Shown piece after piece: positions 1 to 64,000 of a stretch of DNA of 64,000 nt. The DNA is from Xiphophorus maculatus (taxonomy: Eukaryota; Chordata; Actinopteri; Cyprinodontiformes; Poeciliidae): positions 9,479,291 to 9,543,290 of the forward strand of contig NC_036464.1 in the NCBI RefSeq assembly GCF_002775205.1, in the 5' to 3' direction. The notes beneath the pieces are model-generated. The model was not told where the DNA came from and did not search any database. It saw nothing but the letters and a program-made list of their open reading frames with translations. Each line of letters begins with the position of its first letter. The first letter of the stretch is position 1. The translations under genes and the position numbers were made by a program.

Positions 1-509
1 CGCTGTTATAGATGTGTAACAAACTTTAAAATGAGTTAATCTTTTATTGCAGCTGCATTACCACACATTGACAAATGTCAAAAAGCCAAATCTTAATCAG
101 TACATTTATTCTATTTCTAGCCTCTGCATAAAGCTGCATGAAAACAAATATTTATATTTCCAGGAAACATCTCCAAAGGTCACTTTCAGAGAAGTGCAAC
201 AAAGAGTAGGATCTTGTGGTTGCAAAGTTTTCATGCCAACCATTAGATGCTTTCTCTGTGCCATTGTTTGTGTCCTATCAGAAACATAAACATCTGCAGC
301 TGCTTGAAAGGACTTTAGCTTGGACAATGATGTTTGTTCAGATGAGACAGAGTTTGTTGCAAGATTTTCTGCAACAAACTCTTTAGGCTCAGTGTGCAGT
401 TATTTCACTGCAATGAAAAAATAATTTACTTTAAAGGTTTTACACACTTTTAGCAGGAATTCTGTAACACATGCGAGACACTTTATATTTAACTTCTCGG
501 CATACTTAC
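1..509. other. Intronic sequence at the window edge, no exon recognised
   Basis: This stretch lies downstream (in transcript sense) of the last calpain exon seen, whose donor is at 508-509. I searched the minus strand for the next calpain exon (about 65 nt, encoding an EF-hand helix followed by a Met-Asp end) and found none. An open stretch at 106-327 on the minus strand does not resemble calpain. The remaining penta-EF-hand exons are most likely to the left of the window. Confidence 0.5.
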
Positions 510-5506
<4,997 letters not shown>

Positions 5507-5626
5507 CTTCACCCTTTCTGAGCGCTCACTTGCAGGATTTCCTTATTTAATAACAGGGTTTGTTTGCCTTGTGAGAAGCTCTTCTATGAAGGGACACTTC
5601 CCAGAAGTGTTTTTGTGCTGGAGTCC

Positions 5627-5632
5627 TTTATA
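5627..5632 (-). promoter_or_regulatory. Putative TATA box of the left calpain gene
   Basis: The minus strand reads TATAAAGG about 120 nt upstream of the ATG at 5506. This would place transcription start near 5600 and leave a short 5'UTR of about 95 nt. It is a motif match only; no other core promoter element was scored. Confidence 0.35.
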
Positions 5633-5639
5633 GCTACCT

Positions 5640-8600
5640 ATACGGATGGGAAGATGGAGTCGGATAACAAACAGGGAGGAGCCGCTTGTGGACAGGTGAG
5701 ACAACTGGTGCAGACAGCAGCAGGCGTAAGCAAATCCACGATGAGCTCGATGTGACCATAACCGAAACAAAACAAGAACACACCTTAAACTAACAACACC
5801 CCTACCACCTTTTGTCATTTCATTTTCAGGACTAAATGTAGATATTAGACACTGGAAATGTTTGTAAAAACATCTATGTGGCTTGACAAAGTTAACACAC
5901 TATAAAACTTAACCTAAATAATATATAAAAGTACATTTCCCGAAAATGGTTGTAGAAACAGATTGTGTGCTGTAAATATGGGTGGGAGTTGAGGAAGAGA
6001 TCCCTCAACATACTGAAGCAACAGTTTAAATAGGTCAAATTTAAGATGCTGTGTTTCATAACCTGAGGCACGCACCGACACACCCAGTCAAGAGTTGTAG
6101 TGTAACATCCTCATTTTGTGCTTACATCCTCCAACCGAAATATAGAGCACCAAAGCCCTAAACAAATGTTATTTTAACTCAGTTTAATCAGGAATTAAAC
6201 TGATCCTTTTGTGCAACGTCAGATTTGTGTTCTATACCATAAAATACAATAAGGTTTGTGACCTTCAGATGACAAAATATGGAAATTATTTTGTAAAGTT
6301 GTGCATATATGGTATTATGATTAAAAATTCTTAATAATTATTCACAAAAGTCCATAGACATCAACAAAGATGACCATATTTCCTAGAAAAATGTTAGGAA
6401 CACAGTTTGTGAATTCATGTTTTATCTGCCTGTACTTGTTTCCATCACATTTGCATAAAATCTACCTGGGGATTATTAGCTCATCATTCCTCAGAGACAG
6501 AACAAGCAGCTTCTTCTCAATTCATTATCAAATGGCTGACTGGAAAGCCTTCATAAAAGAAAAGGAGTCTACATTGTGTGAAAACTTATTTATGAAGTTT
6601 GAACTTCAGTATCTCAATTTTAGAAACAAATGTGAAACTGGAAGAGGATAGAATGAAATATGTTTCAGATTTCACTCTGAAATCTGAAAATCAATGATTA
6701 AAGCAGTCATTGTCACTTGACAATGCTTTAATCATTTCAAATAACCACATTAACGCAGGTGTTACTCCGGTCTGTCACAGAGAAGAAAGAGATGATCCAA
6801 ACAGCAAAGTTTTCGACCTATCCGAATCTGTATACAATCTGAGACTCACCTATGGACTCACTGGGGGAAATAAATGTCCCTTATGGCCTGGGAGAACCTG
6901 AGAGTATCTTGGTTAGGAATGACTGTTGCCCTGATGATAACAGTTTTAGATATAAATTATTTATCAGTGTTTTAAAAAAAGCTGGCACCCTGTCTGAGGG
7001 TGTACACCACTCCCTTTCTGCTCTCTGTTGGGACAGCTGCCAAACCCACCGTGATTCCAGACAGATAAGGTAGAAGAGAAGGCAATCTGTTTGGTATCAA
7101 TAACAAGCAAATATGTGGTTAAATGACTAATAGTCATTTAACCACAGTTCAGTTAATTGGAAGACAATTCTTTGTGGAAGGAAAAATCTCAAAATGGATT
7201 CACCTTATGAAACTGATCACATTCCAGGTAGATCAAAGTTAATCATTTGTCTCCCTTCAAAATCCTTCTACAGGTTTAAAACTCAAAGGCATCATTTAGC
7301 ATCTGTGTGACCTGTTTTGCTTAGAGCAAATAAGTCTGGGAAAATTTATTCAGTCTTTGAAGTCATGAAAGAGGTTTTGGTGAGCTGGAACCACAAGAGG
7401 AACTGGAAGGGGGGAACCTAAATGAAAACCTGTTTCAGCTGTACACAAATTCAAAACAAAAGGTGAGGCTTTATGAATCAAATAGCCCTCAGCAGTACAA
7501 AGATGATCAAACTAAGAAGAAGCAATAAAGAAGCTGAAGCAAAGATACAATAAATGAGCAAAGGAACCTGACAGAGAACCTGTTGAAGCACCAGAAATAA
7601 ACATGAACAGCAGGTCTGATCTGATGGCAGCTGCCTGTTTAAAACAAACAGGAAAATAAAAGAAACCAGTCATGTATTAAAAAAAGGACAGAGAAATGGC
7701 AAAAATACCAAACCTTAAAAAAGGCAGGCTTGGTTATTTTATGAATAGCAGATTCATAAAATAAATGCCTGCTATTCTTGCAGGCATGTCTCCTGTTTAC
7801 CCTCACGACAAGTCTCAAGAGTTTAAACAAACGTCAGATGTAAAAGTTTTATTTATCTCATGACAAGACAGCCTGATGATTTTTAACGTTTGCTGCCATT
7901 TGTCACATATTATATCTCAAGTGATAAAAATCTGATTCAGTCTGCAGTAATGAGCTGAATGTTGCTTTGTTTATAGTTATACACTTAACTCGAGGTTAAC
8001 CATTTTCTGAATTGAAAAAAGTTTGTATTCATCTGCAGAAAATTTGTCTGCTAGTAAAGCTAGTAGCAACAGCAAAAACTTGCATCTGCAAAATGTTTAG
8101 AGGAGCTCAATAAAAATCAATGTCACACCTTTCAGATGTTATTTGTAGAACATTTAGAAAACCATGTATCACTTTCATTTCATTTTTAACATTTGATGAG
8201 CTGCTACATAAAATCTCAACAACATGAAATTTGTAGTTGTAATGTGTGAAAATATGGAAAATTTCAAGGGGTGAGATTACTTTTGCAATGCACTGCTTAT
8301 ATAGGGCAGAACGGAGCGGGATGTCAGTAAATCTCTCCCCCTACAGGCGCTGTTACAAAATGTTGGTATGTACATAGAGGCCACAGACAAGGTATCGTCA
8401 CTCAGCAGTTTAGTACTTCACATCGAGGTGATCAAGGATCTGTGTCAAGATCTGAAAATTTATTTCCACATACTACATTCCCCGTAAAAATTTGACTGAG
8501 CCTGTGTAATTTTGGAAAAAAGAAAGAGTTAATATCAGAGTTTTATTTGTAATTTTTTAAAAACCCACATAATACTAAACTAATATCATCTTCATTTTTC

Positions 8601-9260
8601 CTCACAAGTATGTGCTATTTTGTGATTTATACCACAGAAATAAAACGAAGTTTGTGGCCCTAACAAAATGTACAGCAATAAAAATTAGTTTCTAACTGTA
8701 TCCATTAGAAATAGTTTAATCCTTAGTAAGGAGCAGAAAAATGAGTTGGTAGTTTGATTCTGTTCTTTTTATTTAACACTATTTGTCAGTTCATAACATT
8801 ATAGAGGTGCTTCTATTAGATGTTGTTGTTAAGATATAAAATTAAGACTGAATTTTAAAATACAAATTTTCAGAAAAGTTCCTTTCAAAATGCTTTTCTA
8901 ATTGATATAATCAATCAAAGTTGCATTTGGCGGTGTGTACCTGTTGAAAGAATAGATAGGTTATTCTAACCAGGCACTCTTATGTAGGCCTCCATTACAC
9001 AGAGAAATAGGACTGATTAAGCAAAAAGTGTGACACCCAACCCCACTCTGATCTTCAGTACAGCGGAAAGACTATCCTGGTGCGTTTATAGTTTCTCAAC
9101 AGTTTGTGAATAAGAAAATAATTTTGCCACCAAGCATTAGCTTTGTTAGTAGTTTAAAATATCTACATGTTCATAGAATTACATGATACGTAGTTTATTT
9201 TTAACAGCGTCTCATATCTTTTTTTTTTTTTTTTTAATTCTCCTGATTTATAATTTCGTT
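5640..9260. other. Intergenic region between the head-to-head calpains
   Basis: No gene was recognised. It is AT-rich and holds several short perfect inverted repeats (6663-6689, 6693-6736, 7114-7146, 7737-7761, 7765-7787), a Tc1-like relic near 8110-8300 and a T17 tract near 9222-9238. Short open frames here (for example 6370-6651 and 6852-7073) show no protein I recognise. Confidence 0.6.
8110..8300 (-). mobile_element. End of a Tc1-like transposon relic
   Basis: Read on the minus strand, this begins with a cagtgcattgcaaaagta-type terminus. It continues with the 'ttcccatattttcacacattacaac...' and 'gattttatgtagcagc' blocks that recur at 10225-10720, 21815-22170, 53575-53830 and 58160-58600. 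Only the terminal part is preserved. Confidence 0.6.
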
Positions 9261-9264
9261 CAAG

Positions 9265-9491
9265 TCAGAGAGCATGTTTTTGGTCTTTAGAGCCCCTAGC
9301 GGCTACGGCGCGGTACTGGCGGCTTGCAGTGTGCCCTCCTCTAGAGGTGGGCTGGTCTGATCTGCAGCGAGCGCAGACTGAGAGGAGGGAGGACCACTCA
9401 GACTGTCCCCCTGTCACTGATTCACAGATTAGCACAATAACCGCTTTCTGTTTCATATTCTGGGAGCCTGAAGCAGTTTTCCTAACCGGTG
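9265..9491 (+). promoter_or_regulatory. Possible distal promoter and non-coding first exon for capn11
   Basis: This block is richer in G+C and CpG than its surroundings (for example the ctacggcgcggtactggcgg stretch). It ends in a strong donor, GTG/GTGAGT, at 9492; another good donor (CTG/GTAAGA) is at 9612. A good acceptor with a pyrimidine tract (tgcgcccag) sits one base before the capn11 ATG at 12280, so a spliced leader of this kind would fit. This is inference; RNA data would decide it. Confidence 0.3.
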
Positions 9492-10224
9492 GTGAGTTGA
9501 TCGCGTCGCTTTAGTGAACCACTTTATTTACTCCGTGTGTGATTAACGGTGCCCGATAGGTTTATTGTGGTGCGGAGAGCTGGATTTAATCTGCTGCACC
9601 TTGTCGCTCTGGTAAGAATAGAAAAGGAAGTGACAGCTGCGCAGTGAGGTGAAAAGAATCAGTTCAGCTGCTGATTTTAGCTCTAAAATCAGAGCAGCTT
9701 TCATCTATAGTTATGAGAATCTTTTGTGTAACATGCAGGCCGCTTGCAGACAGGCCTGTATGCTCCTGCTGAACAGGTGCTGCAGAACAGTTCTGGTTCA
9801 AGCAGCAGGCCTCACTTACTGCGACTTTTTACAGCATCTGAAAGAGAGAATCCACTGAGGATTTCACAAAGTGTTTAACATATTGTATGGACAGCATTTG
9901 TTTGGCCCCTGCAGTCACCTGACAGAGAGGTGGTAGCCTATGTTGTTTTTGAATTGTTTAGGGTTAAAGTCCTGTGGATGACACCATCAGCATTGTTACT
10001 GTAGGGATCAGTGTTGTGTTCTTTCCCCATTATTGAAGAAAAACCAGATCCATTCAGATCTATGGTGTGATTTTGACAGAGGGACATTCCTAGAGTCTCC
10101 ACAGGCGTGAGGGGCCTCCGTTTGGGGACTGGCCTCCTTTAACAATGCCCCTGTTAAAGGGGCAGAAGCATAACCTCTTTTGGCTCCTAACACATCTTTC
10201 ACTTCTATTATTTTTTCACTTCCT

Positions 10225-10720
10225 GGGCCTTGCTGAATTATTCATAACACCTGAACATTTTCACATTTGGTACAGTCATAAAACTTTATGTATTGCACTT
10301 AGATTTTATGTAGCAGTGAATCATTATGAAGTGGAAGTAAAATCAAACACGGTGTCCAAAAGTGTTACAACATTTGAGATCGTTAACGCGATCTCAAATG
10401 TTTTGGAGCCTCTACTTATTTTCTATGTTTAGCTCCTTTTCCCCGTCAACTCTGAAAGAAACCATCCCCACAGCATGGTGCTGCCACCATCGTGTTTTAT
10501 GACAGGGATGTTGTATTCAGGCTGATGTGAAGTATTAGCTTACTACCAATGAGCCAAGAAGTCTGGTTTTTGTCTTGTCTGAACAGAGCTACATCTTCCA
10601 CATGACTGCTGTGTTTCTTGATCTTCTTTCATTTCATTATATATTATTTTTTTGTTGGTTTATTACTTAAAATCTCAATAAAATTCACCCTTTGTCAGTA
10701 ATTTGATGTGAATACTTGTG
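10225..10720 (+). mobile_element. Tc1-like transposon relic
   Basis: It contains recognisable family blocks: the 'ttttcacatttggtacagtcataaaactt' terminus region, 'gattttatgtagcagtg', and an internal stretch around 10465-10620 (accatccccacagcatggtgctgccaccat) that is an antisense transposase remnant common in teleosts. It is heavily decayed, with no open transposase frame. A perfect 14-bp snap-back palindrome lies inside it at 10369-10402. Confidence 0.6.
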
Positions 10721-11439
10721 TAAAGAACCTCCCAAAAGGTATATTTTGCACAGACTCTGCTCATTAGGATTCATTTCAGGTAGAGCAGAGCTACACTATT
10801 GTTTAAGTTTTCCCTTAGCACAGATCCAGAAAGCAACACAGATGAATCTTTGTATTGATTATGTTAGGCTTTTGTAACTTCTGGAGAAATTTTAGTGTGA
10901 AAGAACATCTTTCAAGTTAAAATAGTAAATATTTTTGGTCATTTGATTAATTTCCAGCTCTAAATCAATGCATAACCATTTCTCTCTGTTTCCTTCCTCC
11001 CCATAGTCCCTTTCAGCCTGTCCATAAAGAAAAGGTATCATATATACACATTTTTTAGTATTTTAATTTTAATTTTGGGCATTGGTGTGTTTAAATTGTA
11101 TTTAATTTTTTTAATCAGTGCATGCTTTTTGCTTGCTAATTATCCTCTGCTGGCTTCTATTTTTATTGATTTCTAACTGTTTCCAGGTCAGTTTGCTTTC
11201 TCTTGATATGCAGCTACATCTTAGCCATGTTTCAACTTAAAATGAAAGGTACTGTTACAGAACGGTCTGAATCTAATTACTGGAATCATTAGGTTTTTCT
11301 GAAAGCTAAATGCTCACAGATACAAACTTTTGTGCTTTTCTTGTAGCTTTTTGTGTTAGAATAACACAAGGTAGTGCACATTCACAAAGTGAATAGCTTC
11401 AGTAATTTCCACTTACAAAAGTGCAGTGTGTGTTTATAT

Positions 11440-11790
11440 TGAGCCTTCTGAATCGGTACTCTGTAGACCCACCTTTTGTTGCAATGACAGCTGCAAGTCT
11501 TTTAGGTTTAGTTTCTAGCAGCTTTGCACTTCTAGAGACAGAAATGTTTCCCCGTTCATCTTTGCCATATTTTGTAGCTCAGCCAAACTCGACTTACAGC
11601 ATCTGTGAATGTCAATTCTTAACCATGAATTTTTTAAATTGGTTTTAGGTCCGGACTTTGACCGGGCCATTCAAACACACGAGTATGGTTTGATCTAAAC
11701 CTCCTCTGTAGTTCTGGCTGTAGGTTTATCATTTTTCTGCTCAAAGAGGTTCCTTTCCAGTATGTTTACTGTGATTAAATTACACTCATG
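11440..11790 (+). mobile_element. Tc1-like transposon relic (internal part)
   Basis: The phrases 'tagacccaccttttgttgcaatgacagctgcaagtctttt' and 'ggtccggactttgaccgggccattcaaacaca' are the antisense transposase region of a widespread teleost Tc1-like family. The second phrase recurs in diverged form at 58390-58430. Decayed, no usable reading frame. Confidence 0.6.
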
Positions 11791-11817
11791 TGAAACTGAA
11801 CCGATTTTGTGATTTCA

Positions 11818-11854
11818 GAACTAAGCCCAGAGCCCCCATCTCTGGGCTTAGTTC
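11818..11854. repeat. Perfect 15-bp inverted repeat with 7-nt loop, sharing a 20-mer with capn11 exon 1
   Basis: The arms 11818-11832 and 11840-11854 are perfectly complementary around the loop cccccat. The 20 bases 11830-11849 are identical to coding bases 12448-12467 in capn11 exon 1. The structure looks like a local copy of exon sequence followed by a snap-back inversion. Confidence 0.85.
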
Positions 11855-12038
11855 CACTGGATTTTATTTATGGGTATCAGAGCAAAATAGGGCTAAATAC
11901 ACACACATCACACTTAAAAAAAAAAATGCAGCTTTTTTCACTTTCAAATATGACAAGAAAAAATAGTAGGTGCATGAATTTGTGCAGGAGTACTATTGTG
12001 AAATCTCCAGCTTTGGAAGTTTGTGTGTGAGGGCATGA

Positions 12039-12065
12039 GTGTGTGTGTGTGTATGTGTGTGTGTG
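12039..12065. repeat. (TG)n dinucleotide microsatellite
   Basis: A run of about 13 TG units with one interruption (gtatg), some 215 bp upstream of the capn11 start codon. Confidence 0.9.
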
Positions 12066-12230
12066 CAAATCAAAGCTATAGTCCAGGGGGTTTGCAGCTT
12101 AGTGCTACAGCTTCGTTCAGAAACTTTTGCTATAAGCAGATTTCTGTATTTTCTTTTTCTAACCAGACTTATACCACTGGATGTTGTAACATTCAGACAA
12201 GAGCGTGTCACTGTTTAACTTGCTTCTATT

Positions 12231-12237
12231 TATAAAT
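12231..12237 (+). promoter_or_regulatory. Possible proximal TATA box of capn11
   Basis: TATAAAT lies 49 nt before the start codon at 12280. If used, the 5'UTR would be only about 20 nt. The alternative is a spliced leader from near 9300-9490 joining at the acceptor that ends at 12278. Confidence 0.25.
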
Positions 12238-12279
12238 TGCACCCGTCTACGCGCTCCATATTTCTGTCCTGCGCCCAGT

Positions 12280-15200
12280 ATGTATCCGGTTGGTGGGATA
12301 TCTGCAAGCATATACGCCAACAGGCTCCGGTCAGAGGGCATGGGTTCCAATGAGCAGGCCGTGCACTTTGCCAGCCAGGACTACGAGGCTCTGAAGCAGG
12401 AGTGCGTGGAGGCGGGCTGCCTGTTTGAAGACCCCTGCTTCCCCGCTGAGCCCCCATCTCTGGGCTTCAAAGAGCTTGCACCCTATTCATCTAAAACCAG
12501 AGATGTGGAGTGGATGAGACCCACGGTAAGAAAATATCAAGGCAAAGTTTATGCTGTCCTGTTGGTCGTTATTGGTGAATGATAACAGTGAGTGAAAATA
12601 AACTGCTATCACAGTATTCACAACTGTCAAACAGAAAATTAGTTAATCATTTTATCTATAGTATAATCCAGGGGTGTCAAAATCCTTTTCATTTTGGCCC
12701 GTATGAAGATCATAAATTATTCCTAAGGGCCATTTGTGGCTGAATGCATTAATAAAACTACATATTAAATTGTTAAAATATTATAGCTTTCTCTGTATTC
12801 AATGAGTACCTCTTAAAATTAAATAATATTGAACATTTTTACATACTCATATAATTTTACACTATAAAAATAAAAACTGATTTGATTTGACTGGTATAAT
12901 AATATTTAAGCATGCCACTATTATCTTGAAGTTCTATTTATGAGGCTCTGTGTCTTGAGGGCCACATAAATAGTTATGACGGGCCAGATCAGGCCCGCGG
13001 CCCTTTGACCACATGTGTGTTTGACATACGAGACATAATCTATTACATAAATCCATTCTAAAATGAGTTGTAGTTCTAAACATCTTTTTGTTCAAGATGT
13101 TTACAGCTTATCTACTTCTTCTTTTAATAATAAATCAAGTCTTAACAGGCTGGTGAATAAGTCAGACTACCTACTCTAGCTGCCAGCCTGCACGCTACTG
13201 CTTAAGAGGCTGCTTAAGTTGAAAATTGTGGTTTTAAAACAGTGATGAATGGGTCCATTATAGATTACACACCATGTCTATCACTGTTTTTTTGTAACTA
13301 GAAATTTGCCACATTTTCTGGTAAGTGAAGAAAGGAAGTTTTGTAGTCTTCTTTCAGCCAGCGGAATGGCAGTATGCCGCAACACTTACAGAGTGTTAAT
13401 AATCACTCTGTTAAGCCAGAGGAATTTTAAAATAATTATAAAAATAACTAATTAAGTTAGTAGAAAGAAGCTACATTAATTGAAAAAGTATATCTTAAAG
13501 AACAAAGTAATATAATAATTTTAAAAAACATAACTTTTTAATGTCTTCTTGTTGCCGGCAAACTGATGGCCAGGAATTTCAGGACAGGAATTTGATTTTG
13601 ACTGTTGCATGTAAGCAGGCATATCATGTCTCACTTTACATGTTGCAAACCTGGACAGAATCAGACTTGTAGGGACGGGCGCTTTGCAGACCTCTGCAGC
13701 TGTTGGCATCTCAGACCTCTCCCCTCTCTGACATTTGTTTACAGCTCCTTGGTATTTACAGAGTGAAACCTCATGGGAGGGTGGCAGCCAGAAAAAGAAG
13801 TGATTTCTTTGAAAGAGTTTGATTGTCATGACTCATTTCTGTTATCTTTGTAGGAACTGACAGGTGATCCCCAGTTTATTGTGGGTGGAGCCACCAGAAC
13901 AGACATCTGTCAGGGTGCTCTTGGTGAGTTATAAATTTGTTGTGAAAATAAGTTAAAAGAACATATTCTGATGTGAGGTTCTGGCCTCTGATTTTCCCCT
14001 CCAGGCGACTGCTGGCTCTTGGCAGCCATTGGCTCTCTGACCCTGAATGAGAGGCTCCTTCATAGGGTTGTTCCACACGGCCAGTCCTTCCAAGATGACT
14101 ACGCTGGAATCTTTCACTTCCAGGTTCTTTACTTACAATTTTCTACCCTTCCTTTTTTTTTTATTCCTATTCACGCAAACTCGATGGATCTCTTTTTTAA
14201 TGCACTGCTTTGCATTGCAGTTCTGGCAGTTCGGCGAGTGGGTAGACGTTGTGATTGACGATCGATTGCCTGTCAAAGACGGAGAGCTCATGTTTGTCCA
14301 TTCAGCTGAGGGCAATGAATTTTGGAGTGCACTCTTAGAGAAAGCTTATGCCAAGTAGGTTTGAAAAATCGCTTGCATTAGTTTGTTCAGAGGGATATTC
14401 TGAAGTGTTGCTGCTAAAAGCAATTAGTCTGAAGGTTTTTTTTATTTGCTATCAGGCTAAATGGCTCCTATGAGGCTCTCTCTGGAGGAAGCACCACCGA
14501 GGGCTTTGAGGATTTCACAGGGGGGGTGTCTGAGATGTACGAGCTGCGCAAGGCTCCCAAAGATCTCTACAGGATAATCAGTAAAGCCTTGGAGAGGGGC
14601 TCCCTGCTGGGCTGCTCTATTGATGTAAGTGTCGTTTGCGCCTATTCATCTAGAACGGCAATTTAATTCTACATTATAAATTTCTGCTCACATGCTCACA
14701 GATCACCAGTGCCTTCGACATGGAGGCTGTGACCTTCAAGAAGCTTGTGAAGGGCCATGCCTACTCTGTCACTGCATTGAAGGAGGTTTGTCTCTCTGCA
14801 ACTCGGTCAACACAAAGCATTAAAGTTGTGGTTTGACATTTCCTCACCACTTTGCTGTGTGACAGGTTGATTACGCTGGCAACATGGTGCGCCTTATCCG
14901 AATACGTAACCCCTGGGGCCAGGTGGAGTGGACTGGAGCCTGGAGTGACAAGTGAGTGTATTCAAACTTACAGGTCCATCTCAAGATGTGAATTTATTTC
15001 TGTACTTGAATCCAAAAAGTGAAAGCTGTATATCATGTAGATTCATTAAACACATAGGGCATATTTCAACATGTGTGTTTTCCTTTTGCTAAACTTTCTA
15101 CTCACATATTTGGGGACTGCACCCTGTGAATACCCATCTTGATTAACAATTATCATATGTGACTTATCGTCCTTGTAGAGGTTATTGCTGATTGTCTCAT

Positions 15201-18200
15201 GGACATCTGTTATTGTAGCATAATAGGCCATAAAATCACACTCTTCTACAGATTTTTCTTAATTGTAATGCAATATCATTATTTTATGAGAAACTAAATT
15301 TCAGGTTTTCATGAGCAGTTAGTCATAATCATCTAAGTTTAACAGTTGTAAAACCTGAAATATACCACTCTTTGCAGTAAATCTAATTATGAGTTTCAAA
15401 TTTAGAATTAAACCAGTTAAGTCAGTGATGTTCAGATTTATTGAGATGTACCTTTAAATTTTGTGAACATTTAGCTTTAAAGGGTTGTTTCTTATGTCAT
15501 GTCTGTCATTCATAGTTCCAGTGAATGGGATGAAATTGACCCATCTGAAAGGGAAGACCTGCATCTTAGCATGGAAGACGGAGAGTTTTGGTAAGATTTA
15601 CATCTTCACATACAACAAGAAGTTAAAAGGAATAATATACATTTCTGTTTGGCAAACTGCTTGGTTTCATACAACACCCTCCAGTGTCTTCTCTCATAAA
15701 GGTTTATGAAAAGCCTTAAAAATTATTTCATGTTGCATTGCAATTACGTAATCTGGCACTGAAAAAGTCAGAAAAATAAAATCCTATTAATTTAACATAT
15801 ATTGAGAGGAGAAGACAGTTTGCTGAAGGACTTCATGCCTACTGTTAAGTACAATGGAAAACCTATAATGCTGTGAGCCCTAGATAACGTTGCTGGGCTG
15901 CATGTTATCATGAACTCTTTAAAATATCAGGGCATTTGAGTAAAATCTCTAGAACTCAACAAGAAAATTGCAAATTGAATAGTAGATTAGCTCCAGAGTA
16001 CCTAAATCCAGTGCTGGAAACCCAATGCCCTGCAATTTTTAGATACATCCCAGCTTCAACACACTTGAGTAGCCAAACATTCCTTTCTCTATATGATACA
16101 AACTTGTAAAATGTCACAGGAAAAGATTTAGCTTCTCCATTGTCAAAAAAGAGGTTTGCATAATTGCGACAAGGCAAAGAAGTGTGGCACTGGTGATTTA
16201 TTTAAAAAAAATTTTTATCATGATTATTTCTTAATGTGATTCAAACTAATTTAATCTAACTTTTATTGAAATTGTTTGCACAGTGTAACAATGTTTCTGG
16301 TTTTTTGGGGGGATTCAGGATGTCCTTCAGTGACTTTTTGAGGCAGTTTTCCCGACTGGAAATCTGTAACTTGACTCCGGACGTCCTGAGTGAGGATAGC
16401 CTCAGTCACTGGAACACTATGAAGTTCTACGGCACATGGAGGAGAGGCAGCACGGCCGGGGGCTGCAGGAACCATCCCAGTGAGTCAACAGCAAAAATCC
16501 AAAAACATGTAGCAGAATATTAACATCAGCGTTCCTTCACGGTCATGAAGAGATACCACCAGTGTGGTATCTGGTGTCATTTTCCTGATCCTGAAGGAAA
16601 AAGAAAATTTAGTAGGACCAAATTTTCCCAGACTTTTTCTTCAGTCTTTTTTCCTAAAGGACAAATGTCTACTGGTGCTTAATAAATGCAATGATTTTAC
16701 ATTAATATCTTTGAAATTTAAATTTCTTATCTTTGATTTGCCCCACAGCTTACTGACTTTTAATTTATTGACTAAATGTGTACAAGTTGCAATCAAAATA
16801 GTCCCATTTTACTACCTTTGTAGTCTCTGAAACAACTTTAAAAATGTGTTGATATGGGTTTATAAATCACTGAATGGGTATGAGCCAAAATTCTTGTCAA
16901 GTATAGCCCAGGATGAGCTTTTAAAGTCTTCAGATACTTGCTGACTGCTTTCCCAGAACTGGAATCGAACAAGATGTGGCAGCATTTAGTTTTGCTCCTA
17001 AACTCTTGAACAAACTCTCTGAAAACCTGACATATCCAGAGAAACTGCTGGTTCTTTTGAATCAACAAAATATTTAGTTCACTGAAGCTTTTGATCAAAA
17101 AGTCCCAATAATGAACTGCTTGCCCAATCAGTGAAGACAGTATTCAGTTTTTCTAAGGCGATTAATCTGTTTCAAATTTCTTATTAGGAGTTGTTCCTAT
17201 TAATGCTGTTAAGTGTTTGACATGTTGCTCTCTTTTTAAGCAAAGCTTTAAGGTTTTTTGTTCTGTTTTTAGTGTTTTCCTTTGATGTGAAATTAAATCA
17301 CTTTTGATTGTCTTGTGCTTGGTGCTAAAATACAAATAAACTTGCCTCGCCTTTTATTCAGGTTGAACAGAACCTGTAGTGCTTAGACTGTGTCTAAAAG
17401 TTCTAATAAATTAATAACAACAATTTTTTTTTATTAAAAAAACAGCTTGGAATTCTGGAGGGAAATTTATACTAACAAAGACACAAAATTAACAAAGCTT
17501 TTCTTTAAAGAGTCTGCTTAGTCCAAGGGTTATAGAGTTTAAAATAGGGCCAATTTAAGTAGTTCCAGATGCAAAAAAAGTAGTTGCTGTATACCACACT
17601 CAGAAAATCACAGGCCAGTCTCAGCATTGTGTTGTTTCAGTAGCACTGAAAACTAAAAATAATAAGAGATGCTTACTGTTCAAAGTCCAGATTTCCATAA
17701 GAATTCTTTTTTATAAATATGTAAAAGTGGCTATGTGTAGAAACTCAATAAAATGTGTAGGTTTTCACAAAACTGGCTTGACATAAATGCTCCATTTCTG
17801 TAGACACATTTTGGATAAATCCTCAGTATAAGATCACGTTGCTGGAGGAGGATGATGACCCAGAGGATGATGAGGTGGCGTGCAGTTTCCTTGTAGCCCT
17901 CATGCAGAAGGACCGGCGCAGATACCGACGCCATGGTCAGGACATGCACACCATTGGCTTTGCTGTCTATGAAGTGAGAACCATGATGAACTGCATGGAT
18001 CCCCTCTGTTCTGCTCCTGTAGTTTATTAAAAATGTCTGCTGCCTCATGCCACCCATTAACAATCTTCCCTTCTGTTCCTTTTGCAGATTCCAGAGGAGG
18101 TAGGTACAGGATCCCTTATTGAGAACCTTATTACTTGTTACTCATTTGGCAATTTTCAAAATATAGCTTCACATATGCAAGATGAAGAGTTTCTTTTAAA

Positions 18201-20325
18201 GGTATGTGTTGGGATTACGTACATGAAACACCGCAACAGAAAAACATTTTGCATTCATTTACAAGAGCTCCTTAAACTGCAACCAAACTACTCACTAAAG
18301 CAACTCAAATCTTTTAAACACACCTGGCAGTGATCAGTGCATTGTGTTATATTATTTGACATGGAAATATGAAAATCCATGTTAAGTCATTTGTCTCCTG
18401 CTGTCCTCAGTACAGAGGCTGCCAGAATGTCCACTTGAAGAAAAATTTCTTCTTGAGTAATTCATCGTGCGCTCGATCTGAGACCTTCATCAACCTTCGT
18501 GAAGTGAGCACTCGGCTGCGACTGCCGCCCGGGGAGTACCTCATTGTGCCCTCCACCTTCGAGCCTGGCAAAGAGGCCGACTTCGTCCTCAGGGTTTTCA
18601 CCGAAAAGCAGTCAGAGACAGAGTGTGTCTTTTTTTTTCTTTCATTTTCATCATTAGCACAATGTAGGAAGGGAAATCTCATATTTATTTTTTGTTGCAG
18701 GGAACTGGATGATGAAATATCTGCTGATTTTGGAGATGAGGTGTGCATCAAGGATGAATTTCTCAAACCTCTTCTTTTTGGAACTAATTGTTTGAAGTAT
18801 ATAGAGCTCTGATTTTTATGTTTACTTTTTGTCTTGCAGGAGGAAATAACGGAAGATGATATTGATGATTCATTTAAGTCCATGTTTGCCCAACTAGCAG
18901 GAGAGGTAACCTGAAATTTAACGGAATGGTGTTGATAATTGTAGCATTTGGATTGTTCTCAGGTGTAGAACCTTATTAAGCAAAAAGCAGGATTTTAATG
19001 CAGTTAAAAAAGAACATGGATCTGGTACTGCTATTTTTTTTCTTTCTTTGTGGTTATACAGGACATGGAAATCTCTATTCGTGAGCTCAGGACAATTCTC
19101 AACAGAGTGGTCACCCGACGTGAGTTTTCTGTTTAGTAATTTTAATGTTCCTGTGGAGTCTTATCAGTTTGTGTATAGTTTGTGCACCAGTTTTCAGACT
19201 GTTTACAAACTGTAGTGTGTCTATGGTTTATCAATAAAAATCACAATTTTGCTGTTTCAGACAAAGATCTAAAGACTGATGGCTTCAGCATAGAATCATG
19301 CAGAACCATGGTCAATCTGATGGATGTATCCTTATGACCTATTGCATGAAAATAAACTAGTTAACTCCAGTTCTGCTGGTTATATTTTTGGAAAATGTGT
19401 GCATTTGTCAGCATAATAATTGCCTCCATGTGTCATTTGCTGCCTTAACACGTACTTTGCCAGAAAGATGGCAGTGCTCGCCTGGGACTGGTAGAATTTC
19501 AGATCCTGTGGAACAAAATCCGAAAGTGGCTGGTAAAAATGAGAAAAATGGGGGTGTACTCTTAATCCCTTTGTTTTTATTCACATTTTTGCCTCTTTAT
19601 TTTCCAGGTCACTTTCAGAGAGTTTGATCTTGACAAGTCAGGAGCCATGAGCTCATATGAGATGCGACTCGCTGTGGAAGCAGCAGGTCTAATGTTCACA
19701 GCTTTCTTGTTGACATTAATACTTTCAAGAAACATAATGATTTCATATTTTAAACCTGTACTATTTCTCTGCGCAGGCTTTAAACTGAATAACCGGTTGC
19801 ACCAGATTCTGGTGGCGCGGTATGCAGAGAATGAACTGATTGATTTTGATAACTTCATCTGCTGCTTGGTCAAGCTTGAAGCCATGTTCAGTGAGTAATT
19901 CTGCACTAAATATATCCAAACTTCAAACACCTGAGTTTTGCTCAATTGATTAATCTCAATATTAGGACTATCGCACAACTGCTGGCCTACCAAGGCATGA
20001 CTGTCCATCTACACTGACTGAATCAGCAAAGAGAACTATGATCAGGGTTTTCCATTGATCTATCACATAAAATACTTACTTGTGTGGTTAAAACTTAAAG
20101 TTTAGATGCAATACAGCTAGTGTTGCAAAGCAACTTAACCTTCTTAAATCTTTCAATTTAACAGGGTCTTTTCAGCAGCTAGACAAGGAGGGATCAGGAG
20201 CTGCTGAGATGAATCTCACAGAGGTGAGTGATATTGTAAAAAATATATTATTTAAAACTTTTGTTGTGTCTAACTTTTGTTTCTGATTCTTTTTTCAGTG
20301 GCTTTATCTGACCATGTGTGGATGA
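12280..20325 (+). CDS. capn11: Calpain large (catalytic) subunit, CAPN11-type (CAPN1/CAPN11 group), complete
   Basis: Calcium-activated cytosolic cysteine protease, 704 residues from 21 exons: 12280-12525, 13854-13923, 14005-14123, 14221-14354, 14456-14624, 14702-14785, 14866-14951, 15516-15590, 16319-16479, 17804-17973, 18088-18099, 18411-18622, 18701-18740, 18840-18905, 19062-19119, 19261-19325, 19464-19532, 19608-19686, 19777-19890, 20165-20223, 20299-20325. Catalytic Cys108 (GDCWLLAA), His265 (GHAYSVT) and Asn289 (RNPWG) are all present. The CBSW domain has a strong acidic loop ([10 protein letters not shown]), and a full penta-EF-hand domain ends in [30 protein letters not shown] and the terminal TMxG resemble human CAPN11. 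Adjacency to mrpl14 and tmem63b matches human CAPN11 at 6p21.1. Exon 11 is a 12-nt microexon and intron 16 is U12-type. The paralogue at 510-5506 is divergently oriented. The calpain identity is certain; the CAPN11 rather than CAPN1 name rests on synteny and a few motifs. Confidence 0.93.
12669..13032. mobile_element. hAT-like non-autonomous element in capn11 intron 1
   Basis: The left end caggggtgtcaaaatcc pairs with the right end tttgacatacgag as a decayed terminal inverted repeat. Flanking 8-mers gtataatc (12661-12668) and acataatc (13033-13040) look like a target duplication diverged by two transitions. Internal ggccc-rich ends are typical of this teleost family. No transposase. Confidence 0.65.
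15591..16318. other. capn11 intron 8, no recognised content
   Basis: AT-rich intron between exons 8 and 9 with no transposon or exon that I can identify. Confidence 0.55.
16480..17803. other. capn11 intron 9, no recognised gene
   Basis: The largest intron in the 3' part of the gene, about 1.3 kb. It contains a perfect 9-bp snap-back repeat at 16551-16572. The stretch 16840-17350 (ending near tacaaataaacttgcctcgcc) reads like an old retroelement 3' tail but is too decayed to name. Confidence 0.4.
19326..19463 (+). other. U12-type (minor spliceosome) intron of capn11
   Basis: The 138-nt intron starts GTATCCTTAT, the U12-type 5' splice-site consensus. It has TGCCTTAAC (19441-19449), a near-perfect U12 branch-point motif, with the branch A about 15 nt before the 3' CAG. 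No long pyrimidine tract is present. It lies between exon 16 (ending Leu-Met-Asp) and exon 17 (starting Lys-Asp-Gly) in the penta-EF-hand region. Confidence 0.85.
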
Positions 20326-21054
20326 GGAGCCCTGCAGTTTCAGGAGAAGCTGCAAAACTATAGTGCCTGCCGCTCTGAGGACCCCTCAGGCTGTAAAACA
20401 CCCCACCTCAGTGCAAACACAACCTAACATAGGAGCTTTATAAGAAAGTGCAGGTGCATTAAAGCCACATGTGTCCTAGAAATATTTTTGAAGATATGCA
20501 ATACCACAGCAAAAAAAAAAGTCATGTAAATCAGTCATCTCCAGTACTGGAAATAGCAGCATGTGCCTTTGCATGATACACCAGCTGGAATCTGCATCAT
20601 AATTTGACATTTTTATTTACTAAGTTTATTTTAATATTATTACTGTCAAATTATGTCCTAATTTTATGTCATTTTATGCCTACTAAAAGCTGTTAGTGTT
20701 ACTGTATTTGTGATTTTTCCTGTCAATATAATCATTTTTATTTATTTTTTTAATCAAAAATAATCACCTCAGAATTTCATTGGAGTTCCTAACTCCCACC
20801 TCCAGGTGACACTAGAGTCCTAGTTAATGCCAACTTTTCACTTTTATGTTAAGCTAGTTCAGTATTTAAGTTGAAGAAACTAGTCATTGTTTTGCACTGA
20901 AAGTTTAGCTGAAGGAAGCCACCAGTGATGTCGTCTCACACTAATCACATTTACTGACATTAAACTGACATGATTTTTATGTAAGGGTTGCCTTGTTAAC
21001 AGCAATTTTATGTGCCATTTTATGTCATGTTTTGTGAATGTATGTTGTGCCTTC

Positions 21055-21060
21055 AATAAA
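21055..21060 (+). terminator. Poly(A) signal AATAAA of capn11
   Basis: AATAAA occurs about 730 nt after the stop codon (20323-20325). The 3'UTR 20326 to about 21080 contains no other gene. The opposite-strand mrpl14 signal is only about 200 bp away. Confidence 0.7.
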
Positions 21061-21263
21061 TATTTACCCCAAAACGGTATTATAATCTGTGTTTTGACCC
21101 ACTAAACTGCAGGGCAGCAGATGATCCTATGATGTAGGTAAAGGTTATATTTGCTGTAAACATGAGGCCTCAGTAAAATGTCAAATATGTAAAATAACAC
21201 TTTAGCATTTGATGTGTGGCAACAAAATACTATGCAGAAAACTGCAAATTGACCATTTTTCAT

Positions 21264-21269
21264 TTTATT
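21264..21269 (-). terminator. Poly(A) signal AATAAA of mrpl14
   Basis: The minus strand reads CAATAAAATG 48 nt after the mrpl14 stop codon, giving a very short 3'UTR. It makes a compact tail-to-tail arrangement with capn11. Confidence 0.65.
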
Positions 21270-21316
21270 GAAAACTCTCAAGAGCTAAATGTTAATATAT
21301 ATTCGACATGATGAAT

Positions 21317-24300
21317 TTAGACAAATGTGTTTGCAATTGCCAGAACTTTAGAGTAATTGCCTTCCATTTGACGCAGGCTTGATGGTATAGGGACCTTAAT
21401 CCTTGTTCCAGTAGGGTTGCCGTTGTCCTCAATCAGAACAACATTGTTCGAATCAAAGCGTGGAGTCATGCGGTCCCCGGGCATTTTGTGTCCAACGATG
21501 AGCGCTTTCTTCTTCTGCCCTTTAATGGCCAGCAACACTTTGTCGCCGACTTTCCCAATGCCGTTCTTAGTGTAGACATGGATCACTCTCGGTGGGCGGT
21601 GATATGGCGTATTTCCAAGAGAGCTGTTGTCTACCACGCGCACTCTGGTCATTTTCTGAATTGCAGCCGTAGCAATTGAGACACTGGAAAGATAAAAATT
21701 AAGTCAGTAATTCTAAACTAAGCAACCTTTTAAAAGTACTTCATGCTAATTATTCTAATGGGTCCCACTCATTTTCAGTTATGATTTGAAAATGAAAAAA
21801 AGCAAGCAGCAAAAATTATTGCTGTACAGTACCTTCCTTACGCAGCTTAAACTTTTGCAAGCTAAAACTACATCAACATAATTGGGATTTTAAGTAATAG
21901 ACTAACACCAAGCAGTGCATAATGATGAACCTGAAAAAAAATACATCTTCTCCAAAATTATTTACAAATAAAATTAATCTGAAAAGAATGGCATGGGCAT
22001 GAATTCAACCTCTTTACTCTGACTTCCCAAAAGAACATCCAGTGCATCCTAAGTCACCTCATTAAAAGAAATTAGACTCCACCTTTGTGTCATTAAATCT
22101 CAGTATAAATACATTTGTTCTGTGAAGGTCTTGCAGTTATTTTAGAGACCAAATATCTTCATAAAGATCAAAACACACAGCTTTTATAGAGTGAGAAGTT
22201 TAAAGCAGAGCTACAGTATGTTCTATAACATTTACCAAGATTTGAAAATCTGTGAACACTGTTGAATTCATTATCTGAAAATGGAAAGAGTAACTAAAAG
22301 CTTGGTAATGAGATTAGTAGCCAATAGCCACCATGGCCCCATGAACTCTGAGCTTGCACTTCATAACCTTTCTCTTATGAAAGTGTCAGATAAAAAGAAG
22401 TTGCTGTAAGAAAGCCTGAAAATGTGTCTGTCACCAAAACAAATAAAATTAAAGCTGCAAGCAGCCTCGGGCGGCCCTCGCAGCAAGCGCCGCTCCGGCC
22501 TATTGGCCACCGCGGGGGTTCCAGCCACCGCAGAAGCTCTCGCACGATTTCCAGAGCCGCAGCCAACTCCCCACCGCAGAAGCTCTGCCGCAGTTTCCAG
22601 CACCGCCACCCGCTAGCCACCGCAGAAGCTGTCGCGCATTTTCCACGCCCGTCCACCAGGCGACATGCGTGAATGCGTTCGGCAGCGCTCCCCGACGACT
22701 GTCAAAAAATCTGGTGCAGATCGGTCGATGCATCGAGGAGACACAGCCGATGTATTAACTTAGGGGGCGCAGTGGAGCCAAATTACATTTCAAACTCGTT
22801 GGGCTCTTTAGAGGTGAACAAAGGTCATACATATCCCGTTTGGCGCCAATCGGATGATCTATGTGTGAATTAGAGGCAAACGTATGAATATGGCGAGGGA
22901 CTGATATTCGCCATTTGGCCACGCCCACACGGTTCAGCCAGAAGCGAGCATTGACAGAGCTCATCATCCGAATCATCTTGATTAGGTCAAGAGAGCCATA
23001 AACAGAGCTTTCCAAGGAAAAAAATAGCACTTCCTGTTCCGAGGGGGCGGGGCTTAGATGACGTCATAATATGATGACGTAGGATCGACGGGCCTCCCAC
23101 CAGGATCACTCAGGCCAAGTTTGATGCAGCTCGGTCAAAATATGTGGAATGTAGAGGCAAACGTATACGAACGGCGTTGCCGCCATTGAAAACTCTTGGC
23201 ACTTTAAAGCAAGCGAGACCAACTTCCTATCTGTCATCCAACACAGAATCACCTTGATTAGGTCAAGAGAGCCATAAACAGAGCTTTCCAAGGAAAAAAA
23301 ACGGCACTTCCTGTTCCGAGGGGGCGGGGCTTAGATGACGTCATAACATGATGACATAGCATTGTCAGGCATCACACCAGGATGAGTCAGGCCAAGTTTG
23401 GTGCAGCTCGGTCGAAACATGTGGAATCTAGAAGCAAACGTATGGCATCGGCGTTACAGGTCACTTCGCCACGCCGCCACACCCAGCTGCTTCATCGCAG
23501 CCGGTCAGGGCTTGAATCCACAACACACCAACATGTCTTCTGTCTCTGGACACAGTTTCATGTTGATTAGGTCAAAGGGCTAAGATAGCGACCGTTCACA
23601 GTAAAACATGACACTTCCTGTTCTCAGGGGGCGTGGCCTAAGCGATGTCATAATTTCACCACAGGGTATTTTAGGACACCTATTGTTGATCAATAACTGA
23701 AAGTTTGGTGTCTCTGTGAGTTTCTGTGCAGGATATATAAGAGTTTCGTGTTTCATGGCGAGTAGGTGAACTTTGACCCCTGGTAACCCCCCTTCAGCAA
23801 GCTCATACAGTCACCAATTTGATAACTTTAAATCAGACATGCCTTATGATCAGACTGACGGAGTTTGAAGCCGATCAATCGAAATCCCTAGGAGGAGTTC
23901 GATCAAATGCAAAGGCTGTAAACGTCAAAATCGAGGTCCAAAATGGACCTTCAATACAAAATGGCCGACTTCCTGTTGGGTTTCGACCATGGCTCTAATA
24001 GACTTTTTTGTACGTCCTGACAAGATACACATATGTACCAAGTTTCGTAATTCTAGGATAAAGCATGGCTTGGGGCTGTTCATTTAAAATACTCCAGGGG
24101 TCGCTATAGAGAAATTAGGCCACGCCCACCACATTTTGTTATGAATTCCTGTTGGCGGGTGGATAAGGATCCATCCTAGTGAGTTTGGAGCAGCTGGGCC
24201 CGAAACTGTGGAATTCAGAGCCAAACGTATGGCAACGGCGTTACAGGTCACTTCGCCACACCGCCACGCCCACCTGCTATGTCAAAGCCGGTCGGGGTTG

Positions 24301-25444
24301 GAATCCACAACACACCAACATGTCTTCTGTCTCTGGACACAGTTTCATGTTGATTAGGTCAAAGGGCTAAGATAGCGACCGTTCACAGTAAAACATGACA
24401 CTTCCTGTTCTCAGGGGGCGTGGCCTAAGTGATGTCATCATTTCACCACAGGGTATTTTAGGACACCCGATGACGATCAATCACTGAAAGTTTGATCCCT
24501 CTATGTGTTTTTGTATAGGAAATATAAGAGTTTCGTGTTTCATGGCGAGTAGGTGAACTTTGACCCCTGCTAACCCCCCTTCAACATGCTCCAAAACTCA
24601 CCAATTTGATAACTTTAAATCAAACATGCCTTATGATCAGACTGACCGAGTTTGAAGCCGATCAATCGAAATCCCTAGGAGGAGTTCGATCAAATACGAA
24701 GGCTGTAAACGTCAAAATCGAGGTAAAAAATGGACGTTCAATACAAAATGGCCGACTTTCTGTGATAGTTGGCTTATAACATTCAATGTAAGTTCTGAGT
24801 CTTTTGGTGAGCTCTACAAGTGTACCAAATTTCATGTCTCTACGATGAAGTACGTTCATACCATTGTGTCAACAGAAAATTGCTAGTTGCTGGCGTTGAG
24901 CAATTTTTTTTGCGATTTTTGCGACAGCCTTAAAATTCAAAATTTTTAAATTTTCTAGTCGCGACCGCCAAGTTTGGTGAGTTTTTGAATATGATAAAGC
25001 CCCCAAAAAGGCACCTCTTTGGGGGGGCAGAATCGTAATAAGAAACAGTACAGATACAATAGGCCTTCGCAGCGCTTTGCTGCTCGGGCCTAAAAAGGAC
25101 ATCAATCAATGCCTTGCAACACGGTGGTAGCTGCATAATGCTGAGGGGATGCCAAAAATGCAGCTAAGTATTTAGTTGCAACATGTAAAAAAAAGTTCAA
25201 GAAGTTCCATTAGTATTGCAAAGCCCTGTAAATTTCACCTAAAGCGTATTTTTTCGAAAAAGAATACAAAGACCAAAGATCTTTAAAATATGCGTACAAT
25301 ATGCTTACTGCCCCTTTCAAAAACTACGTGCATACAACATTTTTCCCCAAAAAAACATTCTTACCTAAATTTTCTTTGAAGGATTGTTGACGACGTCTGA
25401 ACGAGCAGCACAGGAAGTTGTTGTAAAAGCCGGGGGAAAGTCAT
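21317..25444 (-). CDS. mrpl14: Mitochondrial large ribosomal subunit protein uL14m (MRPL14), complete
   Basis: Structural protein of the mitochondrial 39S subunit, 148 residues (about 145 in human). Two coding exons: 25365-25444 and 21317-21683. Exon 1 encodes an arginine-containing, acid-poor N-terminus ([20 protein letters not shown]) that fits a mitochondrial targeting peptide. Its AG joins the T of exon 2 to give Ser ([14 protein letters not shown]). Exon 2 holds the whole uL14 fold: [61 protein letters not shown] and the C-terminal [10 protein letters not shown]. The 5' exon is too short for simple ORF finding; I placed it by reading frame, start codon and donor (AG/GTAAGAATG). The 3.7-kb intron contains transposon relics and a large repeat. 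Adjacent tmem63b is divergent and capn11 convergent, as in human 6p21.1. Confidence 0.95.
21815..22170 (+). mobile_element. Tc1-like transposon relic in the mrpl14 intron
   Basis: Blocks such as 'gctgtacagtaccttccttacgcagctt' and 'tgtgtcattaaatctcagtataaatacatttgttctgtgaaggtcttgcag' match the recurring teleost family also seen at 8110-8300 and 53575-53830. Decayed, with no transposase frame. Confidence 0.55.
22445..25100. repeat. Large modular interspersed repeat (about 2.65 kb) in the mrpl14 intron
   Basis: The left end has a GCTGC-AA-GCAGC hairpin and a CpG-rich head (22460-22730). The right end has GCAGC-GCTTT-GCTGC followed by cgggcctaaaaagg. Inside, one module is repeated at about 22975-23070 and 23250-23350 (shared gagccataaacagagctttcc and gaggggcgggg-type core). 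A second, longer module of about 450 bp is repeated at about 23440-23920 and 24227-24700 with a fixed 787-bp offset (shared caacacaccaacatgtcttc). No long ORF. I recognise it as a common teleost repeat but cannot classify it; a degenerate relative lies at about 41750-42430. Confidence 0.75.
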
Positions 25445-26049
25445 GATTACGACTAATCTTCTGTGGCCTGTGGAAGAAATGCAAACGGTTAGCAGCTAAT
25501 ACGCTAATGTTAGCGGTGTCAAACTTCACGTGAGAAGGTAATAAGACTTAAATATGCTAAATGTTTCTCTGTTTAACAATAATTGTGACAAAAACAATAT
25601 AATTAAATTGACACATACATCAGATTGGGTCTAAGAGTGTACATTTAGCAAAATAAGGTAACCCTTGTTTTCTGCTATATGCGAATGTCAAGCGTACGTC
25701 ATCTGGAAGCGACTACTAAATGTAGCTAGCGAGTTAACAAAATGCTAAAAAGTACAAACAAATATTGCTCACCCTAATATGAACTTAGAGTAGTATCCTA
25801 GTCATAAATGTTGCCAGATTGTGCGCGGAAAAAGGCCAGAAGAAGATGGGAAAAATAGCCAGAAGCGTGTCTGTTGCTATGTGTACGTCACAGACATGCG
25901 CAACAGTGTGTGTAGAAATACAATACACTAGATGTTACTCATCCAGCCCCAAGGAGGAATAAAGAGGTTTAAGACGCATGCGCAATCTGCATCTCACATG
26001 TCTTTGGGGCTATCTCTAAACTTGGTGTTAGACTGGTTCTAGTTAGCGA
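25445..26049. promoter_or_regulatory. Putative bidirectional promoter of mrpl14 and tmem63b
   Basis: mrpl14 starts at 25444 on the minus strand and a likely tmem63b leader exon ends at 26305 on the plus strand. The gap holds two ATGCGCA half sites of NRF-1 type (near 25895-25902 and 25977-25986) and TACGTCA CRE-like motifs (near 25694 and 25883). NRF-1 commonly controls mitochondrial ribosomal genes. The motif calls are by eye. Confidence 0.4.
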
Positions 26050-26305
26050 CTTTTGTCCCACCGGCATACAGACTGACTCAGCCGCGGTGGCGGAGCAATG
26101 TTTATGTGTACTAACAGCTAGAAATAGAGTTTCACTTACTAATTTCGTTTAGTTTGCTTCAGTTTTTGTCGCTGACACTCGTTGGACTTAGATTATCCAA
26201 GAGTTAGTTGCCTGATAGTCTCAACCTGTTCTCGAAGAGCTAAGTCGCTAGCTTCTACTTGGAAACAGTGGGTAGTTTTTCCTCACTGCTGCGCATTATT
26301 AGAAA
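26050..26305 (+). other. Likely non-coding first exon of tmem63b
   Basis: A CpG-containing start (gccgcggtggcggagcaatg) runs to a strong donor AGAAA/GTAAGT at 26306. The next good acceptor in frame with the gene is at 31385, giving a 5-kb first intron. The 5' boundary is unknown and the exon is inferred from context only. Confidence 0.35.
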
Positions 26306-29300
26306 GTAAGTTGTTTCTATTATATATATCAGTGACCACTTTAATTTTTAGGATGTGTTCTCTGGTAGAGACGATTTTTTTCAGCTCTGTCTGTTAAGTA
26401 ACTTATTGGGTGCTGTCAGAACAATAAAGGCGTAAAGCTATCTCTTTACCATTAGCGTCAGGCTAATATATCTGAACAAATTGTTCCTTACTATCTGCTC
26501 AAATTGTGTTTTACGGTATAAATACATGTAATATGACTACAAATTAAATATTTGTGTTAGTATTAAGAATATTTCATTAATACCTCCGGATTGTATGACC
26601 CATGGATTCGCCTGCCTAACGCAATCGGATATTTGTTGCTAATTAAATTTTAATAGTGACTTAAAGGCTAACTCGCGGTAACGATCAAACTATTTTTAAA
26701 AAAAGTTAAGAAGAGTTCAGAGATTGTCATGCATGAACGCAACAACCTAAGCAAGAATTGTGGTCTATCTCAACAGCAGTAGGGGAAAAAAGGGCGACAT
26801 TTTGACATGTCTTCGTATACTACTGTCGTTTTTCAGCTATCTTGCAAGTGGTCTGTTAGCCTCTGATGGAGTTACTGACCTGGTTTCATCATGGACAGAT
26901 GACTAGTTGGAGCTTGACAGAGATAATTAATCTCCGAGTTATCCCCATACATATGGAGAACCTATAAAGAGATACATGTGAGCTGTCTGAATACATGAGC
27001 CATGGTGCTCTATATAAACAGTACCGGTATTTGTTTAAAATTTACCAGAAGCATCAGTTTTTCTATAATGGATTACCTGATGAACTGGATTGAATCGTAT
27101 GTTTGTACGATTGAATGTACATTTGTACATTTATCTTTGGTGCTTTACAAAGCACCAAAGATAATATTAAATACATAGAACTATACGATAGAAAAATATA
27201 TCCTAAATTTTACAAGTAAATTATGTTTTGATGATCTTTTCCTTTTTTATCAGTTGTGCCTTAAAATGCAGAAGACTACCAATTAAAATTTGTTGATTCA
27301 CTTCTTACAGAGTGATATATTTCAAGTGTGTTTTTTTCTCTGTACTTTGAGCATGTAAGCTAATGAAACCCCACAATTCAGCTTCTCAGACAATGAGAAT
27401 TTACATGAGCAGTGAAAAAATTTAATTTAATTTTTTCTGAAGTAGGTAGTGAACATTCATTCTGGCTAATTTTTACATTGTAACATCTGTTGTCATGAAC
27501 GTGTGTGTGGGATTTTGCTTTTTTAACTCTTGTTGATTAGGTTAAATAATTGTGCTTTTAGTACTAACCAAAATCATTTGGATTGCTTATTTAATAAATT
27601 GTTAATTATTTCATTTTTTGTTCAAGGAACATCAGTTTCAAAATTTGATTGTAGCAGCTAAATTTTTTTCCCAAGGTCATGAAGTTTCAGTCATGTTAGC
27701 CATTGATTGAACACGTGCTTGTTCTTTAACGTTTGAGCAGCTATTTCTGATTTAGCTCTTTTCTGATCATTTCTTAGTCTCTAATTTTTGTTGAACATAA
27801 GATGCACCAACTGTAAAAGTAAAAAAAAAAAGGACAAGCTTTCAGTGGTTATTTGATAGAGGTATTTTTGTAGCGAATATAAAATAAAAGCATTAGAAGA
27901 TTTTTGTGCTTGATTCATTATGGTATGTCATGTATTGATAAATCTTTTAGTTACTTTTGCTAAGCTCAAAACAAAGCAAATCAATGAACACACTGTGTTA
28001 AGCAATAACTAAAGGGCTCAAAGCAATTTTTTTCTGTTTCACCTGCTGTTGGCTGTATAGGATAAAATCATTGAAAATCTGGGAAATCTTCTGGCTAATT
28101 TAACTGGTTTGGCACTTTTTCCAGCTTTAACTCTCTTGCAACATGACATGAAACTTATTAGTGTGTTCACCCTGTAGTTAAATCTGCCAATAATGTTAAT
28201 ATTAAGTATTATTTCATTAATACCTACTGTAAGAAGTATTAATTAGATCTACCACTGATGTTTAAAGTTTCCCTTAACTTTATTAAACTTTTTCCATGTT
28301 TGCAGTTAATCTCTCTTGGGTAGGATTTTGCGTAACGCTTTGACGTTGTTATGTAACGTGTAATGTATACAGAAGGTTGGTTGATTGAATCTCAGGGAGC
28401 TGACAGTGATTTACCAATCAGGCTAATGTTAGCATTATAGTCTTGGATATTTTAATTAGAGTTTATCATTCTGTCTAATAATGTTTGCAAATGACTAAAC
28501 CATGTCAATTACACAGAATACGTTACTTTTATGGTGGACATGTTTAGTTTACACGAGCCAGATGACTTTCTAATAAGAGTGTTCATTTATTTTAGTCACA
28601 ATTTCACATCTTAAAGTTTAGTACCAAAGCAGATGAAGAAAGCTAAAAAAAAATAGTAGACAAAAAAATGGCCAAACATTTGTTGGACCACATGTATCTT
28701 CCTTGTTCATAAGCATTTGCAATGTCACAACATTAATTTCCCTTCAGAGATGCAAAGATGTGTAGTTCAAAGAAATTACACATATTTTATTACTGGAAGA
28801 GTATTTTAATTTTTTATTTTATGTGCTAAAATATAAGTTGACATGCTGGAAAAAATGGTTGAAGAAAAAAGCTGAACAGTTACTCGTTTAAATTTCTCTC
28901 CCAAGTGTTTTTTCGAGTCTTCATTCTCATTCCTCTTGGTTTATAGTCCTATAAATAAGTTTACACTAGAAAGTTAGTGTGATGGTGCTTGGATTGTTGG
29001 CAGTTTCAAAGCATGAAACAAGGCTTGGTCAAATAGTTCGCTTATGACATTATCAAACAGACTCACTCAGTAATGGAAAACGCTGTAGATAAAAAGCTCT
29101 TGGTGACTTTCCTAGAACTGTCAGAGAAACACCAGAAATTAATGTAAAAAGTTGGTTAAAATAAACTCATGTAGACAGATAATATTTATATTGGACCGTT
29201 TGATCACATAAGCATTTCTTTTGAATGTTCTGCTTTTGTAGTTTTGGGTAAGGGGAGCTTGGTACACACTAGTAACCTAAAGATGCAAATATAAAGAAGT

Positions 29301-31385
29301 CCTTGAAGGAAATGAAACTGCAAGTCCAGCTTCTATGACAGGACATAACCTCCCGAGCTCGTGTTGTGACCCATCATGCGCTACTCAGCATGCCTTTTTA
29401 ACTCCAATGCCTGTTTCTGCTGTACTTACTGTTAAACATCTGTGTCAGACCTTTATCTGAACAGAGATGTTTAACTAGAACATGAAACTGCTGAATTTAT
29501 GTGTAACTTGTACTTGTATATTAACTTCAATGAACCATTTCTCTAAAATAAACTTGCTTGTGTGCTTGCAATGGCTGTTTATTTTTACATTGAAGCAACA
29601 TTAAATCTTTGCAGATATACATTACAAACTGTTTCATATGTTTTTGAAAACATCCTTTTCTTTTTTTTTTTTTAAATCTTTTTCAAGTGCTTCACCATGT
29701 TGCAGGTCTTTAATCTCCAAAGCGCCCATGACGGGCATCAGTGTGGGTGAAGACACAGCGGGGGCATGCTGTGTGCTGCTTGGGTTGAAACCGGTCCATT
29801 TGAACCCTGTAGTCTCTATCAGTTTATTGTTCGACTCTGGCTGTGGCTCTACAGTGATATCACAGCATTCCAGGGAGAAGATAAATGAGTTAGTGTTAGG
29901 GCAGATGAGCAGCATTGTGGATTCGGTTGATAGTAGTGGGCAGAAAAGCACAAGACGAGCTGTGCAACTGCGAAACGGTTAGAAAACCATTACTTCCTGA
30001 ATCCTTTGGACAATATCTTTGAACGTTTTTCAATTCAACGCCTTTAACTTTAAACCATTAAATCAGTTAAGTATTTTCCATAAGATTCTGAAATGGAAAT
30101 ACACCTTTTTTAGTAGCTAAAAGGGAAATTTGCTCCTAACTTTAAATTGACAATTGTGTTGATTTCCTGAACATGGAGGTTAGTTTTAGAAAGCCTCACG
30201 TAAACCTAGATCCATTACAGTGTTTTGAAGTGCATTGTGCATTATTTATTCTGTGTGCCTAGTCAGGGGACATGTTGCTTCTGTTTTACTGCTAGACTGA
30301 AACTGAGGATTTCTAAAACAAAAATGCTAATCATTTAGACTCTAGTTTTGTTGTCAGGTGCATTTCAGACATAATCCTCTTATACTCTCGCTAGTCTATT
30401 CAGGATGTCATTATGAACCTATTTACATTTTAATACATTTTTTAAAATATATTTTATTAGGGTTTTTTTTTTAATTATTTTATATTTGACACAAGTTTAC
30501 CTATAAGACTAGTGCTGGAAATTAGTCACCAAATTATAGTCTCTTTTATTTACATGTTAATGTTCATAAAAATGTTTTGACGAATTTAAAAGAAACAACT
30601 TGGACTGTGGTGTCCAAATACTCTGCTGAAACTAGTCCTTTATTGACAAGAGATGTGTCATCAACAGGAAAGAACCTGGAAGAAATGGAATATAAGGCCA
30701 ACCCATGGCAGGCTTGTTCCAACATGCTTCATCTGCTCAGGCTGACTTGTCAACTTCTCTGCTTACAAATCTGAATAAATTACAGGGACTGGAAAGATAC
30801 TGTTTATTTTTGTGGGGAGAACCCACATCTCTAGTAATTTAAGAACTAAGCTGTGAATATAATCTTTTGTTTTTCTTCCCAAATGTACATTGTTGTATGT
30901 CATGCACAATTCAGAAACAAAAAAAGTATTTCTCTAAAATAATTTTATAAGTTTTGCTTATGTTATGCTTGTGGTCAAACAACAGCCACAACAACAGCTA
31001 AACATGTGACTGATGACAGCTAAGCATGGATTCACATGCGATGGTCACAGTATGTCAGTGTTGGCTAAAAACCGGCACGCATCTGGAGAAAAATTTGGTC
31101 ACTTCTGTTCTTCCTCTCGGATCTCATCAAAAGCACATCAAACCGAAGCAGTGTTGTTGGTAAAATTTCTTTGCAGTTGAGAAACCGTAACTTTTTAAAT
31201 GGATGCACCTTGATACTGATGACATAAAGATCTGAGTAGGAAACCGTTTCTCATGTATGATCTAATATATTCTGATTTGCCTTTTCCATTTCTAACTAAT
31301 CTTGATGCAAATATGGGAAGGATATATCTTTATTGCAACATTAAGTCAGTATGTGAAGTTGTAAAAATGCGTTTCTCCTTCGCAG
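26306..31385. other. tmem63b first intron, no recognised gene
   Basis: AT-rich sequence with no exon or RNA gene that I can name. It contains a perfect 16-bp snap-back at 27131-27164 and one more GC-rich, doubly open block at 29634-29982 (listed separately). Confidence 0.5.
29634..29951 (-). other. Orphan open frame, possible pseudogene or unannotated exon
   Basis: A 105-codon frame is open on the minus strand, and the plus strand is also open over 29638-29982. The block is clearly richer in G+C than the surrounding intron. The minus frame contains TGFKWTGFNPSSTQHAPAVSSPTLMPVMG-like composition and ends in a lysine-rich tail. An acceptor-like TCACTGTAG lies within it. I do not recognise the protein and cannot tell a retrocopy from chance. 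Confidence 0.2.
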
Positions 31386-31421
31386 GGTGTCAGCATGCTG
31401 CAGTAATTGAATTACAGATTG

Positions 31422-34400
31422 ATGAAGATCACAATGGGCTCCTGGTTGGGGCCTCAGTGTAACAATGGGAACTGCTCGACCAACAGCTCCAAAGAATTCT
31501 GCTATTCGGGCCGAATTCGCAGCACCGTACTCCAAGGATTACCATTTGGTGGTGTCCCTACTGTCCTCGCCCTTGACTTTATGTGCTTTTTGGTGAGTAT
31601 TTATGTCATTCATTTGAGGAGCCCAAAACATTTGTGCAGCGTTCAGAAGCTTGCCCTAGCGATGACTTACATGTACTTGAACCTTTCCTTATTAAAACAA
31701 GATACTTCCAGGAAAGTGTTTTGAAATGATGAGCTTTGTGAAGCTGTTGTGCAACTTTCATGCTGTTGGTTTCTGTAGTGTAAATGATGGTAGTGAAGGT
31801 GCTAACAAGCACTGTTTGTTGTGTCCCTGTAGCTGCTGCTGTTCGTGTTTTCTGTGTTGAGGAAGCGAGCGTGGGACTATGGGCGCCTCGCCCTGGTGAC
31901 TGACGCCGACAGGTAATGAAACGCGTGCCAAGGTTCCTGGAATAACTTGTTCCAAACAATGGGAAATGTAGAATTATGGTCACTACCCGTTGGAGTATTC
32001 ATAACACATGTTTTGTAAACACAATTATATAATCAATTATAAATGTATAAAAAGCAGATGCATTTTCCTGGGGGTTTCAAGCTTTCTAAAAGGAAGTTAA
32101 ATTGTTTTTATTTTATTTTATTTTTATTAATATACCTGCATTGTAGTTCCTTTTGCTTGAAGCTGTTGTGATATCCATGGATAGTTTGTTTTGTTGATCT
32201 AATCTATGCAAAAATTTTACTCCTGCTGCATGTTACTGTTATGGGTTACTGTAATGATAGCATAAGCATTTTACCTCAACCGAGGTTTGTTAAAGAAACC
32301 TGGATTACATCACATACAGAATACCAACTTCTTTAACACTTCCTGAACATTTTATGTTTTGAATAGAATTTATACTGTGGAGTTTTCACGTTAAAAAAAG
32401 CTGATGCTATCCTGATTATGTTGCATACAGAAATGAATGCAACATTACAGTACATTTTGTTGCTTGAACTGAACTGTAATAAACCACTTGGCTGATATAA
32501 ACATAAAATTCATTTGGAAACACACCTTAAGGGACTTTTATTGAGTTCATTTCCCAGGTATAGTGCTCACAAATATTTAAATGACTTTGTAATAACAACG
32601 AAAAGCACCATTGCGTTTCAGTCATGGGGCTATGCATTAGCTAGCATTTACTTATCAGTTACTGTATGTATTTGACACTCATTGTATGAGTCACAGCCAC
32701 ATTTCTTGGCACCCCGGGTAAAGATTTGTTAGAAGCCCTAAAGTTAAAGCAATCTCACACTGGGAATTTTAGAAAAACACAACCTCTATTATGAATAGAA
32801 CATTTATTCAATATTTCTCAATAAAGAAATATAGATTTTTAAGCTTTCCTGCTGCCAATACTTTAACACCCATTTTTTTAATAGGACATTTCTTAGTTTT
32901 CTAATGTAGCATACAGAGAGAATGACCTTTTACCATTCTTCTTTAAACAATGTCTCTATATTGTCCAGAGTCGAGCTGGACAATATAGACAATATACTCT
33001 TAAGATGAGTATAGAAAGTTTATTTTGAGATTAAAACACTTCTGTTTTGCTTTGGCTACATGTTAAGATCATTAAGATGTAAGTTGACTTATTTTCAGTT
33101 TTACGGAGGAGGGCAGCAGTTATTTATTTTTTGTTTTGTTTTAGTTTTACTTCATGTCCCCGTGTTTCCAAAATTGGAAGATAATGTGAACTCTAACCAG
33201 GTTTTTGGGGCTTTTCAGGGAAGTAATACACATATCCTCCACTGTGCTTAACAGAAGGGATGGTAGTGATTTTGCTGATATTTATTCTTTATTTAACATC
33301 TGACAGACATTCAGCATCTGCTGCTGAAAAGCTCAACTTTAGTCATGTCAGACCAAAGTGCATAGTTCTAGTTAAAGACTTCAGTAAACGCTGCATGTTT
33401 ACATTTGTGATGGTATGATACTCCAAAACTGCCTAACTACTTACCATAGAAAGAGCGATTGCTTTGCAGAAAACCTCAAAATACTAAAAAGTTTCTGAAA
33501 ACTGATTAACTTGAAAGTGTTTCTTTTGAAAAAAGATTATTGAATGTACCAATAGTTCTCCCATTTGAGACCTCTTATTTAAATCTCTAAAGAAGGGATT
33601 TTTCTGGATTAAATCTACATAACTGTTGGAATTTCTTCAAGTTTCAGCACTGTTTGCAGTGTTGTTTATTGCCCAACAAACTGAACACGGCACAATGGTT
33701 TTTTCCCTTTGGATCTTCCCCATGGCAGCAATTCCCTCCACCCCCTCTCTCTTTCTCATTGCTGAATCATGATCGCTAGTCCTTCATGAAGCCTGTGACT
33801 CCTGCAGTACTTTAAATATTTGGCAGCCTAGCCACTCATCAACTGATTTGTATCAAAGTAAACAAACTATAGATGTAAAAATCCCCTTAGAAATGAAATT
33901 GATAGATGTCAGAGACGACTTTGATTTTTAGTCTTTGCATGTATTTCTTTAGATTCAGCGATAATCTGTTGTTTTGTGAGGTCTTTTACTCAATTTTATG
34001 TAGCCAGACAGGATTGAGAATTTAAGTGATTTCTTGATTCTACATGTCAAGTACGGTAATGGTTATGGTGGCTGTGACTGATGCAATAGGTATCAAATCA
34101 AATGCTTATGAGTAAATGCGAGCTGAAAACAAGCCAAGGTGTGGCTGATGTGAATAAGCTAATAAAAGATTTAACTTATCCTTATCCTAGGGAAAGGTTG
34201 ATTTTTAAAAAAAATTTCTTTTAGTTGACTGTTTTTCTTTTAAAAATTAAATCATTATTTAAAAATTACTTTTTTGCATTTACTCAGGTTATCTTTGATA
34301 TTTAATTTTGTTTAATTTGAATTTTTGTCACTTTTGTTTCAAAGTAGCATAAATTTATATGGGGGTCCGTATTTTTTTTTTTTTTATGTGAAGGTATTCT

Positions 34401-37400
34401 TCAACAACAAGCTGGACCTGTACTTGGCTCGGTTTGGCCGCCCTTCTGTTTTTCCGAACAGAAACAGGCATAATAAGGCGGAGTCAGAAAAGAGTGTCAG
34501 CAGTTTGTATTTTAGTGGCAACAAGTGAGTTCTGCCACACATTTTTAGATCTTCAAAGCTCATAAATACAGGTATAAATACAGAGCAGTTGTTATTATTA
34601 ACATTTAGGAATTTAGCCCATATTTCATTTCAGACTAAGAAATGAAAATAGTTGGGTAACTTCCAGGTTATGAGTCACCCCAAGCTCTGAGGTGTTCCAC
34701 TTCCTCACAATGAGGGGAAAAAGACAGAGTCAGACGGACCTCGGACAGAGTCCTTGACAGTGCTCCATTACCCACATTCCCCAGCTGTGATTGTGTTGCG
34801 TCACAGCCACACTGTTTTTCCAGCTGCGTATGAGCAGAGAATGGGCCTGTAGCATGAAGGGAGGATGGGAGGAGGTGGCAGCATGGGAGACTTTTTTAAC
34901 TGACAGGATATGGAGTTGTAGATTCACACAACCTCCAAATACATGATGGAACTTTGTAAAGAAAACAAGCAGAACTTTGTAAGATAAAATAATTTGTACC
35001 AGGTTGAACAGAGCTTTCACTGGTATACGTGTGATGCAACATGGCTACTGGATTTTTCTCTTAATTGATCACCCCCCTTCTTTTTTGTTCCCAGTGGTTT
35101 TATGTGAGCTTAATGGTTCTTGCTTTGTTTTGTATGTTTTGTTGTTTTTTTTATCAGAAAAAAAGAGATGGATCAACGGTATAGCCGTCTGGATGATCGG
35201 GAATAGTATGTTCATCTCGCCGCATCGCAGAGCTACTTACTGCCCTTTTCCTCTGTTGTTTTTGTCTCTTTTTCTGACCTAACTCGCCGCTCGTATCCCT
35301 TCTGCTCAGGCTGCAGTGGGTTTTTTTGTCCTGATGATTTCATTATTTTTGTTCCTCTTTGATCCATTTCTGAGTACCAATCTGCTGGCAGTTCTTTCTC
35401 CATGTCACTCTTGTGCTATTGGTGTCGGGTGTCCCTGTTCTGTCACTGTCCTAATCAGATCTGCGTGTACTAATCTGTGTATTGACCTCCTTTTATGAAG
35501 CTTGAAGTTCTCCTGTGTGAGCGTGCCGCATGAGCCACACAGACTGGACACTGAAGGGGAGAGGTAATACTTCCCTGATGTGCAGCTGTACATAGACGGG
35601 CCCGGTCCTGTATTTGGTGGTTGTTCAGTGTCTTAGATGAGTTATTTCTCCTCACATGAATGTGGGAGAGGAGGCCTCGGGCTCTCTCCTCATTCCTTTT
35701 CATTAGAATTGTTAGATCCTTCAGTGATCTCATACTTGAACATAGGATTGATCTACTTCCAGCAGAGTCATGGTGTTCTTCAACCTTACCATCTGAATTT
35801 ATATTGTACTGTTTCTTTTACCTCCCAGCGGGAGTGATATCAAATTTATAAATATTAAATAAGCTCATATTGATTTATATTAAAGGGTGCTGATGGCTCT
35901 GGAGGAATAACTCAACAAACCTATTAGAGAAGCTTCTAATGGGTTTGCATACCAATTTGATTCAGTTCTGCACTCTATAAATGTATTTTAAAAACTATTT
36001 TAAAAAAAGGAGGCTGTAAGAAAAGCTGTATTTTTTTCCTGACCTTGGTGCTATAAGTACTCAGTGGCCATTTATATGAGGAGTAGATGTGTTGTCATAG
36101 TGCAAGTGTCAGAGACCAGTGTCTCCATTTACTATATGTTAATTTACGATGAGTTACAATGCATTCAGGAAATAACATCACACTTGTCTGACCATGCAAG
36201 CTTGAAATGATGAGATTTGCTATTTGTTTGGAAGACAACCAACATTAGCAGTTCAAGTTGAAAGCAACATAGTTCAAACACAAAATAAGTATATTCACAT
36301 GTAGGTATTTTAACTACACTGTAAATGGCTTACTTTGAGTCTTCTTTACTCAATTAAATCATTCACACTGAAGAGTGTTGACTGGTTGCCCTCCAAACAC
36401 TTAATACGGTGCATTTACTGTTAAGTAACAATAGAATTTTTAAAATTCTATTGTCAGGCTGGAGCTGATTAAATCTGAAAATGACCTAATTCCGGTCATG
36501 GCTGAATTCCTGGTGCATCACTAAAGTTTATCTCTCGTTATGTCCTTCTCCGACTATTATCATTGAACCTTCACTCTGCAGTGCTTGTAAGTCTTTATTA
36601 TTAACAACGATAACAAAGCATGTTAGCATGAAATGTGACTACAGAGGTTCCTCTCATGGCTCCCTCTGGTAAAATCTCCTCTCTTGGTTTCAGGGCAAAT
36701 GTTTCTGATCAGTTTTATCATCTTTTCAATGCTGTACTTTACCTCTCTTTTCTATGACACCAAGCACTGAAACATAGCTGGTGTCACAAATGTCATCTTT
36801 GTCCGTTTCTATGCAGCAGCATGCAAATCTTGTGTGTTTCTGCTTGCAGCGTGAATTCCCCTTTGCCAGAACCAAATGAACGCTATGCACGCCTTACGTC
36901 CGTATCAAGCTCAATGGACATGGACCCGAGAGACACAGTAAGAAACTTGTGTCTTATATGAAATATGGGTGCATCTTAATGAAAAATAGAATATTTCCAT
37001 AAAATAAAACTCATGTCAGTTTATTACCCAGAATGATTATATTTCAAATTGTCATTTCTGGTTATTTTTTGCTGAGTCAACAGTGAGAACAGCAGCATTA
37101 AAACGTTTCCAGTCAGTGAATTAATTTCCCGCCAGATCCGATGCAAACATTAATAAAAGTACCAATACCTTCAATGATCACGATATGAATGTGTTGTGCC
37201 TAAACCCCACAATGAATCTATTGAGTATTGTCAAAAGGAAGGTAAGAGGCTTCAAAACCAGCCATGCAAACAAGTCAAAGGCTCCTATTGAAATGACTTG
37301 GGCTTCCTTAACAGCTCAGCAAAACCATTCTGATCAGTTCCATGCCACGCTGCATTGATGGAGATATTTATTCAAAAGGAGCTCTGACCAAGTTCTGTGT

Positions 37401-40400
37401 ACATCCACTGTGTAGTGCACGGGCCAGCATTTCTGAGCTAAAATAATTTTAATTGGTCTTTTATGATATTTTAGTTTTCAGAGAAAAAATTTGTTTGAGT
37501 TTTCAAAAAGCTGCAGCCATAATCACCAAAGTTCTAAATAAATGCTTAACATTAATCCCTCTGGGAGTCATGAATTTATTAGTATATTTAATTATTATTT
37601 TTTTTACATTAAATTAAACAACATGCTTTTCAGTGATATTCTATTTTATTGAGTTGCACCTGAACTGTTCTTTCAAGCAGAAGATAATGTCTTTTCCTGT
37701 AAAAACTGATTTCTTTCAACTCTCCTATTTTAGGGCTTTTGCTCCTGGCTAACAGCCGTCTTCCGTATCAAGTGAGTCTGCTTCCTCACTGCTTGTGACA
37801 GTAAAGCCGCTGTACCGCTGGCAAAAAAACATTCCTTCTGATCTGAATGACTCATATGTAGCTGCTGCTGTTTCTCTTTTCTCTCTGAAGGGAAGAGGAA
37901 ATAAGGGACAAGTGTGGTGAAGATGCAGTTCACTACTTGTCTTTTCAGCGGCACATCATTGGCCTGCTTGTAGTCGTGGGTGTGCTCTCTGTGGGCATAA
38001 TCTTGCCTGTTAACTTCTCGGGGAACCTTTTAGGTGAGCTAATTGAAGTTTACTCTTACAAAAACTAAAAAAATATATTTTTTTGTCTTGCATATTTTAT
38101 TTTTTCAGTATGACAGAGTCCTATAACTCCTCTTTTTTTGTTTTCTTTTCATTTTTATCATTTTGTTGTTTTTGTATAAGAGGCTACATGTATTACCCAA
38201 AGTCCTGTAAATGCACACTGTAGATAATTAAATATGTGACACCAGAATGACATTTTGCAGCTATTAACTTTAAGACTGTAAGCATTTGACATTCTATTTT
38301 TCTCTTGTGATTTTTCTTGTGACAGCAGTTTTGTGCTGCTGCTTTTCTTCCTACTTCATGTGTTTAGTTCCACATTGCTATCAATTATAAATGTCTGCTG
38401 TCGTTCGTTAATTTAAAAGGGCATAAAAGGACTTAACTGATGATGAATCGGCTTTTATTTCTATTTAAGTTGCTGGTGAGCCACACCTGTGACTGTGAGG
38501 AAAATACAAATAGTGAATGTTGAAAGTGTAAGGAGGAATAAATGAGGTTTAACTTGTACTTGAACTTCTTTCTTTCTTTCCTCCAACAGACGACACTGCC
38601 TATAGTTTTCCACGAACCACTATAGGAAATCTAGATACAGAGTGAGTCTTGCATAAACTGTCCCTTTGTATATACAGTACAGACCAAAAGTTTGGACACA
38701 CCTTCTAATTCAATGGGTTTTCTTTATTTTCATGACTATTTATAAGGCAAGAAATCCCACTTATTAACCTGACAGGGCACACCTATGAAGTGAAAACCAT
38801 TTCAGGTGACTACCTCTTGAAGCTCATCAAGAAAATGCAGAGTGTGCAAAGTAGTAATCACAGCAAAAGGTTGCTACTTTGAAGAAACTAGAATATAAGG
38901 GGTATTATCATTTGTTTTACACTTTTTTGTTTAGTGCATATTTCCACATGTGTTATTCATAGTTTTGATGCCTTCAGTGTGAATCTACAATGTCAATAGT
39001 CATGAAAATAAAGGAAACTCATTGAATTAAAAGGTGTGTCCAAACTTTTGGTCTGTACTGTATATATAAAAGATATTTTGTGGATTTATTTTTAACTCTT
39101 TATTTTGCTAATGTTTTATTTCTTTTATTTGTTTCTACAGGAACAAACTACTATGGCTACACACTAGCTTTGCATTTCTCTACCTGCTGCTAACAGTGTA
39201 CAGCATGAGGCGGCACACGTCAAAGATGCGCTACAAAGAGGACGATTTGGTATGGATTCTTATTTTTGGAGCATCATTACATGGCATCAAGCATTTGCAT
39301 GTTGTTTGTAATTGCTTCTGTTTTTTCCTCTTCCATGAAGGTGAAACGCACTTTATTTGTTAATGGCATCTCACAATATGCAGAAGAGAGGGAGATAAAG
39401 CAACATTTTGAGTAAGTTGGGATTTCTGTGTGTGTGTGTATGTATATGCTTTTTAATTTTGTTTCTCCAGAAGTTTAAACTTTATTGTATTTTGTTGGGA
39501 CTTTATGTGTCAATCAATTTGATCAAAATGTTTGTTTTTTGAAGATTCTTTTGGGGATTTTTTTTGCATATCCTTTGCGTTATATCCCAGTAGATACATT
39601 GAGGTTTTTGGTTGCAACATGAAAAAATTAATGGATGTATTATGACTGAAGAGCCATAATTCATATCAAGCCCTGCTCGTGTTCAAGTAAAGTTACTATA
39701 TTGATGTGGAAGCAACACGGCGGTTGTCGGGTTAAGATGTATGACAGCCATGCCTTCCCCTGTTAAAACAGCTGTGTTGTCCTCGTCCCCATGTCTGGGA
39801 GCGGACAATGCCAGGCCTATATGTGTAATTGTCCCTAATCGAAATCAGATGAGTAGAATTAGGCAAGTCATGTGTCAAGTTGGTCTGAGGAGGTTGTTGT
39901 TGTTCCTGTCCTACAAAACTGCTCATGTAAATTCAAATGCATTTAGATGAATAAAGATATGCTGGTAAATGTATTAACATATTTGTTTGTTTTTTTTTTG
40001 TTTCTCCCTCATTGCCTGTTCTGTTAGGCTTGCATACGAAAACTGCATTGTCCTGGACGCTCGTATCTGTTACAATGTATCGAAGCTGATGTATCTCAGC
40101 TCTGAAAGGTACTGGATGAAGGATGTGTCTGTTTGCCCTCAAATGTTTTCTTAATTACATTTGAGAATTGTCCCATAAATTCCCTGACAGAAATAGATCC
40201 TCCTCTGTCTGACATGGCTATTTTTTCTATTTATGTATTCAGAAAGAAGGCAGAGCGTAGCAAAAAATTCTTTCTTGACCTGCAAGATAAGGAGAATGAG
40301 AAAACCATGATTAACCCCAAGCCTTGTGGACACCTTTGCTGTTGCATCATTAAAGGTTGCGAACAGGTGAGAAACTTACATTTTTTGTGATATACTGGTT

Positions 40401-43400
40401 TGAGACTTCTCATATGTAAGCCAAGAGGTCAGTTATTGGACTTTATTGCTTAGCACTGTTCCAACATATATATTTTACCTACTCTTAAGTATTGGCTTTA
40501 CTTAAGAGTAAAGCCAATACTTTACTTGTGGGTATGCACAATATGCAATCCATAGGTGTGCTGTGCTACAGAGGGCACCCAAAACAGTGGTGTAAGAATT
40601 ATTTCTAGTCTGGATTTTCTGTATTTAACAGCTTTGTGCATGTGTAAATGATGTGATCGATATAGTAGGGAGTAGGGCGAAGGATAAAGACTTTTTAGGG
40701 ATGAAAAAAGCTTTTCAATGTGGTTAAAAGACATTGGTAAGACAAGGTAAGTCATGTCAATCTATCATGACTAGGCTTGTGAATGTTCAGGTTAGTTTGA
40801 GTTACCGGTACAATGACAGGTCATGGTTGTCCTGCAGCTGTGTGCTGAATTTATAATGTAAGAGATTACAGTAGGAAAAATATTAATTTACTGTAAAGAC
40901 AATAATTATTTGTTTAACTAGATGGTGAGTTATAAAACATTCTAGAACGTGGCAGTGATGCACTTGAGTTAAAATGTCTTCCCTCAATATAACACTGCAG
41001 TGCTGTTGTGATGCATCCAGCATCCACCTGGATGGACCACAAATTATATAATTTTAAATTAAAATGTAATTTTTTTATATGTGTTCTATTTTTTAAAGAA
41101 CAAACTTACCACAAAGTTCATTTCATTCAGCTGTGAGGGTGGAGAGAAAAAAGAGAGAAAGAATCAGGACAGACAGGGAAAGAAACAGGTTGGTCTGATA
41201 TTAGGCAGAAGTGTATGAACAGCCAATGTATCCCATGTGATATATTTAAAAAATACTTATTTAAAAAAAAAATGTATTAGCAAGGTCTGTAATTTGCTTA
41301 AAGCTATGCTTGTTTGACCATCTGACTTAGTACAGAAGGATACGGGTTTGACCCAGTTAGCATTGATGTCTATTGAAAACAAAGTTGCATTCAGTTTCAT
41401 TTGATGCCATTTTTGACAAAGGTGAGTGCAAAAGGCTGACTTGTAACAATTTAGTTAGATGTTCAGTATGCACCTCTGGGCTTTAAACTTGATTGTATGC
41501 AGAGGTAAGTAGTAGTAACTAGTAACATTTACTCAGTTACATTTTCTTGAGTAATCTGTTAAAAAAAAATACATTTAGCCATAGTTTTACTTCGATGTGC
41601 TTTTCATTTTTACGTTGGTAATAGTATTGTGAAGTATTGCTACTTTTACTTGAGTAAAATTTCTGGATCCTTGCTGTGAGTAACTTTGCTTAATGAAGAA
41701 CAAAACACGTTTTAACCAAAAATGCAAGAAAAAATGTAATTTAACTGAGCTGTTTGTTGGCTGACAAAGATCATTCATATCCAGTTTGGGGCAAATCTAA
41801 TCTTGCATGTGTGATTTAGAGCAAACCGTATGAAAACGATACTGGAAATGACTGCTCGTCACACCCATGTGGTCCAGCCAGCAGTCACACTTCACAGTAG
41901 TATTGAGGATCACCTTGTTCTGTGTGATCAGACACCTTGTGAGTCAGAGTTTGAGGGAAGGACACCCACCAATGAAACATCTCACTTCCTTTCAGCGTAT
42001 TGAGAGCTGGTCTGCGATGACATGTGCAAATTATTTGACTCGTTTTTTATTTTGGACAGTCAGATTTCGAGACTTGGACATGCCCACGTGCTTTTGATCC
42101 ACCAAAACCCACTGTTAGCTGCCTAAAAATGTCTTCAGACTATACTGAGTGTTTGTTCTGAGTTATTTTGAAGTATGTTACTAAAACCTGCGGAGGAGTT
42201 CTCTCACATGCCACTTCAGTACAATAGACAAAATGGCTGACTTCCTGTGCCATTTGGACCATGGCTCCAAGATGCCTTTTTTGTATGATCTAAGGAGTAA
42301 CACATGTGTGCTGATTTATATAATACCCAATCAGATCACATAAAAAAAAGAAATGTTTCTAAGGTTTTGTGGAGGAATTAGGTCATGTCTGCCAAATATT
42401 TGAGTAAAAATCTGTTCAATCATTACTGTCACTACAAATCAGTGGTCACAAAATTTCTGTATGAAAAACATATTTGTATGGGTTTTACCTAACTCTCTAA
42501 GTTGCTTTGAGGAACTGATTTTTTAAAAATATTATATGTAATCCATTACCATCAAATTTAACAGATATAAGCATTTCCTGATGTATAAAAAATGCATTTG
42601 ATTCTAAAATTTCATTTTCTGCATTGAATGACTAAAACTATCTTGTATTTTAATTTATTGTGATGGACTTGTGTTTTCTTCTTATAGGAAGAAGCTGTGA
42701 GTTATTATGCCAAGCTGGAGGCACAATTAAGGGATGAATACAGGAAAGAGAGAGAGAAAGTTAACAAGAAGCCTTTAGGAATGGCCTTCGTCACTTTTCA
42801 AAATGAGGCCACAACTGCCAAGTAAGTTCATTTAGATAAGTGAAGACATGTTTGTCAATTTGCTTCTGAACTGCTGAAATTTGTTAGTCGTTTTTACTGC
42901 AATGTGTTTTTTTGTTTTGGTTTTTTACTTTGGTTTGTTTTCAATCGCTGGATCTTTGTCTGTCAGAATTTTAAAGGACTTTAATGCTTGCAAGTGCCAA
43001 GGCTGCTACTGCCGTCGTGAACCCAAGAGCTCTCAGTTCAGCTCCAGGCTGCACACCTCCAACTGGACCGTCACTTACGCCCCCGATCCACAAAACGTCT
43101 ACTGGTGAGAACAAACACTTTTGTCACAGAAGGAAAACAATTGCTGGGTTTTGGCTGTTGTGATTAGTTCACATGCCAAGTATTAATCTAAATGCCACAT
43201 TAGAACTTTTTTGGGGAAAACTCTTGATAATGTGGGTGTTTTTTTAAACTAGCGTATTAGTTTTCTGGCCAGCTGTGTCCATCTCTGCAGGTTATCACAC
43301 CGTGTCTGCCTCACCGCTGTGTGACCCCTTTTCCCACAGGGAGCATCTGTCATTGGGAGGATTTAAATGGTGGGTCCGCTGCTTCATCATCAACTGCGTC

Positions 43401-46400
43401 CTATTCCTTCTCTTGTTCTTTCTGACCACCCCAGCCATTATCATCACCACCATGGACAAGTTTAACGTCACCAAACCAGTGGAGTACTTAAATGTAAGTA
43501 TCCAAAGCTGATCTGTGGGGGTCTCTTATTTTGAAAAAGTAATTTAATTTAAAATCTTCCTTCCCCAAGTCTGGAAAAATACACTTAAAAAAAGAGTTTC
43601 TAGGTTTTGTACCTTGATATATTACCTTTTCATCAGACAATTATCTTATCATTATACACTGTTGAAATGCTGAATCCAAATCCTGTCACAGCTCTCCCTT
43701 GTTTCAGAGGTTTAGATAAAAAAAAGAATAAGAAAATCCAAACATCCAACTTTTTTTGTTCTAAAAAAGTACACAATTTGTAAATGGAAATATAGAAACA
43801 CTGTTATAATTTGCCAGCACTTTCAGGCATGGGAGTGTCTCAAGACAATTTTGAAACACGTTTACTCACATGCCTCAGATTTGTATCTATTTAACTGAGG
43901 GTATTGTAGTGACCTCTAACATTTTTATGTTTTAGTCTGCACCGTAAAACGTGACATACAAAAAAATTACAAATATAGTAATTATCTCATATTATCTCAT
44001 ATTCTCTCATGAGAATGTGAATAATATTTTTTAATGAATAACTATAGAAAGAAGGTGAATAGCTTCAATTATATTTAATTATATTATTTTTTTTACCTTA
44101 GTTTATTTTCAGTTGTCATTTACCATATGTTTCATCACAAATAGAGAAAAAAAATATCCTTTTTACATGACATTTGGCCTTCAGGTTATCTTAGATTAGA
44201 GTTTTAAACTGGAACCATTTTTTTATTTATTTTTTTTTATATTTGGTCTGGCTTAAAACCAACAGGTAAATGTCAGTCAAATAGATTTAAATACTAATGC
44301 CTCACTCATGTCTTTCTGATCCCAGAACCCCATCGTAACCCAGTTCTTCCCCACCCTCCTGCTGTGGTCTTTCTCGGCTTTGCTTCCCACCATTGTCTAC
44401 TACTCCGCTTTCTTCGAAGCCCACTGGACCCGGTATGTTTATTATTCACTACTTTCAATTCTTCTGTTTTCTTATGTATTTGAATTTTAGGAGCATCATG
44501 TTTTAATGTGTGTGAATGGTTAATGTTGTTTTACAGGTCAGGAGAGAACAGAACCACAATGCACAAATGCTACACTTTCTTGATCTTTATGGTCCTGTTG
44601 CTGCCCTCCCTTGGACTCAGCAGGTGTTACATGTTTTATTTTTTGCTTTGCAACAAATTATTAATATGTAATATAAGGAAATAATTGTAGACCTTTTTTT
44701 TATATTTTTGAGCTAATGTCTTTCATTCATTTTTGCAGTTTGGATGTTTTCTTCCGCTGGCTTTTTGACAAAAGTTTTTTGGATGAAGCTACAGTGAGGT
44801 TTGAGTAAGTATGGTGGGCTTGGATTTTTTTATGCTGGTTTTGATTTTCCTTGGATGTAAAACTTGCAAACAAGTATTAAATAAACATCATACCCAAGCT
44901 TAGTGTGATGTGGAAAATCAGTGGGATTGTTGTGATTCCAACTTTACAACAGAGGGTTAAGATAAATTGGCCATAGAGGAGTGAAGTTTTGCTAAAAAAA
45001 AACCTCAAATGTTTTAATTTCACATATTTTTTCAAAAATATGTTGGATATTCTCAGTTGAGTATATCCAACTTTAAGTAAGTTTGGAGAAAATATAAATA
45101 AAATTCTGCATGATTAAAGGCATAAATGGTAAGACTATTTGAAGGGATGTGCATTAGACCAACATGATGTGTCATTTGGTAAATAATGACACTTTTAATG
45201 CAAAGTTTAAAATTTTAATAGGCTTTTAATGCAAGTACAAGTTCAACATTGCTTTGAAAGTGTCATTATTTACCAAATTAAGCAAAGTTACACTTTTAAT
45301 GAATAAATACAAGACAATACGACAAATAAAGCTTGTACAGTATTAAGAGCTTCACTGGTCAAATGAGATGCAGTCAGTCAGGATACTGATTAATGAGTTT
45401 TGGCTTGAAGTTCTCCCTCCTGTGTTTAAATGCAGATCGGCCATTTTGGGTGTTGAAATTTTGACTTCTCTGAGACTTTTAAAGTCAGAATTCCAGCATC
45501 AGGAGTTGTTTTTGTTTTATTTTTAACTTGAAACTGGAGCTACCGCTATTCATTAAAGTGTTTGATGACGTGAACTTCAATAATCCTTCATCAATATTTG
45601 TAGGCTTTGCATCATTTTCATTCAAAAATGTATGTTTTGTTCTTTTTCTCTTGGGATTTTTATAGGTGTGTGTTCCTCCCTGACAATGGAGCCTTCTTTG
45701 TGAACTACGTCATTGCTTCTGCATTCATTGGTAATGCTAACGACCTGTTGAGGATCCCCGGTTTACTGATGTACATGATCCGCCTGTCCTTGGCTCGCTC
45801 TGCAGCCGAGAGGAGGAACGTGAAGAAGGTCAGTCTTCAGCATATAAATCCAAACGAGACACACTGAAAATAAGTTTTTACATGATCTGTTTTTTTGTTT
45901 TTACAAAAAGTTAGATGTATGATAAAAAAAAAGAGTAAGAAAAAAAATGTATTTTGTTTGTTTGTTTTTAGCACCAAGCTTATGAGTTCCAGTTTGGGGC
46001 AGCTTACGCCTGGATGATGTGTGTCTTCACTGTGGTTATGACCTACAGCATCACCTGCCCAATCATCGTCCCATTTGGTGAGTCGTACTGTTTAAACTCT
46101 GTGCACTGCTCACTCCGTCTCATTTTCTCATCGATAGAGCACACTGATCAAGTGGCTGCAGGTTAGGCATGCAGAGGCCAGGCCACATGCAGGGGTTCTG
46201 TTCTGTGTCCAGAAGCTTATCTACAGGACTAATTGGATTAGTTTGCTGACTTCCTTGTCTTTCTTCCTGTGCAGGGCTGATGTACATGCTGCTGAAACAC
46301 CTAGCAGATAGGTACAATATGTACTATGCCTATCTGCCAACAAAACTGGACAAGAAGATCCATTATGGAGCTGTTAACCAGGTGGTGGCGGCTCCTATCC

Positions 46401-47391
46401 TCTGCCTCTTTTGGCTTCTGTTCTTTTCCACCGTTCGCTCTGGTAAGAGGACAGCTCCCTCTACTGGTCACATAATTGTGGGCAGATATTTTATGGTGCC
46501 CTGTCTCACACTTTTTCAAACCTATAAATGAGTGAGAACCCATTAAATGTAGGTTGTCTCTCTTCTATTCAGGGTTTACTGCTTCAACATCCATGTTTAC
46601 TTTTGTGGTTCTGATCATCACAATCATCATTTGCCTTTCTCACGTCTGCTTTGGGCATTTTAAGTACTTAAGTGCTCACAACTACAAGGTTATTTTATGT
46701 TTTCATACTTCTTATGATTATGTATGCACCTACTACTTTTGGTAAGTGTCTTTTTTTTTCTGCCTCAGATTGACCAGGAAGTGGATGGAATGGAGGACGG
46801 ACACTCAGCAAGCCCTTCATCTGCCGGCAAGACAACGGTAGAAACTCATTCTTGTTCCTTAATCTCAAACAAATAGGTTTCCAAAGAAGGTAAAGTTGTA
46901 GGTTGGAACAACAACCTACAATTTGTGGCGAAAATTATTTCAATTCTTACACTTTGGCAATAAAACCTAAGAAGGTTAAATAAAGAAGTCAGTGAGAAAT
47001 GACATAGCAAATTGAAACAGATGGAATTTATGAAATACATCAGATTTATCTTTTTTGATGGGTTATGTAGCAAGTTTTTTCATAGCCTGGGATCAAGAAT
47101 GCTGGGATCAAGTTTGCAGTTGGTGGCAAATATAACATACAATTCTTCTGTTTGTTTGCTTTTGAGATGTGTTTAAATATTAAGTAATTTTTGTGTTGTG
47201 TTTTCCCACAGCAAACATACATATGTCAAGTACTTCAAGATCCCTCGTCGGAGGAGGCTGGATCAGGCAACGGAGAGGACGACGGGCAGGGGTCCTCGCA
47301 GGATGAGGAAATGATCCAGGCTGGAAACAACCTGACCAGCGACTTCCAGTCCGGGGAGGCCAGTCTCATTGAGAACGAGGTGCGGCAGTGA
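31422..47391 (+). CDS. tmem63b: TMEM63B, OSCA/TMEM63 stress-gated cation channel, complete
   Basis: Osmo- and mechanosensitive cation channel of the plasma membrane; the family has 11 membrane segments. 830 residues (human 832). Coding exons: 31422-31592, 31833-31912, 35158-35205, 36850-36937, 37734-37771, 37891-38033, 38590-38641, 39141-39249, 39341-39411, 40028-40108, 40243-40366, 42688-42821, 42967-43104, 43340-43493, 44326-44432, 44537-44623, 44739-44804, 45666-45828, 45972-46077, 46275-46442, 46573-46688, 46769-46837, 47212-47391. Hallmarks are [35 protein letters not shown], the cysteine-rich KPCGHLCCC loop, [50 protein letters not shown] and a C-terminal [16 protein letters not shown] typical of the B paralogue. 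ATG 31422 is weak in context; ATG 31434, in frame, has A at -3 and G at +4 and may be the true start. A three-codon upstream frame (ATG 31395) precedes both. Teleosts often keep two copies (ba, bb); which one this is was not resolved. Confidence 0.97.
33060..33440 (+). mobile_element. Tc1-like transposon relic (antisense transposase part)
   Basis: The string 'acacatatcctccactgtgcttaacagaagggatggtag' and the following 'catgtcagaccaaagtgcatag' correspond to a teleost Tc1-like family. A second copy of the same part is at about 56480-56720. Decayed. Confidence 0.5.
34394..34524 (+). other. Exon-like block, possible alternative or poison exon of tmem63b
   Basis: A T-rich tract (34371-34386) is followed by an AG acceptor at 34392-34393. 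An open stretch follows and ends in an excellent donor ACAA/GTGAGT at 34525. The 131-nt length is not a multiple of three, so inclusion before the exon at 35158 would shift the frame. No homologous peptide in the TMEM63B proteins I remember. Confidence 0.25.
35158..35205 (+). other. tmem63b: Symmetrical 48-nt cassette-type exon of tmem63b
   Basis: Entered and left in phase 2 (AG/A ... TA/C), encoding about 16 residues ([16 protein letters not shown]). Skipping it keeps the reading frame. It corresponds in position to the human LRRQERDRVEQEY segment in the first cytosolic region, which I recall as alternatively spliced in mammals. Confidence 0.7.
35206..36849. other. tmem63b intron 4, no recognised gene
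   Basis: AT-rich, with a perfect 27-bp palindrome at 36428-36454. Short open frames near 35316-35850 on both strands do not resemble known proteins. Confidence 0.5.
38672..39066. mobile_element. Tc1-like MITE in tmem63b intron 8
   Basis: Inverted termini of about 70 bp (tacagtacagaccaaaagtt at the left, its complement at 39040-39060 on the right) are flanked by TA-rich sequence, as expected for TA-targeting Tc1/mariner elements. The centre keeps pieces of the parent element (ctacctcttgaagctcatca) but no transposase. It lies 30 bp after exon 38590-38641. Confidence 0.85.
39412..40027. other. tmem63b intron 10, with a possible Tc1-like fragment
   Basis: 39470-39540 (ttattgtattttgttgggactttatgtg) resembles the terminal block of the recurring Tc1-like family. 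The rest was not identified. Confidence 0.35.
41750..42430 (+). repeat. Degenerate relative of the 22445-25100 repeat in tmem63b intron 12
   Basis: Phrases match in order: 'gatcattcatatccagtttgggg' against 'ggtcatacatatcccgtttgg', 'gtgtgatttagagcaaaccgtatgaa' against 'gtgtgaattagaggcaaacgtatgaa', and 'gacttcctgtgccatttggaccatggctcc' against 'gacttcctgttgggtttcgaccatggctc'. It lacks the duplicated modules. Confidence 0.7.
43494..44325. other. tmem63b intron 15, nothing recognised
   Basis: AT-rich intron without exon-like or transposon-like content that I could identify. Confidence 0.5.
45174..45278. repeat. Perfect 22-bp inverted repeat, 61-bp spacer
   Basis: Arms 45174-45195 and 45257-45278 are exact reverse complements (atttggtaaataatgacact... 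against its complement). It lies in the intron just upstream of tmem63b exon 45666-45828. Confidence 0.8.
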
Positions 47392-50300
47392 GGCAGTCTG
47401 GGACACAAAGACTAACGTCAAACGAAACTTGATGAGTGCACTAAATGTGTGACGTTAACATGGAAGTGAACCAGCAGTTCACCAAAGCATCTCAGCCTCC
47501 ATCAAGGGACCTTCCCCTGACTAACATAAGCACACCGTCTACTAAAGATTCAATAGTTGTTTCTCAAGGACGTCTTCTTCATCAGGTCTCGTAAAAGAAC
47601 ATCTAGTGGGAATCTACTTTGACGAGGCAAGAGCGGAAAAGACAAGGCTCTACCCAAACACTGCTTATCAACCAATGGAGGAAGATGCTGATGCACAAAT
47701 GAAGAGGTTTTGCCTTTTTTTGTGAAGGGAGAGAAGTTCTCTGTATTTTCTTAACTTTATTGTACTTGAATGTTAGAAACAGGGAGCTCAGGTTTCTCTG
47801 AGGTACTGCATTGTCGCATGTAAATTCAAAGGATGGAGCAACTGTTTTTTTGTTGTTTTTTTTTTCTCGTAATGCTTCATCGGTGTGTCTAACTGTCAGC
47901 TTTAGAAGCTTCCCATGAATTAGCAGCTTACTAATGTCGGCCTAATTGGAGCTTTAGCGACGGATTTAAAACGGTTCTTCCAATTCCATAGGAGCCTTTA
48001 AAGATAAAAGAAATTGCTACTAACACTCCTGGAGGCTTTGACACTACATCTATACAACTCTGGATTTGTGAAGTAGCCTTTTTCGACCTGATATTTATTG
48101 TAAGCATGATATTTTAAATTCTGTCCAGCCTGATGCTACTTTAAACTGTGGAATATGGTATTTAATTCATCGTAGCACACTACACTGGCACAATGCTCAA
48201 CCTCTGAGCCTTTGTAGGGACTGCTGCTCCTGATGTTGCCCCCCCCTATGCCAGAATAGGGCGGGGTTCCTTGCACAGCTATCGCAGCAGAAACTGGAGG
48301 CTGAGAATCTGTTGCTCAGAGGAGGCCTTTTCAGATGACACTATGACTAGTTCGTTATGCATCGTTTTTGTTTAAATCTTCTCGTTAATGTTTACAGCTT
48401 GACGTAGAGGTTAGAGAATAGGCATCGAATTTAGATGGCTGCTTAAAGTTTTATGATTTGTTTAAATTCATTTCTCACCCCATCCCTCTTTGCTAACTTT
48501 TTATTTACAGACTTTGCGACGTACAGTAGCAGTCAGACGTTTATCCAACACATCATCAGAATGAAGCAGGCGATGTGGGTATACAACAAGCAAATTCAGC
48601 AAAAGTGTTTAAACAAAGCTAACTGGGTGCACAAGTTTGTGGGTTTAGACAAATTTCAATACATGTCCTAAGCAAGATGTAGAGAAACCTCAGTTTTTGT
48701 TGTCACAAATTTCTGATAGATTTTTTTGTCTCAGTCTTTGTCCACTCTTCATATCAGAAACAGCTGACTTCATATAAGCTGGCTGGCTTTCTTTCATGAG
48801 GTCTTTACGCCATTACAGAAGCTTAATTTCTTGCTGTATTGATTCCATGAATGTTTGGGAACATTGCACTGTTGAGACTCCTGAATATGCCTCAAGCTGT
48901 TAATTTGAGGTGAAGTTGAAGAGTTTAGAGGTAGCCTCCTTAATATTCCACACAATCAGCCTCTTAGATTGGCAGGGAAACAGTCTCTTAGCATGATGCA
49001 TGACTGTTGGTACATTGTCATCGTGATCAGATTTCAGTTCAGTTTGGAGCAGGAGCTTTTTATCTTGATACCTTCCAGTTTTATATTCCTGAGCCTTTTG
49101 GTTCCTGAACATCGTTAACAAGTTCAGGTGGTTGAAACTTGGACTTCATCAGCTTCATCAAAGATCCTTTACACTCGTCAAAACTGATCTTGTAATGGAT
49201 AAAGCTAAAATCATTAAGCTTCTGGAATGGTACTGACCTCAGTTCTACTGAATATATAGGGGAAAAAATCCTTGGTAATTCAAACTTGTTCTCCCAATTC
49301 TTAATTTTGAAACTTCCTTGAAGTTATTTGTCGTTTAATCAATCCCCTCTAGAATAAAATAGACTCATGCATAAAAAAACTCAAATTAACAGCATTCACG
49401 CCAATGATGATTGTTTGTGAACAACTGACTCATACCGTATGTTGGAAATGTTAATTTCCTGTAGTATTTGAGTTCTGTTACAATTTCCCATAACATGTCA
49501 GGTCTTGGCTGCAATAGTTAAGCGCTCACATTATAGATGCTCCAATGAAGAAGTTTTACATTTTTGTACCACTTTATAAAAACAATGTAACTATAAAAGA
49601 AGAAATCACCTGTCCTACAAGGATGTCTCCATACTTATCATCCAGATTAATTTAGTTCTCTGAAGTTTCTTCTCATTGGCTCTAACCAAATGCTAACATG
49701 TCATAACAAATCATTTAAAATCTAGTGCCCATGCAGTTTCTCAGGATCTTTTGAATTTTTACTTTAATTTTATTTTTTTAAACACAACACTATGACTTGC
49801 CCCATTAACCTTCAAGGAAACCATTGGTGAATAATGCAACAAAAAAAACAACAACCACTAATCAATCACTGTTGGATATAATGCACTAATATTTCTCTCA
49901 CTGATATGAATGACAGAGTAGTACGTGGTAACTGCAATAGGCCAAAATGGCCTCCATTTGGTTTGATGGCATCATTCGTTGACGCATCGCGGTTCGAGTA
50001 AGACTGTTGACCTGACACTACTGTATTTATCTGCTGCTTCTCTTGTCATGATAAGGTGACTTGCTTTATACCTCCTTTTATAAATGTGGGATAACTGCAG
50101 ATCTCTGAATGTGTCCAGTCAGGATAACAAACACTGTCACACTGTGAGGGAGATGGGTTTTTTAGCACCTACTGTAGTCTTTGTTTGATAAATAAAATGT
50201 TACTAATGAATCTCTGAAAGAACTGTTTCCCAGCTAATCAGGAATTGAATGTTTTATACTGTAGCTACTCGTCTATGTCTAGTTGTTTGTTTTCACATTT

Positions 50301-50640
50301 CATTGGATTCTTAAAGCTGATCATGTGTTTCATTTGTACTCATTTAGTTCTGTTTAAATCACTGGAATAACTGGAAAGAAATGTTTTGTTTTCATCAACA
50401 GCCAACAGATCATCATAATAATGTCTACACTATATATTTAGAAAAACTGGTAAAATGTGTGTGCACACTAAATATGTTTAAATGTCTGTTTTGTAGATTA
50501 ATGTTACATGTTAAAGTAACAGTAGAATTCAGCCTATAACTCTGTTATTGTCTCCATTGCCCCATGCAGATATTTGCTGTATGCATCTGTTCTGCCATGG
50601 AGATGTCTCATCAATAAATCTGCATCTAATCAACTTTGGC
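47392..50640 (+). other. tmem63b: Long 3'UTR of tmem63b
   Basis: After the stop at 47391 no convincing ORF or promoter appears before poly(A) signals AATAAA at 50191-50196 and 50613-50618 (a third lies near 50699). The human gene also has a substantial 3'UTR. Extent inferred from the poly(A) motifs only. Confidence 0.5.
50191..50196 (+). terminator. Candidate poly(A) signal of tmem63b
   Basis: AATAAA about 2.8 kb after the stop codon. A second candidate, AATAAA at 50613-50618, lies about 420 bp further on. Confidence 0.4.
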
Positions 50641-52055
50641 TGTTAGTCTCAGTTCATCTCTCACTTGGTGTAATGTATAGGAATGGAGGTTTATGGTGAA
50701 TAAAGCCTGAATTTCACTTAAATTTGCAGTCTCTAACTCCAGGCTTTGAGAACTGCTTTACTGCCACTTCTAATGCGTCTCTTCCAAATGAATTTCCTAT
50801 TTATTTGCAAAACATGCTGTTAAGGTAATTAAGTCATTTCAAGTTTTGTTTTTAACACAAACAAAGGTTTTAAAAAAAGAGAAATTTCAGCAGCACTTTT
50901 TGATATCTGGACTTGTTTAGACAGGTATAAGTAAAACCCACAAAACAACAAACCCGCACCAGATTCTTCTCGGCAGAATAAATATTTAAGATACATTTTA
51001 TGTGCCATAAAACTTCCACCCAGTTTTTGAAAGCTGAGAAAATACATACCAAACTGAATGAAGCTTAATTTTGAAAGCAGTCTGGCTCTCCAAGCTAGCA
51101 GGAATCAGATGCTGGCCGGACATTACTTTAAAAAAAATTTTCTCAATTAAAAAATGCTTTCTAACTTTGTAATTTAGTGAACTTTTCTGTTACTTTCCTT
51201 TGAATTTTTGTTTTCCAACAGCTGAAGCTACTGTATCTATTTCTGTTAACAGTGAACAAATAGCTTAGAAAAGAACAAAACAATGTTGTTGTCCTAAATG
51301 TTTACTGATATCAGCTTTTAGTCGTCCTGGTTTTATTGAAGAGAGGACACACTGTCCCTGGCTGTGACCCGACCTACTCAGCCATTGGCGTCTACAAAAG
51401 TTTTGAAGAAATTTGGCTGAATTACAACACATTTAATTTGTCACTGGACCTAATGAGGTATTTTTGAATTGCATTGAATGTAAATAAAATTATTTTCTTT
51501 TCAAAATTGATACCCTTTTTGTATAATTTTATTATATTTTAAAGAGTTTCCTTTTTTATTTCCTATCAGAAACAAATCCCTTTATTAACTTTTTTTTTAT
51601 CTTAATCTGCCAGGGTTAAGATAAATTAATATTCTTGGTACGACAATGTGACAAAGATTTACCGGAAATAGGCTTCTATTTTGAAAGCGTCTAAGCGAAG
51701 ATACCGTAATACCGCGTACCATCGCGCATAGTGAAACCGAGTGAGGTGCGGTTAGACCTCAGCCCTTGTTTAGAGGTGGGAGATGAGCAACCACGGGCTG
51801 TTGGTCTTTGGTTCTATGAGACGGTCTGTGGAGGCTGGCTGTGGCGGTGAAGGAGGTTCTCCTGGAGGAGGGACAGGGAGACGGAGGTGCGACGTGGAAA
51901 CCCGCAGCGCCGTCCGTTTCCGTCTCCTGAAGTAAACAAATGAAGTTACGGTGAAACAATGAAAGCAGACTTTCAGTTTTCAGAACAATCTGATCTGCTG
52001 ACATGAAATGAGACTCGGCAAACGGAGTAAGAACTTGTAGGAAAATTCCGTCGCC
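50641..52055. other. Intergenic region and slc39a9 promoter region
   Basis: 50641-51640 is AT-rich with no recognised gene. From about 51690 CpG frequency rises (taataccgcgtaccatcgcgc and following), continuing to the slc39a9 start, which suggests the promoter and 5'UTR of that gene. Confidence 0.4.
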
Positions 52056-54976
52056 ATGGACGAGGGACTGACTATTACTTGTATATCTGTAGCGATGTTT
52101 GTGGGCACCTTCCTACTAGGATTCATCCCACTGTTGTTCCGACTCTCTGAGGTAAGTATGACTTTAACTTCCTCGTTAAACAAGGTCAGCAGGCAGATTT
52201 ATCACGGCTGGTTTAAATAAGTCCTCTAATATAGTTCAGTTCATAGCGATGATGCTCTTTCAGGGCCAGTCAAAGATTGAGTGGAGCCCAAAGCACGAAG
52301 TGACTAAGGAACCCATCAGCCACCAAGGCAACACAGTGCTTAATTTTTTCCAAGTTGGGTATTTACGGCTATTTTGTTCTTGCACTGATGTTGAGGGTTT
52401 AGCTGCTTAATGCGACCAAATTTATTTTGTATTTGCGGATTCACCATTTGCAGATATTTTGTGGAATGTGACTCCAAGTTATTTGCAGAAAACCCCACCT
52501 ATTTGCAGATTTTTCAGCAGAGCATGTCTAAAATACTCAAAAGAATATGCAACTTGGAATGCAAAAATACTTGACACATTATTGGCTGACACATGCAAAG
52601 CAATCAATCAATCCAGCAGCACCATTCATTTTCCATGGTGCTGATTGGTTGTACTCCTAAAGCTGAAATAAAAAAAAACTGTAGATATTAGCTTCAGAAC
52701 TATTAGATTGGGCTGTTATTAATGTTTTAGAGGGGTCTCAAATATTTTTGAATATTAGCAATGGCTAACTTAAACCGCCTCACATGACCTGATGTCTCAA
52801 TATACTACATTAGATTTTTGATAGGAAAACAACTGAGTGTTTTTGAATTTTGACCTTTCCTCCTGACAGAAAAGCCTGCAGTTTGTGTCCATCCTGGGGG
52901 CGGGTCTGCTGTGCGGCACAGCGTTGGCCATCACCATCCCAGAGGGTGTGGGCTTACTGGAGGATTCGTGGAGAGGTGAGCTCACTGTTTGAAATTTAAA
53001 GAAGCTGAATTGCACCACTCTACCTTCTCTCTCCCTTGTTGTCTTGACAACAGATGTGATGTGATACAGTCCATCTGCTCCCATCAAATTTGCATGAGTG
53101 TTTCATCGTAAACCATTTAAATCATACCTGAAAGCAGGCTCACCTGTCTGAACGTTGTCCCATCGCCTGCTTTGTTGTCCCATCCTCTTGTCTTCATCTT
53201 CTCTTTGCAGAGTCTTCCTCTGATGCTCCATCTGGTCCGAATGCTAGTGAAAAAACGGCGCCTTCCACAAAGGGAAGCGCCCCACCTCGCTTTTATATCA
53301 GCGTGGCTTTGACGTTCGGGTTTACCTTCATGTTTGTTGTTGATCAGATTGGAGGATACATTTCCACGCGTGGCAAGTTTAAATAACTTTCACTTTACGC
53401 TTCATTTTATATCAAGCTTTCCAGTCGTATGCTGATAATTTAAACACGTTTGGTTTCAGGTCAAGCAGCACATTTGTTGAATAACAAACACATCACAGCC
53501 ACTCTGGGGCTAGTTATCCATGCTGCAGGTATATTAATCAAATATCCTCTGGACATTCACTTGCATAAGTATTCATATTTCTTAAAGTTTTTTTTATTTT
53601 ATTTTGTAAAATAAAAACTTCCATGTATTTTATTGGGAAGTTGTGTGACAGATAGAGCAAAACAAAGTAGGGCATATTTGTGAGGTGGATGAAAAAAGAA
53701 AAAATTGCACACCAAAATAAATTCAGTATAACCAGATGCATTCAGTCCATTTGTGTGTAATTTTGTCGCTGTATAAATCCAGCTGCTCTATGAAGGTGTA
53801 ACATATTTTTCTGAGAATATTAATAAATCGACAGCATATTGGAGGCCAAGAAACACATGACAGCAATAACACAATTCAATCCATCATTTGAAAACAGAAT
53901 ATGAAACCATTTAATGCCTAACAAGACATAACTGAAAACTGAAAACAGTTTTACTCTGACAAAATGTTTTGCAAACCACTTTATCTGCTGGTTTGTATTT
54001 GCTTAAACTGCAAAGGGATATTCGGGACAAAAGCATGAAAAATTTCCAACAAAACCCAGTTATTCATTCCTTCATGTGACTTATCATGGGATTCCTGCAC
54101 TCTGTGAGATCTAAGTCTCATTTAGCATGGCTAAGAGGCTTTGCTTTCAAATTGCTTAAACAAACATTTGCTGAGTTGAGATATCGCTTAAACCCACATT
54201 AGTGCACATTATAAAATCACATTAACCACTTTCTTAAATATTGGCTGTGATTTATAATAACAATAATAACTCTTCTTGCACTCTTCCAGCTGATGGATTT
54301 GCTCTGGGCGCTGCCGTCGCCACAGGTCAAGCCACTGTACAAGTGATTGTTTTTTTTGCGGTCATTCTACACAAGGTGAGAGAAATTGTCAGCTGGAAGA
54401 AGATGTAGACATATTTAATAAGATGTGACAGAACTGATGGCATCTGTGTTTTTTTTTGTTTGTTTGTTCTTTTTTCTTGACTTACAGGCTCCTGCTGCTT
54501 TTGGTTTGGTTTCCTTCCTGATGCATTCAGGCCTTGAGAAGAAAGACATTCAGGGACATTTACTGACCTTCTCAGCAGCAGCGCCCATAGTTGCTATCAG
54601 CACTTACTTCATACTGCAGGCGGTGGGAGAGAACACATGCTTCACATTGGTAAGGGTCACATCTCTGCTGTCTGGTTCTGACCTGTTGCATGCTTGTGTG
54701 TGTGTTTGTCGACAGACTGGAAGTTCCTCTCATAACCAGATGAATGCAACAGGAGTGGGAATGCTGTTCTCAGCAGGAACTTTCCTTTATGTTGCCACGG
54801 TGCACGTTCTCCCTGAGATCAGCAGTAGCAGCGCAGCAGAACCCTTCTCTAACCTGCAGGAGGAAACAGGAGCAGAAACCCACAAGGCAAGACATCTGGG
54901 GCTCCTGGAGAGCCTCACCCTCATCCTCGGTGTGGGGCTCCCAGTCATATTGGCCCTCAGCTTGCACGATGACTGA
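52056..54976 (+). CDS. slc39a9: ZIP9-type zinc transporter (SLC39A9-like), complete
   Basis: Zinc importer of Golgi and plasma membranes in the ZIP family; 313 residues (human about 307). Exons: 52056-52151, 52870-52975, 53211-53372, 53460-53528, 54290-54375, 54488-54649, 54716-54976. Start ATG has a good context (gtcgccATGG) and gives [14 protein letters not shown]. Conserved family blocks: [20 protein letters not shown], the metal-site helix [14 protein letters not shown] (His142, Asp146) followed by [17 protein letters not shown] (His172), and [25 protein letters not shown]. Oddities: the cytosolic loop between membrane segments 2 and 3, histidine-rich in human ZIP9, has no histidine here ([17 protein letters not shown]). 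Exon 3 ends in a GC donor, and the last intron is only 66 nt. The divergence suggests it may be a teleost duplicate rather than the canonical slc39a9. Confidence 0.92.
53575..53830 (+). mobile_element. Tc1-like transposon relic in slc39a9 intron 4
   Basis: 'acttccatgtattttattgggaagttgtgtgacagatagagcaaaacaaagtag' is a diverged copy of the terminal block of the recurring family. 53830-54280 is AT-rich intron without recognisable content. Confidence 0.55.
54650..54715 (+). other. slc39a9: 66-nt in-frame, stop-free last intron of slc39a9
   Basis: Donor TTG/GTAAGG and acceptor GTCGACAG/ACT bound 66 nt (22 codons) with no stop in the reading frame. Retention would therefore insert 22 residues before the NATGVGMLF helix. 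The spliced form matches human ZIP9 spacing better. Confidence 0.75.
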
Positions 54977-55019
54977 CAGAGAGTTTACTGCGAAGGATGC
55001 AGAATAATACTCCCAAAAC

Positions 55020-55362
55020 AAAATCTTACCAAGTATTTTTTGGTCTAGTTTCTAGTGCAAATATATTTTTACACTTGAAATAAGACAAAACTAACATACA
55101 ACTAACTTTAGAGCAAGATATGGGAGGTGGTTTTAAGTCAGTAATTTCTTAATATCGATGGAAAAGTACTGCCAGTCAAAAAAAAACATTAAAATGTCCA
55201 GTTATATCTAGTACTTTCCATCAGTATTAAGGAATTATTGACTTAAAATAAGTTCATTTATTATGCTTAAAAGTTACTTGTAAGTTAGCTTTGTCTTCTA
55301 TCAAATGTACTAAGATATTTCCAGTAGAAACTAGACCAGAAATACTTGGTAAGATGTAGTAT
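55020..55362. mobile_element. Foldback (palindromic) element in the slc39a9 3' region
   Basis: The left arm starting aaatcttaccaagtatttt and the right arm ending aaatacttggtaagat are complementary for roughly 85 bp with few mismatches. The inner part (gtcagtaatttcttaatatc against its complement near 55227-55245) also pairs, so the whole element can fold into one long hairpin. It begins 44 bp after the slc39a9 stop codon and may be transcribed in its 3'UTR. Confidence 0.85.
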
Positions 55363-56001
55363 TTTTGCAGTGAAGACAGAATGAAGGAAAACCCGTCCAC
55401 GTATCTCAGCGTTAGGTTGTTCCTCATGGGCGTGCTTCTGATTCATACTAACCTGACCCTTGAGCACTGCCACTGTTCTTGGATCAACAAAGCTTTTCAG
55501 GATTTGAAAGGACTTGGATATTTTATATGCCGCTATCCTTCAGCTGAGTTTCCAGTACAAGTAAACAAAAAGAGGGACATTTGTTATTTGTTACGAGGCT
55601 ATTTAATTTCTAAAAAACGAAACCGTGGTCAGGAGGTAGATTTACAAGAAGAACAAGATAATAATTTGATACTGTCATGTGCACAGTATGCAACCTAGTT
55701 TGCACAGTTTGCACTACTTTTGTGTTTATTATTAAGAGTTTGACAGGAAAAAGTGCCAAGTTGGAGAATCAGAGAGAAACATTCCTCCTCATGATTCGTC
55801 ACAAACTCATTGTCTTTTATTTCTTTTCTTAGCCAAAATGCCAAATGTGACACCTGAACTTCATGAAAAACATTTTTTAGAGCCATATTACTTCATAACT
55901 TATTGTTTTCAACAGTGTATGTTTGATTTATTTTTAAGAATGTATTTTAAAAGTTTGGCTCTATAAAGCTGTCTCTACTTAAAATGTGCAATAATTGTTA
56001 A

Positions 56002-56007
56002 AATAAA
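56002..56007 (+). terminator. Candidate poly(A) signal of slc39a9
   Basis: AATAAA about 1 kb after the stop codon. A second one is near 56298. If used, the foldback element would be in the 3'UTR. Confidence 0.35.
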
Positions 56008-56099
56008 CTGCGACACCATAAATTTAACACTGAAAAGTTGATAAAAATCTGATCTCTTATTGGAGTACATCTGTTCAGCAAAATCATTGCTGATGAAAT

Positions 56100-59000
56100 T
56101 CTGTTGTTACTCCATTGTTCAACCTCATTTTACCAATAAGATGGCTCTTTGTCTCCAATAACATTTTACAAGGTCTGATGCTACAGAGTGGGATTTTTCC
56201 TCTGTGCAGAATTTCTCTTAATTTGAGTTTCTCTGTTGTAGATATCTTTAAAAAATTTGCTATTTTGTTTTAGAGTTGTGTTTCTTTTGTAGCTTTAAAT
56301 AAACTTTGTTTAGCTGAAGAAAAGGAAAAAATGTCTATTAAGGTTATAAAAGTTGCCGACCCCTGATCTAAATCATCCAGAGTTCTTAGTCATGGATTCT
56401 GCTCTCTTCTCTTCAGCTAAGATGGTCATAAAGACAGGTTGGTTTTATCTAAAATGTTCAGGTATTCAAATGAGTTCCCATTTTCCATTCTTCAGAAGGT
56501 TCCCAAGGTCTCTGGAAGAGAAAATGCGCACAGCATCACATATCCTCCACTGTGAACTTCCATACTTTTCTACATATTTTTATGTAGTGTTTATTACTTG
56601 AAAGCTTTGCCTTAGTGTCATATGACCAAAGCACAGATTTCCATTTAAAGTCCAAGTGCCTCTGGCTTTACTCTTTTATGATTGTGATGGTAGGATAGAA
56701 AATATGTTTTTCTGGCATGCAGACCAGAGAAGATGTTGTTATAGAGCAGGGATCTGGAACCTGCAGCTCAGGAGCCCACTGTGGGTCCTTAACCCTCCAC
56801 AGTAGCTCTTCATAGCTGATCAAAACAACAGATATAACAAAACAATGTTTTTAATTATGAAACAATAAAAGTGTTAATTGTTGATAAGTTTTTATGTATT
56901 TTGATGCAGTGCTTTGCTAATTTCCTTAAGCCATTCTGGTTCTTTTTCTATGGATTTGGTCAGCTTATACAATGTGCGCTGGAGACACATCATTTGAAAC
57001 TGTAATCCAAGAATCTTAGAAATTTAAATTAAAAATAAACTGTAAATTAAAAACAATTAGTTTCAATTGTTAGGGTTACCATTAACTGCCTCCTTGTAAT
57101 TTCATAAAAGACAATAATTAACTCTCTCTTAACATTATTTTTTTCTCCAGTGGATACATATCCTCAATTCAAGTTTTTTTATGTGATATGTTGCCTTTTT
57201 TCTGAGGGTGCTAACAAATACGGCTGCATCAGAATTAAAATACGTTTATTAAAATTTTAAATAATAATACATGAATAAAATTAAGGCATGAAATTTACTC
57301 ACATTCTGTTATTCTTTAAAATGTATTGAACATATCCATATACTACCCCCAAAGTAATAAAACATTGTTATAAACCTCTACAACAATGATGGCTTGGTTT
57401 GCTAATGTGATTACAAATAGTTTCCATTTACTTGAAGTAACATGATTGTCATGTAGCTTAGCTGGATTTCTCCTGTTTTAACCTCAAATGAAAGCCTGCA
57501 GTGAGAGACTGTAACAGTAAGACATGTCAGATTAATCAGTAGAGCACACATAACAATGAGTGGTGAAACATTAACTTTTATTTCTTTATAGCTGCACTGT
57601 GAGCTTTGCTTAATGGCCTTCCTGTCAGCATTCATGCACTCTGTGTCTGTAAAAGAAAAAAAATACTGTAACTTTCTAACGGTGGAAGAACTCAACTCTG
57701 CTCCCTAACAGCTACTGTGACACATCTGTTGGCTGAGTGAGTGGAAAGGGTTTGCGTAAGACTGGAATCACGCTTGCCTTGACCTTTTCAAAACAGAGTA
57801 AAAAAAAACAACAACCTTTACATAGTTCCTGAAGGTAAATATGAAAACAAGCTGGAACTTCTACTGTGATTACATAATAAATAGAGATTTCACCATGTGA
57901 GTTATTTCCTGTAACTCCTCAGAAAGTATCCCTGGGCTCCTGGGCCAAATTGAGTTTGTAGATAGAGTGTATGGTGTTGTGAAAGAAGACACACTTTCCT
58001 GAATGTTTCATAACTCTGTATTCTACCCTCTAGCTGCCCTGAATTACATTGTTTTGATCCAAACTAGTAGAAATGGCCTCAAGCTGGTAAACTATGAACT
58101 TGCAGGACTTGTAAAAAAGTTTGCTGTGCTACTTGACCATTTTCTGTTGTCACTAGTTACAAACACAAACTTCAGTGTATTTTAATTCCACTTACTAGCA
58201 CAAAGTAGCATGTAATTGTGAAGTGAAAAACAGAGTTCAGTTTTTTTCTTATTTTACAAATAAAAGCAGTATCTGTTTTTGTACATCTGTCTCTACCAGC
58301 TGTACACATCTGAAAACTAGAAGAAAAAAAAATGTTCGTTGAAAAAAGTTCAAGCTCATTCAGACTGTAAGTTGAGCGTTAAAGTTGGGTTTAGGGCTGG
58401 ACTTTGACTGGGCCATTGTAACATATTCAGTGCTTTGATCTGAACCTTTCCAGTACAGCTCTGACTTTATGTTTACTGTAGTTCTGCTGGAAGTTGAACC
58501 TTCTCTCTAGTTTCAAGTTTTCTTTGCAACATCTAAATACAGCTTTTAGATTGACCTGTATTCAGCTCTGCGGTGAAAATGCTGGCCGCTTAATTCTTTC
58601 CTATTGAATATTTATGATTTTAACAGGCATAAATGACGCAAGTAAATAAATAAAAAGGTCAAATAAAGTGAGACACAATGTAAACTAATCAAATATAACT
58701 TGAAGGATATTTTGTTACATTTTATAAGCAGACTGAAATCGTAAATGTTGTTATTTCTGTGACTCAGTAAGTGTTTACCGTATTCCACGTAGAAACCGAG
58801 GTTATAAAATGTCCATTGCAACTGCCTACACTGCATAGAAATCCTTTCTCTTATCTAGCTGTTACAGTAAGGAAGTTTATGTGATTTCTACAGAAGGATA
58901 AAGCTTCAGTGAGGCAAGTTTTATTTATCTACACTTAGGGCAGAAATTACTCTTCGAATCGTAAGGGTTGCAGACCCCTAGTCTGATACAAAAGGATATT

Positions 59001-59270
59001 TTTCTTTTTTATTCCCAAGACGAAGGATTTTAAATCCAGAAGAATTTGAAATTTTTGCTTTTTCACTGGGTTAAAAAGCCAGTATATTTTCAGAAACCAT
59101 CTCACCTTATCTAGGGATAAGAGCCTAAAACCCTTCATGGAAAAAGTTGTGATTTGTAAAAACCTGAAGAAATGCCCTCATTGCCTGATCTCAGCTTTGA
59201 TGTTCTGCCGTGTTTGTAGTTCAAACATAGTGTTCCATACTGTGAATAAATTCAGTAAAGATGAAGTGTT
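56100..59270. other. Intergenic region rich in transposon relics
   Basis: A hAT-type terminus (gttgccgacccctg) is at 56352-56365. A Tc1-like antisense transposase fragment is at about 56480-56720. Another hAT-like start (cagggatctggaacctgcag) is near 56747. A Tc1-like copy is at 58160-58600 and a hAT-like end (gggttgcagacccctag) at 58965-58981. No gene recognised. Confidence 0.5.
58160..58600 (+). mobile_element. Tc1-like transposon relic
   Basis: 'acaaacttcagtgtattttaattccactt', 'cacaaagtagcatgtaattgtgaagtg' and 'agggctggactttgactgggccattgtaaca' are diverged family blocks in the usual order. The last block recurs at 11645-11690. Confidence 0.6.
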
Positions 59271-59297
59271 TTTATTTTTAAGGCACTTAGAGTGAAT

Positions 59298-59303
59298 TTT
59301 ATT
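59298..59303 (-). terminator. Candidate poly(A) signal of the coiled-coil gene
   Basis: The minus strand reads AATAAAAT about 200 nt after the stop codon at 59506. Motif only. Confidence 0.3.
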
Positions 59304-59505
59304 CAGGTGTAGCAGAGTAAAGGGGTTGGCAACATGTACATCCCACAATTTGGATGTTTATCTTTAAAAATTGTTTTGGAAACAATTCCTTCCACTTTAC
59401 AATGATGCAGCACTTACAAATTGCCCTGCTACAGTAAATCTACATACAAACTTAAATGTGCTGTAAGGAAATAATTTAATATCTAAAAAAACATCCTGAG
59501 TTGTT

Positions 59506-61191
59506 TTAGAGTTTGATTCTGCTCATGGAGGCAGTCAGCTTAGCCTCTAGGGCCATCTGGTGGAAGGTCCGGCTGTGTGTCTGCTGCCTGACCCTGTCCC
59601 TCAAGTGAAAGGAGGCCTGCACCAGCCTCTGCGCCTCCTCCTGCATCTGCTCCCTCAGCTTTTGCAGCCTCTCCCTCTTCCCCTCCTTCATGCAGACGTA
59701 GCTCTCTCTGCACCTCCTGCTGGCCTCCTCCTCTCTCTGGATCTTCTCACTCAGCTGCTGGTGACAGAGCTGTCTGTGTCTGCTCTGTTCTCGTCTCTGC
59801 TGAGTGCGGCTCCTGCGCAGCGCCGAGGCGTTCTGGGCGGCTCTCTCCATGCGACGCTGACTCTGCTGGACCAGGATCTGCTTGTGTGTGAGCTCCTGGA
59901 CACTCTGCAGCTTGGCCCTCATCTGTGCTCTTTGGATCTGGACGTCCTGCACGGCAGCTCGCTCCCGCAGCCGCCTGTGCTGTGCCTCTGCAGCTCGGGC
60001 TCGTTTCTCGGAGGAACGCTGCAGCTTCTTCTCCAGCAAATTCCTCTTCTGCGTTTCATCTTCCTCCATCTTCTGCTCTGCTTGCCTCTTCAGCAGGATG
60101 TGACACAGCATCTCTCTGTGATTCTCCTCCTGCAGCTTTTTCCGCTCCCTCTTCTCCTGCAGCTCTCTGGTCCTCCAGGCCTTCTCCTCCTTCTCTTCTG
60201 CCGCCTGCTTCTCCTTCTCAAGCTCCCTTTTCTCCAGCTCCATCTTCTCCCTAAGCAATCTCTCCTGGTATTTTTTACGCTCCTTTGCCTCCTTCAGAGC
60301 AGCCTCCAGCTTTTCTCTGCGTTGTACCTCAACCACTTCCTTCAGCTTTCTCCATTGGTTCTCCTGGAGCAGCATCTCCTGCTGGAGCTGTGCTGCTTTC
60401 TCCTGCTCCAGCCGCAGCCTCAGCCTCCTGCGGGCCTCCAGCTCCTTGTGCCAATGTTTCATCCTCTGCTTAAGCCTCCTCCTTCGTTCTTTTTCTGCGT
60501 GGGCCTGCCTGGCCTCCTCCCTCCTGCGGGCCTCCTGCCGTTCCTGTTCCTCCTGCTGACAGAGCTTCAGGCGCTCCTGCTCCTCCCGATGCTTGACCAG
60601 CATCAGAGCTGCTATCTTGCGATCCCTCTCTGACACGGTGATGCATGTCTTCCTCTTTATTTCTGAGGTGATCTTCTGCAGTTTCCTCTCAGCAGACGGG
60701 GAGTATCTCAGATCTCCCAGACTGAAGCTGCTGATTGTGCTCCTCTCTGGGTCTCTCTTTGCAGAAACAGAGGAACCGGATTTTGCTTTGAAGCAAAGGT
60801 CTGCATAGACAACTGGCTCTGCTGAGTGATTCTTCACCTTTGGTACAACTTCAGAGCTTGAGGCTGCATTACTTCTTAGGCATTTGCTCCTTTCAGCTTG
60901 AATAATCCTCTCCTGCTCCTTGCTGGACACAGGCATAGGGAAAAGCTTTGATCGTTCCTTCTCGTATGATTCATGCAGAGTCTTCATGGCCTCATAAGGA
61001 GCAGCCTGCTGCCCTGCAATCAGCTCGTTCAGAGATCTAATTAGCAGCTGAACCGGTTTAATACCTGGCTGAGTCCTGGACTCCAGCGAGTGGGGACTTG
61101 TTATGACGCCGCTGCTCTTACCAGGTCCAGGCGGTTCAGAGAGGTTCACATCCAGACAGAGAGCAGGTGAACTAGACCTCAATTCCTCCAT
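59506..61191 (-). CDS. ccdc177: Coiled-coil domain protein, probably CCDC177, intronless
   Basis: Single open frame of 561 residues; biochemical role unknown. Residues 1 to about 160 are low in regular structure. They contain YEKERSKLFPMPVSSKEQER and then DLRYSPSAERKL near residue 160. From about residue 190 (SERDRKIAALMLVKHREEQERL) to 530 the chain is an almost unbroken Arg/Glu/Lys/Gln-rich coiled coil. The C-terminal ASFHLRDRVRQQTHSRTFHQMALEAKLTASM segment departs from that pattern and looks like a family signature. The start at 61191 is the only ATG before the frame closes. Human CCDC177 is also a single-coding-exon gene (about 700 residues, from memory) and lies close to SLC39A9 at 14q24, matching the neighbour here. 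A 357-codon frame on the opposite strand is a shadow caused by the biased codon composition. Confidence 0.8.
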   Translation of the reverse strand: MEELRSSSPALCLDVNLSEPPGPGKSSGVITSPHSLESRTQPGIKPVQLLIRSLNELIAGQQAAPYEAMKTLHESYEKERSKLFPMPVSSKEQERIIQAERSKCLRSNAASSSEVVPKVKNHSAEPVVYADLCFKAKSGSSVSAKRDPERSTISSFSLGDLRYSPSAERKLQKITSEIKRKTCITVSERDRKIAALMLVKHREEQERLKLCQQEEQERQEARRREEARQAHAEKERRRRLKQRMKHWHKELEARRRLRLRLEQEKAAQLQQEMLLQENQWRKLKEVVEVQRREKLEAALKEAKERKKYQERLLREKMELEKRELEKEKQAAEEKEEKAWRTRELQEKRERKKLQEENHREMLCHILLKRQAEQKMEEDETQKRNLLEKKLQRSSEKRARAAEAQHRRLRERAAVQDVQIQRAQMRAKLQSVQELTHKQILVQQSQRRMERAAQNASALRRSRTQQRREQSRHRQLCHQQLSEKIQREEEASRRCRESYVCMKEGKRERLQKLREQMQEEAQRLVQASFHLRDRVRQQTHSRTFHQMALEAKLTASMSRIKL

Positions 61192-62407
61192 TGTAAAAGG
61201 AACTAGACCTCAGTTCCTCCACTGGTTGAAAGTCTCTTCTGCTCAGGAAGGCTGCTGAGCTGAGCGTCTGTCCAGCATATGGAGCTGGTGATCCCCAGGT
61301 GATCAGGGGATTAGCTGATCACCTGACCTCTCACTGTGTGGGATGGATTTATTATTTTGATAACACCCAGGAGGAGCTACAATGTTGATTAAATAGCCAA
61401 GGACATTTATAATTCTAACATAGGTTACCAACTTTTTGGTACAACAAAGTGGGAATTAATCTCAGTCAATATCCCAGGAAATGTGTTTTTAAATTATGTA
61501 ACTTGACAAATCTGCATATAAACACTTTACCGGTTACTTTAGTTTCCATGATCTGACAAAGAAACTCAGAAGAAAAACTGATTGCAATCTGGTAAGGGAA
61601 ATGTTTGGTTACCATGACAACGGATCAGCAAAATCTAAATAAACACCAGCTGTCTGTCGCATCGGGTTCTCCTTTAGCACCATCTAGTGACTGTAATCAC
61701 AGCAATTGAGCTGGATAGGCAACAATGGTTTCAATAAAAACACAAAACAAAAACATCAAAAACAGAAAAACAATGCGAACAATCAGACCTTTGCCCTAGA
61801 GTGGCAGGATGGACATAGAAACCGCTTGAAAAAGTGAGTGTGGCCTTTAAACAGGTAGCCCATGATGAATGGGTTAATATTTTAGCTATATGGAGAACAT
61901 TACCGAAGAATTCTCAAAACATTTTACCTAAGTCATCAAACTTAAATGGCAATCCTGCCAAATACTAGAGAAATTTTAAGTACACCAGTCCCTCCTGCAA
62001 CAAAACACCCACATAACATGTTTCTGCTGCCTGCAATACATAACTTTTACAATGGTGCTCGAAAACTGGCTGGTTTCCCCCTTTTTGTCTAGCTAGCTTT
62101 AGTAATACTGGACCACAGGATATGGCTATAAAAAATAAAGGTCCTTGTTCCTTTGTATGGACTAATGACTTCTTACTTGCTGAGTGGCCTTTCAGTCCAT
62201 TTTAGTGTAGAACGCCTGGGCAGGAGGCCTAGAGGAAGACCAAAAAGGATATAGATCTGGTGAAAGAGGACCTGAAGTTGGTTGGCGTGAGAGTATAGGA
62301 GGTTTGCAACCAGATTCTGACTATGAGAAACCAGCGACCTCTTCCCAGTGTCAGAATCTCACCGTGGAAGAAACTGCATTAGGTTTTCTAATATGCGTCC
62401 TATAGTT
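61192..62407. other. Intergenic region, nothing recognised
   Basis: 61192-61340 probably includes the 5'UTR and promoter of the coiled-coil gene. It contains a direct repeat of about 20 nt: the aactagacctca-ttcctcca block at 61169-61190 recurs at 61201-61220. 61780-62400 looks like old retroelement sequence (around 62210-62330, 'aggaggcctagaggaagacc') but could not be named. Confidence 0.4.
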
Positions 62408-62882
62408 CAGCGGTCCCCAACCTTTTTAGTCGCGCGGACCGGTCAGCCCTTCGCAATTTTGCTGTGGGGAGAAGTCACCTACTTAGTAAACACACCACAA
62501 TTGTTTGGTTAATTTATTGCTTTCTATTTTGTTGACCAAATTTGTATTTTTTTTTACAACTTTTACTTGTGGTCAAGGGCCAAACAAAAATAATTTCAAG
62601 AGCCAGAAATGGCCCCATGAGCCACACTGCTCCATATTATATTTCAGCTGAAATTGACTTTGAATATTTATCTTTGTGCTGCAAGCATCAACTTACTAAT
62701 AAGTTGATGGCAGTACTTGTTTTGTTACTCATTCTGCTGCAAGTTGGCTCAATTTTGACGCGCAAGACGTAACCGGTAAAGTCCGGTTTAGGATTTTCAA
62801 AATAAAAGATCCGGAAGTAGTTCATTATTTCTAGCGCGGCCCGGTACCAATTGGTCCGCGGACCGGTGGTTGGGGACCACTG
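62408..62882. mobile_element. hAT non-autonomous element with intact ends and perfect target duplication
   Basis: Starts cagcggtccccaacc and ends ggttggggaccactg, a 15-bp terminal inverted repeat with one mismatch. It is flanked on both sides by the exact 8-mer ctatagtt (62400-62407 and 62883-62890), the duplication length diagnostic of hAT transposition. 475 bp long, with no transposase. Subterminal cgcggaccggt motifs occur near both ends. Confidence 0.93.
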
Positions 62883-63093
62883 CTATAGTTGATGTTTGCA
62901 TATAAAATAAATCAATAGAGTTTAATTTACAATTTTTATATATTCGTGACATGTGGTAGATCTCAGCCAGCTGATAAGAGAAAAAGTAGATCTTGGTCTC
63001 ACAAAGTTTGGGTGCCCTTGCACTGCACTAGTGTATCTTTTTAGTCCAACAAAATCGGGGTTTTCCTTTTCTTTTATTCTGAAAAGTTGTGCA

Positions 63094-63108
63094 TGACGCG
63101 TCACGTCA
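63094..63108. promoter_or_regulatory. CRE-like overlapping motif upstream of nsmce4a
   Basis: TGACGCGTCACGTCA combines a palindromic TGACGCGTCA with a CACGTCA half site, the type of sequence bound by ATF/CREB-family factors. It lies about 530 bp upstream of the start codon. A GGCTAACGTTAGCC palindrome is at 63290-63303. Confidence 0.3.
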
Positions 63109-63407
63109 ACTTCCTGCGTTTGCACGCCAGAGCTCTGTCTATCGTTTGAATAGTTTTTGTCTGTTTTTAAAATAGGTTTGAAGGTATTCTTTTAACAGAT
63201 TTTTAGACTTTTTGCTCGTGTTTGTGTTTTTTGTAGTTCATTCTGTTCGCATTACCACAGTTAAACAAAACCGCTAAAATCAGGTTAACGGCTAACGTTA
63301 GCCGAAAGCATCAGCAGTTAACCGATAGCTAGCGTTAGCTTTCATTTAGCACCAATCGAGAGCTTTTTATTTGAAGCTGGTCTTGTGGGTTTATTAATTC
63401 TGTAAGG

Positions 63408-63600
63408 TAAATAACTTTGTCTTAACTTCTTTCTTAAATATTTTTTTGCTATGCCATGTTTATAGTTAAACTCTGAACATCTACGACCCTATCGTTACTA
63501 TAATCATAGCCTGTCTCCAAACTTGCTGAAGGTAACTTTTGATAAGTTTTTTCCAAACGTTCTCATTTTGCTTTCTCCTTCATGTGGTTGCCCTTTCGTA
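63408..63600 (+). other. Possible 5'UTR intron of nsmce4a
   Basis: A donor-like TAAG/GTAAAT near 63407 and an acceptor with pyrimidine tract (ttgccctttcgtag) ending at 63600, 25 nt before the ATG, suggest a spliced leader. Inference only. Confidence 0.35.
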
Positions 63601-63625
63601 GAGCCCGTTCTGAAGCAGACTAGAG

Positions 63626-63988
63626 ATGAGGAAGGCCAGAGCGGGCGGTGACGATGAAGCTGTCCGGCAGAACGGGTCGTCCAGCCGGAGGAGAACCGAT
63701 CAACACCCGGGTGATGGAGAGGACCATGACTCGAGCTCCGGTGGTGTGCAAGACGACGATGATGACAACGATCTGGGCCTCAGGAGAGAAATCCGAAGCA
63801 AATACAGGGACCTCATCAACTCAGTTCAACGTCAGTTGTTACTGAGAGGCAGCCGTAACTATTTAACAAAGCTTGAATGAGTTCATAGACTTTTCTTTCT
63901 GTTACAGAAAACAGAGAAGACATGCTGAGTCCTTCCAACAACAAGCTCACAGAAGTCTTAGAAGAGGCAAATAAACTTTTCAAAGATG
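63626..63988 (+). CDS. nsmce4a: NSMCE4A (Nse4, SMC5/6 complex kleisin), 5' end; rest outside window
   Basis: Nse4 bridges the SMC5 and SMC6 heads in the nuclear DNA-repair complex. Exon 1 coding 63626-63830 and exon 2 63908-63988 were read. Exon 1 encodes a charged, probably disordered N-terminus with an acidic run (DDDDDND), then LRREIRSKYRDLINSVQ. The split codon C/AA joins it to QNREDMLSPSNNKLTEVLEEANKLFKD. This matches the human RHQYRALINSVQQNREDIL...KLTEVLEEANTLF block, the start of the Nse4 N-terminal helical domain that binds the SMC6 neck. Exon 2 ends in donor GATG/GTATGT at 63989. Remaining exons are off-window. Confidence 0.93.
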
Positions 63989-64000
63989 GTATGTGAGAAA

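Follow-up and report, generated by a model that had tools for sequence, protein, structure and literature searches.

A U12-type intron in the second EF-hand of a capn11-like calpain gene of Xiphophorus maculatus, and its counterparts in calpain small subunits, sorcin and grancalcin

We have little hesitation in regarding intron 16 of a capn11-like calpain gene of Xiphophorus maculatus as a genuine U12-type intron, one that would be removed by the minor spliceosome, that would have been inherited from an ancestor of the calpains, their small subunits, sorcin and grancalcin, and that, if retained, would lead to a truncated calpain. Its splice signals, its position, its conservation in this genome, three minor snRNA genes and the stop codon that it contains are observed directly. 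The gene lies in a stretch of 64,000 nucleotides on contig C22, referred to here as the window, in which the following features are placed.

12280-20325, plus strand: capn11-like calpain gene, first to last coding base; 21 coding exons, 704 amino acids
19261-19325, plus strand: exon 16; its final codon is that of the first Asp of the EF2 loop
19326-19463, plus strand: intron 16 of 20, assigned to the U12 type (GT-AG); 138 nt, phase 0
19326-19333, plus strand: putative U12 donor GTATCCTT; 8/8 to RTATCCTT
19335-19337, plus strand: in-frame TGA, fourth codon of intron 16; the retained product would end NLMD-VSL-stop
19441-19449, plus strand: putative U12 branch site TGCCTTAAC; 8/9 to TTCCTTRAY, presumed branch A at 19448
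19461-19463, plus strand: acceptor CAG; the next codon, AAA, is the K of KDGSARLG
19464-19532, plus strand: exon 17; 23 residues
21317-21703, minus strand: mrpl14-like open frame with Ribosomal_L14 (E 4.6e-14); synteny marker downstream of capn11

Splice signals of intron 16

What sets intron 16 apart from an ordinary intron? U12-type introns begin with the donor RTATCCTT and carry a branch site close to TTCCTTRAY some 9-20 nt from their 3' end; they need no pyrimidine tract. Scored against this consensus, intron 16 (start GTATCCTTATG, end TGCCTTAACACGTACTTTGCCAG) has a perfect donor and a branch site with a single departure, and the presumed branch A lies 15 nt from the intron end, within the expected range. 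The intron is inserted immediately after the codon of the first Asp in the EF2 calcium loop. An earlier note had proposed a U12-type intron here, with a branch A about 15 nt from the 3' CAG and a location in the EF-hand region. Its coordinates prove exact, the distance is that from 19448 to 19463, and the location can be narrowed to the interrupted EF2 loop.

Dinucleotide shuffling of intron 16, repeated 20000 times, put a perfect donor at the very start of the intron twice and gave a branch match as good as the real one at 9-20 nt 206 times. The ten-base donor word GTATCCTTAT, which begins at 19326, occurs 237 + 244 times in the 704-Mb assembly as against 451 + 421 times for the reversed word. 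It is not enriched genome-wide and alone says little; the case therefore rests on the combination of signals and on the relatives.

How does intron 16 compare with the other introns of the gene? It alone of the 20 has both an 8/8 donor and an 8/9 branch match; elsewhere the best branch match is 7/9 (introns 3, 6, 9 and 19). We also scored the donors with a small, home-made log-odds matrix, in which 13 relatives of the same intron (window left out) were set against the other introns of this one gene, and which is to be read for ranks only. At +11.2 bits the donor of intron 16 ranks top, followed by that of intron 14 at +5.9, with the remaining 18 below 0. The statement of the earlier note that the other introns read in capn11 look U2-type holds, intron 14 being the one near miss. 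With the donor GTAACCTGA, intron 14 (18906-19061) reaches 6/8 for the donor and 6/9 for the branch, its pyrimidine fraction before the acceptor is 0.80, and in the five relatives in which it was placed (L039, L041, L042, L047, L049) it has ordinary U2 donors. The U2-like acceptor and the U2 donors of these relatives rule it out as a second U12 intron.

A scan of the window for donor, branch and YAG together returned 6 combinations at 5 donors, intron 16 included. The four other donors include one at 41343 minus; at the three inspected by eye, 39568, 44154 and 58999 minus, no coding exon ending there was recognised. One of the two combinations at 44154 ends at a true tmem63-like exon start, 46274; it was rejected, the donor of the upstream neighbour exon being ordinary (GTGAGTCG).

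Are the RNAs that would read these signals encoded in the genome? Among the candidates scored there is one match each above the Rfam cut-off for the U12, U6atac and U4atac RNA genes. The U12 gene contains GTAAGGAA, the word that faces the branch site and, by eye, is complementary to TGCCTTAAC with one mismatch; the U6atac gene contains AAGGAGAG, which faces the donor, this pairing likewise judged by eye. The donor, the branch, their spacing, their uniqueness in the gene, 13 other loci described below and the snRNA genes together support the assignment of intron 16 to the U12 type.

The capn11-like gene and its neighbours

The 21-exon coding sequence, assembled by reading the boundaries and checking the translation, is a single open frame of 704 codons. 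In a comparison with the PDB, residues 5-703 of the product align with solved calpain large subunits. The top match is a "mu-like calpain" entry and the next is calpain-1, the calpain-1 and calpain-2 matches being nearly as long as the first; CAPN11 itself is absent among the PDB names matched. Downstream of the gene are the mrpl14-like frame and, at 43-46 kb of the window, tmem63-like frames, of which 1/4 is above the Pfam cut-off. Since MRPL14 and TMEM63B flank human CAPN11, the name capn11 given by the earlier note is a reasonable one: full-length similarity to the mu- and m-type calpains places the gene in the 1/2/8/11 group, and the name itself follows the human synteny.

A second calpain gene may stand head to head with capn11. 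Calpain-like frames were seen by eye on the minus strand at about 940-5542, this neighbour runs on into L049 (C22:9474500-9480500), and its homologous U12-type intron (GTATCCTCAATT) lies just beyond the window edge. Two exon-18-like matches are also present in L049, where they may represent an exon or a gene remnant.

Beside the capn11/tmem63 block lie a ZIP zinc transporter frame (window 54422-54976, plus strand) and a DUF4659 frame (window 59506-61209, minus strand), which we take to be ccdc177-like. As ZIP transporter and ccdc177-like genes are not known as neighbours of human CAPN11, the junction that joins the block to these two frames is likely to be lineage-specific.

The same codon boundary in relatives

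If intron 16 is of the U12 type, what stands at the same codon in related genes? A 109-residue EF-hand query returned 41 matches in the genome; 17 stretches and the window cover all but one (C19:177322, E 4.7), and more distant penta-EF-hand genes may be missed. Exons could be placed around the homologous site in 15 loci, namely the window and 14 stretches; L055 has no match to exon 16 or 17, so no site was placed there. In 14 of these 15 loci (window included), which comprise catalytic calpains, calpain small subunits, sorcin and grancalcin, the intron at this codon boundary starts GTATCCT, positions 1-7 invariant. Apart from L047, the following loci were identified by PDB likeness; the remaining relatives were placed solely by their likeness to the exons of the window.

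L043: calpain-3-like gene (calpain-3 comes second after the mu-like calpain entry)
L045: calpain small subunit
L047: placed with the calpain small subunits by its peptide, near-identical to that of L045
L051: grancalcin
L052: sorcin
L054: divergent calpain-like gene

Thirteen of the 14 GTATCCT loci were scored. All of these have an acceptor compatible with phase 0 and branch matches between 6/9 and 9/9; the distance from the presumed branch A to the intron end is 9-18 nt, L040 having two possible acceptors that give 7 or 10 nt. The 6/9 matches of L040, L043, L049 and L051 are no better than those of many U2 introns of capn11. The intron of L054 was read by eye (CGTCTTAAC). The exception among the 15 is L041 (C5:186000-192000), perhaps a decaying copy: its donor is GTGTCCTTC, its exon 17 contains a stop codon, and its branch-like sequence reads ATCCTGAAC. 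The control set consisted of 56 further introns, drawn from the 14 relatives with L041 among them: GT stands at the homologous place in 56/56 and RTATCC in 0/56. Read from these loci, the putative U12 intron is family-wide rather than special to capn11.

In L046 (C18:4932500-4938500) we observed by eye tandem repeats of about 80 bases within the U12-type intron, shortly before its acceptor (oriented positions about 1780-2140).

Where does the family with this intron end? L053 (ALG-2-like) and L050 (peflin-like), which from their motifs we take to be ALG-2 and peflin, have no intron at the calpain/sorcin codon. Each has a phase 1 intron with a U2-type donor (GTAAGTAAC and GTGAGTCGC respectively), and the exon that follows it starts 11 nt before the U12 site. 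Because these two genes lack an intron at that codon, the putative U12 intron marks, within this genome, the branch of calpains, sorcin and grancalcin, which with the small subunits constitute penta-EF-hand group II. The upstream U2-type intron might represent an old shift with a change of class, or the two introns might be independent.

How did so many genes come to share one intron? We propose that the ancestral gene from which calpain large and small subunits, sorcin and grancalcin descend already had a U12-type intron at the EF2 codon, and that gene duplication would have carried it into all of them, with no gain in capn11. Since the intron is shared by 14 of 15 loci, whereas in the ALG-2-like and peflin-like genes the nearby intron is U2-type and lies 11 nt further upstream, it probably predates the split between calpains and sorcin. 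The other way to arrive at this distribution is parallel gain at a hot-spot in several penta-EF-hand genes. That the area holds more than one intron position is plain from the ALG-2-like and peflin-like genes, but codon, phase, class and the first seven bases are identical in 14 loci, for which descent is the simpler account, and U12-type introns are rarely gained in vertebrates. We consider parallel gain very improbable.

Could intron 16 instead be of the U2 type and owe its U12-like donor and branch to chance? Donor and branch occur together at the correct spacing only in intron 16 of capn11, and the seven-base donor common to the 14 loci is absent from all 56 of the neighbouring introns. 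These facts outweigh several that such an intron would equally display: GT-AG ends, a pyrimidine fraction of 0.65 before the acceptor, where the other introns span 0.50-0.90, and a fit to GTRAGT that introns 3 and 18 (3/6 and 2/6) do not better. A U2-like intron may even have a GTATCC donor, for another intron of the peflin-like L050 starts GTATCCATG yet has a long pyrimidine tract before its CAG; GTATCC by itself is insufficient for the U12 class. Donor, branch and paralogues taken together lead us to reject chance resemblance, which we judge to be very improbable, and we retain the reading of intron 16 as an inherited U12-type intron.

Splicing, retention and known systems

How would such an intron be handled by the cell? 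U11 and U6atac would read its donor and U12 its branch site; the minor spliceosome would then excise it, joining the first Asp of the EF2 loop to the remainder of the loop. Left in place, intron 16 would present its TGA after three extra codons. As read-through gives V-S-L-stop, the calpain would be cut off inside EF2, and the mRNA that retains the intron is likely to be a target of NMD. Of the 14 introns that begin with GTATCCT, 13 carry an in-frame stop; that of L054, at 131 nt, shifts the reading frame. We infer that capn11 depends on the minor spliceosome; the class of spliceosome that cuts the intron, the recourse to NMD and the age of the intron beyond this genome are likewise deduced from these sequences.

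That calpains are among the protein families encoded by minor-intron genes is already known from PMC8767276, and in kind the capn11 intron is an ordinary one. According to the same source, the minor intron of Capn2 ("intron 14") is retained at an increased level in rat cardiomyocytes upon U6atac knockdown. This is likewise a minor-class intron of a calpain gene, although it belongs to another paralogue and another species and is numbered 14 rather than 16. Numbering may differ, and the two introns likely occupy the same site. Vertebrate calpain evolution is covered by PMC4043111; the word "intron" is absent from its main text. "Calpain" is absent from the main texts of PMC6717393, PMC10639083 and PMC9120149, and where CAPN3 comes up in PMC9636908 and PMC8283771 it is in other connections. 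In the titles, beginnings of abstracts and passages of the open-access papers listed we found no statement of a minor intron shared by penta-EF-hand genes, which may still have been reported.

In human genes, PMC10853796 gives U12-type introns at 3.5% of calcium-binding (CaBP) exons as against 0.2% of zinc-binding (ZnBP) exons. There, as here, U12-type introns are associated with exons for calcium-coordinating residues; that figure is a human total, unlike the single site of the present case, and the terms calpain, CAPN and sorcin are absent from the main text. A single ancestral EF2 intron of the U12 type, retained by almost all descendants, might tie an entire calcium-sensing protease system, from catalytic calpains and their small subunits to sorcin and grancalcin, to the minor spliceosome and also explain much of the human excess, a proposal that we offer as conceivable but on balance doubtful. 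Were it true, the two subunits of the calpain heterodimer would fall together when minor splicing is lost. The shared intron offers common descent as one reason for the surplus of U12-type introns at calcium-binding exons, in place of selection acting on calcium-binding codons, and it predicts a co-ordinated loss of calpain activity in models of minor-spliceosome disease.

What began as a note on a single gene becomes a statement about a family: one minor intron, at one codon, in calpain subunits, sorcin and grancalcin. What is added to earlier knowledge is apparently this shared and seemingly ancient site in the catalytic and regulatory subunits of calpain, in sorcin and in grancalcin. Minor introns have likewise been kept, at shared sites, in a paralogous family of proteins unrelated to calpains, the voltage-gated sodium and calcium channels. 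These channels are among the families named in PMC8767276.
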